Assembly: GCF_007754425.1 (NCBI RefSeq)
Contig: NZ_CP037452.1
Location: forward strand, 6,365,164-6,429,163
Length of the DNA: 64,000 nt
Direction of reading: 5' to 3'
Source of the DNA: Gimesia fumaroli
GTDB taxonomy: Bacteria; Planctomycetota; Planctomycetia; Planctomycetales; Planctomycetaceae
Under the pieces are notes generated by a model, which was given only the letters and a program-made list of their open reading frames with translations, had not been told where the DNA came from and did not search any database. Below, piece by piece: positions 1-64,000 of this stretch (the stretch's first letter is position 1; each line of letters begins with the position of its first letter). The position numbers and the translations under genes are program-made.

Positions 1-761
1 AGCAACTGGGACTGGCGCTGCACAACTATCACGAAACGCATCGACTGTTCCCTCCCGGCATGATTTATCGCGTCGTCACCCCGTCATCCCCTGGCGGCAA
101 ACGAACTCCCTTCTGCGTGCACCTTTTGCCTTACATTGATCAGGCCAACATTTACAACCTGTACGACCATAATCAAAACTGGCACGCCACCGTCCATGAC
201 CCGCAACCCGCCGGCAACGGGGTCCGCCTTGTTCCGATTCCCGTCTGGCAATGTCCGACCGACCGTGAATCGATCTGGAGCGCTAATCCTGATGGCAGTA
301 TTCGTGGAAATTACGCCGTCAACTGGGGGCAGGGGACCTTCGGCAATCAAATCAAGCCATCTCCTTTTCGAAATACCTTCGGCGCCCGCATGCGGGACAT
401 AACCGACGGCTCAAGTAATACTCTGGCAATGATGGAAATGCTCAAGCCGGAAACCAGCGCAGACGACTATCGCGCCTGGATCTGGAATGATGAACCGGAA
501 TCCGTAGTGATGACCCGCGTTGGTCCGAACAGTTCAGCCCCCGACCTGGTGACACATTGTGTTTCCGAAGCTGGCCGTCTGCCTTGTACGGGTTCCATCG
601 CCGGTCCAGATCGCAGTAACGCTTCGCGGAGCCTTCACGTTGGTGGAGTCCACGCGCTACTCTGCGATGGTGCCGTACGATTTATCTCCGAAAATATCGA
701 CCTCAATACCTGGCAAAGCCTGAGCAGCATGAGTGGCGGCGAAGTGATCGGCGAGTTTTAA
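1..761 (+). CDS. DUF1559 (pilin-like, SBP_bac_10-type) protein, C-terminal part
   Basis: The reading frame is already open at base 3 and continues to a TAA at 759-761, so the gene starts before the window. The visible part begins with a QLGLALHNYHE-type segment followed by FPPG, the typical region just after the pilin-like N-terminal helix of planctomycete DUF1559 proteins. It ends with a segment LHVGGVHALLCDGAVRFISENID, the H-x9-DG signature of the family C-terminus. These proteins carry a type IV pilin-like methylation and transmembrane segment (off the left edge here), are present in many copies per genome, and have no established biochemical role. The next gene, a small lipoprotein, follows on the same strand. 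Confidence 0.9.
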   Translation, partial: QLGLALHNYHETHRLFPPGMIYRVVTPSSPGGKRTPFCVHLLPYIDQANIYNLYDHNQNWHATVHDPQPAGNGVRLVPIPVWQCPTDRESIWSANPDGSIRGNYAVNWGQGTFGNQIKPSPFRNTFGARMRDITDGSSNTLAMMEMLKPETSADDYRAWIWNDEPESVVMTRVGPNSSAPDLVTHCVSEAGRLPCTGSIAGPDRSNASRSLHVGGVHALLCDGAVRFISENIDLNTWQSLSSMSGGEVIGEF

Positions 762-843
762 ACCGCGCCATGTATAACTCAACTTCGTGTCCTTCGAAAC
801 GTTTTATGCTGTGTTCCGTCATTTGACAGAAAAGGTGATTTCA

Positions 844-1263
844 GTGCGTATTCAGAATTTGATCCTATTGTCCCTTTGCACCGCGGTACTGTTCCTGACC
901 GGTTGTGGGAAGAATGACGCCTTCGAACGAACGAAGGTAGCAGGCATGGTGACGCTCAACGGAGATCCGGTCAAGCAGGGCGTCATCACGTTCATTCCCA
1001 CAGGTAAAGGTGCGACTGCCGGTGCGAGTATCGAATCGGGAAAATTTGTCATCCCTGAAGAAACAGGCCCCAGCCCCGGCGAATACCGCGTTGAAATCGA
1101 TTCCAGTGTCCCCACCGGCAAACAGATTCTGGACACCGATGGCGAAACCATGGTAGACGAATTTGAAAACGGCATCCCACCCCGGTTTAACCGGCAGACT
1201 GAACTGAAAGTCACTCTCAAAACAGGCAATAATCAACATTTGTTTGATCTGGAAACAGAGTAG
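844..1263 (+). CDS. small transthyretin/carboxypeptidase-regulatory-like lipoprotein
   Basis: A 139-residue protein if started at GTG 844. That start is preferred over the upstream GTG at 787 because it follows an AAAAGGTG ribosome-binding sequence and places a lipoprotein signal directly at the N-terminus (hydrophobic LILLSLCTAVLFLTGC with the lipobox Cys about residue 20). The mature part has VAGMVTLNGDPVKQGVITFIP and GEYRVEID segments, typical of planctomycete beta-sandwich proteins related to carboxypeptidase regulatory or transthyretin-like domains. Such proteins are routinely encoded directly after DUF1559 genes, as here. Role unknown; probably anchored to a membrane and exposed in the periplasm. 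Confidence 0.8.
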   Translation: MRIQNLILLSLCTAVLFLTGCGKNDAFERTKVAGMVTLNGDPVKQGVITFIPTGKGATAGASIESGKFVIPEETGPSPGEYRVEIDSSVPTGKQILDTDGETMVDEFENGIPPRFNRQTELKVTLKTGNNQHLFDLETE

Positions 1264-1393
1264 GCATTTTTTTCCAAACAGATCAACCAGAAGCCGACTT
1301 GTCGGTTATAATCGATTACCCAAAAACATGAGGCATTCCGACTCAGGTTCGGCCCATTTATTCTCCCACTCTGAGAGAAATAGAAAAGCACAT

Positions 1394-4387
1394 ATGTTTT
1401 TTTTCACCCAGCGGAACATCAAACCCACACCACTGTTTTTGAGCATCTTCTGCCTGTACTCTCTCCCGACAGCGTCTGCAGCAGAGTTCCCGTTTGAAAA
1501 ACAAGTGGCACCGATCCTCCAACAGCACTGCATTGAGTGTCATAACGACAGCACTCGCGACGGCGGCCTTTCACTGGAAAGCCACAGCAGTACTCTCAAA
1601 GGAGGCGAAAGTGGCAGTGTGCTGGTAGCAGGCAAGCCGAACGAAAGTTCGCTGTTGGATTATGTGACCGGCCCCGAACCGGAAATGCCCAAAAAAGGCA
1701 AGCCGTTATCCGAAGTGGAAATTGAAACCCTCAAACAGTGGATCAAAGCCGGCGCCCCCTGGCCGGACGGCACGCGGATTCGCGAAGCCCAGCTTTCGCA
1801 AACCGACTGGTGGTCGTTCCAGCCGCTGCAGAAACCAGCGGTCCCGTCACTCTCAGCCAAAAATCAAAAACGGGTTCGAACTCCCGTCGATGCCTTTCTG
1901 CTCGCCCGACTGCAGGAGAAAAACCTCTCCTTTTCCCCAGACGCCGACCGCCGTACTCTCATCCGTCGTCTCTATTTCGATCTGATCGGACTCCCTCCCA
2001 CACCAGCGGAGATCAACAATTTTGTCAATGATTCCCACCCGCGTGCCTACGAACGGCTCGTCGATCAACTGCTGGCTTCGCCCCGCTACGGCGAACGCTG
2101 GGCACGTCACTGGCTCGACGTCGTGCACTACGGCGACACACACGGATACGATAAAGACAAACTCCGTGAAAACGCCTGGCCTTATCGGGACTACGTCATC
2201 CGGGCCCTCAACGACGACAAACCTTATTCAGAATTTATTCAGGAACAACTCGCCGGCGACGTCATCAAACCGTACTCCACCGACGGCATTCCTGCCACCG
2301 GATTTATCGTTGCCGGCCCGTTTGACTGGGTCGGGCAAATAGAAATCAATGAAAAACTGATCGAGAAAAAAATCACACGCAATCTCGATCGCGATGATAT
2401 GGTCGCGACGGTCATGAATACCACCGTCAGCCTGACAGTCCAGTGCGCCCGCTGCCACAATCACAAATTCGATCCGATCGCCCAGGAAGACTATTATGGT
2501 TTACAAGCCGTCTTCGCCGGCATTGACCGTGCCGAACGGGAATACGATCCGAATCCCCAGACAGCAGACCAACGCCAGAAACTGTTGGCAGATCAAACCA
2601 AAACCCGGAACGATTTCAAAGATCTCTCCGAACTGATCCGATCACGCGGGGGAAAAGAACTGGCTGCACTGGACGCCAAAATCGACCAGGCGCTGAAAGC
2701 CAAACAGGGGCAGGGGGTCGAATATGGTTATCACAGCAAAATTGAGAAATCGGACAAGAGCCAGAAATGGATACAGCTCAACTTCAAACAGCCGATCACC
2801 GCAGAGCAGATCACGCTCTTTCCCGCCTATGATGACTTTAACAGCATCGGTGCCGGCTTCGGTTTCCCCCAACGGTTCAAACTGGAAGTATCCGACACGG
2901 CCGACTTCAAAACAACGAAAACCATCATTGCCGATCAGACACAAGCGGATTATCCCAATCCCAAAACCCGAATCGTTGAATTTGACCTGAAAGGCCAGAG
3001 CTTTCAACACCTGAGAATGACGGCCACAAAACTCGCACCCCGCTCAAACGATTTCATTTTTGCACTCGGCGAAATCAAAGTCCTCGATTCTGCAGGCAAA
3101 AATATCGCCAGGCAAGCAACTGTCACATCCCTTGATTCCATCGAAGCACTGCCACGCTGGTCGCGCAAGAATGTGAATGACGGTCATTTTTATCAAAGCC
3201 CCGATTCCAACGGGGACCTCCAAAAACTGCAGGCAAAACGAAACCATTTAGTCTCCAACCTGTCCACTGCTGAAGAAAAAAAGACAATGCTGCAGCAGAG
3301 TCTCAAGTTAAAGCAGATCAAAAAGAAACTGGACCAACTCCCGAAGCGTCAGAAAGTTTTCGCAGCCGCCACCCACTTTTCTCCGCGAGGAAATTTCAGA
3401 CCGACTGCAGGAGAACCGCGACCCGTGTTTCTACTCAGTCGTGGTAGTGAAAAAGCGCCTGTGAAAGAAGTTCAACCAGCGACTTTAAATCTGATCGATG
3501 GACTCCCTGGCGATTTTCAACTGAAAGATCCGGAAAACGAAGGCGCCCGCCGGCTTGCCTTGGCACAATGGATCACCCGCCGCGAGAATCCACTGACGTG
3601 GCGGTCAATTGTGAATCGCATCTGGCAATACCATTTCGGTAAAGGCATCGTTGATACGCCGAATGACTTTGGAAAAATGGGCTCGCTCCCCACACATCCC
3701 GAACTGCTCGATTATCTCGCCCGCCGATTTCGTGACGAAGGGCAATCGCTCAAATCATTGCACCGCATGCTGGTCTTAAGCACCGCCTATCGGCAGTCAT
3801 CGCGCTCCCATGAACGAGGCAATCAAATTGATGGCGATAACCGTCTGCTCTGGCGAATGAATCGACGCAAACTGGAAGCCGAAGCCATTCGCGATGCCGC
3901 CCTGCAAGTCAGCGGAAAGCTGGACCTCACCATGTTTGGCCCGGGAGATCGGCTGTTTGTATTAGAGAAACCGCAACACTCGCCGCACTATCTTTATGAA
4001 AAATTTGATCCTGCGACCGCCAAATCATTACGTCGCTCAATCTACCGCTTTGTCGTTCGCTCGGTGCCCGACCCCTTTATGGAATCGCTGGATTGTGCCG
4101 ATCCTTCTCAGATCACGCCCAAGCGGATTCCCACTTTGACAGCGCTGCAGGCACTCTCTCTACTGAATGATCAGTTCATGGTGAGCATGTCCGAGTTTTA
4201 CGCACAAAAAGTGGAAGCGGAAGCAGCAGACTTGCCGGCTCAAATCAAACTGGCTTTCGAAACCGCATTAGGCCGTACGCCAAACAAAGTAGAACTACAG
4301 ATTTTACAGACTATTGGGAAACAGCATGGCATGAAAAATATCTGCCGTCTGATCTTCAACAGCAATGAATTTATCTTTATCGATTAA
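1394..4387 (+). CDS. cytochrome c-domain DUF1549/DUF1553 protein (PSCyt1-PSCyt2-PSD1), copy 1
   Basis: About 997 residues from ATG 1394; the frame is open from 1244, but only 1394 gives an export signal (cleavage near ASA-AE, residue 29). A haem-binding CIECH motif lies at residues 46-50 and a second CxxCH (CARCHNHKFDP) at about 351-355, the marks of the PSCyt1 and DUF1549 domains. The middle part (about 440-600) looks like a discoidin (F5/8 type C-like) carbohydrate-binding insertion, and the C-terminal third matches DUF1553, with the segments RENPLTWRSIVNRIWQYHFGKG and RRKLEAEAIRDA. The family is greatly expanded in Planctomycetes and often encoded next to sulfatases or DUF1501 proteins. 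Its enzymatic role is not established; exported electron transfer linked to polysaccharide breakdown is a guess. DUF1501 follows 20 bases downstream. Confidence 0.93.
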   Translation: MFFFTQRNIKPTPLFLSIFCLYSLPTASAAEFPFEKQVAPILQQHCIECHNDSTRDGGLSLESHSSTLKGGESGSVLVAGKPNESSLLDYVTGPEPEMPKKGKPLSEVEIETLKQWIKAGAPWPDGTRIREAQLSQTDWWSFQPLQKPAVPSLSAKNQKRVRTPVDAFLLARLQEKNLSFSPDADRRTLIRRLYFDLIGLPPTPAEINNFVNDSHPRAYERLVDQLLASPRYGERWARHWLDVVHYGDTHGYDKDKLRENAWPYRDYVIRALNDDKPYSEFIQEQLAGDVIKPYSTDGIPATGFIVAGPFDWVGQIEINEKLIEKKITRNLDRDDMVATVMNTTVSLTVQCARCHNHKFDPIAQEDYYGLQAVFAGIDRAEREYDPNPQTADQRQKLLADQTKTRNDFKDLSELIRSRGGKELAALDAKIDQALKAKQGQGVEYGYHSKIEKSDKSQKWIQLNFKQPITAEQITLFPAYDDFNSIGAGFGFPQRFKLEVSDTADFKTTKTIIADQTQADYPNPKTRIVEFDLKGQSFQHLRMTATKLAPRSNDFIFALGEIKVLDSAGKNIARQATVTSLDSIEALPRWSRKNVNDGHFYQSPDSNGDLQKLQAKRNHLVSNLSTAEEKKTMLQQSLKLKQIKKKLDQLPKRQKVFAAATHFSPRGNFRPTAGEPRPVFLLSRGSEKAPVKEVQPATLNLIDGLPGDFQLKDPENEGARRLALAQWITRRENPLTWRSIVNRIWQYHFGKGIVDTPNDFGKMGSLPTHPELLDYLARRFRDEGQSLKSLHRMLVLSTAYRQSSRSHERGNQIDGDNRLLWRMNRRKLEAEAIRDAALQVSGKLDLTMFGPGDRLFVLEKPQHSPHYLYEKFDPATAKSLRRSIYRFVVRSVPDPFMESLDCADPSQITPKRIPTLTALQALSLLNDQFMVSMSEFYAQKVEAEAADLPAQIKLAFETALGRTPNKVELQILQTIGKQHGMKNICRLIFNSNEFIFID

Positions 4388-4407
4388 TCAACATAGAAAG
4401 TAATCTC

Positions 4408-5856
4408 ATGGATCGTCGTGAGTTTTTAATGTCGGCTGGGGGAGGACTGGGGGGAATTGCGCTCGCCTCTCTGCTGCAGAACGATCAACTACTTGCCGCT
4501 GAATCATCCAAAACACAGATACTGCATCACCCGCCGCGTGCCAAACGGGTCATTCAACTTTATATGTCGGGTGCCGCCAGTCAATGTGATACCTTCGACT
4601 ACAAACCCGAACTGATCAAAGATAACGGCAATGCCTGGGACCCCGGCGAACAGGTGCAATTGTTTCAATCCTCGCCAGGCAAAACCATGCAGGCCCCCTG
4701 GAAATGGAAACAGTACGGCGAATCAGGAAAATGGATCAATGAGTGCGTCGCACCATTGGGTGACTGCGTCGATGATATGGCATTCATCCATAATATGGTC
4801 AGCAAGTCGAACGTGCACGGCCCCGCCACTTTCATGCAGGCCACCGGGTTCATCCTGCCCGGCTTTCCCGGCATGGGTGCCTGGATCAGCTACGGTCTCG
4901 GCAGTCTCACCGATAATCTACCCACGTTTGTCGTACTGCCTGACCCGCGCGGCTTTGCTCCCAACGGAGCCGCCAACTGGTCTGCCGGTTTTTTACCCGC
5001 CAGCAATCAGGGAACCATTATTCGACCGAATTCCGAGACCCCCATTTCCAATTTGTTCCCACCCAAAAATGACTTTATCACCCGTAAAAGCGACCGCGAC
5101 GTCCTGGCGGCGTTAAAACAATTGAATCAGCGCCACGAACAGGAACGCACGGGAGACTCACGGCTCAACGCACGGATTCAATCCTACGAACTGGCTGCTA
5201 AAATGCAGTTACAGGCACCGGAAGTACTCGATCTTTCGAATGAAACGAAAAGTACACTCAACATGTACGGGCTGAATTCCGTCGACTTTGAAGTACAGGA
5301 AGGCATTAGTGAAGCCGCCGAAATCGCATACTTTGGTCGAAACTGCCTGGTGGCGCGGCGTCTGCTGGAGCAGGGAGTGCGGTTCGTGCAGATCTGGTCG
5401 GGAGCCGACAACGGATTTCCCCGCCGCAACTGGGATTCCCATGAAGACATCAAACGCGATCACTGGCCTTTAGGGCGTGGCATGTCCATCGGCGCAGCCG
5501 CGTTGATCAAAGACCTGAAACAACGTGGTATGCTGGACGATACCATTGTGTTATGGACCACGGAATTCGGCAGAATGCCCTGCAGTCAAGGCAGTAAAGG
5601 CCGCGACCATAATCCGTTCGTCTTTACCAACTGGCTGTCAGGTGGTGGCATTAAAGGGGGCACGACCTATGGTGAATCAGATCAATGGTCTTTCAAACCC
5701 GCTGATCCCTCGAACCCCACGATGTGTTATGACGTGCATGCGACGATTCTGCATCAGTTGGGAATCGATCATGAAAAACTGACGTTCCGACATAATGGCA
5801 TTGATCGCCGTCTGACCGATGTGCACGGGCATGTCATCAAAGAGATCATTTCATAA
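4408..5856 (+). CDS. DUF1501 protein (sulfatase-like fold), Tat-exported, copy 1
   Basis: A 482-residue protein starting MDRREFLMSAGGG, a twin-arginine export signal followed by a short hydrophobic segment. The body contains HHPPRAKRVIQLYMSGAAS, near-universal in DUF1501 proteins, GAWISYGLGS, the ELAAKMQ helix, and WTTEFGRMP followed by GRDHNPF, the probable metal-site region of this relative of the sulfatase/alkaline phosphatase superfamily. It is the downstream partner of the haem-motif DUF1549/DUF1553 gene, 20 bases apart and probably co-transcribed. Substrate unknown. It ends facing the convergent DUF1559 gene, with a terminator between them. Confidence 0.93.
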   Translation: MDRREFLMSAGGGLGGIALASLLQNDQLLAAESSKTQILHHPPRAKRVIQLYMSGAASQCDTFDYKPELIKDNGNAWDPGEQVQLFQSSPGKTMQAPWKWKQYGESGKWINECVAPLGDCVDDMAFIHNMVSKSNVHGPATFMQATGFILPGFPGMGAWISYGLGSLTDNLPTFVVLPDPRGFAPNGAANWSAGFLPASNQGTIIRPNSETPISNLFPPKNDFITRKSDRDVLAALKQLNQRHEQERTGDSRLNARIQSYELAAKMQLQAPEVLDLSNETKSTLNMYGLNSVDFEVQEGISEAAEIAYFGRNCLVARRLLEQGVRFVQIWSGADNGFPRRNWDSHEDIKRDHWPLGRGMSIGAAALIKDLKQRGMLDDTIVLWTTEFGRMPCSQGSKGRDHNPFVFTNWLSGGGIKGGTTYGESDQWSFKPADPSNPTMCYDVHATILHQLGIDHEKLTFRHNGIDRRLTDVHGHVIKEIIS

Positions 5857-5863
5857 ACCGTCA

Positions 5864-5901
5864 ATAAAAAAACGAGTGGCCGGTTTAATACCGGCCACTC
5901 G
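5864..5901 (-). terminator. rho-independent terminator of the reverse-strand DUF1559 gene
   Basis: A perfect 12-bp stem (CGAGTGGCCGGT/ACCGGCCACTCG, 5873-5884 and 5890-5901) with a 5-base loop. On the reverse strand it is followed by a run of T (the A run at 5865-5872). That makes it a good terminator for the gene ending at 5938. On the forward strand the U-tract is poor, though the hairpin may still stop the DUF1501 transcript. Confidence 0.85.
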
Positions 5902-5937
5902 CATATTACTTAACTTGCAGTTAAAGTCAGTCTTCGC

Positions 5938-7095
5938 TTATTCGAAGTTGCCTTTGGTCAACTGGGCATCCAACCAGGGGCCGGAGAAGACTTCTGAAGG
6001 ACGCAGTTCAACAGTTGCATCAGTGTGACCTGATCCACCTGAAGCGGATCCAGTGAAACCTGGGTTCAGGAAGCCATCACCATTCAAGTCGACGATTGCT
6101 TTGACACTACCGTCTGCCATCAGGATGTTGCAGATCTTGTTACGGCCACGACCGTGCCATGCATACCAGTCGCGAGAATCCTGTAACCACAGAATACCAT
6201 CAGTTCCGGGCGTTCCAGCTCGGTTCGGATCTGGAAGTTCTGCAGGAATGGCACCAACAACGTTTGTACCGGCAGGCATCAGATCGATGGCTCCACCAGT
6301 TCCCGCAGCTGGATTCCAGTAAGCAGGACCGTCATTGAAGGACTCAGCCAGTCGTTCGCCGGCTTCTACGAATCCTGGAATGGAGTGTGACAAAACAGCT
6401 TCGCCCACATCACCAGGAGCACCACATCCCATGAAGGGAACGGCTGAAGAAGAAATTCGTGATGAATCCAGACGACGAATCGTCAGAGGACCTAAGCTAC
6501 CGCCAAAACCTTTTAAACCAGATGAAGTGACACCAGCATTGGTTTTTGCACCAGAGCGAACCAGGAACCAGCTGGATGCATAGTTTGTTCCATAGCCGTC
6601 TTCCAGCAGTTTCGCAACTTGCAGAATACGAGGAGCTGTACCTTCTGTCCCTGAAGTCCAGGTAGCACAGACACCTTCCAGCAGACGCGCTGGTGGGGCA
6701 TTGTCTTTATTACTTGTATTGGCCACACCAATCATGTCGTTCAATTTTTCTGAACCTAACAGTGTGGAAGAAGGGCACAGCATCTTCTGAGGAAGACCAG
6801 CACCACTGTTAACCATGTCGGCGACCCAACCCCAGGTGTCAGGACATCCGTCACGACGGAAGTCATAAGCTCCGGTACAGTACCGTCCGCTGGGATCGGT
6901 AGAAGCGAACGAGTGCATGGAGAGACCGAACTGACGTAAGTTACTTTTACACTGTGAAGAACGTGCTGACTCACGAGCTGCGAAGACAGCGGGAATCAGC
7001 AGAGCAGCTAATAATGCAATGATCGAAATCACTACCAGAAGTTCGATCAGGGTAAAACCTGATCGGTTGACTTTTCGAGAACGCGAATTTTTCAT
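5938..7095 (-). CDS. DUF1559 pilin-like protein
   Basis: A complete 385-residue DUF1559 protein. Residues about 12-36 form the type IV pilin-like processing and transmembrane segment ([26 protein letters not shown]), followed by [25 protein letters not shown], the conserved start of the globular domain. Near the C-terminus [20 protein letters not shown] fits the H-x9-DG signature. The start codon has an AGGAAAC ribosome-binding site. Function is not established; prepilin-peptidase processing and surface display are inferred from the N-terminus. It sits alone on the reverse strand, with its own terminator downstream and a roughly 430-base spacer upstream. Confidence 0.92.
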
Positions 7096-7496
7096 TTTGT
7101 TTCCTGTTGTTTAAAAGAGTTTGACTGATACGCGAACAATGAAGGCTAAAAACAAATTACTAGTAAAAGAAACAGGTCATCCCCATCAATTAGGCTGTTG
7201 ATGTTTGATTCTGATCTGTCCCCCCTGAAACTCACTTCTTCTTTTCACTTCTGATTGAATTCAATCTCTTACTTTGCCTTGAAGTTTTCGTTGCCGGCTG
7301 AAATCTTCAATTGAGAGTACGATATCGAGCGTGTGTGAAGTTTTTTCCACCCGACCTGTTAAGAACCAATGAATAATTCGTAGCAAAATTGATCAAATGG
7401 GGCCTTTTGTTATGGTTTAATGAATATACAGCAAGGTTTTCGCGCAAATCTTCATAATTATGTCTGGTGAATTACCGAGCCGATGAGAGACAAAAC
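7096..7496. other. intergenic spacer upstream of the reverse-strand DUF1559 gene
   Basis: AT-rich non-coding sequence between divergent genes. It should hold the promoter of the reverse-strand DUF1559 gene, but I could not fix one. I see no convincing ORF, tRNA or repeat here. Confidence 0.6.
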
Positions 7497-7526
7497 TTGA
7501 ATTTCCCATGTCGCGCCGCCTATAAT
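7497..7526 (+). promoter_or_regulatory. sigma-70-type promoter for the second DUF1549/DUF1501 module
   Basis: TTGAAT at 7497-7502 and a perfect TATAAT at 7521-7526 are separated by 18 bases. A start of transcription near 7533 would give a leader of about 270 bases before the ATG at 7806. Recognised by eye against the housekeeping consensus. Confidence 0.6.
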
Positions 7527-7540
7527 CAAGGTAAGAAAAC

Positions 7541-7631
7541 GCCAGGCAGCCCGCCCACCTTTGCCTGGCTTAAGTCACCTGCTCAATTAGAGTTACACTG
7601 CGATTGAGCTACCCCACTTTGGGTAAAGTGG
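7541..7631 (+). ncRNA. structured leader with three tandem hairpins
   Basis: Just after the predicted start of transcription, three separate perfect stems follow each other: GCCAGGCA/TGCCTGGC (7541-7548 with 7562-7569), GCTCAAT/ATTGAGC (7581-7587 with 7603-7609) and CCACTTT/AAAGTGG around a GGGT loop (7614-7631). No ORF covers them. I do not recognise a known riboswitch. On the reverse strand the first stem is followed by GTTTTCTT, so a reverse-strand small RNA with a weak terminator is an alternative. Confidence 0.4.
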
Positions 7632-7805
7632 CGGACCGGTATTCACTCGTGTTTGGTTTTGAGACTTGGAAATCATTCCGCTTAACAGAAAATCCGGGAT
7701 TGCAGTTGCTTTGATCAGACTCCAATGTCTGTCAACAACCGTCTCGTTTCTTTCTGCATCACGGCACTGAATTTCGACTCTCAGCGGTTGACCGAAAGAA
7801 GAATT

Positions 7806-10800
7806 ATGGTCGTTCGAACGTGCTCATTTTTATTACTCTGCCTGATCGCTTCCGTTGTATTTCTTTTTCAGAGTGCCTCTGCAGAAACGGAAACAACAAC
7901 AGACGATTTCGATTTTGCAACCGACATTCGCCCGCTCTTATCCGACGCCTGCTTCTCCTGCCATGGCCCCGATGAAGAACACCGCGAAGCAGAACTGAGA
8001 TTGGATTTAAAAGAAAGTGTCTTCAGTTCGCATGACGGACACGCACTGATTGTCCCGGGTAAACCAGCCGAAAGTCTGATCTATCAACGCATGATTTCTA
8101 CCGACGACGACGAACGAATGCCACCCGTTGATTCCGGTAAGAAACTGTCTAAATCGGACATTGAAAAAATCCGCAAGTGGATCGCCGCTGGTGCTCCCTG
8201 GGCCTCTCACTGGGCCTTTCAACCTCCTGAAAAACCAGAGTTGCCTCACGTCCAACAACCACAGCTCGTTCAAAATCCGATCGATGCTTTTGTGCTGGAA
8301 AAACTGGAACAACAGCAGTTAACGTTTTCCCAACCCACCGATCGCATCACACTCCTCAGGCGGCTGAGTCTGGACCTGACCGGCCTGCCGCCCAGTATTC
8401 AGGAAGTCGATCAATTTCAAAACGACAAAGCCCCGAGCGCCTATGAAAAACAGGTCGAACGTTTGCTTGCTTCACCGCATTACGGCGAGCGCTGGGGCCG
8501 CATCTGGCTGGACGCCGCCCGCTATGCCGATTCCAACGGCTATGAAAAAGATGCTCCACGCGAGGTCTGGCTCTATCGTGACTGGGTTATCGACGCCTTC
8601 AATCAGAACATGCCTTACAACCAGTTTATTCTCGAACAAATCGCCGGCGACCTGCTGCCCAACGCAACACAGGATCAGATTATTGCCACCGGCTTCATGC
8701 GAAATTCCATGCTCAACGAAGAAGGGGGCATCGACCCTGAAGAGTTCCGGATGGCAGCCATGTTCGATCGAATGGATACCATCGGCAAAAGCGTGCTCGG
8801 CCTGACTCTGCAATGCGGTCAATGTCACACTCACAAGTATGATCCCCTGACCCAGGAAAATTACTATCAGATTTTTGCCTGCATCAATAATTCCTACGAA
8901 GCCAGTATTCGCGGCTACACCGATGAAGAACAGGAAAAACGCCTGTCGCTCTTTCAGCAAATCGATACGATCGAACAGTCACTCAAAGCAAAGCTGCCTG
9001 TCTGGCCTGCAAAAATGGCCGCCTGGGAACAAGCAGTTAAACAAAATCAGCCTGAGTGGACTGTGTTGCAGCTGACCAATACCGACAGTAACTCTCAGCG
9101 CTATTTCGATCAACCCGATCATTCGATGCTGGCGCAAGGTTATGCCCCCTCAAAATTCACATCCAATTTTGAAGCTACCGTGGATGCTTCTGAAATCAAA
9201 GCGATTCGACTCGAACTTTTAAATCATCCCAACCTGCCTGCAGGCGGTCCCGGGCGGTCGATCGAAGGCTTGTGTGCTTTGACTGATATCAAACTCACGG
9301 TCGTCAATCCGAAAGATCCGAAACAGACAACCAGCGTCAAATTCTCCGAAGCCACCGCCGACTTCAGCAATGAACGACAGCAACTGCCACCAAAGTACAG
9401 TGATAAAAAAGGAGTCCGCGGTTTTACAGGCCCCGTGGCATATGCCATCGACGGCGATAACACCACAGCCTGGGGCATTGATGCCGGTCCCGGACGCTTC
9501 AATCAGCCACGTGAAGCTGTTTTTCGTGCAGAAAAACCATTTGGTTATCCGGAAGGTACGAAACTTAAAATCAGTCTGGTACAGATGCATGGAGGCTGGA
9601 ACAGCGACGATAATCAAACTATGAATCTGGGACGTTTCCGTATCTCCTACAGCAAATCTGCAAACGCCAAAGCCGATCCGGTTCCTGATCAGGTCAGACA
9701 AATTCTGCAGATTCCCCACACGAAGCGCACACCACAACAACAGGATCAGGTCTTCAGCTACTGGCGTACAACCGTCCCGGAATGGACAGCTGAAAATAAC
9801 GAAATCGAAGCCCTCTGGAAACAGCACCCCCAAGGCGCCACTCAACTGGTGTATCAGGAACGACCTGACCCCCGATCGACGCACCTGCTGGATCGCGGCG
9901 ACTTCCTTAAAAAGAAACAGGTCGTCCAGCCGGGAGTCCCCGACTTTCTCAACACATTACCCCAGGATACTCAGGTGAATCGTCTGACGTTTGCCCGCTG
10001 GCTCGTCGATCGCAAATCACCGACCACCGCACGTGCCATCGTGAATCGCGTCTGGCAGGCCTATTTCGGGAAAGGCATCGTCAGTACCAGCGAAGATCTC
10101 GGCTCACAGGGCGCTGCTCCCACACACCGTAAACTACTGGACTGGATGGCGGTCTGGTTTATGGATCAGGGTTGGGACCTGAAAAAGTTACACACGTTGA
10201 TCGTAACTTCGCGCACCTATCAACAGTCCTCTCAAGTCAGTCCGGAACTCTATGCGAAAGATCCATACAACCGCTTCTTTGCCCGCGGCCCCCGCTATCG
10301 AGTCGATGCAGAAATCGTCCGCGACATCGCACTCAAAGCCAGTGGCCTGCTCAATCCTCAGGTCGGTGGCCCGTCCGTCTACCCGCCGGCCCCCGCGTTT
10401 CTGTTCGAAAAGCCGGCCAGCTACGGACCCAAAACCTGGATCGAAGCAAAAGACGATAATCGCTTCCGGCGAGCAATTTATACGTTCCGCTTCCGCTCGG
10501 TTCCTTATCCCATGCTGTCAGCCTTTGATGCACCCAATGGTGATATCTCGACCGTCAAACGGACTCGTTCAAATACGCCTTTGCAGGCGTTAACCACCCT
10601 CAACGAAACCCTGTTTATGGAATGCGCAAACGGACTGGCAGAAACGGCACTGAAACAACAGGACGCGACAGACGTACAACGCATTGAAACCGCTTTTCGT
10701 CGCTGTGTTTCCCGTTCTCCTTCCGCGTCTGAAAAACAGGTATTAAACCAGTTTCTGACCAGGCAACGCACTTATTTCGCTGAACATCCGGAAGAAGCCA

Positions 10801-10910
10801 GGCAGATTTCCGCACAGAAAAAAACAAAAACGGATACGACAGATTTCGCAGCCTGGGTCGCGCTCTCACGCGTCCTGCTCAATATGGATGAAACGATTAC
10901 TAAAGAATAA
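7806..10910 (+). CDS. cytochrome c-domain DUF1549/DUF1553 protein, copy 2
   Basis: About 1034 residues from ATG 7806. An in-frame ATG at 7725 exists, but 7806 puts a clear signal peptide first ([21 protein letters not shown], cleavage near SASA-ET). Haem motifs are CFSCH at 49-53 and [11 protein letters not shown] at about 337-347. DUF1549 includes [21 protein letters not shown] and the C-terminal DUF1553 domain has [21 protein letters not shown] and [18 protein letters not shown]. A central region (about 440-620) has beta-rich, discoidin-like character. Downstream by 73 bases is the DUF1501 partner. The leader is unusually long and structured for this family. Confidence 0.93.
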   Translation: [1034 protein letters not shown]

Positions 10911-10983
10911 TCACTGGCTTTCAAAGCAACTGTTCTCTCAAAAAAACGCAGTGATTTTACTGTCAGAATAAAACAGGTAAAGC

Positions 10984-12420
10984 ATGATGAATCAAAATCA
11001 ACACCCGGCCCACCCCATCGCACGACGCTGGTTCCTGCAACAATGCGGCGTCGGTGTGGGAGCCATCGCCTTACAGCAGATGTTACAGGAATCCGGCTAC
11101 GCGGCTCCCGCAAAAACTGGTGAAATTGAAGACCCCTTAGCACCCCGCCAGCCACACCATCCCCCCAAAGCAAAGAATATTATCTTCCTGTTTATGGGCG
11201 GAGGGCCCAGCCATCTGGAACTGTTTGATAACAAACCGGTCTTGGGAAAATTTGACGGCAAGTTGCCCCCCGAAGAACTTCTCAAAGGCTATCGGGCCGC
11301 GTTTATCAATCCCAACTCGAAATTCCTCGGCCCTAAATTTAAATTTGCAAAACATGGCAAATGCGGTGCGGAACTCTCGGAAATCCTGCCGCATCTGTCC
11401 GAAGTCGTCGACGATCTCGCCATCGTGAAAAGTATGAAAACCGACGCCTTCAATCATGCACCCGCTCAAATTCAAGCGTTAACCGGCTCACAGCTCTTCG
11501 GCAAACCCAGTCTGGGTGCCTGGACCATCTATGGACTGGGCAGCGAATCCAAAAACCTGCCGGGCTTTGTTGTTTTCAGTTCCGGAAATAAAGGCCCGAG
11601 TGGCGGAAGTTCCTGCTGGGGTAGCGGCTTTCTGCCCACCGTTCATCAGGGCGTCATGTTCCGTGGCGGCCAGGAGCCCGTGCTTTACCTCAAGAATCCT
11701 CCCGGCGTCTCTGAGCAATTACAGCGTGATTCACTCGATACCTTAAAAGCATTGAACCAGAATCATCTGGAGCAGGTTGGCGATCCTGAAATCGCAACCC
11801 GGATCAATTCCTTCGAAATGGCGTACCGCATGCAGTCCAGTGCTCCCGATGTGATGGATATCACCCAGGAAACAAAACAGACCCTCGAAATGTATGGCGC
11901 CGAACCTGGTAAAAGTTCATTTGCCAATAACTGTCTGCTCGCCCGCCGACTCGTCGAACGTGGCGTACGCTGCATCCAGCTATTCCATGAATCCTGGGAT
12001 CAGCACGGCGGTCTTGTGGGAGGCTTGAAAAACAACTGTAAAGCCACCGACCAGGCTTCAGCAGCATTGATTAAAGACCTCAAACAACGTGGTATGCTCA
12101 AAGATACGCTTGTTGTCTGGGGCGGTGAATTCGGACGGACTCCCATGGTGCAGGGGGGGAACGATGGCCGGGATCATCACCCCAATGCCTTTACCATGTG
12201 GCTGGCTGGCGGCGGCATTAAAGGGGGCACGACCATCGGCCGGTCTGATGATTTCGGCTTTAATGTCATTGAAGACGAAGTTCCCGTCTATGATCTGCAT
12301 GCCACAATTTTACATCTGCTTGGCTTGAATCCGGAACGACTCTCATTCCGCTTTCAGGGACTTGATCAACGCTTAATCGGCGTCAATCCGGCAAAAATCG
12401 TCAAGAAAATCCTGGCCTAG
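10984..12420 (+). CDS. DUF1501 protein, Tat-exported, copy 2
   Basis: A 478-residue protein with a twin-arginine-type start (IARRWFLQQCGVGVGAIAL) and the conserved HHPPKAKNIIFLFMGGGPSHLELFD segment. Other family marks are GAWTIYGLGSESKNLPGF, WDQHGG, WGGEFGRTP and GRDHHPNAF, the His/Asp-rich sites expected of a metal-dependent sulfatase-like fold. Closer in sequence to the reverse-strand copy at 60340-61767 than to copy 1 (shared NLPGFVV, QSSAPD/ELMD and GGEFGRTP segments). Second gene of a two-gene unit. A strong bidirectional terminator follows. Confidence 0.93.
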   Translation: MMNQNQHPAHPIARRWFLQQCGVGVGAIALQQMLQESGYAAPAKTGEIEDPLAPRQPHHPPKAKNIIFLFMGGGPSHLELFDNKPVLGKFDGKLPPEELLKGYRAAFINPNSKFLGPKFKFAKHGKCGAELSEILPHLSEVVDDLAIVKSMKTDAFNHAPAQIQALTGSQLFGKPSLGAWTIYGLGSESKNLPGFVVFSSGNKGPSGGSSCWGSGFLPTVHQGVMFRGGQEPVLYLKNPPGVSEQLQRDSLDTLKALNQNHLEQVGDPEIATRINSFEMAYRMQSSAPDVMDITQETKQTLEMYGAEPGKSSFANNCLLARRLVERGVRCIQLFHESWDQHGGLVGGLKNNCKATDQASAALIKDLKQRGMLKDTLVVWGGEFGRTPMVQGGNDGRDHHPNAFTMWLAGGGIKGGTTIGRSDDFGFNVIEDEVPVYDLHATILHLLGLNPERLSFRFQGLDQRLIGVNPAKIVKKILA

Positions 12421-12441
12421 AAAATCAGACCTGAAAAAAAG

Positions 12442-12473
12442 AAAACCCCTTGTGCGAATACGCAAGGGGTTTT
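12442..12473. terminator. bidirectional rho-independent terminator
   Basis: AAAACCCCTTG (12442-12452) pairs perfectly with CAAGGGGTTTT (12463-12473). An A run lies before the stem and a T run after it, so it can serve both the DUF1501 gene ending at 12420 and the convergent RmlD-like gene ending at 12498. Confidence 0.88.
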
Positions 12474-12497
12474 TGTTTATCTTTTTCGTTGATTGCT

Positions 12498-13442
12498 TTA
12501 AGCGGCAATTTCCTGCTCGTATTGTCGAACGGGGGCATCGTTCAGACGATTCAGGAAACCATTGTGCTGCTGATCGAACAGACGCTGCAAACCGTCATCC
12601 AGCATCGGCATCGAAATGCTCAACGCACGACGAATTTTGCGGGTGTGCAGTGAAGTCTCACCATTGGCAAAGCCGGTAGTACGTTCATTGAGCACATTCG
12701 CACGAGGCAGCACAGGCACGGTTAATCCAAATGTCGCCGCCAGTCGTTGGACGAATTCTACAGGGCTGATTCGTTCGCCGCCTGCTACATGGAAGATGCC
12801 CGTCAATCGTTCCTGATAGGCATGTTCAATAATCGCAGCCAGATCCGTCGCTAACAGTGGAGTGGCATGCCGATAGCAATCCAGCTTGGAATAGGTGCCG
12901 GCTTGCAAAGTTTGTACCAGATTTTCAATCTCGCCAGGCCCGTATGTTGCCGGGTTCCAGCCAAAGACATTGGTTCTGATAATCAATGTATTATCACACA
13001 GGCTGACTTCGCGTTCGATGGCGCGAAGAATCTCTGCCTGCTCGCTTTCACACACTCCCTGGCAGTCCTCTTCATGGAACATCCAGGGACCGGTAAAGAT
13101 GGCATCAGAAGAGATGTGGGTAAAGCGGGCCGAATGCAATTCCGCAGCATTCACCCAGTTTCGCACCGCCACGACTGGATCGTTCGCGGAGAATTTTCCA
13201 GGATCGACCGACCAGGCAGAGTTGGCTGCTACGCCACAATACACAACCCACTGCGGACGAGCCAGGGACAACCAATGCTCGGCTGTCTCGACATCATCTT
13301 CCAGATAAGTATGAGTTTCGCATCCCTGGATGGAAACCGGTGTCGTTGAAGTTAATCCTACAACCCGATATCGACTGGATAAGCAGGTTGCAATATTTGC
13401 TCCGGCAACCGTATCAAGTCCAATAACCAGAACTGTTTCCAC
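12498..13442 (-). CDS. RmlD-like sugar-nucleotide reductase/epimerase family protein
   Basis: A 314-residue protein beginning METVLVIGLDTVAGANIATCL, the Rossmann NAD(P)-binding loop. Further on are CGVAANSAWSVDPGKF, FTHISSDAIFTGPWMF and LIIRTNVFGWNP, the layout of RmlD (dTDP-4-dehydrorhamnose reductase) and related extended short-chain dehydrogenases. The usual catalytic Tyr-x3-Lys is not visible where expected: after SSDAIFTG comes EEDCQGVCESEQAEILRAIE, with no Tyr or Lys. It may therefore bind a sugar nucleotide or cofactor without the classical reaction. It stands alone between the terminator and a 630-base spacer. Confidence 0.75.
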   Translation of the reverse strand: METVLVIGLDTVAGANIATCLSSRYRVVGLTSTTPVSIQGCETHTYLEDDVETAEHWLSLARPQWVVYCGVAANSAWSVDPGKFSANDPVVAVRNWVNAAELHSARFTHISSDAIFTGPWMFHEEDCQGVCESEQAEILRAIEREVSLCDNTLIIRTNVFGWNPATYGPGEIENLVQTLQAGTYSKLDCYRHATPLLATDLAAIIEHAYQERLTGIFHVAGGERISPVEFVQRLAATFGLTVPVLPRANVLNERTTGFANGETSLHTRKIRRALSISMPMLDDGLQRLFDQQHNGFLNRLNDAPVRQYEQEIAA

Positions 13443-14073
13443 GCCGCGCCTCCATGCTATGACGTTGTTGTTATATCAGTCAGTACATTGTTCTTATTCT
13501 GATTTCCGAAATCACAAGTCTGTCTCTTTTCAACAGATTTAGAACTCGGTAATCAAACTCACAAAACAATCCCTTTGTTTCGCGAGAGGCGGATTATAGT
13601 TGGCATTCCTGATTTTCACCAACCCCAATTTGAAAGAGAATTTCATACCCCTGTTTCGGCTCGGAAACGTGAATCGATTCTGCTTGCTTCACCTATAATA
13701 CATAACCCATATCAAGCATCGAGAATCTGAGACAGTCGCGATTCCTCCTCAAAAATCCCTCCTCTGGAACAGAAACCTGAAATATTTTTTCGAAAAAACA
13801 AATCGAAATCGAAAAAAAGATTAAAGGTTTGTCGTTTTTTTTATTTCATTGTCTTTCTTTCGTATTGACCTGCCTTTTGAAAAGCAATATCTTCCCGCCT
13901 CACATTAGTGATCTCTGCGCCTGATCCACAGGCCTGTCACTCACCTCCCACACTGATTACCCGTCAAACTAATTGATTCCATTTACCTTTCGTGTTGAAA
14001 CAGCAGTGACACCTTGCGTACGAAACGCAAGCACTCACTGATACGATTCCTTCTCACAAAGACTTTTCAGACA
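13443..14073. other. intergenic spacer
   Basis: Non-coding DNA between divergently oriented genes. A TATAAT at about 13694-13699 could be a -10 element, but no good -35 hexamer sits at the right distance. A very A/T-rich purine stretch (about 13780-13860) has no stem. I see no gene or RNA. Confidence 0.5.
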
Positions 14074-15084
14074 ATGTCCGTTTCGCGTCATTTACCGGAA
14101 TACCCGATTCTTTTAGCAGGGGTTGCTACACCTGTCGTAAAAGGATTGCGCGAAATGGGACTGCCGGTCGCCGAACTCCATGAAGATCTGGCCCAGCTTG
14201 CCGGCTACCAGACTTCCAACTGGAACCTGTTACTGGTGGGAGCTCAGAAAACATTCAATGCCCAGGATTTACAGACTCTCTCTCACTGTCAAATCCCGGT
14301 CGTCGATCTCTCTGAATTCACCAGTGAAGCAGCCGTTGGTCGTCTTAAACACGAGTTAGGAACGAAATCCAACACGGGTAGCGAACAGTTCAACTCGGCC
14401 CTGGTGATTCAACTGAAGGAAAGAGTACAGCAAACAGGCGGTGCCTGGATTCGATTGGCAGATTTTCCTTATCCCTATCAGGGTGTTATCTGTTATGGCG
14501 AATCGGCTTTAGGCAAAGAATTTCGAGAATTCTCCAATGTCATGAGCCCGCTGACAGTCCCGCTGGAAATGCTGCATTTAAAAGCAGAATATGACTGGCA
14601 GGGAAAATCAGACAGCCAGACACAACGTAAACTTCGCGTCGAACTGATCAGCAGATACCGACAGGGACTGCCGGTTTCACTACCGTCTGTTCCGTCACGA
14701 GAAGAACTCAATCAGCTGTTCCAGAAGATCGGCCTGGATCGAAAACAGATACCGCTGGTCTGGGTCACTTCGCTGGAAACATTTTTCCGCTGGTGGAATT
14801 TAAGGCGTCAGCTCTCCGTGAGCATCAGCCACATTGCCTCCGGTTGGGAAACGATCATTTCAGGAAACATCCAGGGATTTCACCCCGGACTGCAAATCTG
14901 GAAAGGTCGTCATTCCGCGACCGTCTCACTCTCTCTGGGAGTGAATGAAATCAGAGACGAAACGATTGCGTTCGCAGCCAATCCGGAACGACACCCCGGA
15001 GGATTTACTGCACATTGGGCTGGCGTGAATTCCAGTCTGTTTCCAATCGACTTTAAGAAACCGGCGGCTTCGGTCGCTTCGTAA
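14074..15084 (+). CDS. conserved-type hypothetical protein (unrecognised family)
   Basis: A 336-residue protein from ATG 14074; a TTG at 14014 would add 20 basic, less typical residues. There is no signal peptide or membrane helix. The N-terminal part (LAGVATPVVKGLREMGLPVAELHEDLAQLAG) looks alpha/beta. The C-terminal part (about 235-330) is rich in Trp, His and beta-strand patterns, including a WW pair. That RWWNLRR-type segment faintly recalls tails of polysaccharide deacetylase-like proteins, but I see no catalytic Asp/His set. Codon use matches its neighbours, so it is probably a real gene of unknown function. Confidence 0.6.
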   Translation: MSVSRHLPEYPILLAGVATPVVKGLREMGLPVAELHEDLAQLAGYQTSNWNLLLVGAQKTFNAQDLQTLSHCQIPVVDLSEFTSEAAVGRLKHELGTKSNTGSEQFNSALVIQLKERVQQTGGAWIRLADFPYPYQGVICYGESALGKEFREFSNVMSPLTVPLEMLHLKAEYDWQGKSDSQTQRKLRVELISRYRQGLPVSLPSVPSREELNQLFQKIGLDRKQIPLVWVTSLETFFRWWNLRRQLSVSISHIASGWETIISGNIQGFHPGLQIWKGRHSATVSLSLGVNEIRDETIAFAANPERHPGGFTAHWAGVNSSLFPIDFKKPAASVAS

Positions 15085-15169
15085 ATCGACTAACTATTCC
15101 ACATCACAGATTGATTCTCAGCGATTGAATTTTTTGATCGCGACATTGTAGTAGAAAAGGATTGTTCAA

Positions 15170-15463
15170 ATGAAACGTTTTGGTTTAATGATGCTGGGTC
15201 TCGCGTTAATTACCCTGACGACAGGATGTCAATGCGGACGAGGCACCTGCGGAAGCTGTAATTATGGTCCCACGATGGCACCTGCTCCCTTTGGCGGTGG
15301 TGGATGTTCCTCGGGAAATTGTGGCGTTGGCGCTCCAACATATACACCACAGGGAGCCTACAACACTTACAATACCTATCAGTCTACAGCGAGTGCACCT
15401 GTGATTCAGGGAAGTGTTCCCACAACCGCATCTGCACCACTTGATCCACTTCCCATGTATTAA
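15170..15463 (+). CDS. small Cys/Gly-rich lipoprotein
   Basis: A 97-residue protein with a lipoprotein signal (MKRFGLMMLGLALITLTTGC; Cys at residue 20). The mature part has six further cysteines within about 35 residues (CxCGRGTCGSC, then GGGGCSSGNC), followed by a Tyr/Thr/Ala/Pro-rich low-complexity tail. The start follows an AGAAAAGGA ribosome-binding sequence. Clustered cysteines in a short exported lipoprotein could mean disulfides or metal binding; function unknown. Confidence 0.72.
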   Translation: MKRFGLMMLGLALITLTTGCQCGRGTCGSCNYGPTMAPAPFGGGGCSSGNCGVGAPTYTPQGAYNTYNTYQSTASAPVIQGSVPTTASAPLDPLPMY

Positions 15464-15739
15464 ACGAAATACGTGAGAAGGTCCTTTTGTTGGGCGCTTG
15501 TCAACTCGGCCTGGTTCAGGCCGATGGGGAAAACAGACAGTTTCCCGGCTTGATTTCAGCAAAATTACTGCAACAATACTATTGTTCGCAGACGTATGGA
15601 TTGTATCTACCGATCAGCCCTGATATACAGGTAATGACGTCCTCTGTTTTCTCCTCTGCGCGAATAGTTCGGTAGGGCAGAGACGATTGTTATTTGCGAA
15701 CTTTATCTGAGTATCATACCCTGCCGGGTATCTGTAATT

Positions 15740-16330
15740 ATGGCTGCTTTAGAAATCGTTAATTATCCTCATCCCGCCCTCCGCTGGAAATCCAAACTCA
15801 TCAAAAGTATCTCGCCCGAACTGCGCGATACCGTAAAGACCATGTTTGAGTTGATGTACGAAGCGCGGGGCATCGGTTTGGCTGCCAATCAGGTCGCACT
15901 TCCCTACCGTCTGTTTGTGATTAATCTGACATCCGATCCTAATGAAAGCGAAGAAGAATTCGTATTCATCAATCCGGAAATCACTAAACGCAAAGGGACC
16001 ACGGAAGGCGAAGAAGGCTGCCTGAGCCTGCCCCAGGTGTATGGCGACGTGAAACGATCAGAAGAGATCACCGTCGAGGCCTATGATCTGGATGGCCAGT
16101 TGTTCGAAATCACACTCGATGATCTCGCCGCACGTGCGGTCCAGCACGAACTCGATCACCTTGACGGCATCATGTTTCCGGATCGAATGGTGGATACGAA
16201 ACGAGTCGAACTGGATGCACTGATCGCCGATTTCGAATCAGAATTTCGACATAAACAGAAGTCCGGCGAGTACCCGTCTGACGAGGAAATTCGTAAACAA
16301 CTGCAACAGCTTGAAGAGGCGCTGGGATAA
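15740..16330 (+). CDS. def: peptide deformylase
   Basis: Removes the N-formyl group from new proteins in the cytoplasm. All three signature motifs are present in the 196-residue product: GIGLAANQV (44-52), EGCLSLP (92-98, with the metal-binding Cys94) and HELDH (136-140, two metal-binding His and catalytic Glu137). Length is normal for the family. The fmt gene follows 137 bases downstream, so the window carries the pair that adds and removes the formyl group. Start ATG 15740, with no clear upstream alternative. Confidence 0.97.
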   Translation: MAALEIVNYPHPALRWKSKLIKSISPELRDTVKTMFELMYEARGIGLAANQVALPYRLFVINLTSDPNESEEEFVFINPEITKRKGTTEGEEGCLSLPQVYGDVKRSEEITVEAYDLDGQLFEITLDDLAARAVQHELDHLDGIMFPDRMVDTKRVELDALIADFESEFRHKQKSGEYPSDEEIRKQLQQLEEALG

Positions 16331-16467
16331 ATCGAATCACGCACTTTAACTGATTCGCTGTTTGAGCTATCCGAAACACAGTTCGCCCCGCTAGAGTTTG
16401 ATACAATACCCCGGTTTTCTGCGACGGACTGGAATGGTCCACATCGCCGCCTTGAGGAGACTCCGCC

Positions 16468-17469
16468 GTGCCTTTAAAAGTTGTCATGATGGGAACCGGC
16501 ACGTTCGCCATCCCCGCATTTCAGGCGCTGATTGATTCCGAACACCAGGTACTCGGGCTATATACCCAACCCGATCGAACAGGCCGCGGCCATCATCGGC
16601 ACAAAAATCCCATGAAGGAGCTCGCACTCGCACATGAAATTCCTGTGTTTCAGCCTCCCAAAATCAATACGCCGGAATCGCTGGAAGAATTGCGGCAACT
16701 TGATGCGGATGTGTTTTTAGTCGCCGCTTACGGACAGATTCTCTCACAAGAACTTCTGGATATTCCCAAATACGGGGCCTTTAACCTGCACGCCTCACTA
16801 TTGCCGAAATACCGTGGGGCTGCCCCCATTCTGTACGCCATTCGAAACGGCGAAATCAAAACCGGCGTTTCTCTGTTTCGCATCGAACGCGCTCTCGACT
16901 CCGGTCCGGTTGCAGCAATGGTCGAAACTTCTATCGGCCCCAAAGAAACCACGGGCGAAGTCCAGAACCGACTGGCCGAACTCTCCGCCCCGCTCGCATT
17001 GGATGTACTCAAAGAAATCGAACAGGGAACACTGAAAGAAACACCACAAGATCATACTGAAGCAACATTTGCGCCCACTCTCGATAAACAGGAAGGCGCC
17101 ATCGACTGGAACCAGAGTGCTTCGCAAATCGCATGTCACGTTCGGGCGATGCAGCCCTGGCCTAATCCCTTCTCATTTCTCCAGCAACCAGAGCAGGAAC
17201 CACTTCGATTATTGATACTGGATGTGGAACTACTCAATTCAGAGCAAATAGGCGAACTGAATCTCGATCAGGAACTCCAGAATTCCGCCCCAGGCACAGT
17301 GATCTTTGCCAATACAAAACGAGTCCTCATCAGCACCGGCAAGGGAGTGCTGGAACTGAAACAGATTCAGCCTCAGGGAAAACGGCCCATGCAGACCAGC
17401 CAGTTCTTGTGTGGCAGGAAAATCAACCCTGGAGACCACTTTGGAAACCCTCCCGCAGAGCAAGGATAA
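16468..17469 (+). CDS. fmt: methionyl-tRNA formyltransferase
   Basis: Transfers a formyl group from 10-formyl-tetrahydrofolate to initiator methionyl-tRNA. The 333-residue product has the N-terminal formyltransferase fold (VVMMGTGTFAIPAFQAL; HASLLPKYRGAAP at about 108-120, with the folate-site His and Asn), then a GSVP-like linker and a C-terminal oligonucleotide-binding domain. Start is GTG 16468, seven bases after a TTGAGGAGA ribosome-binding site. Follows def on the same strand. Confidence 0.97.
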   Translation: MPLKVVMMGTGTFAIPAFQALIDSEHQVLGLYTQPDRTGRGHHRHKNPMKELALAHEIPVFQPPKINTPESLEELRQLDADVFLVAAYGQILSQELLDIPKYGAFNLHASLLPKYRGAAPILYAIRNGEIKTGVSLFRIERALDSGPVAAMVETSIGPKETTGEVQNRLAELSAPLALDVLKEIEQGTLKETPQDHTEATFAPTLDKQEGAIDWNQSASQIACHVRAMQPWPNPFSFLQQPEQEPLRLLILDVELLNSEQIGELNLDQELQNSAPGTVIFANTKRVLISTGKGVLELKQIQPQGKRPMQTSQFLCGRKINPGDHFGNPPAEQG

Positions 17470-17589
17470 GTGAACGCAAAATCACTGTAATTCAGCAACT
17501 TCACTCTTGCCGCGTTTTCCCGTTTCTGAGATGATCCCGCCCCTGAACTGAGGCGATGCAGTATTAATAAACACAAGGAAGTGAATTAG

Positions 17590-17919
17590 ATGCGCCGAAT
17601 TATCGCGGCTCTGATCTTCATGATGATTGGAGCCGGAGGCATGTATGCCGCGTTTGAGTTTCATATTGTGCAATCCAAGGAAGGCTGGCTTTTCATTCCC
17701 AAGTCGCAAGCCGGCCTGCACGACACCTATGCCGACATCAGAGACTGGAAAGCAACGACATGGAAAAGCCATCCTAAGTTAGCGCAATCCCTGGTTGAGA
17801 ATGGCAAAGGAAATCTCATCATTAAATCAGCGTCGAACGGTTTTTTCGACGGCCTGTTTCAGAGTGCCCCTAAAAAACGTTCTGCTGAAAACACCCAGAC
17901 TCCGTCCCAACGTTATTAA
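17590..17919 (+). CDS. small single-pass membrane protein, unknown function
   Basis: A 109-residue protein. The N-terminus (RRIIAALIFMMIGAGGMYAAFEF) is a membrane anchor or uncleaved signal; the remainder is soluble with a basic Ser/Lys/Pro-rich tail. An ACAAGGAAGTG sequence before ATG 17590 is a plausible ribosome-binding site. It lies between fmt and the metallopeptidase-like lipoprotein. No known domain recognised. Confidence 0.68.
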   Translation: MRRIIAALIFMMIGAGGMYAAFEFHIVQSKEGWLFIPKSQAGLHDTYADIRDWKATTWKSHPKLAQSLVENGKGNLIIKSASNGFFDGLFQSAPKKRSAENTQTPSQRY

Positions 17920-17975
17920 ATCAAAGCCTCGAATGTCAGTTCCATCAACGCGCAAATAGACAACGATCCCAAACT

Positions 17976-18848
17976 GTGAAACGACAAGCACCCAACAGAC
18001 CGAATCAGTCTTCCAACAGGAAGTCTCAACGAATACTCAAAGCACTGACTTTGAGTCTCTGTCTGTTGTTGTGCCTGCTGTTGACTCAAGGCTGTCGTAG
18101 TGCTGCCAAAAATCAAACAGTCCATCTACCGGCCCGGCATAGCGTAAGTGCGGAACAGCTCATTGTCCTTAGTGATTTCAAACTCGGGCAGGACCATGAA
18201 CTGTTTCAGGATTTGATCAAGCTCCGTGAGGACGTCGCTGAAACGTTGAGTATTCCACTCAACAGCGAACAGGTCACCGTCTACCTCTTCACCAATCAGG
18301 AAGAATATCGAAATTATCTGGACATGACCTACCCGGGGTTGCCTCCCCGCCGTGCCTACTTCGTGGGAACTCCCAAGGAATTGGCCGTCTATACATTTTG
18401 GGGTGAGCGCATTCAGGAAGACCTGCGGCACGAATTCACGCACGGTCTGTTACACGCCAGCTTGAAAACCGTCCCTTTATGGCTCGATGAAGGACTGGCG
18501 GAATACTTTGAAGTCGCCGGCAATACGCCCGGACAAGTTAACCGCGATCATGCTTCGCGGCTTTCCACCGCCCTGAATAACGGCTGGAAACCCGATATGA
18601 AACGTCTTGAGCAACTGGAAAAAGTCTCACAGATGCAGCGGGTTGACTATCAGGAAGCCTGGGCCTGGGTACATTTCATGTTGAACAGCACGCCGGAAAC
18701 GCGAGACACACTGCTTGAATATCTGGCGGAACTGAGAACCAACAATCATCCCGAAGAACTGAGCACACGGCTGCCCCGTGATATCCCGGGCGTCGATCAG
18801 CGGTTTGTAAACTACGTCGCCTCGTTAAATACGTTCCCCTCACGCTAA
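17976..18848 (+). CDS. DUF1570-like zinc metallopeptidase lipoprotein
   Basis: A 290-residue protein with a lipoprotein-type signal (LTLSLCLLLCLLLTQGC, Cys near residue 40) after a basic N-terminal stretch. It has the zinc metallopeptidase motif HEFTH about residue 155, followed by WLDEGLAEYFE, where the Glu would be the third zinc ligand of a gluzincin-type site. This arrangement matches DUF1570-like planctomycete proteins. Translation probably starts at a GTG. Likely anchored to a membrane on the outer side; substrate unknown. Confidence 0.82.
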   Translation: MKRQAPNRPNQSSNRKSQRILKALTLSLCLLLCLLLTQGCRSAAKNQTVHLPARHSVSAEQLIVLSDFKLGQDHELFQDLIKLREDVAETLSIPLNSEQVTVYLFTNQEEYRNYLDMTYPGLPPRRAYFVGTPKELAVYTFWGERIQEDLRHEFTHGLLHASLKTVPLWLDEGLAEYFEVAGNTPGQVNRDHASRLSTALNNGWKPDMKRLEQLEKVSQMQRVDYQEAWAWVHFMLNSTPETRDTLLEYLAELRTNNHPEELSTRLPRDIPGVDQRFVNYVASLNTFPSR

Positions 18849-18983
18849 ATCGGTTCATCTTTCCCGCAAAGCACGAGCAGTTTCGCGTCCCGCTGACTTG
18901 GGTGATGTCTGATAATCAGCTAAGATGCAGCAGTTAAGTATGCCCTCAACTGCACGACGCCCCCGTGATATTGGATAAATGAG

Positions 18984-19847
18984 ATGCTGGCCCGACTGCG
19001 CCTGTTGCTGGAACTGATTCGTTTCAGCCATACCATTTTTGCACTCCCGTTTGCACTGCTCTCCGCAGTACTGGCCTGGCGTGGCCAAACGGTTCGCTGG
19101 CAAGAACTGGTCGGCATCCTGCTCTGCATGCTGTTTGCCCGCTCCGCAGCGATGGCCTTTAATCGACTCGTCGATCGCGATATCGACGCTCAGAACCCAC
19201 GCACCCAAAGCCGCCATCTGCCCGCCGGTCTGATCAGTGTGCGCGCGGTGTTTCTCTTCACACTGCTGACATCGCTGGCATTCATCGCCTCGACGCTCTT
19301 GTTCTTACCCAACCGCTGGCCCCTGTATCTGTCCATTCCAGTTCTGCTGTTTCTGCTCGGCTATTCCTATGCCAAGCGTTTCACAATCTGGTGCCACTAC
19401 TGGCTTTCCGCTGCTTTGATGCTCTCACCACTTGCCGCCTGGATCGCCATTCGCGGCAGTCTTTCACTGGAACCGATACTGCTGGGACTGGTCGTCTTTT
19501 TCTGGGTTGGCGGATTCGATATTATTTACGCGTGTCAGGATGTCCATTTCGATCAGGAAACCCGGCTCTCCAGCATTCCCTCACGCTGGGGAATCAGAAA
19601 AGCACTCCGTTTTGCCATGCTCAGCCACGCATTGACCATCGTCTGCCTGTTCAGTCTGTGGTACGTCGCCGCATTGGGAATTCCCTTTCTGATTGCGGTT
19701 CTTGCTGTGGCAGGCCTGTTGATCTACGAGCACCTGCTGGTGAATCCCGACGATCTGGGACGCGTCAATCTCGCCTTTTTTCACGTGAATGCCGTCATCA
19801 GTATTGGTTTGTTCTTTGTGGGATTGATCGATGTCTGGCTCGCATAA
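18984..19847 (+). CDS. mqnP: UbiA-family prenyltransferase, probably MqnP of futalosine menaquinone synthesis
   Basis: A 287-residue integral membrane protein with about eight hydrophobic segments. Both Asp-rich prenyl-diphosphate motifs of the UbiA family are visible: NRLVDRDIDAQNPRT (about 60-74) and YACQDVHFDQE (about 187-197). It adds an isoprenoid chain to an aromatic acceptor. Because the next gene is aminofutalosine synthase, the acceptor is more likely the 1,4-dihydroxy-6-naphthoate of the futalosine pathway (MqnP) than 4-hydroxybenzoate (UbiA). The specific assignment rests on this neighbour. Confidence 0.87.
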   Translation: MLARLRLLLELIRFSHTIFALPFALLSAVLAWRGQTVRWQELVGILLCMLFARSAAMAFNRLVDRDIDAQNPRTQSRHLPAGLISVRAVFLFTLLTSLAFIASTLLFLPNRWPLYLSIPVLLFLLGYSYAKRFTIWCHYWLSAALMLSPLAAWIAIRGSLSLEPILLGLVVFFWVGGFDIIYACQDVHFDQETRLSSIPSRWGIRKALRFAMLSHALTIVCLFSLWYVAALGIPFLIAVLAVAGLLIYEHLLVNPDDLGRVNLAFFHVNAVISIGLFFVGLIDVWLA

Positions 19848-19955
19848 GCGGGCCTGAATCGTAATAATAAAGTAAGTCTCTGTTGCGCGGTCTCTGCGAC
19901 CGCAGCAAACTCATTTGAACACCTGAAAAGCAATAAAGAATCAACAGTCAGTCTG

Positions 19956-21101
19956 ATGAATCTAAATCAAACCGAACAACAACAGTTGGATCTCATTACC
20001 CGCAAAGTCGAAGCCGGCGAACGCATCACTTTTGATGAAGGCGTCTTCCTGGATGAGAAAGTCGATATTCTGACGCTGGGTGCACTGGCCAATCAGATTC
20101 GCGAACGCAAAAACGGTAACTTCGCGTTCTATAATACCAACATTCATTTGAACCCAACCAATGTCTGTGTCTATCGCTGTAAGTTCTGTGCATTCCGGGC
20201 CGACCTGAAATCGCCCCGTGGCTACACCTTCACCGATGACATGATCCGCGAACGTGTTCAGGAAGCCCGGACTACCGGCGCAACGGAAATTCACGTCGTG
20301 GGAGGCCTGCACCATCAGAAAAAATTTGACTGGTATTTGAATGTGGTTCGCGTGATTCATGAAGAATATCCCGAACTGCACATCAAAGCCTGGACACCCG
20401 TGGAAATCAACTGGTTCAGTTTTATGACCAAAAAGCCGACACGCTGGGTCTTGGAACAGATGATGGAAGCCGGTCTTTCCAGCATGCCGGGCGGGGGCGC
20501 AGAAATCTTTCACCCCGAAGTCCGCGAACAGATTTGCGAGCACAAGGCCGATGCAGAAAGCTGGTTCGAAGTTCACCACGAAGCCCACAACCTCGGCTTG
20601 CGCAGTAACGCCACCATTCTCTACGGCCACTATGAACAGGCCAAGCATCGCATCGACCATCTCTGCCGCCTGCGAGAGCTGCAAGACGAAACCGGCGGCT
20701 TCCAGACATTTATTCCCCTGGCATTCCATCCCGAAAATACAGGCATGTCAGAGATCCATAAACCATCGGGACTGATGGACCTGAAAGTAATCGCTTTGTC
20801 ACGAATCATGCTCGACAACTTTGACCACATCAAAGCCTATTGGATCATGCTCGGCGAAAAGACCGCACAAACAGCACTGAGCTTTGGAGCAGACGACCTG
20901 GACGGGACCGTGGTTCATGAACTGATCTATCACGACGCCGGCGCCAAAACTCCGGAAGGTCTGACTGTCGAACAATTACACCGTCTGATCAATGAAGCAG
21001 GCCGAATTCCCGTCGAACGTGATACACTCTACCGTCACATCGTCAGAGAAGGCGCTGACTGGAGTGTCGGCGAACCGATTCTGACCTCCGCCGCTTCGTG
21101 A
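19956..21101 (+). CDS. mqnE: aminofutalosine synthase (radical SAM), menaquinone synthesis
   Basis: A 381-residue radical SAM enzyme. The iron-sulfur motif is CVYRCKFC (Cys71, 75, 78) inside HLNPTNVCVYRCKFCAF, very like MqnE. Other family marks are EIHVVGGLHH, WTPVEINWF, SSMPGGGAEIF, TILYGHYE and FIPLAFHPENT. MqnE joins carboxyvinyloxybenzoate to adenosine through S-adenosylmethionine to give aminofutalosine. The close relative MqnC uses the same fold, but the GGGAEIF and TPVEINWF segments favour MqnE. It sits 108 bases after the UbiA-type gene. Confidence 0.93.
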   Translation: MNLNQTEQQQLDLITRKVEAGERITFDEGVFLDEKVDILTLGALANQIRERKNGNFAFYNTNIHLNPTNVCVYRCKFCAFRADLKSPRGYTFTDDMIRERVQEARTTGATEIHVVGGLHHQKKFDWYLNVVRVIHEEYPELHIKAWTPVEINWFSFMTKKPTRWVLEQMMEAGLSSMPGGGAEIFHPEVREQICEHKADAESWFEVHHEAHNLGLRSNATILYGHYEQAKHRIDHLCRLRELQDETGGFQTFIPLAFHPENTGMSEIHKPSGLMDLKVIALSRIMLDNFDHIKAYWIMLGEKTAQTALSFGADDLDGTVVHELIYHDAGAKTPEGLTVEQLHRLINEAGRIPVERDTLYRHIVREGADWSVGEPILTSAAS

Positions 21102-21128
21102 ATGATTTCAAAACAGGAGAGACTCCCC

Positions 21129-21542
21129 ATGACCGATTCTGCCGTTTCTGACTCCATTCAGGTACAGTCGTTTGACCATATCACACTGGTCGTAAAAGAC
21201 CTGGAAGCATCTCGCCAGTTCTACGTCGATTTTCTGGGAATGGAACATGTTCCACGCCCGGGGTTCTCTTTTGAAGGGCACTGGTTCCAAATCGGCGATC
21301 AGCAAATTCATCTGATCCTCGAGCATGATCAATCCGGAAAAGCCGGCAATCTCGACCCCGATCAGAACACACGCACGCATCATTTTGCGTTTCAGGTTAA
21401 CGATGCAAAACAAGCTTATGAGAAAGCCGTCAGCCGGGAAATCCCCATTGTTTCGCCCCCCAAATCGCGACCCGATGGTGCCACGCAAACCTTCGTGAAT
21501 GACCCGGACGGCCATATTATCGAACTCTGCTCACTGGCTTGA
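21129..21542 (+). CDS. VOC-family (glyoxalase/bleomycin-resistance fold) protein
   Basis: A 137-residue single-domain protein. Start ATG 21129 follows an AGGAGAG ribosome-binding site; an upstream in-frame ATG at 21102 lies against the mqnE stop. Metal-ligand positions typical of the vicinal oxygen chelate fold are visible: His in FDHITLVVKDL, His in THHFAFQV, and Glu in DGHIIELCS. The N-terminal half has the ASRQFYVDFLGM helix. Substrate cannot be told; glyoxalase-like and dioxygenase-like roles are both possible. Adjacent to mqnE, but no known link to menaquinone synthesis. Confidence 0.85.
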   Translation: MTDSAVSDSIQVQSFDHITLVVKDLEASRQFYVDFLGMEHVPRPGFSFEGHWFQIGDQQIHLILEHDQSGKAGNLDPDQNTRTHHFAFQVNDAKQAYEKAVSREIPIVSPPKSRPDGATQTFVNDPDGHIIELCSLA

Positions 21543-21800
21543 ACGGTCTTAGCTCACTCCGAATATCAGCATTTTAACGGTTTTTCAGGTATTCGTTCAG
21601 CAGGGAGCGATTCAAGAAATCGTTAAGCTGCCAGAAGCATCAGAATCGACTGGAAATTCCATCAGATGATACGGTATACTTGAAATACAAAGAGCTTAGA
21701 TCAGCTCTCCCCGAGAAAAAAGTAGTAAGAAAACGCAGCTCAGACTGACATCTAACAACCACATAGCTTTAAGAACGAGTAGAGAGGGACAGGGATCGCA

Positions 21801-21989
21801 ATGACGGATGCACCCAAAAAAATGATCATGGGCTCAATGGCCGCTTCCGGACTGGTGGCTGTTCTCGCTCTGGTAGATATCATTGCTGGCATCCCATTTC
21901 GAGGCAGCACGATGATGGATATCATGTTCCTCATCTCAGCCGCACTGGTTCTGTTTCTCTGCTGGGATGCCTGGAAAGACCTGCGATAA
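21801..21989 (+). CDS. small two-helix membrane protein
   Basis: A 62-residue protein with two hydrophobic helices (GSMAASGLVAVLALVDIIAGIPF and MMDIMFLISAALVLFLCW) and a charged end. ATG 21801 follows a GAGAGGGAC ribosome-binding sequence. Small proteins of this layout are common in planctomycete genomes. Function unknown. It ends 17 bases before the stop of the convergent coiled-coil gene. Confidence 0.72.
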   Translation: MTDAPKKMIMGSMAASGLVAVLALVDIIAGIPFRGSTMMDIMFLISAALVLFLCWDAWKDLR

Positions 21990-22006
21990 GCGGATTATCA
22001 GGCGTT

Positions 22007-24046
22007 TCAGGATTCCGTGTCCGGTTCGTTGCCTGCGTCTTCCTCTACTGATTCTGCCCGCTCATCCAAAGGCGCCTCACCCGGTATTTCGGATGCTGGT
22101 TCATGGAATGAAGTAGACGAGACCATATTCAATTCCGGCACCGCTTCATCGACTGTCATTTCCGCACCCGTCAATTCAGCGAGTTGCTGCAATAGCTCGC
22201 GAATGATGAGTTCGGCATGCACTTTTTCCTGTAGCCAGGTTTCCCGGTTCTGATCCCAGGCCGCATCCCGAATCGACATCTGCTCTGCTTCGAAGCGTAA
22301 CTGTTCGCCGCGCAACCTCAGTTGTTCATCACGCTCAGCAATCCATTCGGAAAGATCCTGACGTTCCTGGCGAAATTCGTCACGGTGCCGATGAAATACT
22401 TCTTGAGAATGATCCAGCTCCTGACGTTCCACCGAAAGAGATTCACGCAACTGACGGTAATGCGCAGCCAGAGCGTCTCTGGCTTTTTCCAGTCGCTCAC
22501 GTGCCGCTTCTTCACCTTCTACCTGCGTCAGTTGTGCCCACCCCTCTTCGAGAGCCAGACGCATTTCCAGTGTACCACGGTGTGTCTCTTCAACCTCAGA
22601 CCTTAGTGTGTCCAGTCGTTCGCGACGGCGTTCCAGATTATCGGCGTGCAACGCCAGCATATCCTGCTGGCGACGCAATTCGGCCTTTTGTGCGTCACGG
22701 TCTTTTTTCCAGGACTCATATTCTTGAGTCATCCGCTGCGCCTGATTCAATTCCTGGCGTTCTACCTTACGCCGCAGTTCTAAATGCAACGACCGCTCGC
22801 GACTCAAAGACTCTTCGCGTTGATGTAATAGATCCCGGAACCGATCCAGCTGTTTCATGCGCAACAGATGAATCCGCTCGTTCTGTTCGTGCTGCTGTTG
22901 CTGGATCTGCTGCTGCCGCTGAAACTCATGCTGCTCCTGCTCGATCTGCTTCCGCAACCTTAACAGATGATTCTCCTGAAACTTGATCCGGTTCTCGATC
23001 AGCGTTCGTTTCTGCTCAAACTGCTCTTCCCGGGAACTGTACTCGCGCTGCAGATCCTCACGCTGAATTCTCAGCTGATGTTCAATTTCTTCAGAACGAA
23101 TCACAAAATCTCGTTTCTGGGATTCCAGTGATTCCAGCTCTGCCTGCCTTTGGGACTCCCAATCCGCTTTTTGCGTTTTCAGTTCCAGCTCAAAGTTTTC
23201 TTTACGAGAAGCGAGCTCTTCTTCTACTTTTCGAATCGTGGTTTCATGTAATTCACGTTCGCGTTTCAGATGATTCAACTCAGTCTGCTTCACGCCCCGC
23301 CATTCTTCCTGGGCGTGTTCCAGGTCGCGTCGCTGCTCGGCCAGTGAGGATTGCACCTCTTCACGAATCCGGCTACGTTCCTGATTCAAATCCAGACGCT
23401 GTCGTTCCAGCGTTTCCCGCTGCTGAGCAAATTCAATCAGAATCTGATCCCGCATTTCACTGCGTTCCAGCTCCAGCGCATCCTGGGCATCGAACACTTT
23501 TTCCTGCTCATGCTGCACGGTTTTTGCCAGCTTTTCACACTCGACCGCTTTACGAATCAGTTCGGTCTCTTTCTCGCGGACGCTTGCTTCCCGTTCGTCA
23601 TACTGTTCCTCAATCTGACCGACCCACATCCGGATTTTGCGTCGCTCATTATCAAGCTCACTCAATTGGCCGCTCAGCGTCTGCTCACGACGACTGATTT
23701 CGGCAAACTGCGATTTGAGGTAATTGGCAATTTCTCCCGCCTGCGATAAAAGCTCGGCGCCCGTTAAAGAAGCACCTGCTTCCGCTGCCCCCTGTGTCTG
23801 CATTTCCGCAGCGACTGATGCAAAAGAGAGACTTTCTTCCAGAGCTGCCTGCTTCTGGGCACTGAAAGACGAGGCTTCATCCTGCGGAATGGGTGCTTGT
23901 GAATGATGCGGAGAGTCTGCCCGGCGTTCTACGCCCTGGGGACTGGAAAGAGGTCGAGAGTCAGCCGCATCACCGCTGGTCGGTTTCATACCCGCAAACG
24001 GAGAAGGGGACTCTGTTTTCTGCTCAGGCTTGATTTCATCGCTCAT
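22007..24046 (-). CDS. long coiled-coil protein
   Basis: A 679-residue protein from ATG 24046, chosen because it follows an AAAGGAAT ribosome-binding site; the frame is open to 24148. Residues about 1-90 are Pro/Ser-rich and probably disordered. About 100-600 is an almost unbroken coiled coil rich in Glu, Gln and Arg with repeated RxxLExxR patterns and few Gly or Pro. The last 50 residues are acidic. No signal peptide, membrane helix or enzymatic domain is visible. It may be a structural or scaffolding protein; I do not recognise a family. Confidence 0.85.
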   Translation of the reverse strand: MSDEIKPEQKTESPSPFAGMKPTSGDAADSRPLSSPQGVERRADSPHHSQAPIPQDEASSFSAQKQAALEESLSFASVAAEMQTQGAAEAGASLTGAELLSQAGEIANYLKSQFAEISRREQTLSGQLSELDNERRKIRMWVGQIEEQYDEREASVREKETELIRKAVECEKLAKTVQHEQEKVFDAQDALELERSEMRDQILIEFAQQRETLERQRLDLNQERSRIREEVQSSLAEQRRDLEHAQEEWRGVKQTELNHLKRERELHETTIRKVEEELASRKENFELELKTQKADWESQRQAELESLESQKRDFVIRSEEIEHQLRIQREDLQREYSSREEQFEQKRTLIENRIKFQENHLLRLRKQIEQEQHEFQRQQQIQQQQHEQNERIHLLRMKQLDRFRDLLHQREESLSRERSLHLELRRKVERQELNQAQRMTQEYESWKKDRDAQKAELRRQQDMLALHADNLERRRERLDTLRSEVEETHRGTLEMRLALEEGWAQLTQVEGEEAARERLEKARDALAAHYRQLRESLSVERQELDHSQEVFHRHRDEFRQERQDLSEWIAERDEQLRLRGEQLRFEAEQMSIRDAAWDQNRETWLQEKVHAELIIRELLQQLAELTGAEMTVDEAVPELNMVSSTSFHEPASEIPGEAPLDERAESVEEDAGNEPDTES

Positions 24047-24166
24047 GCCGGGATTCCTTTCCCTGAAAAGCGTCTCGCTATGTCGTCTGCTATCAGCACA
24101 AAATTGAGGAATCCCATTCCTCAAAAAACACATCGTACTTGAGTTCAAACGAATCAGTTAAACGAC

Positions 24167-24204
24167 AAAAAGGGCAGAGAAGGATTGAAGACCATCCTCT
24201 GCCC
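24167..24204 (-). terminator. trxA: rho-independent terminator of trxA
   Basis: GGGCAGAG-AA-GGAT (24172-24185) pairs with ATCCTCTGCCC (24194-24204), with a two-base bulge. On the reverse strand the hairpin is followed by TTTTTGTCG. It lies 33 bases after the trxA stop. Confidence 0.82.
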
Positions 24205-24236
24205 ACTATGTATTAAAACCGCAATTTCAATTGCGA

Positions 24237-24563
24237 TTATAACTGGCTGTCAAGAGATGCGGAAAAGCGTTCTTTGGGAGTCACGCCCACAAACGTTTCA
24301 ACAACCTGACCATTTTTGTAAAGCATCACAGTTGGAATCGCGCTGATGTTGTTTGAGGAAGCAACACCTGGATTTTCATCCGTGTTCAATTTTCCCACAC
24401 GAACCCGGCCTGAGTAATCGCTGGCAATTTCTTCGATGGTCGGCATCATCATTTTACAAGGACCGCACCAGGGAGCCCAAAAGTCAACTAAAACTGGTTC
24501 CGACGCTTCGATTACTTCAGATTGGAAATTCGCATCAGTGAATTCCAGGACATTTTCAGCCAT
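24237..24563 (-). CDS. trxA: thioredoxin
   Basis: A 108-residue thioredoxin with the WAPWCGPCK active site (Cys33 and Cys36) and the cis-proline loop SAIPTVMLYKNG. Full family length, no signal peptide, hence cytoplasmic disulfide reductase. ATG start after a GGAGAC ribosome-binding site. Followed by its own terminator. Confidence 0.97.
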   Translation of the reverse strand: MAENVLEFTDANFQSEVIEASEPVLVDFWAPWCGPCKMMMPTIEEIASDYSGRVRVGKLNTDENPGVASSNNISAIPTVMLYKNGQVVETFVGVTPKERFSASLDSQL

Positions 24564-24943
24564 TACTGGTTGTCTCCGTTACAATTGGATTCGATATACT
24601 CATTTAAAAAAGCAGAGAAAATCGCTTCGACTACCCTGCAATGACATCGGTTCCCGACTCCAGGATCGCGCTAACCCAATGGAAATCAAGAACAAAATTG
24701 CTTCGCTTCTCATTGCAATTGTAGAGAATTATAGAGATCCTGTATATTGTGTCAATGCTCTCTATGAAGCTGAAAATGACAAAAACTCTTGTGAAATAAG
24801 GGATTACGCCGCGCGGTACAACGCGTACCGAAATATTTTAAACTCGACAAACTGAGTCCCTCTCGACAAAATAGGGACAACACACAATTGTCATAATCGT
24901 CTTATATTAAAGAACTTAATGACAGAACCCCTGGGAGCGGATT
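24564..24943. other. intergenic spacer with a doubtful small ORF
   Basis: Spacer between divergent genes. A 58-codon ORF at 24679-24855 (product beginning MEIKNKIASLLIAIVENY, continuing with charged helix-like sequence) lacks a clear ribosome-binding site. Its composition is protein-like, so it may be a small gene, but I cannot confirm it. No repeat or RNA seen. Confidence 0.35.
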
Positions 24944-25885
24944 ATGCACTCGTACATCAAATCTCTGATCTTGGCCGCACTTTGCTGCGCCCTCGCTCCC
25001 GCTTTCACCCAGGCAGACGAGGCATCCGAAGACCCGTTTAAGCCCTTTCCAGACCAACTTGCCCCTTCGCTGTTCAACGAAGTAGAGGATAAATACGAGT
25101 TCGGCATCCGCGCCGAAGAAAAAGCGCTCTACTACTATGTCCTCAAACATCTCCGCGAAACCAGCCTGCAGGACCAGAAGCAAGCCGCTCAGTTCAACCT
25201 GCAACAGAGACGATCCGAACTCAAAACATTCAAAGAACACCCCAAGCTGAAACTTCCCCTCTTTCCGGACATCTTTAAGAACAGCAATCGTTACAAAGGT
25301 AGACTCGTCACCTTGACCGGGCGGGTTCGAAAGCTGATTCATTACCCGGCCGAAAAAAATGAGTATGGCATCAAAACTTTATATGAAGCCTGGCTGTTTA
25401 CCGACGACTCTCAACAAAACCCGACCGTCGTCGTCTGCACCGATGTGCCGCCGGAATTGAAAGACGGTCTTCCCAAAGGGACCGACGTCATCGACCACGT
25501 GACAGTCACCGGCTACCTTTTCAAAATGTACGTTTACAATGCTCAGGATGCGACACGGGTTGCTCCACTGATTCTGGCCGGGCAACTCGAATGGACTCCC
25601 CAGGTCGTTGATGAAAAAGGGAGTCTGCTCTTTTCCCAAATTCTGGCGGGCACTCTGATCATTCTGATTGCCGGCGTTGCGTTCGCCATGTGGAAAGCCA
25701 GCCAGAAAGATAAACAGTTCAGAGAGGCACGCTTGAAAACCAGCGAAGAACAAGTCAGCTTCAATCAACTGGAATCCCCGCCCGCTGCCACTCAAGTAGA
25801 ACCAAAGCTGGCGGCGGAATCAAAATCTGAACCAAAGACAGAGTCGAAGTCCGAATCCAAATCCGACGACAAAACGCCGGAATAA
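24944..25885 (+). CDS. exported single-pass membrane protein, unknown function
   Basis: A 313-residue protein: signal peptide (SLILAALCCALAPAFTQADE, cleavage near residue 24), a helical region, then beta-rich sequence (RLVTLTGRVRKLIHYPAE and DHVTVTGYLFKMY) suggesting an OB-like fold. A transmembrane helix follows at about 230-250 (ILAGTLIILIAGVAFAMW), then a cytoplasmic tail of repeated Ser/Glu/Lys units. It precedes purN by 33 bases and may share its transcript. Found here without a known domain name. Confidence 0.8.
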   Translation: MHSYIKSLILAALCCALAPAFTQADEASEDPFKPFPDQLAPSLFNEVEDKYEFGIRAEEKALYYYVLKHLRETSLQDQKQAAQFNLQQRRSELKTFKEHPKLKLPLFPDIFKNSNRYKGRLVTLTGRVRKLIHYPAEKNEYGIKTLYEAWLFTDDSQQNPTVVVCTDVPPELKDGLPKGTDVIDHVTVTGYLFKMYVYNAQDATRVAPLILAGQLEWTPQVVDEKGSLLFSQILAGTLIILIAGVAFAMWKASQKDKQFREARLKTSEEQVSFNQLESPPAATQVEPKLAAESKSEPKTESKSESKSDDKTPE

Positions 25886-25918
25886 TCACTCAATTTAAAA
25901 GAATATTGTATCACTAGT

Positions 25919-26572
25919 ATGAACGCGGATCTCACTCTCGCACCTGTCCAGAATCGTCCTCTCAAACTGGCCGTTCTGATTTCCGGCGGCGGAACCACTC
26001 TCACGAACTTTCTGGAAAAACGGGCAGCCGGTGAACTCAACATCGAGGTACCGCTGGTCATCGCCAGCCGCCCCGACTGCGGAGGAATCGCCAAAGCCGA
26101 AGCCGCCGGACTGCGCTGCGAAGTGATCAGACGTCGCGATTTTGAAAACACGCAAGACTTCAGTGCCGCGATTTTTAATCTCTGTCGCGAAGCCGAAGTT
26201 GATCTGGTGACACTCGCCGGCTTTTTGTCACTGATTCATATTCCTGACGACTTCCAGTACCGCGTGATGAATATTCACCCGGCGCTCATTCCCGCCTTCT
26301 GTGGACACGGATTTTACGGCCATAAAGTTCATGAAGCCGTCGTCGCGCGCGGCGTCAAAGTCAGCGGCTGCACCGTACACTTTGCCGACAACGAATACGA
26401 TCACGGTCCGATCATCGGACAGAGCACTGTTCCCGTCAAAGGAACCGACACGCCCGACGAGGTCGCGGCGAATGTCTTCCAGGCCGAATGTGAGCTCTAC
26501 CCCCACGTCATTCGACTTTTCGCAGCTGGTAAAATCAAAATCGTCGATCGCCGTGCTGTCATCGAAGAGTAA
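25919..26572 (+). CDS. purN: phosphoribosylglycinamide formyltransferase
   Basis: Third step of purine synthesis: formylates glycinamide ribonucleotide from 10-formyl-tetrahydrofolate. The 217-residue product has the phosphate loop SGGGTTLTNF (22-31), catalytic NIHPALIPAFCG (118-129, His120) and DNEYDHGPIIGQ (Asp161) at the folate and catalytic site. Family length is normal. The loop GGGTT differs from the common GSGSNL, as in some formyltransferase-like paralogues, but the catalytic residues are intact. Confidence 0.92.
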   Translation: MNADLTLAPVQNRPLKLAVLISGGGTTLTNFLEKRAAGELNIEVPLVIASRPDCGGIAKAEAAGLRCEVIRRRDFENTQDFSAAIFNLCREAEVDLVTLAGFLSLIHIPDDFQYRVMNIHPALIPAFCGHGFYGHKVHEAVVARGVKVSGCTVHFADNEYDHGPIIGQSTVPVKGTDTPDEVAANVFQAECELYPHVIRLFAAGKIKIVDRRAVIEE

Positions 26573-26585
26573 CTTCAGCCGGGAC

Positions 26586-27950
26586 CTAAAGCTTCTGGCT
26601 TCCCGGAGGCGGCCCCAGGGGGTTACTCGAATTCGGCGGAATTGGATCGTTCGTGTACATTACTTTGTCATAGAGCTCGGGCGGCAGCACGCGAAGAACA
26701 GTAAACAATCCATGCACGCCATGATACCAGCCTTCCCGCATCCCTTGCGTCTCTCGACGACTTGTCAATTTATACACGTCTTCCGGCGTCAGTTTCGCGC
26801 TTGACATCATCTGTGGGAATCCGGGCACTTCAAAGCCGGCTTTGTTTTTATTGTCGCGCACAATTGGTCCGACCTGGGTCACCATATGATTCATCATGTG
26901 GTGGAACATATGACAGTGCATCACCCAGTCTCCCGGATTGTTAGCGACTAATTCCACCTCGCGCGATTGCGCGACGCCCACTATTACCGTATTGCCGGGA
27001 ATCCACGCCGACTCCGGTATGCGGCCCCCCTCTGTTGCGGTCACCCAGAAAGTATGCCCATGCAAATGCATTGGATGCTGATGCAGCGTGCTGAAATTCA
27101 GAAACCGAATTCGAATGCGTTCCCCCAGTTTACAAACCAGCGGCGTTGTGTAAGGGCCACAACGACCATTGATCGTCAGGAAATTCCAGTCCATCGACGT
27201 CGTATCCGGAATACTTGTGTTTGGCAACATGGAAAACTGTTGCGTCATCAACACAAAATCCCGATCGACGGTGGGCTCGAATGCCACCTTGGGATGAATG
27301 ATGAACGGCACCACCATCCCGATCGCTTCCTGCATCGCGACATGAGGGTGCAGAAAGTAACTCCCTTCCTGATGCACATCATATTCATACACGAACGTCT
27401 CACCCGGCTTAACCAGATTCTGAGTCACCGCCGGAATCCCGTCCATATAGACCGGCAACTCCATTCCATGCGAATGCAGCGTGGTCGCCTCGGGCAGTTC
27501 ATTCTTGAAAATAATCCGCACCCGTTCCCCCTGGTACATCTCCAGCACGGGCCCCGGAAACTGTTCGTTGTAACCGTAGGCGTCCATCCAGATGCCCGGT
27601 AAGACCTCACGACGCACCGGCATCGCACGCAGATGAAATTCCCGCGCCCCATCGACAATTTTCCCGAACGTCGTTGGCAAATCGGGGGCAATGACATTCA
27701 CGGGCGTCAAACCCGGTGCGCGAAGACCGGGGACCAGCTTGCCCCGATCCGTCGGACTGCCGATTGGCCCTCCCAGACCGGGATGCATCCGGGGATATCC
27801 GTCATCGACACCGGGCCCCGCCTCTTCATCCGCGCCGGAAATTGATGCCGTCTCAGGCTGCTGCCCCATCACCGAACCTGCGGCAAACAGGCCGGCGGTC
27901 GCAGCCGCACCTTTGACCAGAAATTCTCTGCGATCGTTGGGAGTCACCAT
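26586..27950 (-). CDS. multicopper oxidase, Tat-exported
   Basis: A 454-residue protein from ATG 27950 after an AAAGAGGAAT ribosome-binding site. It begins with a Tat signal (NDRREFLVKGAAATAGLFAAGSVMG). Copper ligands are visible as HSHG (159-162), HPH (201-203), HPMHLHGH (292-299) and HCHMFHHMMNHM (345-356, with Cys346 as type 1 copper ligand and Met356 as likely axial ligand). These are the four His-rich sites of laccase/CopA/CueO-type oxidases. Cuprous oxidase activity is plausible given the TolC-family gene 49 bases upstream. A Met-rich domain as in CopA is absent. Converges on purN with a 13-base gap. Confidence 0.93.
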   Translation of the reverse strand: MVTPNDRREFLVKGAAATAGLFAAGSVMGQQPETASISGADEEAGPGVDDGYPRMHPGLGGPIGSPTDRGKLVPGLRAPGLTPVNVIAPDLPTTFGKIVDGAREFHLRAMPVRREVLPGIWMDAYGYNEQFPGPVLEMYQGERVRIIFKNELPEATTLHSHGMELPVYMDGIPAVTQNLVKPGETFVYEYDVHQEGSYFLHPHVAMQEAIGMVVPFIIHPKVAFEPTVDRDFVLMTQQFSMLPNTSIPDTTSMDWNFLTINGRCGPYTTPLVCKLGERIRIRFLNFSTLHQHPMHLHGHTFWVTATEGGRIPESAWIPGNTVIVGVAQSREVELVANNPGDWVMHCHMFHHMMNHMVTQVGPIVRDNKNKAGFEVPGFPQMMSSAKLTPEDVYKLTSRRETQGMREGWYHGVHGLFTVLRVLPPELYDKVMYTNDPIPPNSSNPLGPPPGSQKL

Positions 27951-27998
27951 GATTCCTCTTTCATCCAATGAATATTTTACGTTCGTCCCGCGTCATCC

Positions 27999-29531
27999 TT
28001 ACCGTGGCTTCGGAACCGCGTCGATATGTCCGCCGCTGAGGGGAGCGGGAGGCTGGGTCAATCCCCCCGTTAACAACATGCCTCGAATCACGATATCTGT
28101 TTCGCAGTATGCCAGCAGTGCATCGACATACTGCTGTTGCAGCTCCAGACTACGTCGCTGCGCCAGCAACACATCCAGCCAGGCCGCCCGACGCTTGTAA
28201 TAACTATCATAGAGCATCTCGTGAGCCCGTCTGGCTTTGGGTAACATCTCATTCTGATATGCCTGAATATGCTGCCAGGCTGTCTGGTAATCACGGTATT
28301 TCTCAGCCAGCTTCATACTCAAGGTTAATTCCAGCCGCTTCACATCCGCCCGAGATCGATTCAGATCTGCCTGTGCCTGATCGATGGTTCCACTGTTATT
28401 ATCAAAAATCGGCAACGCAATCCCGGCGGTCACCCCCGCGACAGAATTGTCCGTTTCAAAGTTGTGACCAAAATCGACGTCGACCAGAATGTTCGGAATC
28501 GGCTGAACGCGTTCGCGCTCTACGGTAATTTCATCGTGATGGATCTTTTCCCCCGCAGCAATCAACTCGGGACTGTTCTGCAACAGATGATGAAACGCGG
28601 AATCCCAGTCCAGTTTCTCTTCGGTCGGCTCCAGTGACCCACTCAGAGTGGAACGAGTGATTTCCGGAGTCCCCACCATCGCCATCAGATTTCGCCACGC
28701 CTGGTCCAGGTTGTTCTCGGCCTTCTGCAGGTTTAACTGATTCTGGCTTAAATCCACTTCCGATTGCAGAAAGCCCGCCATATTGGTCTGCCCCAGATTG
28801 AGCATTTCCTTGTGGGTCTGCATATGATCTTTCGCGTTCGTAACCAGCTGTTTTTGAATTTCCACATGCTGCTGCGCTGCCAGACATTGATAGAAATGAA
28901 TCCGCACATCATTCAGGACACGCTCATATTGAGCCGAAAGATTCGTCTCTGCGATGCAGGTTGCCTGCGACCATTTCGCGCGGCTCAGTTGCAGTTTTCC
29001 TCCAGTGACAAACTCCTGAGAAATATAAGCCCCCTGCAATTCCCCGGCTGTGCCTGCGATCCCAATCTGATCACTGGCATACCCGACAACAGGGTTCGGA
29101 TAGAGTCCCGCCTGATAAGCGGCCCCCGAAGCAGCATCCACCTGCGCCATCGCCTGGATCAACGTAGGATTATTCGACAGCGCCATTTGCTCGAGTGTTG
29201 CCAAAGACATCACAGCATGATGTTCGCTCGCAGGGGCAGGCAGGCTATCATCAGGAGCCGGCAGCAAAATGGATTCCGCTGGTGCTACCGGGAGGGCGAT
29301 CTCTTCTTCATGATCAACTTGACGCGTCTTTGACTCGGAATGCTCGGTGGGCGCAGTAAAATCATCTTCATCTTCAAGTGCAAGGCGGAACGGCTTTTCT
29401 TCTAATTCCGAGACACGATCCACACTTTGCTTCAAATCCTGCGACTTTGAAGCGTGACGCTCCGGCCCCGTGGCACAACCACTGGCAAAAACCATCACTG
29501 CCAAAACGGCTATCGAAATTTCCCCGTTCAC
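27999..29531 (-). CDS. TolC/CzcC-family outer-membrane efflux lipoprotein
   Basis: A 510-residue protein from GTG 29531, chosen because an AAGGAGG site precedes it and it then starts directly with a lipoprotein signal ending FASGC (Cys19). The ATG 33 bases upstream lacks a usable site. Two outer-membrane efflux protein repeats follow, with long helical hairpins (LVTNAKDHMQTHKEMLNLGQTN) and the conserved VGTPE and GIALPIFDN segments. Partner of tripartite metal or drug efflux; no inner-membrane pump or adaptor is encoded in the window. Two-gene unit with the multicopper oxidase. Confidence 0.9.
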   Translation of the reverse strand: MNGEISIAVLAVMVFASGCATGPERHASKSQDLKQSVDRVSELEEKPFRLALEDEDDFTAPTEHSESKTRQVDHEEEIALPVAPAESILLPAPDDSLPAPASEHHAVMSLATLEQMALSNNPTLIQAMAQVDAASGAAYQAGLYPNPVVGYASDQIGIAGTAGELQGAYISQEFVTGGKLQLSRAKWSQATCIAETNLSAQYERVLNDVRIHFYQCLAAQQHVEIQKQLVTNAKDHMQTHKEMLNLGQTNMAGFLQSEVDLSQNQLNLQKAENNLDQAWRNLMAMVGTPEITRSTLSGSLEPTEEKLDWDSAFHHLLQNSPELIAAGEKIHHDEITVERERVQPIPNILVDVDFGHNFETDNSVAGVTAGIALPIFDNNSGTIDQAQADLNRSRADVKRLELTLSMKLAEKYRDYQTAWQHIQAYQNEMLPKARRAHEMLYDSYYKRRAAWLDVLLAQRRSLELQQQYVDALLAYCETDIVIRGMLLTGGLTQPPAPLSGGHIDAVPKPR

Positions 29532-29902
29532 CGCGACCTCCTTGTCGGCGTCATACTTGCGCATTCCTGTCGCGCAGCCATAGTTGGTTCATCGGTGAAT
29601 TGAGTTTCTCGCTGCGCAGTATTTTGCTCAAAACTACTACAGACGGCAGATTTGGACGTCATCAACCCGATCAATCAGGAAAACCGACATATTCCGCTTC
29701 TGCCGGTCTACACCCGGCTGTGACACAAGAGGCAATCAAGCCTGGATTTCGCTTCAGTGAGAGAAATTCCGGTCATCCGAATCAGAGAAAGAATGGAAGC
29801 GGGCCATTCTGGTGAGAGGAAAGCGAACCTCCGAATCCCCTTCGCAACGGGGCTCCAGCGCATTCAATCCGGGAATTTTGGGCAAACTTTACTGAATTCC
29901 GT

Positions 29903-29926
29903 CCTAAAGTGAATATTTTCTTTAGG
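29903..29926. promoter_or_regulatory. candidate DeoR operator, palindrome CCTAAAG-N10-CTTTAGG
   Basis: CCTAAAG at 29903-29909 and its exact reverse complement CTTTAGG at 29920-29926 are ten bases apart, 150 bases before the DeoR-type regulator gene. A second CTTTAGG lies at 30042-30048 inside the proposed promoter spacer, and a near copy (CTTTTAGG) at about 29937-29944. Spacing and repetition suit an autoregulated DeoR-family repressor, by inference. Confidence 0.5.
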
Positions 29927-30027
29927 TAAGATGAAGCTTTTAGGAAAATTCAAAACAACTGACAGATTTTGATTGATTTTGAAAGATTCTAGAGGTATTT
30001 TGAAAATATCGATTGATAGTCAGCGCT

Positions 30028-30057
30028 TTGTAAGGCATATTCTTTAGGGAATTATAT
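30028..30057 (+). promoter_or_regulatory. candidate promoter of the microcompartment operon
   Basis: TTGTAA (30028-30033) and TTATAT (30052-30057) with an 18-base spacer containing a CTTTAGG half-site (30042-30048). It ends seven bases before the AGGAGGA ribosome-binding site (30064-30070) of the regulator gene, which would give a very short leader. Confidence 0.4.
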
Positions 30058-30076
30058 CGTCTCAGGAGGAGTTTGC

Positions 30077-30838
30077 ATGTCAATGTTGCTTGACGAAAGA
30101 CGGGAAAGCATCCTAAAAATTGTTGAAAACAAGGGATTTGTGTCTCTTGTGGATTTGATGGATTCTGTGGGTGCCTCTGAATCTACCATTCGGAGGGATT
30201 TGGAGTATCTTGACGGAATCGGTCAAATTCGACGAACCCGTGGTGGGGCTGCTTACAGTGGAGAGTCTTTAGCTACATTTGAAGACCGGTCTTTTATGTC
30301 ATCCAGGCAAAAAAGGCAGGTTGCCAAAGCTGTAGCCGACATGATCGCTCCCGGTGAAGCAGTGCTGATGGATGGAGGCACAACCACCTTGGAAGTCGCC
30401 CGGCAACTGGCGGGAAAACAACTGCAGGTTGTCACGAATTCACTGCCGATTGCCAATCTGCTGGTGAATCAGCCACAAATTGATTTGATGTTGATCGGGG
30501 GATTCCTGTTCCCCAAAACGGGAGTCGCATTAGGCAAGACAGCAGTGGACTCACTGAAGAGTGTCCATGTTCGACGGCTCATTATCAGCGTCGGAGGTAT
30601 TACAGAGGACGGACTTTACAACAGCAACATGTTACTGGTGGAAACAGAACAGCAAATGTTTGAAGCAGCAGAAGAAGTGATTGTTGTGACAGACAGCACC
30701 AAATTCGGCCACTCGGCACTGGCCTATTTATGCCCGCTGAACACAGTCGACCACATTGTCGTTGATGACGGCATCACGGAGGAATGGAAAACCGTCATCC
30801 AGGACGCAGGCATCGAACTGACGATTGTAGAAACATAA
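30077..30838 (+). CDS. DeoR-family transcriptional regulator of the microcompartment operon
   Basis: A 253-residue protein. Residues 1-57 form the DeoR helix-turn-helix ([20 protein letters not shown] with [24 protein letters not shown]), followed by the sugar-phosphate-sensing DeoRC domain ([30 protein letters not shown]). The start has a perfect AGGAGGA site. It is the first gene of the operon and probably represses it until a sugar phosphate (fuculose- or rhamnulose-phosphate type) binds. This is the usual arrangement in microcompartment loci of Planctomycetes and Verrucomicrobia. Confidence 0.92.
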
Positions 30839-30894
30839 GCATCCCATTCCGGTAGAGTTTACTCATTCAATTCGAAAAATTGAGATCTGATATT

Positions 30895-31605
30895 ATGACA
30901 CAACTTTCCAATTCCATCTCACGCTCGCAGGTAGAACAACTGGTTCGTCAGGCATTATCACAACAACTTGGAGCCGGCCCTGCTGCCGCACCTTCGTCTG
31001 CCCCGAACCCGCTTGTGGTGAATATCTCCGCCCGGCACATTCATCTTTCACAGGAACACCTGGAAGTCCTGTTCGGCAAAGGAGCCGAACTCGAAGTGCA
31101 GAAAGATCTGTACCAGGAAGGATACTTCGCTGCGACTCAGACCGTCGCGGTTGTCGGTCCCCGCCGCCGGATGATTCCCAACGTACGCGTCTTAGGTCCC
31201 TGCCGTGGTGATACTCAAGTGGAACTCGCTTTTACCGATACGATCTCACTGGGACTCGACGTTCCCATTCGCATCAGTGGCGACCTCAAAGGCACACCCG
31301 GCTGTGTGCTGATGGGTCCCAAAGGCGTCGTTGAACTCGAATTCGGCGTCATTCGTGCCGCCCGCCACGTACACATGTCGCCCGCCGACTGTGCTTACTA
31401 CGGCTGCTCCAACGGCGATAACTTACATCTGAGAATTGAATCGGCAGGTTGCACGACCGTCTTGGAAGACGTCGTTGTGCGTGAAAACCCCGAAGTCAAA
31501 CTCGAAGTCCACATCGATACCGATGAAGGCAACGCAGTCGATCTGGATCATGCCACTTCCGTGAAGCTGTATGTTCCGGAATCGTGTAAATGCAAACATA
31601 GCTGA
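30895..31605 (+). CDS. pduL: PduL-type phosphate acyltransferase (microcompartment cargo)
   Basis: A 236-residue enzyme that converts acyl-CoA and phosphate to acyl-phosphate, releasing CoA inside the shell. The two PduL half-domains carry the zinc-site motifs SARHIHLS and AARHVHMS. The first about 22 residues ([20 protein letters not shown]) form an amphipathic helix followed by an Ala/Pro-rich linker, a typical encapsulation peptide. Start ATG 30895 chosen over TTG 30880. It recycles the CoA used by the aldehyde dehydrogenase encoded downstream and hands acyl-phosphate to the acetate kinase homologue. Confidence 0.94.
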
Positions 31606-31710
31606 TCCCTGCGATCAGTGATCTAAATTTTGTGGCAGAATCAATTTCCGGTTCTGCAGAATGAACGAACTGTTTTTTTCTTAACTATCTCTAAAAAGGA
31701 GAACTGACTC

Positions 31711-32010
31711 ATGGCGAAAGCAATGGAAGCCCTGGGAATGGTGGAAACAAAAGGGCTGATCAGCCTGATTGAAGCCGCCGATGCAATGTTGAAAGCGGCC
31801 AACGTACAGATGATTGGCTGGGAAAAAGTGGGTAGTGGCCTGGTAACCGCATTTGTTGTCGGTGACGTTGCTGCTGTGAAAGCTGCTGTCGACGCCGGTG
31901 CTGCTTCTGCCAGCAAAGTAGGCGAAGTCGTGAGCGTTCAGGTCATTCCACGTCCTCACGAAGAACTGGCAAACGTTCTGCCAGGTAAAACTTCTGCTGC
32001 CAAGAAATAA
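31711..32010 (+). CDS. microcompartment hexameric shell protein (BMC-H), first copy
   Basis: A 99-residue single BMC-domain protein ([21 protein letters not shown] to [14 protein letters not shown]), forming hexamers that tile the shell facets. The GSGL segment at the pore position and the PRPHEEL C-terminal segment match PduA/CsoS1-like proteins. AAAAGGAGAA precedes the ATG. The next shell gene is 139 bases downstream; the two products differ through much of their length. Confidence 0.96.
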
Positions 32011-32149
32011 TTACGGGTTATGAACATTGACGGCTGAAATTCCTGAAACTGATCGTAACGACGATGATCATAACCAGCTGACGTTCAACTGGTATGAAGC
32101 AACAGGCAAATCAGCTCAACCCATCACAACTAAACAGATCGAGGACAAA

Positions 32150-32419
32150 ATGAGTTCTGAAGCTATTGGTCTTATTGAAACTAAAGGTCTGGTTGCTCAA
32201 ATCGAAGCATCCGACGCCATGCTGAAAGCTGCCAACGTGACTCTGGTTGACCAGATTCAAATCGGCGGTGCATTTATTACCACAGTCATTCAAGGGGATA
32301 TCGGCTCAGTTCGTGCAGCCGTTGACGCTGGTGCTGCTGCTGCTTCTCAAATCGGAGAACTGGTTGGCGCACACGTAATCGCACGCCCCTCTGAAGGTCT
32401 GATGGCCAACTTTATCTAA
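32150..32419 (+). CDS. microcompartment hexameric shell protein (BMC-H), second copy
   Basis: An 89-residue BMC-domain protein from ATG 32150, preceded by GAGGA. The frame is open back to 32027, but those 41 extra residues are polar and unlike the family, so the longer start is rejected. Core ALGLIETKG-type sequence ([27 protein letters not shown]) and pore segment IGGAF differ from the first copy, which could give the mixed shell two pore chemistries. Confidence 0.95.
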   Translation: MSSEAIGLIETKGLVAQIEASDAMLKAANVTLVDQIQIGGAFITTVIQGDIGSVRAAVDAGAAAASQIGELVGAHVIARPSEGLMANFI

Positions 32420-32519
32420 GAGAGCGTACTGTTGGTTCTTTCCGATCATCACATCCAGTGCTGATCGGAGAAACGGAAGTCGAAACACCAGTCTCTAAGT
32501 CACAGAATGGATTCCTGCA

Positions 32520-33710
32520 ATGAAAGTACTTGTCGCCAATTTAGGTTCTACCAGTTTCAAATATCGCCTGTTCGATATGCCCGCAGAAGTGCAGCTTGCA
32601 CGCGGCGGCATTGATCGGATCGGCGAAGAACAAAGTCATTGCTTTGTGGAAATTGGTGAGCATCGGGAAGAGCACGAACAAAACGTGCCCGACCATGCTG
32701 CCGCCGTCAACTTGTGTCTGTCTCAATTGACCAACCCCGAATGGGGCTGTCTCGATTCAGCCGATGAAGTTGCCGGAATTGGATTCAAAGCGGTCTTTGC
32801 CGGAAACTTGAGTGGCATTCGTCTGGTAGATGAAGAATTACTGACCAAGATGGAGGCACTGGCAGATATTGCACCTGCTCATAACCCTCCGTATGCCCGG
32901 GCCATGCGACAACTGCGTCAGGCATTTCCTGAAATTCCGCTTGTTGCCGCATTGGAAACCGCCTTCCATGAAACCATCCCGCCGGAAAATCGTACCTACG
33001 CCATTCCCTTTGAATGGCAGGAAGAATACGAAGTGAAACGCTGGGGATTTCATGGTGCCAGTCACCGGTATATCGGCTCTCGTATGGCCGAACTCACCGG
33101 TAAAGATGATCTGAAGGTCATCTCCTGTCACTTGGGAGGCAGTAGCTCTTTGTGTGCCATGCAGGGTGGCGTTTCCAAAGCCAACAGTCTGGGAATGAGT
33201 CCCCAGACAGGATTGCCGCACAATAATCGTGTGGGTGATTTTGATCCGTTTGCTCTACCTGTCTTAATGAAGGCCACCGGAAAATCTCTGGCGGAACTTC
33301 TGGAAGACTTGTCGAGCAAGGGAGGCCTGTTAGGCATGAGCGGATTGAGTGGCGACTGTCGCGATCTGGAAGAAGCGGCCGCTAACGGGCACGAACGGGC
33401 TCAAACGGCTCTGGGCGTGTTCCACTCTGCAATCCGGCATTACCTGGGAGCCTACCTGACGGTACTGGGCGGCGCCGATGCGATTGTTTTCACGGGTGGA
33501 ATCGGTGAAAACAGCGTAAGTTTAAGAGAAAAAGTTTGCAGCAACCTGGAATGGGCGGGAATTCGCCTGGATGCCGAACGGAACAAGTCAGCCTCAGATG
33601 AGGCACAAATCCAGGCGGACGACAGTAACGTGCAAATCTGGGTCGTACCGACCAATGAGGAAATTGTCGTTGGACGGCAAACAGTAGAAACCATCGAAGG
33701 GCGTTCGTAA
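32520..33710 (+). CDS. ackA: acetate/propionate kinase family enzyme (PduW/AckA-like)
   Basis: A 396-residue kinase that converts acyl-phosphate to carboxylic acid and ATP. Motifs: [12 protein letters not shown] (8-19; usually NxGSSSxK), [22 protein letters not shown] and [10 protein letters not shown]. It lacks an encapsulation helix at either end, so its location, inside or outside the shell, is open. In this operon it would turn lactyl- or propionyl-phosphate made by PduL into lactate or propionate with gain of ATP. Many residues vary from classical AckA, which fits acyl groups longer than acetate. Confidence 0.93.
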
Positions 33711-33760
33711 CGCCCACAGAGAATAAGTATCCTTTTCAGGATTTTACAGGAGTTGGTTCG

Positions 33761-34072
33761 ATGTTTATAGGACGTATTACCGGTAGCGTTGTTTCGTCTC
33801 AGAAAGTCGAAACGATGGTCGGCCAGAAACTGTTCATTGTCGAACCGTTGCGAGTCAACGAAAAAGACCAGAGTGATCTGACTCCCACCGGACGATCGTT
33901 TATTGTCGTCGATACTGTGGGAGCCGGGCAGGGTGAAATCGTCTTGTGTGTGCAGGGGTCATCAGCCCGCTTCACGCCCGAAACCAAAACACTGCCCATC
34001 GACGCCGCCATCATCGGCATCGTCGATCAGGTTCACGTGAATTCAAAAGAGATTTTTAACTCGAAGGATTAA
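33761..34072 (+). CDS. pentameric vertex shell protein (BMC-P, EutN/CcmL), first copy
   Basis: A 103-residue EutN/CcmL-family protein (MFIGRITGSVVSSQKVETMVGQKL; VVDTVGAGQGEIVLCVQG; DAAIIGIVDQV). Pentamers cap shell vertices. A TTTACAGGAG ribosome-binding site precedes it. Its TAA overlaps the ATG of the following membrane-protein gene by one base (TAATG), suggesting coupled translation. Two more BMC-P genes follow in the operon. Confidence 0.95.
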   Translation: MFIGRITGSVVSSQKVETMVGQKLFIVEPLRVNEKDQSDLTPTGRSFIVVDTVGAGQGEIVLCVQGSSARFTPETKTLPIDAAIIGIVDQVHVNSKEIFNSKD

Positions 34073-34617
34073 TGAGCGTTCTGTACAGGAATCAAACGAT
34101 GACCAACCAACCACCACAAATAACTCCACAGCAACGCCTGATGATGATGACCGTCATCTGGCTGGCGTTGATCGTGGGTGTGGTTACGTTTGGTGTCATC
34201 ATTGGGTTCATGGGTCAGGAAAAAGCCGCTGGTGACGATTTACCAATCATCACTTATCTGGGAATCGCCATGGCGGCACTGATGCTGGTACTACGCACCT
34301 TTGTTCCCAATCTGGTGGCACGGAATCTGTTTCGCCAGACAATGGAAAAGGTCAAAGCAGAAGGAAATCAGGATGAGGAAGAGATCCTGGGAACTTACTA
34401 TCAGATTTTCACAACTCGATTGATTATCGGACTGGCATTACTGGAAGGTGCCGCGATGCTCAACCTGGTTGCCATCTTGATCGAAAATCAGAAGCTGCCT
34501 TTTGTCGTCGTCGGCATTTTACTGCTGGTCATGATTGCTTCGGTACCAACGAAATCAAAACTGGACGGATGGATTCGCAACCAGATGGAAAACTATAACC
34601 TGGAACACCAAAACTGA
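34072..34617 (+). CDS. four-helix membrane protein within the microcompartment operon
   Basis: A 181-residue protein with about four hydrophobic helices (WLALIVGVVTFGVIIGFM; LGIAMAALMLVLRTFV; IGLALLEGAAMLNLVAIL; VVVGILLLVMIASV) and a charged C-terminus. It starts at ATG 34072, overlapping the BMC-P stop by one base; ATG 34099, with its own AGGAA site, is the alternative. Flanked by shell and aldehyde dehydrogenase genes on the same strand, it is presumably co-transcribed. Family not recognised. A membrane protein inside such an operon may anchor the compartment or move substrate, but this is inference. Confidence 0.8.
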   Translation: MSVLYRNQTMTNQPPQITPQQRLMMMTVIWLALIVGVVTFGVIIGFMGQEKAAGDDLPIITYLGIAMAALMLVLRTFVPNLVARNLFRQTMEKVKAEGNQDEEEILGTYYQIFTTRLIIGLALLEGAAMLNLVAILIENQKLPFVVVGILLLVMIASVPTKSKLDGWIRNQMENYNLEHQN

Positions 34618-34685
34618 AATTCAAAAGACTGAGACGATGGCTTGAGCTCTGCCTCACAGCCAGACAACTCGGGGAGAAATAGATT

Positions 34686-36116
34686 ATGCAGTCGACTGAA
34701 GAAGCCATTCGCAGTGTCGTACAGGAAGTGTTATCACAACTCAATAATCGAGGCGGCTATGGTTCCGCTTCCTCCACATCACAGCGTGATGGTGACTGGG
34801 GTGTCTTCAGTTGTGTTGACCAGGCTGTCGCTGCGGCCAACGATGCACAGAAACAACTGCTCAACTCCACGCTGGAAGACCGGGCCAAGGCACTCGAAAT
34901 TGTGCGTCAGATCTGTGATACGCAAGCCGAAGAACTGGGCCGCATGGAACTGGAAGAGACCAAAATCGGTCGTCTCGATCATAAAATTGAAAAGCTGCAC
35001 TTAATCAAAAGTATTCCCGGCATGGAATTCATGAAGACGGAAGCCGTCTCCGGTGATAACGGAGTCAGCCTGACCGAATACGCTCCCTTCGGCGTCATCG
35101 GGGCCATCACTCCCGTCACACACAGCCTGCCCACACTGGCCTGTAACTTCATTAACATGGTTGCCTCCGGTAATACACTGGTCGTCAATCCGCATCCCGG
35201 CGGAGCCAAAATCGCCTGCGAAGGGGTTCGACGTTTCAATCAAGCCATCTATCAGGCAACTGGCTTACAAAACCTGGTGACGATTTTGGGAACTCCCACG
35301 CTGGAATCCGCCGATGCCATCTTCAATCATCGCGGCGTGCCTTTGCTGTGCGTTACCGGTGGACCTGGTGTGGCTCGTGCCGCATTGGCTGCCAAGAAAC
35401 GAGCCATTGTCGCCGGACCGGGTAACCCGCCCGTCGTTGTCGATGAAACAGCGGACCTGGAGAATGCGGCCAAATCGATCATCATCGGAGCGGCTTACGA
35501 TAACAACCTGCTGTGTATCGGCGAAAAAGAGGTCTTCGCCGTCGACAGCATCTTCAATGAACTGATGTCCGCTATGGGACGGCATGGCGGATATCAGTTA
35601 AACGATCAACAGGTCGCACAACTGACATCACTGGCATTCTCGCCTCCAACAGAACCGGGCGGACATGCAGTACTCAACCGTGACTTGATCGGCAAAGACG
35701 CCTCTGTCCTCGCCGGCATGATCGGCGTCAGCGTTCCTGCAGGTACACAGTTACTCTACGGCGAAACCGACACGAACAACCCGTTCGTGCCCGAAGAACA
35801 AATGATGCCGTTCGTGCCCTTCATTCGCTGCCGCAATGCCGATCACGGAATCGAACTGGCCAAAGAATTCGAACACGGATTCCGACACACCAGTATGATT
35901 CACTCACGAAATATCGAAACGATCACCAAAATGGGCCGCATCATGGATACCACGCTGTTCGTGCAGAATGGTCCTTGCGGTGCTGCTCTGGGTAACGGCG
36001 GCGAAGGTTATGGGTCCTTCAGTATCGCGACGCCGACCGGAGAAGGAGTCACCAATCCGATGACATTCACACGCTTCCGTCGTTCTACAACTGTAGGACA
36101 TTTCAGAGTCATTTAA
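34686..36116 (+). CDS. pduP: CoA-acylating aldehyde dehydrogenase (PduP-like), microcompartment cargo
   Basis: A 476-residue enzyme that oxidises an aldehyde to acyl-CoA using NAD. The first about 20 residues ([20 protein letters not shown]) form an encapsulation helix joined by a Gly/Ser linker. The core has the aldehyde dehydrogenase fold ([50 protein letters not shown]) and the catalytic Cys in [12 protein letters not shown]. No C-terminal iron-containing domain. It would convert lactaldehyde to lactyl-CoA, which PduL accepts. Confidence 0.94.
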
Positions 36117-36189
36117 TAAAACAGAACGTGGACAGGACCGTAGTTCTCTTCACAAAACAGCAGATTACCGCCTCAGGAATGAAATTCAT

Positions 36190-36450
36190 ATGTTGACAGG
36201 ACGAGTCATAGGACGAGCAACCGCAACGGCAAAACATCCCAGTCTTGCCGGCTGGCGACTATTGCTGGTGCAAACACTCGATATCCAAGGCAACGCAGAA
36301 GGATTTCCTGAGCTGGTCATCGACGAACTGGGGTGCGGCAAGGGTGATACTGTCCTGCTCACGTCAGATGGTGCCGCAGTCCGGGAAATGGTGGGAACCA
36401 ACAATACCCCCATTCGCTGGGCCACCATGGGTGTCATTGATCAAGAATAA
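36190..36450 (+). CDS. pentameric vertex shell protein (BMC-P), second copy
   Basis: An 86-residue EutN/CcmL-family protein (MLTGRVIGRATATAKHPSLAGWRLL; VIDELGCGKGDTVLLTSDGAAVREM; ATMGVIDQ). The sequence is nearer the third copy (37174-37455; shared KHPSL and ELG segments) than the first, so the first may differ in vertex position or timing. Confidence 0.94.
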   Translation: MLTGRVIGRATATAKHPSLAGWRLLLVQTLDIQGNAEGFPELVIDELGCGKGDTVLLTSDGAAVREMVGTNNTPIRWATMGVIDQE

Positions 36451-36479
36451 TTGAACATAGAAAAATAAAACAAAACGTG

Positions 36480-37151
36480 ATGCAGTTTTCAGAAGAGTTA
36501 GTCAATCAGGTAGTCGCCAATGTTTTGTCGACCCTCTCCCAACAGGGGCAGGGCGGACAAACAACGGGCAGCGTACCACCTGTCACACCGACTGGCGCTT
36601 CCATAACTTTATCAGAAAAAGTCATCACCGCAGATCTGCTGGCAGAAAAGGCCAAGGGGCATTCCTCGGTCGGCATCGCCGCGGGATCACTGTTGACGCC
36701 GTCTGCCAAAGATTATCTGCGAGAATTTCAAATCAGCGTGCATCGCGCCACGTCGTCTGCTGCTCCGAAATCAGGGCAGGGGACTCCCTGGCGGGCGATT
36801 GTGCTTTCCAACTCAATGGCTGTTGAAAACGCGCTGACAACCATCGAACAACAGACCGGCGCACGCTGGTCACAAGAGCTGAGTTCTTCACTGGAAGAAT
36901 CCGTCAAGGATGCAATCAGCAGTTTATGTCGTGCCGATGCGGCAGGAGTCATCCTGTTTGCCTCCACGGCAGAAAAAGCAGCCTGTCTGGCTAACCGAAA
37001 CGATAGAGTTTCTGCGGCCGCCATTCAGGATGTGAACCATTTACGAACCGTCATCACACAAATGAGCCCGAATCTGATTTGTGTGAACCCGGAACAGAAA
37101 TCGTTCATGGAACTAAGAAACCTGATGAAGGTCTTTGTCAACGCAGGTTAG
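36480..37151 (+). CDS. RpiB-like protein with encapsulation helix (microcompartment-associated, unknown)
   Basis: A 223-residue protein from ATG 36480; an in-frame GTG lies one codon upstream. Residues 1-22 (QFSEELVNQVVANVLSTLSQ) match the helices on PduL, PduP and the aldolase. A linker and the segment ITADLL..LLTPSAKDYLRE (about 49-81), resembling a motif of EutT/PduO-associated proteins, come next. Residues about 105-223 (LANRNDRVSAAAIQDVNHLR..NLICVNP) resemble the C-terminal half of the RpiB/LacA sugar-phosphate isomerase fold. I cannot see a complete active site. It could be an isomerase, a dead relative that binds sugar phosphate, or a scaffold. Confidence 0.8.
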   Translation: MQFSEELVNQVVANVLSTLSQQGQGGQTTGSVPPVTPTGASITLSEKVITADLLAEKAKGHSSVGIAAGSLLTPSAKDYLREFQISVHRATSSAAPKSGQGTPWRAIVLSNSMAVENALTTIEQQTGARWSQELSSSLEESVKDAISSLCRADAAGVILFASTAEKAACLANRNDRVSAAAIQDVNHLRTVITQMSPNLICVNPEQKSFMELRNLMKVFVNAG

Positions 37152-37173
37152 TCCCTGCATGAGGAAATGAATT

Positions 37174-37455
37174 ATGAAAATCGCAGAAGTCATCGGAAAA
37201 GTGACGCTTTCACGCAAGCATCCCAGTCTGGATGCTGCCCGGTGGGTGATTGCGATTCCCTTAAAGAGCGATGAGCTCAACAGCAGGAAAAAAAAGAAAA
37301 CGGAACCATTCATTATTTACGACGAGCTGGGTGCAACACCGGGCTGCCAGATTGCAGTCAGTGAAGGAGCAGAAGCAGCCGCTCCTTTTCACCCTGATGT
37401 AAAACCGATTGACGCCTATGTGTCAGCGATTCTGGATCAGGTCGAAGTTTACTAA
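37174..37455 (+). CDS. pentameric vertex shell protein (BMC-P), third copy
   Basis: A 93-residue EutN/CcmL-family protein (MKIAEVIGKVTLSRKHPSLDAARWVI; IIYDELGATPGCQIAVSEGAEAA; AYVSAILDQVEVY). A basic stretch RKKKKTEP in the middle is unusual for the family. It starts 22 bases after the RpiB-like gene. Confidence 0.94.
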   Translation: MKIAEVIGKVTLSRKHPSLDAARWVIAIPLKSDELNSRKKKKTEPFIIYDELGATPGCQIAVSEGAEAAAPFHPDVKPIDAYVSAILDQVEVY

Positions 37456-37511
37456 ATCGAATCACACTAATTGAAAACACCTTTTTAAATTTATCCTTTG
37501 GAGTCAAAACA

Positions 37512-38402
37512 ATGTCAAATCAATGGAACAGTGGAATTCACGACCGGAATCTGAAAGAAGAGATCTGCGAAATCGGACGTCGCGTATACAACAAAGGATT
37601 TGCAGCGGCCAACGACGGAAATATCTCGATTCGTGTCGGCGAAAACGAAGTCCTCTGCTCACCCACCATGATCTGCAAAGGCTTCATGAAACCCGAAGAC
37701 ATCTGTGCCGTTGACCTCGACGGAAACCAGATTGCCGGTACCCGTAAACGAACCAGTGAAATCCTCTTGCACCTGGCGATCATGAAAGAACGCCCCGATG
37801 TCAAAGCCGTCGTTCACTGTCACCCGCCGCATGCAACCGCCTTCGCTGTTGCCCGCGAGCCGATTCCACAGTGCGTACTGCCCGAAGTCGAAGTCTTCAT
37901 GGGTGAAGTTCCCATGGCGCCTTACGAAACACCGGGCGGACAGAAATTCGCTGACACCGTGGTACCGTTCCTCAAAGGGGGCACGAACACCATCATCCTG
38001 ACCGGACACGGCACCGTCACCTTCGGTAAATCTCTGGAAGACGCTTACTGGAAAACGGAAATTCTGGATGCGTACTGTAAAATCCTGTTGTTGTCCAAGC
38101 AACTCGGACGCGTCAGTTACTTCACGGAAACAGAAACCCGTGAACTGCTTGACCTCAAGAAGAAACTCGGTTTCGATGATCCCCGCTTCCACGTGGAAGA
38201 CTGTGATTTGTGTGGCAACAGCGCCTTCCGTGATGGTTACAAAGAAGGAATTCCGCAGCAGAAATCATTTGAACCTGCTCCCAGCTACCCGGGATACCTG
38301 CAGAAGCCATCGACCGAAGCCACTCCGACTTCAAACGGCGGTAACTCTGAGCAGTTGGTCAAAGCGATCACCGAACAGGTCATGTCAGCACTGGGTAAAT
38401 AA
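37512..38402 (+). CDS. class II aldolase (fuculose/rhamnulose phosphate type), microcompartment cargo
   Basis: A 296-residue enzyme. It has the class II aldolase/adducin zinc site VHCHPPHATAF (His-x-His), a third His in LTGHGTVTFG, and a Glu in PEVEVFMGEV. After the catalytic domain an extension with CDLCGNSAF, a Pro/Thr/Ser-rich linker and a C-terminal helix (SEQLVKAITEQVMSALGK) is the encapsulation peptide. It would cleave a deoxyketose-1-phosphate to dihydroxyacetone phosphate and lactaldehyde. No sugar isomerase or kinase is in the window, so fucose versus rhamnose is not settled by this locus. Confidence 0.92.
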   Translation: MSNQWNSGIHDRNLKEEICEIGRRVYNKGFAAANDGNISIRVGENEVLCSPTMICKGFMKPEDICAVDLDGNQIAGTRKRTSEILLHLAIMKERPDVKAVVHCHPPHATAFAVAREPIPQCVLPEVEVFMGEVPMAPYETPGGQKFADTVVPFLKGGTNTIILTGHGTVTFGKSLEDAYWKTEILDAYCKILLLSKQLGRVSYFTETETRELLDLKKKLGFDDPRFHVEDCDLCGNSAFRDGYKEGIPQQKSFEPAPSYPGYLQKPSTEATPTSNGGNSEQLVKAITEQVMSALGK

Positions 38403-38464
38403 TTCTTCTCAGCTGAATATTTTCACAAACACACATTACATCATCATATAGAAAAGATTTGATT

Positions 38465-39391
38465 ATGAATGTCAGTATTATCGGCGGTGGCGGACTCGTA
38501 GGTTCCTGTGCCGCCTTCGCATTACAGGCCGGAGGCATCGTCCGGGAAATCGCTCTGGTGGACGTCAATCAGGATCTGGTGGAAGGCCAGGCCCTCGACT
38601 TGTTGCACGGCAGCTCTTTAACCGCCGACCAGAAAATTTACGCCGGCGGAACCGAACTGGTCAAAGACAGCGACGTGATCGTGATCACTGCCGGTCTGCG
38701 ACGCAAACCCGATGAAAGCCGCCTGGATTTGATCAACCGCAATGTTGAATTGTTCAAAGGCATTCTGGCAGACGTCAAACGCGTTGGTACAAAACCAGGA
38801 GCGATTGTCTTCGTCGTCTCCAATCCGGTCGATGTATTGACTTATCTGGCGATGAAAGAACTCGGACTCCCACCACAACAGGTGATTGGTCTCGGTACTG
38901 TCCTGGATACGACTCGTCTTCGCAGCATGCTGGCGGCCCGTCTGGATGTGCCACCGACTCAAGTTTCGACTCTGATTCTCGGTGAGCACGGAGACAGCAT
39001 GGTTCCTATCTGGTCTGCAGCTCAAATCGGCGGTCTGCCGCTGGACAAATTCCCCGGCGCCAATCCGTCTCTGATTGCGGAAGTCGAAAAGAAAACCCGT
39101 GGCAGCGGAGCCGAAGTCATCAAGAAAAAAGGGGGAGCCGGTTTCGCGGTTGGTGTCAGCATTGCTGATGTCGTGCACTGTATCGCCCTGGACCAGCGTC
39201 GAATCCTGCCTGTTTCTTCACTCCAGAATGGGGCCTTCGGTCTGCGGGATGTCTGCATCTCCGTACCCACCGTCATGGGTCGCTCCGGTGTGATGCAGCA
39301 TCTGGAGATCGAACTCTGGCCGAAAGAACAAATGGCGTTGACTCAGTCAGGCAAAGTCCTTCGGGAAACCGTCGATAAAGTCCTCGGCTGA
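38465..39391 (+). CDS. lactate/malate-type dehydrogenase of the microcompartment operon
   Basis: A 308-residue enzyme from ATG 38465, two codons after a TTG. NAD-binding loop SIIGGGGLVGSCAAF, catalytic LGEHGDSMVP (His-Gly-Asp), and substrate loop GLRRKPDESRLDL. At the specificity position it has Arg before KP, the malate/oxaloacetate-type residue rather than the lactate-type Gln. No encapsulation helix is visible at either end. It may re-oxidise NADH produced in the compartment or act on an alpha-keto acid; its substrate is not fixed by sequence. Confidence 0.88.
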   Translation: MNVSIIGGGGLVGSCAAFALQAGGIVREIALVDVNQDLVEGQALDLLHGSSLTADQKIYAGGTELVKDSDVIVITAGLRRKPDESRLDLINRNVELFKGILADVKRVGTKPGAIVFVVSNPVDVLTYLAMKELGLPPQQVIGLGTVLDTTRLRSMLAARLDVPPTQVSTLILGEHGDSMVPIWSAAQIGGLPLDKFPGANPSLIAEVEKKTRGSGAEVIKKKGGAGFAVGVSIADVVHCIALDQRRILPVSSLQNGAFGLRDVCISVPTVMGRSGVMQHLEIELWPKEQMALTQSGKVLRETVDKVLG

Positions 39392-39466
39392 TCTCAATCG
39401 GTCTGCAGTCGATAATTTTTAATTGCGTTCAGCTTCTATTGCGTTTTGTTTTGAAATGATTGTCTG

Positions 39467-40684
39467 ATGGAAAAATCACTTGATCGAAAAATTCAATCGA
39501 TCCACGCTGATCCCAGCGGCTCGAAAGAGTTTATCATCGCCGATGCCAAGGATGCGGATATGGCCTTCGGCATTGGCGCTCCCGGCCTGTCGCCTGAGCG
39601 GCACGACCAGGAACTCAAATACAAAACGCTGGCTGAATACCGACAACAGATCCGTGAAGTCATCCAGCAGGAAGTGGTCGACATCGTTTTGATGTCCGCC
39701 AGTACCAGCGAAAAACTGACGATTGAAGAACGCCTGTTCGACAATTCGCCGATTACCCCCGCCGCTCGCGCCAACGATACGACCGACGTACATGTGCCTC
39801 GCGGCGGAAAGATTCATATCCCGGCGGCGAAGCCGTTTCGCTCGGCCAGCCTGGATCATATTCAATGCGGACATCTCGACTGCAAACCGGAAGAACGGGC
39901 CTACGGCGCTGACCTCGGCCTGTATTCGGTGACGTTCAATAATAATCTCGAAGATGATCTCGAAACCTTAGAACGCTATAAAGAATTCCGCGAAGAAGCC
40001 GAACGTAAAAAGTTCCGTCACTTCCTGGAAATTTTTGATCCCAACACCAGCAACGCTGTCGCCTCCGACGTCGCTCCCGGATTCATTAACGACCTGATCG
40101 CCCGGACTTTGGCCGGCGTCACTTCAGCCGGACGGCCTACGTTTCTGAAGATGGTTTATCATGGACCTCGGGCCATGGAAGAACTCGTCGCCTACGATCC
40201 GCATTTGATCGTCGGCATTCTGGGTGGTTCCGCGGGAACGACTCTCGATGCCTTCCAGTTAATCTATGATGCAAAAAAATATGGTGCCCGCGTGGCGCTG
40301 TTCGGTCGCAAGATCAATCAGGCCGAGCACCAGCTGGCGTTCATCCAATTCCTGCGGTTTCTGGTCGAAGACAAAATCCAACCGGTCGAAGCCGTCCAAG
40401 CCTATCACGGCGTACTGCAGGAACTGGGGATCAAACCGCATCGCGAACTGGAAGTCGATCTGACTTATCAAACCGCCGTAATGAGCTATGGCGGCGAAGA
40501 TGGGAAAACATTCAGCTTCCCCACAAAGAAAGCAAACGGGAAACCGGCAGCGAAATCATCCGGCAAAACAACTTCGTCTCAGCCCCCAACCAGTGGTAAC
40601 GGGGCTCCCGATTTTGCTTCGATGAATTCGGAACAGCGACTGGCCTACCACCAGAATCGCCTGAACCGCATGTTTGGTGAATAA
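39467..40684 (+). CDS. class I aldolase-like TIM-barrel protein with C-terminal extension
   Basis: A 405-residue protein at the end of the microcompartment run, 75 bases after the dehydrogenase. Residues about 225-285 (FLKMVYHG.. LIVGILGGSAGTTLDAFQLI..YGARVALFGRKIN) closely resemble the lysine Schiff-base and phosphate-binding strands of class I aldolases (FbaB/DeoC/LacD type); Lys228 is the candidate. An unusual 110-residue N-terminus precedes it. A Lys/Ser/Thr/Pro linker (350-378) leads to a last helix (FASMNSEQRLAYHQNRLNRMFGE) that could be a targeting tail. Family not named with certainty. Confidence 0.72.
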   Translation: MEKSLDRKIQSIHADPSGSKEFIIADAKDADMAFGIGAPGLSPERHDQELKYKTLAEYRQQIREVIQQEVVDIVLMSASTSEKLTIEERLFDNSPITPAARANDTTDVHVPRGGKIHIPAAKPFRSASLDHIQCGHLDCKPEERAYGADLGLYSVTFNNNLEDDLETLERYKEFREEAERKKFRHFLEIFDPNTSNAVASDVAPGFINDLIARTLAGVTSAGRPTFLKMVYHGPRAMEELVAYDPHLIVGILGGSAGTTLDAFQLIYDAKKYGARVALFGRKINQAEHQLAFIQFLRFLVEDKIQPVEAVQAYHGVLQELGIKPHRELEVDLTYQTAVMSYGGEDGKTFSFPTKKANGKPAAKSSGKTTSSQPPTSGNGAPDFASMNSEQRLAYHQNRLNRMFGE

Positions 40685-40782
40685 GTTCCGCGTCCTGTGT
40701 GTTGAGACATCAGCTCGGGCGGCTTAGAATACACGTTTGATATTCAATCGCCTTTCAATTTGTCAACACAAGGTCCAGTCGC

Positions 40783-42894
40783 TTGAGCAAGTCCTCAAAG
40801 AAGAGCAAGCAGAAAACCGATTCATCTCAGTCGGAAACGTCTTCCTCGCAAAGTGCTCTCTGGTTTACCGGTCTCATTCTAATCGCCGCGATTGGGCTCA
40901 CCTGGATCTTCTGGGGCGGCCTCTGGTCGGGCGGCGGCTTAATTGGAGGTGACCTTTACACCTACTTCTTTCCGCAAAAATCGTTCTTCGCTGATCGGCT
41001 CCACGCGGGCGAATTTCCGCTCTGGAATTCGAACATCGGGCACGGAGTCCCGCTCGTTGCCGAAAGCCAGACGGGTGCCTTTTATCCGTTCAACTATTTC
41101 GCCTACCGCTTTCTCCCCGTGAACGCCGCTTATAACTTCGTCCAGATCCTGCACTACATCCTGGCGTTTGTGTTTACCGCTATGTATGTCAGGCGACTCG
41201 GCTATTCGCTGATAGCGGGCCTGTTTGCGGGACTTGTTTATACCTATGGCTGGTTTCCTTCGCGAATCTGTCTCGAATGGGCCATTATCGGCGGCGCCTG
41301 GCTGCCACTAACGCTCTGGTGCGTGGAATCGTTTTTTCAGACCCGGCTTTGGCGCTATCCGATTCTGCTCTGCTTCGCACTCGCGATGCAGATTTTGCCC
41401 GGTCATTTTAATCTCGCGTTCATTACACAGCTCATGCTACTGGTCTACATCCCGGCCCGGATCTGGTTCAGCCGCGATGACGCCACCGAACAACTCAAAC
41501 CGCGTCGACGCTCCACAGTGATCCTGTTGCTGCTGGCGTTGATCGCCGCCTATGGTCTTTCAGCCGTACAACTGGGACCAACGTGGGAATTGAAACAGTT
41601 AAGCCAGCGGGCTGAAGTCGGCGAGCGTTCCCACCAGCCCGGCTACGGTCATATTCCTGTCTGGTATCTGTCGCAGGTCGTTGCTCCCTGGGCCTGGTAT
41701 CCGTATGAAGTCAATCTTGATGCTGGCCTGGCCCCCGGTTCTGATGCGACCAATCAGGTGGAAGCCCACCTTTATTTCGGCATCGCGGCCGTGCTGTTGC
41801 TGATTTATGGAACATTCCAAAAGGCCTGGACCGGCGATCGCAGACTCGTGCTTTTAGCAATCATCGGCTTCCTGGCATTGCTCTATACACCCGGCTGGTT
41901 CCTGCCGCTGACGAAACATTTGCCCGGCTTCAGTTTCTTCACGGGGCCGGGGCGTTATGGCATCGTGACCACGTTCGCCATCGCTGTCATCGCCGGTGTC
42001 TGCCTGGAGCGGCTCGTTCAAAACTGGAACAAGACAATTCAACTGGCGGTTGTCTCACTCGTCTGCCTGTTTACGATTGCCGACTTCTGGGTTGTCAGCC
42101 GTTATGTAACGTACGCTGCCATCATCCCCAATCCGCCGATCAATCAGGTCGAAAAGAGTGCCTTAAGAAAAATCGTCAACGAATATGGCAAACCCGTGCG
42201 ACTGTTTGCACCGGGAGCCAACCTGCCTACACTGATCGGCGTGTCATCTACCCCCGTGTATCTGGGCATCGGTCCAGAGCAGTATTTCGATCCCAAGCTG
42301 ACCATGCCCGCGCCGCTGCCATTCAAAGAACCAGCGACTCCCGAACAGATCGAATGGCTCCGCAAAGCCGGCGTCACGCATATCCTCAGCCAGCATAAAC
42401 TGGACCTGAATCGATGGCCCGTCAAACCAGTCTGGAGCGATTTCGATGCGGTGATTAATCCGGCCTGGGGCCGCTTTGATGAACCGCTTTACTTCTACGA
42501 ACTGGAAGGTTCCCGTGGCCGCATCGCCTGGACACATCCGGAAGCCAATCAGTCAGCAACGATTAAAACCTATCGCGCGAATGAAATTGTCATTGAAGCC
42601 GACACGCCAACTGAAGACACTTTGATCCTGACCGACCTGTATTACCCTGGCTGGAAAGTCTATGTGGATGGTCAGCCGGCAGAGGGGGAATTGATCGAGG
42701 GCATGTATCGTGGCGTGAAAGTGCCCGCGGGGAAACACGAAGTGATCTGGACTTATCAATCAGGCTGGTTTTTGATCGGCGGGATTATCAGTTGTGTCAC
42801 GCTGTTAATTATCATGACGACAGCGCACTTCCGATTTTGGAATCCGATTCTCTCGCAGATGAAAAGCCGGACGATGGAAGTAAAGCCGGACTGA
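40783..42894 (+). CDS. YfhO-like large membrane glycosyltransferase-family protein
   Basis: A 703-residue protein starting at TTG 40783 with a Lys/Ser-rich N-terminus. It then has about 11-12 hydrophobic helices, with GDLYTYFFPQKSFFADRL and NSNIGHGVPLVAESQTGAFYPFNY after the first helix, the marks of the YfhO family of GT-C-like membrane proteins. A C-terminal soluble beta-rich domain (about 480-660; YYPGWKVYVDGQPAEGELIEGMYRGVKVPAGKHEV) and a final helix end it. YfhO-type proteins take part in cell-wall or teichoic acid glycosylation in Gram-positive bacteria; the role here is unknown. Possible read-through from the microcompartment operon 98 bases upstream. Confidence 0.88.
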   Translation: MSKSSKKSKQKTDSSQSETSSSQSALWFTGLILIAAIGLTWIFWGGLWSGGGLIGGDLYTYFFPQKSFFADRLHAGEFPLWNSNIGHGVPLVAESQTGAFYPFNYFAYRFLPVNAAYNFVQILHYILAFVFTAMYVRRLGYSLIAGLFAGLVYTYGWFPSRICLEWAIIGGAWLPLTLWCVESFFQTRLWRYPILLCFALAMQILPGHFNLAFITQLMLLVYIPARIWFSRDDATEQLKPRRRSTVILLLLALIAAYGLSAVQLGPTWELKQLSQRAEVGERSHQPGYGHIPVWYLSQVVAPWAWYPYEVNLDAGLAPGSDATNQVEAHLYFGIAAVLLLIYGTFQKAWTGDRRLVLLAIIGFLALLYTPGWFLPLTKHLPGFSFFTGPGRYGIVTTFAIAVIAGVCLERLVQNWNKTIQLAVVSLVCLFTIADFWVVSRYVTYAAIIPNPPINQVEKSALRKIVNEYGKPVRLFAPGANLPTLIGVSSTPVYLGIGPEQYFDPKLTMPAPLPFKEPATPEQIEWLRKAGVTHILSQHKLDLNRWPVKPVWSDFDAVINPAWGRFDEPLYFYELEGSRGRIAWTHPEANQSATIKTYRANEIVIEADTPTEDTLILTDLYYPGWKVYVDGQPAEGELIEGMYRGVKVPAGKHEVIWTYQSGWFLIGGIISCVTLLIIMTTAHFRFWNPILSQMKSRTMEVKPD

Positions 42895-42918
42895 GTTTAG
42901 AAGTAAACTGGATACCGA

Positions 42919-43494
42919 TCAGGTCGAGATAAACTCAATGTGTGATCCAGAGCTGGAGCCTTCGAAGTTATTACTCGAATAATTTTCTTCGTCGTCTTCG
43001 TCTTCAGGATTTTCCAGTTCATCGCTGGAGAGCATTTCGTTGACATTCACATTTTGCCCGCTGTCTGAAATGGCAACCGGAAACTGCTGTGAGATATCAA
43101 CGTCTTTTGTCGGCTTTTTAAAGTGCTGGACCGAAGGTGCTTTGGTAGGAGCATCGTCTCCGCCAGGGGTGTTGTCAGCCGAATCGTTTTTCTGCTTGGA
43201 ATCAGCGCCGATATTTTGCAGGTGATAGGCGACGTTCCCGATCTTCAACTCATCATTCAGCTTCAGCCAGGCCTGCTGATCGATTTGCTTTCCGTTGACG
43301 TAAACCCCGTTCATGCTTCCCAGATCACGGACCACCGGACGGTCATTAACAATCGCCAGGCAGCAATGTTTACGGGATATTTTGGGGCTGTCTGTAATGA
43401 CGATATCGCAATCTGGATGGCGTCCAACTAGAATGATCGCCTTATCAAGCACGATCGGGCGACCTTGATTCACAGGGACTAGACAGACTGCCAT
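42919..43494 (-). CDS. FHA-domain protein
   Basis: A 191-residue protein. Residues about 20-95 form a forkhead-associated domain (ILVGRHPDCDIVITDSPKISRKHCCL..VRDLGSMNGVYVNG), which binds phosphothreonine. The GR, SRKH and NG motifs are intact. The remainder is a low-complexity acidic and Ser-rich tail (NPEDEDDEEN). Likely takes part in Ser/Thr-kinase signalling, abundant in Planctomycetes. The nearest gene on the left is convergent. Confidence 0.93.
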   Translation of the reverse strand: MAVCLVPVNQGRPIVLDKAIILVGRHPDCDIVITDSPKISRKHCCLAIVNDRPVVRDLGSMNGVYVNGKQIDQQAWLKLNDELKIGNVAYHLQNIGADSKQKNDSADNTPGGDDAPTKAPSVQHFKKPTKDVDISQQFPVAISDSGQNVNVNEMLSSDELENPEDEDDEENYSSNNFEGSSSGSHIEFIST

Positions 43495-43894
43495 AGAGGA
43501 CTCCAGTACGAAACGTTAGCAAACTTAATGAAATTTCATTATACGGCTGGCCCTGTAGCAAGTAAAAGAAAAAAGTCAGTGGTCAGAGAAGAGTCAAGGA
43601 AATCCAGAGACAAACCCGCATAGATTACGGGGCTTTAGACTCTATGAATTATCTATAAATATCGGCTACAACAGGATATGCACTCGACCATCACGTTGCA
43701 ATTCCCCCTGGTTTGAGTGAGATAACCCTCTCTCTCGTAACTCACCCCTCGCTATCTTCGGCATGGACACTCTCTCTCATAACCGGTACGATCCGTACAA
43801 ACCGAACTTTAGTACATCCACGAGTTGTTTTGAAGAAGCACTCGCAAGTCTCGGTCCCTTCGCTTTTCATCAGCACTCGAAAGCAAAATCAGAA
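43495..43894. other. intergenic spacer
   Basis: Non-coding between divergent genes. A near-duplicate (CCCTCTCTCTCGTAAC and CACTCTCTCTCATAAC, about 43726-43785) is the only notable structure. An in-frame start at 43763 adds 44 unlikely residues to the next gene. Confidence 0.5.
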
Positions 43895-44395
43895 ATGAAA
43901 CCAGTACTCAGTTCTATCGTGATTATCGCATTTACGGTCATCAGTTTGTATTGCCAGAAGTCTGCCTCTGCAAACGAGCAGGATGAAGCAGATGTGTGTG
44001 CAGCCGCGCAGCAGTTTTACACCGCACTCAATCAGTTGTTTACAGGTGAAGTGGCTTGCATGAAAGAAGTCTGGTCGCACCAGGATGATATCACATTCAT
44101 GGGACCGGACGGCAGCCTTCTGCACGGCTGGAAATCAATCTCAGCCGAATGGGAAAAAACAGCCGCCCTGAAACTAGGCGGTAAAGTTGAGCCTACCGAG
44201 ATGCGAATCATCACCGGAGAAAAACTGGCCATCCTCACGAACTATGAAGTCGGACACAACATCGGGCCGGATGGAAAAGAATTCAAAGTCAAAATCCGCG
44301 CGACAAGTACGTTTCGAAAAGAAAACGGAACATGGAAAATGATCGGCCACCATACTGACCTGCTACCCTTTCTAACAAAGTCATCGTCAAACTAA
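43895..44395 (+). CDS. exported NTF2/SnoaL-like protein
   Basis: A 166-residue protein from ATG 43895; the longer start at 43763 is unlikely because it would bury the signal peptide (VLSSIVIIAFTVISLYCQKSASA, cleavage about residue 23). The mature part has NTF2-like marks: FYTALNQLFTGEVACMKEVWSHQDDITFMGPDG, HGWKSISAEWEKT, GTWKMIGHHTDLLPF. Such cone-shaped domains bind small ligands or act as isomerases. It overlaps the convergent DUF58 gene by four bases. Confidence 0.82.
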   Translation: MKPVLSSIVIIAFTVISLYCQKSASANEQDEADVCAAAQQFYTALNQLFTGEVACMKEVWSHQDDITFMGPDGSLLHGWKSISAEWEKTAALKLGGKVEPTEMRIITGEKLAILTNYEVGHNIGPDGKEFKVKIRATSTFRKENGTWKMIGHHTDLLPFLTKSSSN

Positions 44396-45702
44396 AGCAA
44401 CTGCCGGGCTTTGATGTCTAAATAGCGGCTGATGAGATTCACCGACAGATTTTCCGGCAGCGTGTCCAGCACCAGCAGGCCGGACTTTTGCAGTGATGCG
44501 ATTTGTGTGGTTTGCGTTGCCACAATATCCGCGGCAGCCGCAACCTGAAAAGCTTCACGGTCCGTTTCGGGGATCGCATTCATTCGATTCTGTAACGGCA
44601 CGTTTCGCAAAAATGCCGACAGCACCAGATGCGGCCAGCGCATCATTCGCAGTGAATCGCTGAGATGACTCAAATGCACTTCATCCAAAGCATGCGTCAA
44701 GACGACCACCAGCGAACGCTTGCGATAACGCAGCTGAAGTTGTTCGGACATCAACTGATAATCGGAGGCTTCATAAACCGGCTCCAGATCGTAAACCTGT
44801 CGGATCAGTTTCTGAATCGAACCGGCTCCCCGAATCGGAGGCACCCAGCGTTCAACCTTGCTCGAACAGGCCATCAGCGAAACCGTGTCCCCCTGTCGCA
44901 GCGCGATGTAGCTCAGTAAAATCGCCGCGTTCAAGGCCCGGTCAAAGTGCGTCACGCCTTCCGCTTCGTTGCACATCGAGCGACCACAGTCAATCAGAAT
45001 GATGATGTTCTGATTTTTTTCGACGACGTACTCGCGACTGATTAACTCCTGGTGCCGCGATGTTGCTTTCCAGTCGATGCTGCGAAATTCATCGCCCCGT
45101 CGATACTCGCGCAGTCGATCGAATTCTGTTCCGCGTCCTTTTAAACGCGAGAGCCGAATCCCCGTCTCGGCCAGGCGATTGCGGCGGGCCAGTAGTTCAA
45201 CGCCATGCACGGCTTTGATATCCGGGTAGATGCGCACTTCCTGGTGAATATCCCGCTCGTCATAAACGGTCCACAAACCGAGCCGACTTTTCATCTGTAG
45301 AAAGACCCGGCGAAACCGGTTTTTCCCCCGATGCAACGGCTCCACATGATAAATACTGTAATGATGCTTGTTCGGGATCAGCTTGATATCAAATGGGAGA
45401 TCAGAATAATGACAGGGCAACGGCGGCTCATCATGCACGTGAATCAACAGCGGAACCGGACCACGATTCGTAAACCAGAGTTTGACGCTGTTCGGCGTGC
45501 CGACACTGAGCACTTCATTCACATCGCGGTGCACTTCAATCGCCAGCAGAGAAGGGGTGATGACCAAATCTACCAGCGACAGCAGAAAGACTCCCAGACA
45601 AATCAGGATGCCGATTTGCCCTGCTTCAGCCCAGACGGTTCCCAATGCAAAAGGGACCATCGCGGCTGCGAATAGAAACAGTAATGGGAGTCGCGGCATC
45701 AT
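44392..45702 (-). CDS. DUF58 (von Willebrand A-like) protein, MoxR partner
   Basis: A 436-residue protein with two N-terminal hydrophobic helices (LLFLFAAAMVPFALGTVW; LICLGVFLLSLVDLV). The DUF58 signature RGTEFDRLREYRRGDEFRSIDWKATSRH is followed by a VWA-like segment, IILIDCGRSM. It is translated right after the MoxR gene (stop and start overlap by four bases), the classic MoxR-DUF58 pair. MoxR-type chaperones and these membrane-bound partners are thought to assemble or activate protein complexes; the client here is unknown. Confidence 0.93.
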   Translation of the reverse strand: MMPRLPLLFLFAAAMVPFALGTVWAEAGQIGILICLGVFLLSLVDLVITPSLLAIEVHRDVNEVLSVGTPNSVKLWFTNRGPVPLLIHVHDEPPLPCHYSDLPFDIKLIPNKHHYSIYHVEPLHRGKNRFRRVFLQMKSRLGLWTVYDERDIHQEVRIYPDIKAVHGVELLARRNRLAETGIRLSRLKGRGTEFDRLREYRRGDEFRSIDWKATSRHQELISREYVVEKNQNIIILIDCGRSMCNEAEGVTHFDRALNAAILLSYIALRQGDTVSLMACSSKVERWVPPIRGAGSIQKLIRQVYDLEPVYEASDYQLMSEQLQLRYRKRSLVVVLTHALDEVHLSHLSDSLRMMRWPHLVLSAFLRNVPLQNRMNAIPETDREAFQVAAAADIVATQTTQIASLQKSGLLVLDTLPENLSVNLISRYLDIKARQLL

Positions 45703-46658
45703 TGGCGAGGTGCCTCGACACTTTCCAGAATTTCACGAATCACGTCATCCACATTCATGCCTTCAATCTCGGCTTCAGGATGCAGGCGAATCCGATGGCG
45801 CAGAATCGGCAGCGCCAACTCTTTGACATCATCGGGAACCACAAAGTCACGTCCCTGGCACGCCGCCATCACACGCGAACCAATCAGCAAATTCACACTC
45901 GCACGCGGACTCGCCCCCACCTCAATCGTATGCCAGCTACGAGTCCGCGAAACAATGGATGTGATGTATTGAATGATCGAAGGTTCGACAATGATTTCAG
46001 TGGCCCGTTTTTGAATCTGTAGAATGATCTCTGTATTCAAAACAGACTCCATGCCGAAACTACTCAGATCGCGGTTATCCTTGCCGGCGGCGTACAGCTT
46101 GAGAATTTCGTTTTCCTGATCCTGTGTCGGATAATCGACCATCAACTTGAACATGAACCGGTCCAGCTGCGCTTCCGGCAGGGGATACGTTCCTTCCTGC
46201 TCCAGTGGATTCTGTGTCGCAATCGTCAAAAAGGGACGCTGCAGTGGATAGGTTTTGCCATCAACCGAAACCTGATGTTCCTGCATCGCTTCCAACAGCG
46301 CCGATTGTGTTTTGGCGGGAGCCCGGTTCACTTCATCCGCCAATAACAGATTGGTAAATAAAGGCCCCTGGTTGAACGTGAACGATTTCTCGTGCATGTC
46401 GTACACGGAATGCCCTGTGATATCCGACGGCATCAGGTCGGGTGTAAATTGAATCCGGCGAAACTCGCTCGACAGTACATGGCTGAGCGCATTCACCAAC
46501 AGCGTTTTCCCTAAGCCGGGCACACCTTCGATCAACACATTTCCTTCACAGAATAAAGCGATCAATACTCCTTCTACCAGATCTTCCTGACCCATGAGAA
46601 CTTTTCCCACCTCGGCCAGCGAGCGTTGATAGTAATCTTCGATTTGAGAAACATCCAT
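45699..46658 (-). CDS. MoxR-family AAA ATPase
   Basis: A 319-residue ATPase from ATG 46658; the frame runs on to 46703. Walker A is GVPGLGKT, Walker B LLADEVNRAPA, followed by the sensor region TIATQNPLEQEGTYPLPEAQLDRF typical of MoxR, and a C-terminal lid. Four-base overlap with the DUF58 gene implies coupled translation. Cytoplasmic chaperone-like role by family analogy. Confidence 0.95.
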   Translation of the reverse strand: MDVSQIEDYYQRSLAEVGKVLMGQEDLVEGVLIALFCEGNVLIEGVPGLGKTLLVNALSHVLSSEFRRIQFTPDLMPSDITGHSVYDMHEKSFTFNQGPLFTNLLLADEVNRAPAKTQSALLEAMQEHQVSVDGKTYPLQRPFLTIATQNPLEQEGTYPLPEAQLDRFMFKLMVDYPTQDQENEILKLYAAGKDNRDLSSFGMESVLNTEIILQIQKRATEIIVEPSIIQYITSIVSRTRSWHTIEVGASPRASVNLLIGSRVMAACQGRDFVVPDDVKELALPILRHRIRLHPEAEIEGMNVDDVIREILESVEAPRQ

Positions 46659-46834
46659 GAATGAACCGTAACCCTGACTGTCTAGCTGAAGTATGTAAAT
46701 CAAACACGATTCGGAAATCGTCGATCCGGAACTGATGTTCCCTGAGCCGTTATTCTAAATCCAATCCGGTTCGAATTTCGAGCAACTCAGTCAAGAACTG
46801 ACCGTTTTTTTCAAATTGGCTGATCCCCAACCGG

Positions 46835-47008
46835 CTACTTCAACTCTTCAAGTTCACCTGACCAGATTGAGTCGGGACTGAATAAAATCCACTTGACGCC
46901 TTCCCGCGTTTCGCCATCATCCCAGTTGCGCGTCGCGCGCGTGAGCACCACAGGTTCAGGTGAAAAAGTGAAACCGGTTTTAACCGCACCTGCAAAAAAC
47001 CGCTTGTT
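46835..47008 (-). pseudogene. gene remnant (57 codons, no start codon)
   Basis: The reverse strand is open from a TAA at 47009-47011 to a TAG at 46835-46837. Its translation (FFAGAVKTGFTFSPEPVVL; TRATRNWDDGETREGVKW; ILFSPDSIWSGELEELK) has the balanced, structured composition of real protein and no start codon. This suggests the 3' end of a decayed gene. Parent family not recognised. Confidence 0.35.
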
Positions 47009-47340
47009 TTAGACCGATTATTCAAATGGAATCCTCCAAAAGTTATGCGGGTCGACACACATCGACACACAACCGCCCCTGCCAACCAGTCCCGCCACAG
47101 CTCCAACACACATCTGCACTCCTTCGCCAACCATTTCGTTTCGCTCCCCCCTTGACCGCCCCACGCCCTTCCTGAAAATAGTCACGATTTCATACCAGAA
47201 AAAAGTAGGGTGCGGCCGCCCGCCTGGCGACGTTCTCTCCAAAAGAAAAGTGTGAATGGAACCAGATCAAGCAAAGCATGCCCCCTGACTATGGCAACCC
47301 GAGCACACCAAGCAGGAAGTCCCAGTGAAACAAACGAATC

Positions 47341-47457
47341 AACATCCCATCATCCCTGACAATAAAATTCCGCGTGGCACTGTTGGCTTGCCAACAGTGA
47401 TCAAGCAATGGCCAACCCACCCCACCATTAGCCGCAGAGCGTTAGCCCCGGTTTGAT
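47341..47457 (-). repeat. dispersed planctomycete-type repeat, longest copy
   Basis: Read on the reverse strand, it starts with a core ACCGGGGCTAACGCTCTGCGG (about 47433-47452) and ends with a near-perfect palindrome (CACTGTTGGC/GCCAACAGTG, 47378-47399). The core recurs, shorter and diverged, at 52281-52314 and 53821-53850 on the forward strand. The combination of a GGGGCTAACGC core with a hairpin arm is typical of short mobile or REP-like repeats. Confidence 0.65.
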
Positions 47458-48073
47458 CCACCAGGAAAAACAATCCCTCACATAAAACAAATCCTACCAG
47501 ATAACACCGCACCCACACAGATAAACATACGGCACTGAAACACACAATCGCAAGTGATGAAGAAAGGGCTTTTCGAAGTCTGTCCCCTTTTATGATCCAA
47601 ACGCTGCCCCTGCAGTAACACACGTTGGCCCGCGTTCTTCTCACTACGATCTTGGCAGAGACTTCCTCATGGATGCCACTTGATCGCGCAAGCGATATAG
47701 AACCCACTTGCAAATGTTCTATCCCATAACACCTGAGAACGTTGAGATAAGGATACAGCTGTGGTCTTGTCAGATCGGAACGGGATTTAGCAGTGAGACC
47801 CGATCCGAATAGAAAGATGACAGAGCTGCCTATTTCAACGATTCGATTTTTTGAAAACATTCACCTCGAATGACACAAAACGTACGAAATAAACTCTTTG
47901 CGAATCTTTCTTCAATGTGGCATCAATAGCAACGAATACGAAAAGCCAGACTACAATTCGCGTTAGTATTAAGAAAAATAAACTATTTTTGTGATCAGTC
48001 GCATGTTTGTTCCGCGGTTTCCATATAGGTCTAGATCATCTGCTCTAAGTCAGAAAAGATAAGGTAGTATCAT

Positions 48074-48310
48074 ATGGAAATACGAAAAAGTGTTCGCACA
48101 TCAAATACCATCCATACTTACCTAATTCAAAGACCGAAAGAACGATCTGAGGCAAAACAGGTGTGGTCAACCATCGATAACTTCTCTACCGTTTGCGATG
48201 AGATTCGCGATAAATTAAACGAACTACAAAGTCATATGCTGTCAAAAGCGTTCTTCTCAAAGCTTACCTACACTGATGCTAAATACTGGGCTGTGGGTTT
48301 TACCCATTAA
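48074..48310 (+). CDS. small hypothetical protein
   Basis: A 78-residue ORF (MEIRKSVRTSNTIHTYLIQR; STVCDEIRDKLNELQSHM), helix-rich and basic, with AT-rich codon use unlike the neighbouring housekeeping genes. An AAGGTAG sequence upstream is a weak ribosome-binding site. No family recognised. It could be a young accessory gene or a chance ORF. Confidence 0.4.
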   Translation: MEIRKSVRTSNTIHTYLIQRPKERSEAKQVWSTIDNFSTVCDEIRDKLNELQSHMLSKAFFSKLTYTDAKYWAVGFTH

Positions 48311-48441
48311 TATCAGGTTGGGTAGTGAGTCGGAATTAGACTGCGATTTCCTATTTGAATCGTTGCAACACTGTGTGCTCTCTTAGAGTCTTGTTACATG
48401 TCTATAGTCAATTAATCGCATATTTAAAGAAGACCTATATC

Positions 48442-48603
48442 ATGACTGACAAACCAACTTTTTCGATTCCAGACGATGCTCAAGAAACTACTGGCCGGTA
48501 TATAGTAACGTTTCGTGACGAGGCCGAATCTGAAGGAATGTCTTTTCTAAGCAAAAAGTGCGGTGTCTCCAAATTGCTACCGAACGCGGCGGACTATATC
48601 TAA
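48442..48603 (+). pseudogene. orphan propeptide-like ORF (subtilase I9-like), probably truncated
   Basis: ATG 48442 opens a 53-residue ORF: TTGRYIVTFRDEAESEGMSF then LSKKCGVSKLLPNAADY. The RYIVTFRD start looks like the I9 inhibitor/propeptide that precedes subtilisin-like (S8) proteases. No protease follows. After the stop, the next frame continues with protein-like sequence (IDEFKNAGGDDEMLRDPNRE, to about 48699), suggesting a frameshifted remnant. A free-standing protease inhibitor is the alternative. Confidence 0.4.
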
Positions 48604-48843
48604 TCAGCACTTGTAAATAGACGAATTTAAAAATGCTGGCGGGGATGATGAGATGCTACGTGATCCTAATAGAGAGGATAGAATCAACGCCGATTGACCT
48701 AATCGATCTTACATAAATATTTTTTGTGGACGTTAGTTTCACTTTTTCAGTTGACACTATACATAATCCTGATAGATTCAGGAAAACATGACCCTTTGTA
48801 CACAATTCACTGGCCATCCCTGTCTCATTTGAAAGGAACCACC

Positions 48844-49701
48844 ATGTCCGTTGTCGTTACTATCGACATGTATTCTGGCCGACCGAACCCCACGTGGGAA
48901 TTGTCGAAGACCGAAGCACAAAAACTACGCGAACTACTTCAGAAAGATCATGAACCGACACATCTGAAATCACCAGCGGCTGCTGGGCACCTCGGCTATC
49001 GGGGAATCCAAATCAGCTCCGTAGCTGAATCCACGCCACTTTCAATCGCGAGAGTATTCGATGGCGTGCTTGAAACAGATCAAACAGATGCCCAGAACTT
49101 CGTCGATGGGAACAGTGAAATTGAAGAGTTCTTGGTCGGCACCGCTGGACTACAACTCGACGGCGAAGAAGTGACATATATTCAACAGGAAATTCAAAAA
49201 AACGTGAAAGGCGGAGCGGCAAACACACTTCGTGATATCGAATTGTTCGCCGTTCCGCCTTACGATCCTGGCAAATGGAATAATGACCCATTCATTCGTC
49301 GAAACAACAACTGCTACAACTATTCAAACGACAAAATCACAAATACGTTCGCGCAGCCTGGGCGTGGCAGTGGACAAGAAGGACCATACCCTCCGAGCTG
49401 CTCAGGAACTGGTGCTGCTTCACAACGTGACGGGCAGCGGCCAATTTCAAATCCTGATATAACACCTGCTCAAGGCCACATCATCGCTCTTGTCGTGTCG
49501 ACGACACCAGGATTCCTCGATTATCACTGGTATCGCCGCGACAATAATACGATGTGGTCCCATAAGCCCGGTGGCACTCCCGCTACTAATCGAGACAATT
49601 CCGGCCGCACAATCTCTGATCCTCGGACATGTGACCGCGGTCCATACAACATCTTTTGTGGGTTTTACCACTGCATTCCATCAGAGACCCGCATTCGATG
49701 A
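48844..49701 (+). CDS. hypothetical protein with an NCYNY/HWYR (possibly papain-like) C-terminal domain
   Basis: A 285-residue protein from ATG 48844, after AAAGGAA; a longer start at 48724 gives an unlikely N-terminus. The first 130 residues are soluble and acidic. The C-terminal domain has the ordered motifs NNCYNYSNDKITNTFAQPG (Cys157), GHIIALVVSTTPGFLDYHWYRRD (His228), WSHKPGGTPATNRDNSG, and FCGFYHC at the end. A Cys early and a His later, in a secreted-looking domain, suggest a papain-like or amidase-like fold, but this is inference. No signal peptide. The next gene is a secreted protein. Confidence 0.65.
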   Translation: MSVVVTIDMYSGRPNPTWELSKTEAQKLRELLQKDHEPTHLKSPAAAGHLGYRGIQISSVAESTPLSIARVFDGVLETDQTDAQNFVDGNSEIEEFLVGTAGLQLDGEEVTYIQQEIQKNVKGGAANTLRDIELFAVPPYDPGKWNNDPFIRRNNNCYNYSNDKITNTFAQPGRGSGQEGPYPPSCSGTGAASQRDGQRPISNPDITPAQGHIIALVVSTTPGFLDYHWYRRDNNTMWSHKPGGTPATNRDNSGRTISDPRTCDRGPYNIFCGFYHCIPSETRIR

Positions 49702-49797
49702 ATTTGCCTAACCGTTGCGTGAATCGGAGCAGGTGCTCGCGCTCGCCCGATTACCCTGGTCCTTAGCCGTTAATGCTTCTCACTCAAGGAGACTACA

Positions 49798-50352
49798 ATG
49801 TCACGTTACGCTGTACTTGCTACAATCCTTTGCCTCACTTCGATCTCTACTGCACAAGACAAGAAAGCAGAGGACGTCGCAAAAAAAAACACTGCACCAG
49901 ACGGTTACATTGAGTCACTTCCCGGTGGCATCCCCACTGATGCACAGGAACCCGAAGACCGTACCGCGAAAACCGCTGGCTTCGGTTGGTATAATAACTG
50001 TGGTGTCAACATACCGACAACATTGAACGGCACAAACGGTACCACAAAGATCAGTGTATACGCCCGGGATGTTTCTTGGTGGTTCGCTCGCGGTGGTCGA
50101 AAAATCAGGAACGTACAAGGCGATGGAGGAGCGGGCGGCAGCGGGTGGAGATTTCCCAATGCGCATAAATTCGGCGTCGTTATCTACCAAGGAAATAGCT
50201 ATTGGAATGTCAATTCGACAAGTTCGAGTAGCCCCACTGTGATTAACTTGCCGTCAAATACGTTGCCTGTAACCGTCTGGGTCAATGATACCAACGGTAA
50301 CTACAGTGACAACGCTGGAGCCGTAGATATCTACTTACGTAAGGACAACTGA
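49798..50352 (+). CDS. secreted beta-sandwich (LecA-like) protein
   Basis: A 184-residue protein with a signal peptide (MSRYAVLATILCLTSISTAQ) and AAGGAG upstream. The mature part is rich in Gly, Asn, Ser and Trp. A region with ISVYARDVSWWFARGGRKI is followed by LPVTVWVNDTNGNYSDNAG, which resembles the LxLxVNDxxxxDNSG calcium/sugar-binding loop of PA-IL (LecA)-like beta sandwiches. So it may bind sugars or surfaces. It lies directly after the NCYNY/HWYR gene on the same strand (96 bases). Confidence 0.62.
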   Translation: MSRYAVLATILCLTSISTAQDKKAEDVAKKNTAPDGYIESLPGGIPTDAQEPEDRTAKTAGFGWYNNCGVNIPTTLNGTNGTTKISVYARDVSWWFARGGRKIRNVQGDGGAGGSGWRFPNAHKFGVVIYQGNSYWNVNSTSSSSPTVINLPSNTLPVTVWVNDTNGNYSDNAGAVDIYLRKDN

Positions 50353-51165
50353 CTCCAAGCAACTGCCAATAAACATATGAACGAAAGCGGCGAAGATCGG
50401 GTTTACAAATAGACGATCTCTCGTCGTCACCGAGTAATAGGTGACTCTCTACTCGGTAAAATAAAAGAGGGTAGATTAAGAATAATCGCTGTAGGATTTT
50501 TTCCATATCGTGATCCACTTTTTCCTATACCGCGCGAACAGATCGAAGAGGCTGCAAATAAAATCGGTATTCGTCCTGAAGAGATCGAGGAGCAGGTCAC
50601 GGCGCTGTCGGCCTTTCCCGGCTGGAATATTACCGTGGGGGCTCGGCCCTAATCATCCATGCATGCCCCTAACGGAAATTCTCACGCCATCGGTCAGTTC
50701 CGGCTTTTCACTTTCACCTTCTCAGCAACGACTTACTGGAATTGTTTATGATCAAAGGTTTTGTACTTTGAAAAGTTATTTACTCCAATTATCATTGACA
50801 TCACGCTGGCACTATAACGAAATATAAATCATTGATGTCAGCGTTTTTTTCATATCAGCGTCGCATCAATACGAATCCGTGCAGGTTCATTCAAAGTTAG
50901 TTAGACAGAGCTATCGCGTGAACAGTCTCGTAAGAAAAAATAAGATCGAATCGAAATCCTTGTAGCGATAAAAGAGGAAAGGAACGACGTCCAATTTACA
51001 TTTGATAAAGTTGATACACCTGTCATTACCGTTAACTGAAATCAACGAGACGAGGAAAGTCCAGCTAACAATAGCTTGAACTGGAGCGGCAATTCAGAAG
51101 GAATCTGAGGTCAACCCGTAACAACTCCGCCTGGTTTAACTGGACATCCACACTTGGAGGCGTTT
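50353..51165. other. accessory intergenic region with one gene remnant
   Basis: About 810 bases. One open protein-like stretch (50413-50652) is listed separately. A weak hairpin (TGACATCA/TGATGTCA, 50796-50803 and 50833-50840) followed by seven T (50844-50850) may be a terminator. The ORF at 50510-50827 has a random-looking translation. Nothing else seen. Confidence 0.55.
50413..50652 (+). pseudogene. gene remnant (79 codons, no usable start)
   Basis: The frame is open from a TAG at 50410-50412 to a TAA at 50650-50652 but has no ATG, GTG or TTG near its start. Its translation (IAVGFFPYRDPLFPIPREQI; EEAANKIGIRPEEIEEQVTA; LSAFPGWNITVGARP) has a plausible alternation of helix and loop. It looks like the C-terminal part of a lost gene, family not recognised. 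Confidence 0.4.
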
Positions 51166-52119
51166 ATGCCCTACGATCCCGAGTTTATTGCCGGTCATGT
51201 CATTTCTCTTCCCACTCCTAACGAACGGGTGATGGCATTGGCGTTTGAAGGAGACTACATTCACCACTCGCGCCATTCGCTGTTGTTTAACGAGGAACGT
51301 GGTTTCGCGTTTGTTTCGGCTCACAACATTGATGGCACCACGCTGCCGTCGGCCCAGTATACTCGTCGCAATTTCAAGAACGATCCGATAATTCAACCCA
51401 AGTCGCTGCAAGTTGATCGCAACCGTGGCTATCGCGAGAGCGAGGATCACGGATTTGGTCCTAATCCCTGGGATCAGGGCCATTTGGCGCGACGCAAAAG
51501 TCTGTCCTGGGGTGACGAAGCGGAAGCTCGGATTGCCGAACGCGAGAGCGACTTGTGGTCAAACATTGCCCCTCAACACGAAAACTTGCACGATGATGCT
51601 TGGGGTAAAATCGAAGACTGGATGCTGGAACGGGTCGAAAATGACGGCCCTCGCGCCTGTGTTTTTACCGGACCCGTGTTTACCGAGGACGATCCAGAAC
51701 ACAAAAACGGCCCCGAGGAAGACCCAATCCGCATTCCTGCTGGATTCTGGAAAGTGATTTCCATCGAGTTGACTGGTACGATGCGTTCGGCTGGTTTTCT
51801 TGTGTGGCAACGCGATTATGACAGTGAAGAACCGCTGCCTTTTGCGCCAGTACTTGAGCAGGTGCGATTGACCACCATCGAAGTGCTGACAGGACTGACT
51901 TTCCCAGCATTGAGACGATTCGATCCTCTGTTATTCCACCGCCAGACGCCTCAGCGCGCCAGGTCAATCTCGCGGTCACGTGAAATAGTACGGAGGCATA
52001 TGGTTATGCCTCTCAGCAGCTCGTCAGTTACCATTCCGGGGCTTGACGAGGATCTATTGATTGAGGCCACATCACCTGGAACTGCGGCGATCACGTCGAA
52101 GCGGGATATTGTGCTTTAA
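51166..52119 (+). CDS. NUC1-family DNA/RNA non-specific endonuclease
   Basis: A 317-residue protein from ATG 51166, eight bases after GGAGGCG; a TTG at 51154 is in frame. The endonuclease motif is WDQGHLARRKSL (D103-Q104-G105-H106; the canonical form is DRGH), then SNIAPQHENLHDDAWGKIEDW with a magnesium-site Asn and a Glu. These are the key residues of the EndoG/NucA fold. Neither a signal peptide nor a membrane helix is present, so it acts in the cytoplasm, is exported by a non-Sec route or has a leaderless role. The rest (after about 240) is a Ser/Arg-rich tail. No immunity gene is seen. Confidence 0.85.
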   Translation: MPYDPEFIAGHVISLPTPNERVMALAFEGDYIHHSRHSLLFNEERGFAFVSAHNIDGTTLPSAQYTRRNFKNDPIIQPKSLQVDRNRGYRESEDHGFGPNPWDQGHLARRKSLSWGDEAEARIAERESDLWSNIAPQHENLHDDAWGKIEDWMLERVENDGPRACVFTGPVFTEDDPEHKNGPEEDPIRIPAGFWKVISIELTGTMRSAGFLVWQRDYDSEEPLPFAPVLEQVRLTTIEVLTGLTFPALRRFDPLLFHRQTPQRARSISRSREIVRRHMVMPLSSSSVTIPGLDEDLLIEATSPGTAAITSKRDIVL

Positions 52120-52280
52120 ATGAGTTAGTGTTGATTGGTAAAGACGGATCTGAACAGGCACTTCGTTACCTACCAGCCGAAATCTCCGAAGAACACATCA
52201 TGCCCCATAACGACTATTGTTGATTACAGGAAAGCCGATCGGTTTCATCAGAATGAAAGTTAGTTTTTTCCTGCTACCGT

Positions 52281-52314
52281 TTAATTACCGGGGTTAACGC
52301 CCTGCGGCTAGTGG
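52281..52314 (+). repeat. dispersed repeat, left copy flanking the flavoprotein gene
   Basis: TTAATTACCGGGGTTAACGC followed by CCTGCGGCTAGTGG. Matches the copies at 47433-47457 (reverse) and 53821-53850 in the GGGGYTAACGC..GCGGCT core. Same orientation as the copy at 53821. Confidence 0.6.
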
Positions 52315-52382
52315 TCGCTCGTTTTTATAGTTCTATAGTGTGGGACCGATAGTCCTATCGGCTGGTCCTCTTCTTTTTTTCC

Positions 52383-53585
52383 TTACATCGCATTGCCGGC
52401 GATCCAGGCTGTGGTCCAGGCGTTTTGGAAGTTGAAGCCGCCTGTGATACCATCGATGTTCAGGATTTCGCCGGCAAAATAGAGGCCCGGGCAGACGCGG
52501 CTCTCCATCGTGCGGAAATCGACTTCGTTCAGGTCGACGCCGCCGCAGGTCACGAATTCTTCTTTGAAAACTCCTTTGCCCGTGACCTGGAATTCACCGG
52601 CCGTCAGTTCTTTGACGAGGGCCTGCGATCCCTTTTTGGAGAGTTCGGCCCAGCGCACCGATTGCGGGCCGAGACGGTGATCGACGAGTGATTTCCATAA
52701 CCGTTTGGGTAACTGCCAGGGACAGGCCGAGTCGATGGTCTTCTTCGCCTGCGAGATCTTGAAGGAATTCAGTTGTTCGCGCACCTGGTCAGCACTGGAT
52801 CCCGCCAGCCAGTTGATGCGGAGCAGGGCGTTGTAATTGGCATCGAAGAGTTCCCGGGCCGCCCACGCGGAGAGTTTCAACACCGCCGGTCCACTGAGGC
52901 CCCAATGCGTCACGAGGATCGGCCCTGATTGACTGAACGTCTTCGTGCTGGTGACTAACTGACACTCCACCTGTTCCACTGCCACGCCCGGCAAGTCTTT
53001 GATCCGTGAATCATTCACTTTGAACGTGAACAACGAGGGCACTGGCGGAACGATTTGATGTCCGAGGCTACTCGTCAATTCGAAACCGGCACGACTGCCG
53101 CCGGTCGCCAGGAGAATTCGGTCTGCGTGAATGGATTCACCTGTTTGCAAAGTGACGTTGAAGCTTGAGTCGCTTTTCTGAATCCCGGCGACGTTGGCCC
53201 GCAGACGAATCTCCACGCCCGCGTCCTCCGCCGCTGTTTGCAGACAATTGACAATGGTGGCGGAATCATCGGTGGTGGGAAACATGCGGCCGTCGGCTTC
53301 AGTTTTGGTGCGGACGCCCCGCGACTCAAACCACGCGATCGTGTCGGACGGTTGAAACCGGGTGAAGGGACCACGCAGCGCTTTCCCGCCTCGGGGATAA
53401 CTGTTGACCAGGTCGCGCGGCTCAAAGCAGCTGTGCGTTACGTTGCAGCGACCGCCGCCCGAGATGCGGACTTTCGCCAGGACGGAAGAGGCGGCTTCGA
53501 GAATCGTCACCTCGTGACCGTTTTCCGCAGCCGCGATCGCCCCGAAGAATCCCGCTGCACCGCCACCGATCACAATGACTTTCAA
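52383..53585 (-). CDS. BaiN/HI0933-type flavoprotein
   Basis: A 400-residue FAD-binding protein. N-terminal dinucleotide loop VIGGGAAGFFGAIAAAENG and acidic ILEAASS; the HI0933-family signature VRISGGGRCNVTH follows, then FFPTTDDSATIVNCLQ, LATGGSRAG, and near the C-terminus CGGVDLNEVDF, YFAGEILNIDGITGG, the second FAD contact. Probably reduces an unknown substrate. It is flanked by two dispersed-repeat copies in the same orientation, which could let it excise or duplicate. Confidence 0.92.
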   Translation of the reverse strand: MKVIVIGGGAAGFFGAIAAAENGHEVTILEAASSVLAKVRISGGGRCNVTHSCFEPRDLVNSYPRGGKALRGPFTRFQPSDTIAWFESRGVRTKTEADGRMFPTTDDSATIVNCLQTAAEDAGVEIRLRANVAGIQKSDSSFNVTLQTGESIHADRILLATGGSRAGFELTSSLGHQIVPPVPSLFTFKVNDSRIKDLPGVAVEQVECQLVTSTKTFSQSGPILVTHWGLSGPAVLKLSAWAARELFDANYNALLRINWLAGSSADQVREQLNSFKISQAKKTIDSACPWQLPKRLWKSLVDHRLGPQSVRWAELSKKGSQALVKELTAGEFQVTGKGVFKEEFVTCGGVDLNEVDFRTMESRVCPGLYFAGEILNIDGITGGFNFQNAWTTAWIAGNAM

Positions 53586-53820
53586 TGTTCCTCGCCTCTA
53601 CTCAACCGGGTGAAATCGCTCACTTTTTGACCAACGACAACTGGTCATACCCATTAACTGAAGAGAGTGAGTCTAGCAGTTCAACCCGCCGATTTCACTC
53701 GTGCGGCTTTGCTGTTTCGGGCTTTCATGTTGAATCGTTGTTTTGCGGGACGTGTGATACGGAACAGACATCCCTTACCCGGGTCGCGCTTCTCAATTCG
53801 AATGGCCCATACCTAAGACG

Positions 53821-53850
53821 TTAATTGGGGCTAACGCCTTGCGGCTTGTG
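53821..53850 (+). repeat. dispersed repeat, right copy
   Basis: TTAATTGGGGCTAACGCCTT followed by GCGGCTTGTG. It lacks the ACC of the copy at 52281 but otherwise matches it base for base, apart from a few substitutions. Confidence 0.6.
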
Positions 53851-53911
53851 TCTGTTTCTGCGGTCATTGTTCAGAAAACCAGGGCGAGGTCACCCTATCG
53901 ACTACGCGGTT

Positions 53912-53948
53912 TGATATTACAGAGCTGATTCTGTGAACTGTAATATCA
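53912..53948. repeat. 11-bp inverted repeat TGATATTACAG-N15-CTGTAATATCA
   Basis: TGATATTACAG (53912-53922) pairs exactly with CTGTAATATCA (53938-53948). It has no T run after it, so it does not look like a terminator. It could be a protein-binding palindrome or a mobile-element end. Confidence 0.5.
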
Positions 53949-53989
53949 CGTTTCAAACGGATAAAGAAACACGACTTCATCCATCCCAC

Positions 53990-54018
53990 AAAAAAAGGCC
54001 TCCCGATGGTGGGAGGCC
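53990..54018 (-). terminator. fliA: rho-independent terminator of fliA
   Basis: GGCCTCCC (53997-54004) and GGGAGGCC (54011-54018) form a perfect 8-bp stem around a 6-base loop. On the reverse strand the stem is followed by TTTTTTT. It lies 33 bases after the stop codon of fliA. Confidence 0.88.
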
Positions 54019-54051
54019 GTTTTTGGTTGTCTTTTTATGGAGCAGGCTTGC

Positions 54052-54828
<777 letters not shown>

Positions 54829-54905
54829 TTACTCCTCCGTGATCAACATACAGCCGTTTCAAATGGGTTAGAGATGAAAAGTATGACTGCTAAAACGTTA
54901 TATAA

Positions 54906-55127
54906 TTAATCAAGATTATTTTTCCATTTTTCAAAACTTGCTCGCGCTGATTCTTCAACCAGTCGAGTGGCAACTTCCCCGAGCACCAGACCGAGACCAA
55001 AAAATATGACTGCAGCTACTAATGCGGATTGAGTCGCGCCAATGAAATCAGTATGAGAGAGAATCCCTCGTACTGATTCAGTCGCAAAAGCGATTAGCGA
55101 TAATCGAAATGCATAATGCAGGGCCAC
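54906..55127 (-). CDS. small single-span membrane protein
   Basis: A 73-residue protein starting at GTG, with an amphipathic N-terminus and a helix (SALVAAVIFFGLGLVLGEVATRL). It lies between fliA and flhG on the same strand, but its ribosome-binding site is weak. Function unknown. Confidence 0.55.
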   Translation of the reverse strand: MALHYAFRLSLIAFATESVRGILSHTDFIGATQSALVAAVIFFGLGLVLGEVATRLVEESARASFEKWKNNLD

Positions 55128-55501
55128 AGAATATTCCCGGATAGAGTTTGAAAAATGTCCGGAATGAATTTCACTTCACTCCGAAGGGACCTTCGCTCGT
55201 CTATCTTTTTATATCGGCGTCCTGCTCCAGAAAATTTAACCTTTCTCCTACAATTTAATTAATCGTTAAAACCTAACATTTCATCGTTCCTGCATGCGTA
55301 ACGCGATCCTCTGGTATTGCTTTAACCTCAGCATTTACCAGTAGTTGAACCGCGACAACACAGACGAATGTCTGCACGCCCAGTTAAAAATCAGTTGTTA
55401 AGGGTTTCGTAAAGTGACGTGACTCAAAAGTGGGTAAGAACAGGAATAGAGAGAGATGAGAGAGAGAATTTCCTGTGATTTCTTACCGTATTTCCTGAGT
55501 G
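55128..55501. other. intergenic spacer between flhG and the small membrane protein gene
   Basis: About 370 bases with a short hairpin (CGAAGG-GAC-CTTCG, near 55182) but no long stem, repeat or ORF. Probably a promoter region for the downstream reverse-strand genes; no -10/-35 pair fixed. Confidence 0.4.
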
Positions 55502-56485
55502 TTATGCGGCTTCACCAAGCAAGCGCTTCCAAAGCCGCGGAAAGTAAGACTCTTGTTTGTGTTTCGGTTCTTTGACTTTATTCAGGTCAATCAGATGATC
55601 GGCCAGTTTATAAATTGCCTCCGACGCGGGACAATCCGGGTGACTTAATACAAAAGGTTCCCGGTCATAAACTGACTGAACGACATGCATATCATGCGGA
55701 ATCTGACCAGCCTGACTTAAGCCGGTATGTAAAAATAATTCTGTTGTTTTCTTGAGTTGCTGAAATACGTTTTCTCCCTGGTCTGTTGAAGTGCATTGAT
55801 TGACCAGTGTCTGTATTTCTAATGTCTGAATTGCCGATAGTGATTTAATCGTCGCATAGGCGTCGGCAATCGCCGTTGGTTCGGGAGTCGTCACAATCAA
55901 CACATCGTCGGCCGTCGTCACAAACTGCCGGATACTGCGATGAATGCCGGTTCCGTTATCTAAAATCAGATAATCGTGTGTGGCTTCCAGTTCCTGCATC
56001 TGCCCCAGCACATCTTTGCGAACCGCTTCCGAGCAGTCTGCTAAATCGGTCAAGCCGCTGGCGCCGGTCACCACGTTGACTCCCAATGGTCCCTGTAACT
56101 GAATTTCTTTCAGCGAACGGGCACCACTGACAACGTGTGACAGGTTCCAATAGCCGTTTAAACGACTCAGTAAATCGATATTTCCGAGCGCCAGATTCAC
56201 GTCCATCAGGCAAACCGATGCTCCGGACTGTGCCAGTGCCAACGCCAGATTCAAAGAGATGACCGATTTTCCCACGCCCCCTTTACCACTGCAGACCGCG
56301 AGTGTCCGGCAGCGTGTGGACTTGTCTTTCTCAATGATTCCCGGCTGTCGTTGTTCCATCAAACCACGCAGAACCTTGGCCTGGTCTCCTCGCGATGCGA
56401 GTGACGGCTGAAGATTCTCAGTCGTTGAATCAGTCGAAATGACTTCCGCCTGATTCACTAAGATTTCATTGACAACTGGAGCCAT
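55502..56485 (-). CDS. flhG: flagellar number regulator, MinD-like ATPase (FlhG)
   Basis: A 327-residue ParA/MinD ATPase from ATG 56485; it overlaps the flhF stop by 28 bases, so the start may be coupled. Deviant Walker A CSGKGGVGKSVISLNLALAL, then DVNLALGNIDLL and YLILDNGTGIHRSI, the switch II region (Asn in place of the usual Asp-Thr-Gly layout). FlhG limits the number and place of flagella by acting on the GTPase FlhF. The C-terminus has no visible helix-turn-helix. Confidence 0.92.
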   Translation of the reverse strand: MAPVVNEILVNQAEVISTDSTTENLQPSLASRGDQAKVLRGLMEQRQPGIIEKDKSTRCRTLAVCSGKGGVGKSVISLNLALALAQSGASVCLMDVNLALGNIDLLSRLNGYWNLSHVVSGARSLKEIQLQGPLGVNVVTGASGLTDLADCSEAVRKDVLGQMQELEATHDYLILDNGTGIHRSIRQFVTTADDVLIVTTPEPTAIADAYATIKSLSAIQTLEIQTLVNQCTSTDQGENVFQQLKKTTELFLHTGLSQAGQIPHDMHVVQSVYDREPFVLSHPDCPASEAIYKLADHLIDLNKVKEPKHKQESYFPRLWKRLLGEAA

Positions 56486-57924
56486 CTGGCTTCCCTTTTC
56501 TCTAAATTTCGTTTGGAACAAAACGCCTGTGAGTAACTTTTGAATTCCTGATAATTAAGTCCGATCCGTCTCAGCTTTAACGCAGTTGATCTTCTCCCAA
56601 AATCAAGCGCCATCCGGGTGGCATTCGCCGGCTCGATATCATCGGGAACATCCTGTCCGGTCGTCAGATACCGGACGGGTAATTGAACATTCTGACTTAA
56701 GGTCAAGAGGCTGCCCATCACGGGCGCTTCGTCCAGCTTGGTCAGAATCATCGACGTGGGTCGAGCAACCTGAAATCGTTTGGCGATTGCTTCCAGACTT
56801 TTCACACTGGAGGTCATACTCATGACCAGAGAAACTTCATCAATGGGAACTTCCTGAAACAATTGTTCGAGTTCCTGAATTTTCAAATCATCACTAGGAC
56901 TGCGGCCCGCGGTATCGACGAGAATCAGATCCAGGCCCACCATTTCATCTAACGCCTGCTGCATCTCGCGGGGAGTGCTCACCACTTTCATAGGCAAATC
57001 AATAATTTCCGCATACGTGCGTAACTGTTCGACGGCGGCAATACGATACGTGTCGACGGTGACCAGCCCCATTTTCACGTTATCGCGTAAGCGGAAGTTC
57101 GCAGCCAGTTTGGCAATCGTGGTAGTTTTTCCTACTCCGGTCGGTCCGACGAGAGCGACCACTTTACGTTGACCGGGAACCGCCCGAATCGGCGTGGTAC
57201 AGGAGAGTTGAGATTCGATTAACGCCGCCAGCAGTGCTTTGCTGGCATTCGCGTCTTTGAGTTGTTCGGGAGTCGCATTTTCTTTGAGTTTTGAAATCAG
57301 TTCATGCGCGATGGATTCATCGACTTCGGCATCAATCAGGCTTGTATAAATCTGGAACAACTCGGTCGGGACATCCGTGGATCGTTGTGACCGGGTGCGG
57401 CGATCTAAAGATTCCAGCATTTCTTGAATCGCGTTAAGTTTTTCTGCGAACTCTTCCGTCGGGTCATAGGATTTCTGCTCTGGTGAACTCTGTCGCGGAA
57501 TGCTCTCAGATGCTCTTTGATCAAAACGACTCCGAACTCGTGGAGGAGCCGGTGCAGCGGAGTACTCGGGCTGGCGCTCTGGTAAATCAGCTCGTCGGGG
57601 AGGGGCGGCACTTTGCCGGGCGGGAGCCGCAGGTGCATCCGATTCCGCATAGGCATTCGCATTCGTTGGCTGCAAATTAGAAGCACGATGCCGCAGAGTG
57701 GACGCGGGACGCGCTGGTGTCTGGACGGCGGCCGGGGTACGTGTTTTGATATCCAGGCCGGCTGTGATTTCGAATTCTTCTTTTGGCTTGGACCAGGGCA
57801 AGAGACCTTTACGGCCGGGAACCTGCTTGGTCTGCAGGATGACGGCGTCACTGCCCATTTCCTGGCGGACCAGGTTCAGTGCTTCCTGCATCGATGCGGC
57901 TTTGAAAGTGCGAACATCTGACAT
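56458..57924 (-). CDS. flhF: flagellar SRP-type GTPase FlhF
   Basis: A 488-residue protein: an N-terminal region (SDVRTFKAASMQEALNLVRQEMGSDAVILQTKQV) typical of FlhF, a Pro/Ala/Arg-rich linker (about 70-160), then the SRP-family NG domain with LVGPTGVGKTTTIAKLAANF, DTYRIAAVEQLRTYAE, LVDTAGRSPSD and MTKLDE-type LTKLDEAPVMG. FlhF places the flagellum. Its gene lies between flhA and flhG. Confidence 0.95.
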   Translation of the reverse strand: MSDVRTFKAASMQEALNLVRQEMGSDAVILQTKQVPGRKGLLPWSKPKEEFEITAGLDIKTRTPAAVQTPARPASTLRHRASNLQPTNANAYAESDAPAAPARQSAAPPRRADLPERQPEYSAAPAPPRVRSRFDQRASESIPRQSSPEQKSYDPTEEFAEKLNAIQEMLESLDRRTRSQRSTDVPTELFQIYTSLIDAEVDESIAHELISKLKENATPEQLKDANASKALLAALIESQLSCTTPIRAVPGQRKVVALVGPTGVGKTTTIAKLAANFRLRDNVKMGLVTVDTYRIAAVEQLRTYAEIIDLPMKVVSTPREMQQALDEMVGLDLILVDTAGRSPSDDLKIQELEQLFQEVPIDEVSLVMSMTSSVKSLEAIAKRFQVARPTSMILTKLDEAPVMGSLLTLSQNVQLPVRYLTTGQDVPDDIEPANATRMALDFGRRSTALKLRRIGLNYQEFKSYSQAFCSKRNLEKREARWLQLSMKS

Positions 57925-58028
57925 GTTTCACGTTTCCTCTATTTCACGTTTCCGTTTGTATTGTTGTATCTGTTCATTCAAGCTTCAGTCTTGAAGCGTC
58001 TTTGTCTTTTGTTTTGTATCTGTGTTTC

Positions 58029-60152
58029 TCATGCTGCCCTCGCCGCCATTGCTTCCGGATTCAAATGACCGGCCGAAATCTGGCCGACTGCTTCGACGTC
58101 CGTATCGCGAGTGATTTCGTTTAAGCTCAATACCACCAGTCGTGGTAATAAGGGGGAGGTAATCTGTTTCAAGCCGGCTCTGATTTGCGGATTGCAGATC
58201 ACAATCGGATGCCCGCCTGAAGCGACCAGCGGCTCAATCTGATTGGCAATTGCCTGCGTGATCAGTTCACCGGTCTGGGGAGCCAGTTTGATAACCAGCC
58301 CATGTTCGTTGTAATCAATGCCCGACATCAGCACATCTTCGAGTTCGGGATCCAGGGTGACGACTCTTAACAGGCGTTTGCTGTCGCGATATTGCTGGCA
58401 GATGCTACGGGCCAAACCATTGCGGACATATTCCGTTAAAATCATGGGTTCTTTGGTGCGATCTGCATAATCGCCGAGTGACTGTAAAATGGTTTCCAGA
58501 TCGCGAATCGGCACACGTTCACGCAGTAAATTCGAAAGTACGTGCTGCACTTGTGATATTTTCAGCACATCGGGAATCAGTTCTTCGACCACTTTGGGAG
58601 ACGATTCCTTGAGGTTTTCGATGAGGGCATGCACCTGCTCGCGGGTCAGTAATTCGCTGCTGTGTTCGCGAACGACTTCGGTCAGATGGGTAATCACCAC
58701 GGCTGAAGGTTCCACCACATTGAAGCCCATCAGCTCGGCGCGTTCTTTCTGTCCCAGTTCAATCCATTTCGCGGGCCGACCAAAGGCCGGTTCGACGGTA
58801 TCGATTCCAGGGATGTCGCCGCTGGTAGCCCCCGTATCAATGGCCAGTAACCCGTCGGGATAAATTGCACCCCAGGCGACAGCCACATCGCGAATTTTAA
58901 TCTGATAGTCGCGTTGTCCCAGCCGAATGTTATCTCTGATGCGTACCTTCGGCAGAATGATGCCCAATTCCTGGGCAATTTTGTGTCGGATGCGTGTGAC
59001 CCGATCTAATAAATCGCCGCCGGTCGCCGGGTCTGCCATACGCAGTAGTCCGACGCCCAGCTCCAACTCCAGCGGATCAACAAACAGATGATCTTCGGGC
59101 TTGGGTTCGGGACGGGGCTGTTCCTGCTGTTGTGTTTCTTCTTTTTGTTTGACCACTTCCGCTGCCTGTTGGCCTTTTCTTCTCAGGGTTCCTGTAATCG
59201 CACATCCCACTGCCAATGCCAGCATCGGTCCCGCGGGTAAGCCGGTAAACGCCAGAGCAAACAGAAACGTCGAAGCCAGGAACAAGGCTTCCGGGTGACC
59301 GGAGAATTGCTTGACCACATCACGAGGCAGGTTACTGTCGACTGAAGTTCGCGTCACAATCAAGCCGGCTGCCAGTGAAATCAGGAAGCCGGGAACCTGT
59401 GTGACCAGACCATCTCCGATCGTGAGTGTGGTAAACACGGTTGCCGCTTTGCCGAGTTCCATGCCATGATCGACCATTCCGACGTACAGACCACCGACGA
59501 CGTTGATCAACGTGATGATAATACTGGCAATGGAATCGCCGCGAACGAACTTACTGGCACCATCCATCGAGCCATAGAAGTCGGCTTGTTCGGTGACTTC
59601 TTTACGACGTTCTTTCGCTTCTTCCGAACTGATCAAACCGGCATTCAAGTCGGCGTCGATTGCCATCTGCTTACCGGGCATACTATCGAGTGCAAAACGG
59701 GCGGCCACTTCACTGATCCGGGTCGCACCTTTGGTGATCACCATGAACTGAATCGTGACCAGAATCACGAAGATAATCAGGCCGACGACCAATTGACCGC
59801 CGGCAACAAACTGACCGAAGGCTTCAATCACGCCCCCGGCAGCAGCTGTTCCGTCGGCTGCACCACGGGTTAAAATCAAACGGGTGGAAGCCACGTTGAG
59901 CACCAGCCGTGCCAGTGTGGTTCCCAATAAAATCGCAGGGAATACGCTGAACTCCAGCGGGCGTGTGACATAAATGGTGGTCATCAGAATGACGACGGAA
60001 ACGGTAATATTGCAGGACAACAGGAAGTCCATCACGAACGGAGGCAACGGCGCAATGATTACCAGAACTGAGCTCACTATGACTAGTGGGAAAATCAGCC
60101 CGGTATGGCGCATCATCGATCCGGATAGACCGGTGTTAGACTCCGGTGGCAT
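58029..60152 (-). CDS. flhA: flagellar export gate component FlhA
   Basis: A 707-residue protein with eight N-terminal membrane helices (HTGLIFPLVIVSSVLVIIAP; FPAILLGTTLARLVLNVAST) and the FHIPEP-family core KGATRISEVAARFALDSMPGKQMAIDADL. The C-terminal cytoplasmic half (from about 330) is the docking domain for export substrates. FlhA forms the proton-driven gate of the flagellar export machine. GGAGG site five bases before the ATG. Confidence 0.96.
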   Translation of the reverse strand: MPPESNTGLSGSMMRHTGLIFPLVIVSSVLVIIAPLPPFVMDFLLSCNITVSVVILMTTIYVTRPLEFSVFPAILLGTTLARLVLNVASTRLILTRGAADGTAAAGGVIEAFGQFVAGGQLVVGLIIFVILVTIQFMVITKGATRISEVAARFALDSMPGKQMAIDADLNAGLISSEEAKERRKEVTEQADFYGSMDGASKFVRGDSIASIIITLINVVGGLYVGMVDHGMELGKAATVFTTLTIGDGLVTQVPGFLISLAAGLIVTRTSVDSNLPRDVVKQFSGHPEALFLASTFLFALAFTGLPAGPMLALAVGCAITGTLRRKGQQAAEVVKQKEETQQQEQPRPEPKPEDHLFVDPLELELGVGLLRMADPATGGDLLDRVTRIRHKIAQELGIILPKVRIRDNIRLGQRDYQIKIRDVAVAWGAIYPDGLLAIDTGATSGDIPGIDTVEPAFGRPAKWIELGQKERAELMGFNVVEPSAVVITHLTEVVREHSSELLTREQVHALIENLKESSPKVVEELIPDVLKISQVQHVLSNLLRERVPIRDLETILQSLGDYADRTKEPMILTEYVRNGLARSICQQYRDSKRLLRVVTLDPELEDVLMSGIDYNEHGLVIKLAPQTGELITQAIANQIEPLVASGGHPIVICNPQIRAGLKQITSPLLPRLVVLSLNEITRDTDVEAVGQISAGHLNPEAMAARAA

Positions 60153-60339
60153 CCATGCCTCCGTGATAAACAGTAAATTGGATTAGTGTGTAGGAATTAC
60201 AGAACAGTAAGGAAGTGATTTGATTTGATTTTGAGATGGATGAGAGAGAGGCGAGTGATAATGAAATCTTCAAATTCTGTCCAGAGGATTTCTTAATATT
60301 TCGTTCAAGTTTTTTTCAGTATCAGCCGAGACCCCTGTT

Positions 60340-61767
60340 TTAAGCCAGCATTTTCTGAACCAGATGGGCTTCTTCCACACCCGTTAAGCGGAAATCGAGA
60401 CCCTGGTAAAAATAGGAAAGCTCATGATGATCAATGCCGAGCAGATGTAACACAGTCGCATGAAAGTCGCGGACGTGAACCGTATCTTCGACCGAGTAAT
60501 ATCCCAACTCGTCAGTCTCTCCTATTGTGACACCGGGTTTGGAACCGCCACCAGCGACCCACATTGTGAACGCATCGATATGATGATCGCGGCCGATCAG
60601 ATCGCGGGGTTCTCCTTGAGGAGTCCGTCCGAATTCGCCTCCCCAGATCACCAGCGTATCATCTAACAGCCCGCGTTGTTTCAAATCTTTGACCAGCGCT
60701 GCTGAGGCTTGATCGGTTTCGAGACAACGAGCATCCAGTGATTCGCCCAGGTCGGTCCCTTTGTTGCCGTGATGGTCCCAGTCAGTGTGATACAATTGGA
60801 CAAAGCGGCAACCTTTTTCGATTAACCTGCGTGCCAGCAAACAGTTACGAGCATAAGAGGGCTTGGCCGGGTCGACGCCATACAAATCGAGAGTCTCTTT
60901 GGTCTCGCCGGACAGATCCATCAACTCGGGGGCGCTGGACTGCATGCGATACGCCATTTCGTAAGCGGAAATGCGTGTCGAAATTTCCGGGTCTCTTGTT
61001 TTCTCCAGCCGCAGCGCATTGAGTTCGTTCACGGTATCGATAAATTCTGACTGACGTTTCTGATCAATTCCCTTTGGGCTCGACAAATTCAAGATGGGAT
61101 CAGCGCCGTTAAGAAAAGGAACGCCCTGATACGTCGTCGGCAGAAATCCGCTGCCCCAAAGTGGTGCCCCGCCTCGCGGGCCGCGGGGCCCCGACTGCAG
61201 CACGACAAAGCCGGGCAGATTTTGTGATTCACTGCCAATCCCATAAGTCACCCAGGCCCCCATACTGGGACGCCCGAACTGCTGCGTGCCCGTATTCATA
61301 AACAGCTTGGCCGGTCCATGATTGAACACATCCGTTTTCATACTTTTCAGAACCGTAATATCATCGGCCACACTCGCCAGATGCGGAATCGCATCCGAGA
61401 GTTCCGTTCCCGCAGCGCCATGCTTTTTGAATTTGCGGCGCGTGCCCAGCAGCTTGGCGTCTTTTTTCAGAAAGGCAAACTGCTTGCCTTCGACATACGA
61501 TTCGGGAATGACTTTGCCTTCCAGTTCCTGGAGTTTGGGTTTGAAGTCAAACAGTTCCAGCTGGCTCGGCCCTCCCGCCATGAACAGATAGATCACATTT
61601 TTGGCTTTGGGGGGATGATGCGTTTTCCCCAGCGCAGCAGGCCCCGCTTGTGCCCGTTGCTCATTCTGCAGCAACGCAGCCAACCCCATTGCACCGGCTC
61701 CCACGGCACAATTCTCAAAAAAGTGGCGTCGTGTCTGTTCGCGTAATACGAGGTCGTCAAAACTCAT
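60340..61767 (-). CDS. DUF1501 protein, Tat-exported, copy 3
   Basis: A 475-residue protein with Tat-type start (REQTRRHFFENCAVGAGAMGL) and HHPPKAKNVIYLFMAGGPSQLELFD. The likely metal-site region is WGGEFGRTPQGEPRDLIGRDHHIDAF. The start follows AAGGAGACAG. It is the downstream member of the pair with the DUF1549/DUF1553 gene at 61826 (58-base gap), in reverse orientation to the other two modules. Most similar to copy 2. Confidence 0.93.
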   Translation of the reverse strand: MSFDDLVLREQTRRHFFENCAVGAGAMGLAALLQNEQRAQAGPAALGKTHHPPKAKNVIYLFMAGGPSQLELFDFKPKLQELEGKVIPESYVEGKQFAFLKKDAKLLGTRRKFKKHGAAGTELSDAIPHLASVADDITVLKSMKTDVFNHGPAKLFMNTGTQQFGRPSMGAWVTYGIGSESQNLPGFVVLQSGPRGPRGGAPLWGSGFLPTTYQGVPFLNGADPILNLSSPKGIDQKRQSEFIDTVNELNALRLEKTRDPEISTRISAYEMAYRMQSSAPELMDLSGETKETLDLYGVDPAKPSYARNCLLARRLIEKGCRFVQLYHTDWDHHGNKGTDLGESLDARCLETDQASAALVKDLKQRGLLDDTLVIWGGEFGRTPQGEPRDLIGRDHHIDAFTMWVAGGGSKPGVTIGETDELGYYSVEDTVHVRDFHATVLHLLGIDHHELSYFYQGLDFRLTGVEEAHLVQKMLA

Positions 61768-61825
61768 CCGCTGTCTCCTTGAATGCCATGTTGTTCAAAC
61801 ACAATATCCAGCATGAGAAAATGTG

Positions 61826-64000
61826 TTATTCGCGTGTAATAAATTCATCCAGATTCATCAAGACACGGGCGACCGCCGTCCAACTGGCGGCTTCCGCGAC
61901 ATCGATTTCTTTGGGTATCTTATCTGAAGCCACCTGAGCCGCTTCTTTCGGTGATTCCTTAAAATGCGCCCGCTGTTCGTTTAAGTAACGGGTCAGCACA
62001 TCCAGCTCATGATCAGAGGGAGACCGGGACAGACAAATCTGGAATGCCTGTCTCATTCGACCTTCATCATAGTCGGGGCCGTCTGTGAGAATTCGCACGG
62101 CAAACCCCTGAATCAATTCAAATAGAGAATGATCGTTGGCCAGTGTTAACGCCTGCAGGGGGGTATTCGAACGAACGCGGCGAGTGCACGTGGTATTACT
62201 GTTGGGGGCATCGAAGGTCGGCAACATCGGATACGGACTCGAACGCCAGAAATACGTATACATGCCGCGGCGGTATCGATCTTCGCCTTTCTCTTCTGGC
62301 CAGGCTTTTTTGTTTTGTGTCAGAACATAAATCCCCTCAGGTTGAGGCGGATAAACGCTCGGGCCGCCAATCTTTCGCGTCAACAGACCGCTGCTGGCAA
62401 GAAACACATCCCGGATCGATTCCGCTTCCAGTCGAAACCGATTCTGTCGGGAGAGCAGCAGATTGCGCGGGTCCTGTGATTGATTGGCAGGGTCAAAGTC
62501 CGACGACTGACGATAGGCGGCTGAGGTCACAATCAACCGATGCAGTTGTTTCATGTCCCAGCCATTGTGTATAAACTCTGCCGCCAACCAGTCCAGCAAT
62601 TCGGGATGCGTGGGTTCTGTTCCCTGTGTGCCGAAATCGTTTTCTGTCTCGACGAGCCCTTTCCCAAAGAAACGTTGCCAGTAACGATTGACGGTCACCC
62701 GGGCCGTCAGTGGTTGTTCAGGGCTGGTCAACCAGTTGGCAAAATCCAGGCGCGTCGGCGTCTTTACACCTTCGGGCATCGGCGGTAAGACATCAGGAAC
62801 TCCGGGACTGACAGGCGCGCCGGGTGCCAGAAAATTACCACGTAGAAGAATAAACGTTTCGCGTGGTTTTGGCAGCTCCTTCATGACCATCGTGGTCACG
62901 ATGGCTTTATTCAATTTCGTCTGTTCTGCTTTCTGCTTTGTCAACCGCTGGTTCAGTTTCGACCATTTTGCATCCGACTTATGAAACTCATCGGCTATCT
63001 TCGCCTTAAGTTTTGCATCCCATTTTTCTTCCGGTTGTTTTAGCTGAGCAAGGAGCTCTGTATCAAAATTCAACACGCCAGGGCTAACGGTCGTCGTCGC
63101 GAAACGGAAACGACCGACATTGTATCTGGAATCACGAGTCTGGGTTAATGTCACTCGCAACTTCTGTGGCCCGTCAGAGCTGAGCGCTTCGTTTAAATGC
63201 AGTATCGCATGGCGATTCACATTCATCTTGCCTTTTTTCACGTTGATCGCCCACCCGGTTTTCAAATCACCGTCGACCAGGTTTTGAGCGGGAAACTTCA
63301 CTTGCGAATGGTCGGCGGTCGCTTTCGCCAACTTCACCGGTGCAAACTTCGACCAGCCCTGTTTTGTCTTTCGAGCGACTTCAACAGCGACTTCATCCAA
63401 GACAAAGTTCCCATTGCCGGCCCAGCCGGGACCCATTTTCGGAAGGCTCTCATGAGTGAGTACTTCCAGCCGCACTCCCGTTATTCCCGAGGGAACCGCC
63501 GCCGTTTCGACGACATAGATATCGTTGTTGGGAATCTTGCCACCGACCAGCAGTGAATCATCTTCCAATACCGTGATCGTCGCTCCATTCTCGGATTTCG
63601 CAGTCTCTGATTTCAGAATCGTCCATTGCTTCTCGGAATCTTTCAGAGCCTGCTTCAGATCCAGTTGCCACGTCTGAAATTTCGGTTCCAGTTGTTTTTT
63701 GCGTTCTGCCAGTTGTTTCTGGATCTTTGTAATCTCTTGTTTCAGATCGGCCTGCTTCGCTTTTTGTTCATCGGTCGGCAGTGCTAAGGTAGGGGGCGCA
63801 CTGTTGATATCAGCCGTACTGTTGAAGATCGCATACAGTTGATAGAAGTCCCGCTGCGTAATCGGATCGTATTTATGCTTGTGGCATTGCGCACAGCCGA
63901 CTGTCAGTCCCAGGAATGCGGCCCCCGTTGTATTCACCCGATCGACGACTGCTTCGACACGAAACTGTTCCGGGTTCGTGCCCCCTTCCTGGTTGATCAA
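61826..64000 (-). CDS. DUF1549/DUF1553 cytochrome-domain protein, copy 3, N-terminus beyond window
   Basis: The gene runs off the right edge; only the C-terminal about 724 residues are present and no start can be given. The visible part opens inside DUF1549 (EGGTNPEQFRVEAVVDRVNTTG) and has CAQCHKHKYDPI, the second CxxCH motif. Long coiled-coil-like Lys/Gln stretches and a discoidin-like middle follow, then DUF1553 (RVTVNRYWQRFFGKGLVETENDFG; FDAPNSNTTCTRRVRSNTPLQALTLAND). The first CxxCH of the PSCyt1 domain would be outside the window. Stop 58 bases before the DUF1501 gene. Confidence 0.92.
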   Translation of the reverse strand: MINQEGGTNPEQFRVEAVVDRVNTTGAAFLGLTVGCAQCHKHKYDPITQRDFYQLYAIFNSTADINSAPPTLALPTDEQKAKQADLKQEITKIQKQLAERKKQLEPKFQTWQLDLKQALKDSEKQWTILKSETAKSENGATITVLEDDSLLVGGKIPNNDIYVVETAAVPSGITGVRLEVLTHESLPKMGPGWAGNGNFVLDEVAVEVARKTKQGWSKFAPVKLAKATADHSQVKFPAQNLVDGDLKTGWAINVKKGKMNVNRHAILHLNEALSSDGPQKLRVTLTQTRDSRYNVGRFRFATTTVSPGVLNFDTELLAQLKQPEEKWDAKLKAKIADEFHKSDAKWSKLNQRLTKQKAEQTKLNKAIVTTMVMKELPKPRETFILLRGNFLAPGAPVSPGVPDVLPPMPEGVKTPTRLDFANWLTSPEQPLTARVTVNRYWQRFFGKGLVETENDFGTQGTEPTHPELLDWLAAEFIHNGWDMKQLHRLIVTSAAYRQSSDFDPANQSQDPRNLLLSRQNRFRLEAESIRDVFLASSGLLTRKIGGPSVYPPQPEGIYVLTQNKKAWPEEKGEDRYRRGMYTYFWRSSPYPMLPTFDAPNSNTTCTRRVRSNTPLQALTLANDHSLFELIQGFAVRILTDGPDYDEGRMRQAFQICLSRSPSDHELDVLTRYLNEQRAHFKESPKEAAQVASDKIPKEIDVAEAASWTAVARVLMNLDEFITRE

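Follow-up and report, generated by a model that had tools for sequence, protein, structure and literature searches.

Microcompartments of the PVM type carry out the breakdown of fucose and rhamnose, sugars of plants and algae, and a class II aldolase is their signature enzyme. A DeoR regulator, acetate kinase and a lactate/malate dehydrogenase are also found with them (PMC4207490, PMC8217296). SPU-type microcompartments have the enzymes RpiB and a DeoC-type aldolase in common (PMC8217296). PduM, found at low abundance in the core of the Pdu organelle, carries an N-terminal signal; when it is lost, core and shell come partly apart (PMC12108088, PMC9132943). According to its 2025 description, no protein outside the Pdu organelles is known to share sequence homology with PduM (PMC12108088). 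For another type of microcompartment, Axen et al. considered that a nonfunctional enzyme may be a scaffold (PMC4207490). The papers of this paragraph are cited from excerpts. In the excerpts of the microcompartment literature that were searched, no description of a dead RpiB in PVM loci was found.

The RPB gene and its operon

The window, which is the whole stretch of DNA analyzed here, covers 64,000 nucleotides of Gimesia fumaroli. An open reading frame at 36480-37151 on the + strand starts with ATG and encodes 223 amino acids plus a stop; an in-frame GTG lies three bases 5' of the ATG. We use our own label, RPB, for the product of this gene. The features of the locus and of the protein are as follows.

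30880-31605, + strand: PduL-type phosphotransacylase (PF06130, E 1.8e-69)
31711-32419, + strand: two BMC-H shell genes (PF00936 search of own genome)
33761-34072, + strand: BMC-P (EutN/CcmL) shell gene, the first of three (PF03319, E 3.1e-29)
34686-36116, + strand: CoA-acylating aldehyde dehydrogenase (AldDH) with an N-terminal EP helix (NF011927, E 9.5e-177; EP HMM)
36190-36450, + strand: BMC-P (EutN/CcmL) shell gene 5' of RPB (PF03319 search of own genome)
36480-37151, + strand: RPB, an EP, a TP module and a catalytically degenerate protein of predicted RpiB fold, 223 aa (ORF, fold, residue loss)
36492-36542, + strand: N-terminal helix of encapsulation-peptide (EP) type, residues 5-21 (AlphaFold2; related helices in AldDH and PduL)
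36600-36749, + strand: TP module, residues 41-90, with KVITADLL and LLTPSAKDYLREFQISVHR (TIGR02536 match over residues 46-88; TP HMM)
36783-37148, + strand: domain of predicted RpiB fold over residues 102-223, which has lost the catalytic residues and the C-terminal Arg arm (model, fold matches, alignment)
36984-36998, + strand: CLANR, residues 169-173 (C169, N172 and R173 invariant in A3, the 70-row RPB alignment)
37174-37455, + strand: BMC-P (EutN/CcmL) shell gene 3' of RPB (PF03319 search of own genome)
37512-38402, + strand: class II aldolase, the PVM signature enzyme (PF00596, E 2.5e-50)

The operon runs in the order DeoR, PduL, two BMC-H, AckA, BMC-P, AldDH, BMC-P, RPB, BMC-P, class II aldolase, LDH. 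Class II aldolase, AldDH, PduL, AckA, LDH, DeoR, BMC-H and BMC-P are all found together, which is in line with a fucose/rhamnose-type (PVM) microcompartment operon. RPB lies between two BMC-P genes, and its placement inside a microcompartment operon by the preliminary description of this DNA was correct. Among the matches listed, the closest named loci are mostly from uncultured Gimesia (aldolase 95-96%). The host genome is a single contig of 7.70 Mb with two canonical RpiB genes elsewhere, and a search of plasmid records with the RPB protein gave no match.

Two further proteins are encoded at the locus. Between BMC-P and AldDH, at 34072-34617, lies a 181-residue protein that is membrane-like by eye and has no Pfam match above cut-off. 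Relatives that are 24-38% identical occupy the same place in many same-family loci among L031-L090, and no BLAST match was found in the loci of other families in that set. The protein that ends the operon (39467-40684, 405 residues) is 54-73% identical where found across the families of the class. It has no Pfam match at E<=1, and its C-terminus weakly resembles LsrF/DhnA-type class I aldolases (E 9e-6).

The distribution of RPB was followed in a class sample of 248 genomes, with RPB called at profile E<1e-6. Counted regardless of relatedness, RPB was present in 171 of 196 genomes with BMC-P and in 0 of 52 without; the best RPB-profile match in these 52 genomes, 1.2e-6, is in the canonical RpiB range. 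From an independent aldolase search, 80 of 484 confirmed loci were used, all planctomycetal, with some genomes also in the class sample. Both flanking BMC-P genes were present in 73 of these loci and RPB lay between them in 71, while a further two had RPB and BMC-P3 only. The remaining five had no RPB (contig ends or a lone aldolase), and in two of the genomes concerned (L103, L145) RPB lies elsewhere. That RPB belongs with the microcompartment is well supported.

The shell genes are dispersed in two genomes of genus g3. In the single-contig genome G021 (L038), the BMC-H pair and three BMC-P genes are at four distant places and RPB is at a fifth, with all of them retained. In G018 (L050), the BMC-P genes are on separate contigs, and the BMC-H pair, the three BMC-P genes and RPB are again all present.

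Architecture, fold and active site

An AlphaFold2 model of RPB from 70 sequences (mean pLDDT 87.2) has a helix at residues 5-21, a disordered linker at 24-38, a small alpha/beta module at 42-89, a linker, and an alpha/beta domain at 104-222 with block means of 92-98. The same layout was obtained in a second model (mean pLDDT 80.7), built for a divergent member with 27% identity, which has RpiB as its best matches.

To characterize the two N-terminal parts, helix and TP HMMs were scanned against a set of 80 proteins from the window and four microcompartment loci. The RPB-family helix HMM also scores the N-termini of the AldDH (E 0.0013) and PduL (0.0034) of the window, and the cargo helix had indeed been described as shared. 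The aldolase C-terminus reached 0.048 only, below a chance-looking internal match elsewhere in the set (0.017), so a cargo helix is not demonstrated for it. The TPSAKDYLRE segment, which had been likened to EutT/PduO-associated proteins, aligns at E 1.5e-4 with the C-terminal part of NCBIfam TIGR02536, which 17 of 28 relatives also match at E<=0.1. This match gives 21.4 bits over residues 46-88 only and does not reach the TIGR02536 cut-off of 152.6 bits, which is for the whole protein. At the same segment, a few of the 28 relatives match the models of EutQ (3), EutT (2) and, weakly, PduM (4). Among the 80 proteins, the TP HMM of RPB found the C-terminus of the GRM flavoprotein of Rahnella (E 1e-8), the C-terminus of TIGR02536 of C. 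difficile (E 6e-7) and the N-terminus of EutT (E 1.9e-5).

Structure prediction and comparison with RpiB had been set as the test of an RpiB/LacA-like C-terminus, and an RpiB fold was predicted rather than a fold unlike it. All 43 Foldseek matches of RPB at E<=1e-3 are RpiB, LacAB or the ketol-isomerase 4u8f, which we take to be of the RpiB-type fold family. VIA-align, run on residues 100-223 only, filled ranks 1-23 with the RpiB/LacAB/4u8f set at Z scores of 18.4 to 13.9, and no other fold scored above 9.9; RPB is 8-17% identical to these solved structures. When the RPB family profile was compared with the PDB, the first 18 of 20 matches were RpiB/LacB (best E 1.6e-5, weakest of the 18 0.1) and the remaining two were the EutC N-terminus. 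Profile-profile comparison with planctomycetal RpiB gave E 2.4e-7 and a probability of 93%. PF02502 scores RPB at 12.7 bits, below its gathering score of 24.7; of 28 relatives, 13 match it at E<=0.1, the best of them at 1.1e-7. The RpiB fold predicted for the C-terminal domain is well supported. ISPD_C and Nitroreductase matches in Pfam and a dUTPase match in the PDB were weak and absent from most relatives (ISPD_C in 3 of 28), and they were judged to be chance.

The catalytic set of RpiB, in E. coli numbering, is presumably an Asp-His pair, a Cys-Gly-Thr-Gly-x-Gly loop, His99-Asn100 and Arg133/Arg137. When 28 canonical planctomycetal RpiBs and 70 RPB rows were merged into one alignment, nine near-invariant positions were scored: Asp8, His9, Gly66, Gly68, Gly70, His98, Asn99, Arg132 and Arg136. 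All 28 canonical proteins have Asp8, His9, Gly66, Gly70, His98, Arg132 and Arg136, and 27 have Gly68 and Asn99; at neighboring loop positions, Cys65 is present in 23 and Thr/Ser67 in 28. Gly68, Gly70, Asn99 and Arg136 occur in none of the 70 RPB rows. Other letters of the set are scattered among these rows: Asp8 in 3 and His9 in 1 (both calls are less secure than those for the loop and for the His-Asn pair, as the N-terminal half of the domain aligns weakly and hhalign covered the C-terminal 80 columns only), Cys65 in 4, Gly66 in 13, Thr/Ser67 in 5, His98 in 7 and Arg132 in 4. Each canonical RpiB keeps 8 or 9 of the nine positions (n=28), whereas 45 of the 70 RPB rows keep none, 22 keep one and 3 keep two. 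Still kept in RPB are Asn76 and Lys/Arg77 (70/70), Ala83 (65/70), Asn102 (58/70) and Arg82 (56/70); N172 and R173 of RPB correspond to the Asn-Lys/Arg of RpiB in the alignment.

RPB therefore shares with canonical RpiB and LacA-LacB (PF02502) the predicted fold and the Asn76-Lys/Arg77 pair, but it has lost the catalytic residues and the C-terminal Arg arm and carries the EP and TP parts in addition. The RPB family lacks the RpiB catalytic residue set (Asp-His, glycine loop, His-Asn, Arg pair), and the conclusion that the RpiB active site is not conserved is well supported. Since the aligned RPB rows do not retain these positions, the isomerase reading is strongly disfavored. Judged by its residues, RPB acts very improbably as an RpiB isomerase, and an active isomerase was rejected on the loss of catalytic residues in this comparison. 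Of the roles named in the preliminary description (isomerase, sensor or assembly factor), the last would fit best.

In a PF02502 sample of family f2, canonical RpiB at E<=1e-5 was found in 0 of 14 genomes, and BMC-P genes were found in 14 of 14.

Likely relation to SPU-type RpiB and comparison with PduM

In a phylum sample of 119 genomes, 17 members outside the class of the window matched RPB at E<=1e-7. When 17 RpiB-domain ORFs were read there, 12 had a TP module, and the others were plain RpiBs or had no detectable TP. All 12 TP-RpiB proteins have Asp8, His9, Asp41, His98, Asn99, Arg132 and Arg136, and all have N-terminal helices by eye. The gene order BMC-P, X, BMC-P, BMC-P was found in 10 of the 12 loci, with no BMC-P match near the other two. 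At L267, the one locus with its neighbors scanned, BMC-P, RpiB, BMC-P, BMC-P, DeoC and nucleoside phosphorylase follow in succession, which matches the SPU type.

Most canonical RpiBs have Cys in the catalytic loop. The 12 TP-RpiB proteins (among L260-L273) all have Asp at the Cys65 position. From these residues, the Asp in the loop of the SPU-type RpiB could possibly be a catalytic variant.

SPU-type RpiB (pfam02502; Sutter 2021, Axen 2014, both cited from excerpts) therefore resembles RPB in having an EP-like helix (by eye), a TP module and an RpiB domain in that order, and in the place of its gene between BMC-P genes (10/12). It differs in that Asp8, His9, His98, Asn99, Arg132 and Arg136 are kept, and it stands beside a DeoC aldolase at the locus scanned; RPB, with its site lost, stands beside a class II aldolase (PF00596). 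An RpiB in a PVM operon is explained by this comparison, since an RpiB of the same architecture and position exists in another microcompartment type. Because architecture and gene order are alike, RPB likely shares ancestry with the encapsulated SPU-type RpiB, and the simplest reading of RPB is as a dead relative of this enzyme.

The tree is no proof of common descent. Built on RpiB domains in 58 rows (18 RPB, 12 TP-RpiB, 28 canonical), it split canonical RpiB from RPB plus TP-RpiB with support of 98/91, and the RPB branches are very long. An AU test did not reject RPB joining canonical RpiB (p 0.45). This leaves some room for another origin, which would be compatible with an organizer role: a canonical RpiB could have acquired EP and TP separately within the PVM lineage, with no common origin with the SPU type. 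We consider this rather improbable, because PVM and SPU systems have the same three-part order and both have the gene among BMC-P genes, and the best trees put the dead family with the BMC-type RpiB.

The TP module also leads to PduM and two other proteins. Like RPB, PduM (TIGR04493) has an N-terminal EP-type helix and a gene that adjoins a BMC-P gene, and its C-terminus may be weakly TP-like: the last 43 positions of the PduM profile match the C-termini of the GRM flavoprotein and TIGR02536 weakly (0.0019 and 0.016), and one PduM sequence matches the RPB TP model weakly (E 0.1). Unlike RPB, PduM has a different middle part and the order EP-domain-TP instead of EP-TP-RpiB, with no significant full-length match. 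RPB gave no match to TIGR04493 (cut-off 50 bits) even at E<=1. Direct homology to PduM was dropped as a candidate; hhalign aligned the EP helix only, with a probability of 1.5%. The TIGR02536 ethanolamine protein and the GRM flavoprotein share the TP module and an N-terminal helix (by eye) with RPB, but their TP module is C-terminal and their core domain is another one. The PduM, TIGR02536 and GRM flavoprotein genes each lie directly between PduL/EutD and BMC-P (one locus read each). In a cut operon of Enterococcus, the TP protein (weak, E 0.012) is followed by eutJ and not by BMC-P. TP alone does not make an adaptor, as it is also present on EutT, an enzyme, and as the Enterococcus TP protein precedes eutJ. 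Judged by these matches, the TP module may weakly link RPB to PduM.

Proposed function of RPB and the alternatives

The median dN/dS within the genus of the window (12 sequences for each gene) is 0.149 for RPB, 0.031 for AldDH, 0.033 for the aldolase, and 0.069 and 0.072 for the flanking BMC-P genes; the RpiB-fold part of RPB gives 0.115. RPB is under purifying selection, yet its dN/dS is the highest of the five genes compared.

The protein is also eroded in parts of the class. In all five f11 loci read (L234-L238), EP plus TP remain and the RpiB domain is gone. In L084 and L085, only the RpiB-like domain is left (148 and 151 aa, start chosen by hand), still between BMC-P genes. Eleven loci with both flanking BMC-P genes have no RPB (L239-L248, L252), and the BMC-P genes abut in these P2-P3 intervals. 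Several of them have an otherwise whole operon in view, and some are cut by contig ends. L244 and L252 apparently come from the same genomes as L172 and L174. No second RPB copy was found in the L172 and L174 genomes; the matches there were confined to ORFs of canonical RpiB (E 2e-4 and 6e-4) and an EP-type match that lies in one AldDH-sized frame. Since parts of RPB are present in some loci and missing from others in which the enzymes persist, a role as a pathway enzyme is unlikely.

Two other forms were observed. L250 and L251 (genus g97) still have EP and TP, but their RpiB-like part is further decayed and the Asn-Arg motif is missing from it. In L013 (G234), a congener, RPB is split over two overlapping frames, either by a natural frameshift or by a sequencing error.

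The explanation that we favor, by a modest measure, is that RPB is a PVM microcompartment pseudoenzyme of SPU-type ancestry that acts as a PduM-like organizer of core and shell. An ancestral encapsulated RpiB with the order EP-TP-RpiB would have lost catalysis when the chemistry of the organelle moved to fucose and rhamnose. RPB would be held at the enzyme core by its EP helix, while its TP module and dead RpiB domain would make protein-protein contacts that couple the core to the pentamer-containing shell, as PduM does (PMC9132943, PMC12108088). The fold, the residue loss, the co-occurrence and the sharing of modules are supported by the analysis, and encapsulation, scaffolding and PduM-like action are inferred by analogy with PduM. 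On this basis, a core-shell organizer is the most likely role. The loss of EP and TP in some members that keep the RpiB domain (L084, L085) speaks against it. The role is not essential everywhere, since RPB is absent from several complete operons.

The erosion could instead mean that RPB is vestigial, a relic of an encapsulated RpiB of the past, which now adds little and is on its way to being lost. The high dN/dS relative to the other four genes, the 11 intervals without RPB, and the half-proteins (EP+TP-only in 5/5 f11 loci and RpiB-domain-only in L084 and L085) would speak for such a relic. We regard it as unlikely all the same, given a dN/dS of 0.115 within the genus for the RpiB-fold part, the presence of RPB in 171 of 196 BMC-P genomes, and its retention in the two g3 genomes despite their dispersed shell genes.

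RpiB folds bind sugar phosphates. The dead pocket of RPB could accordingly bind one of these, such as fuculose-1-phosphate or DHAP, and modulate the aldolase or the shell, and the conserved Asn-Arg...Arg-Ala stretch would fit a regulator of this kind. The phosphate-binding residues of RpiB, which we take to be His9, the glycine loop and the C-terminal Arg pair, are not kept in RPB, and the RpiB domain is missing from the five f11 operons read, so that ligand binding is a less plausible role, and an improbable one. An isomerase or other enzyme with a rebuilt active site, for which the isomerase fold and the invariance of Cys169 in A3 might be cited, is very improbable, as the RpiB catalytic positions are not conserved, RPB or its RpiB domain can go while the rest of the operon stays, and the host has its two canonical RpiB genes.

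If RPB is a core-shell organizer, a conserved unknown of the fucose/rhamnose microcompartment would be explained, and a natural series would be at hand that leads from an active encapsulated enzyme to a dead scaffold, to half-proteins and to loss. PduM, for which the 2025 description knows no homology beyond Pdu (PMC12108088), would gain a possible shared module in other organelles, and the joining of core to shell would become testable across microcompartment types. A broader proposal, which we put forward tentatively and with considerable doubt, is that RPB, SPU-type RpiB, PduM, TIGR02536 and the GRM flavoprotein may form one class of metabolosome core-shell adaptors. Each would carry EP and TP on an interchangeable, often borrowed, Rossmann-like enzyme body, with its gene beside a pentamer gene. 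The PVM version would be an enzyme fossil turned scaffold, and TP would be the adaptor common to all of them, which may read the pentamer or vertex.
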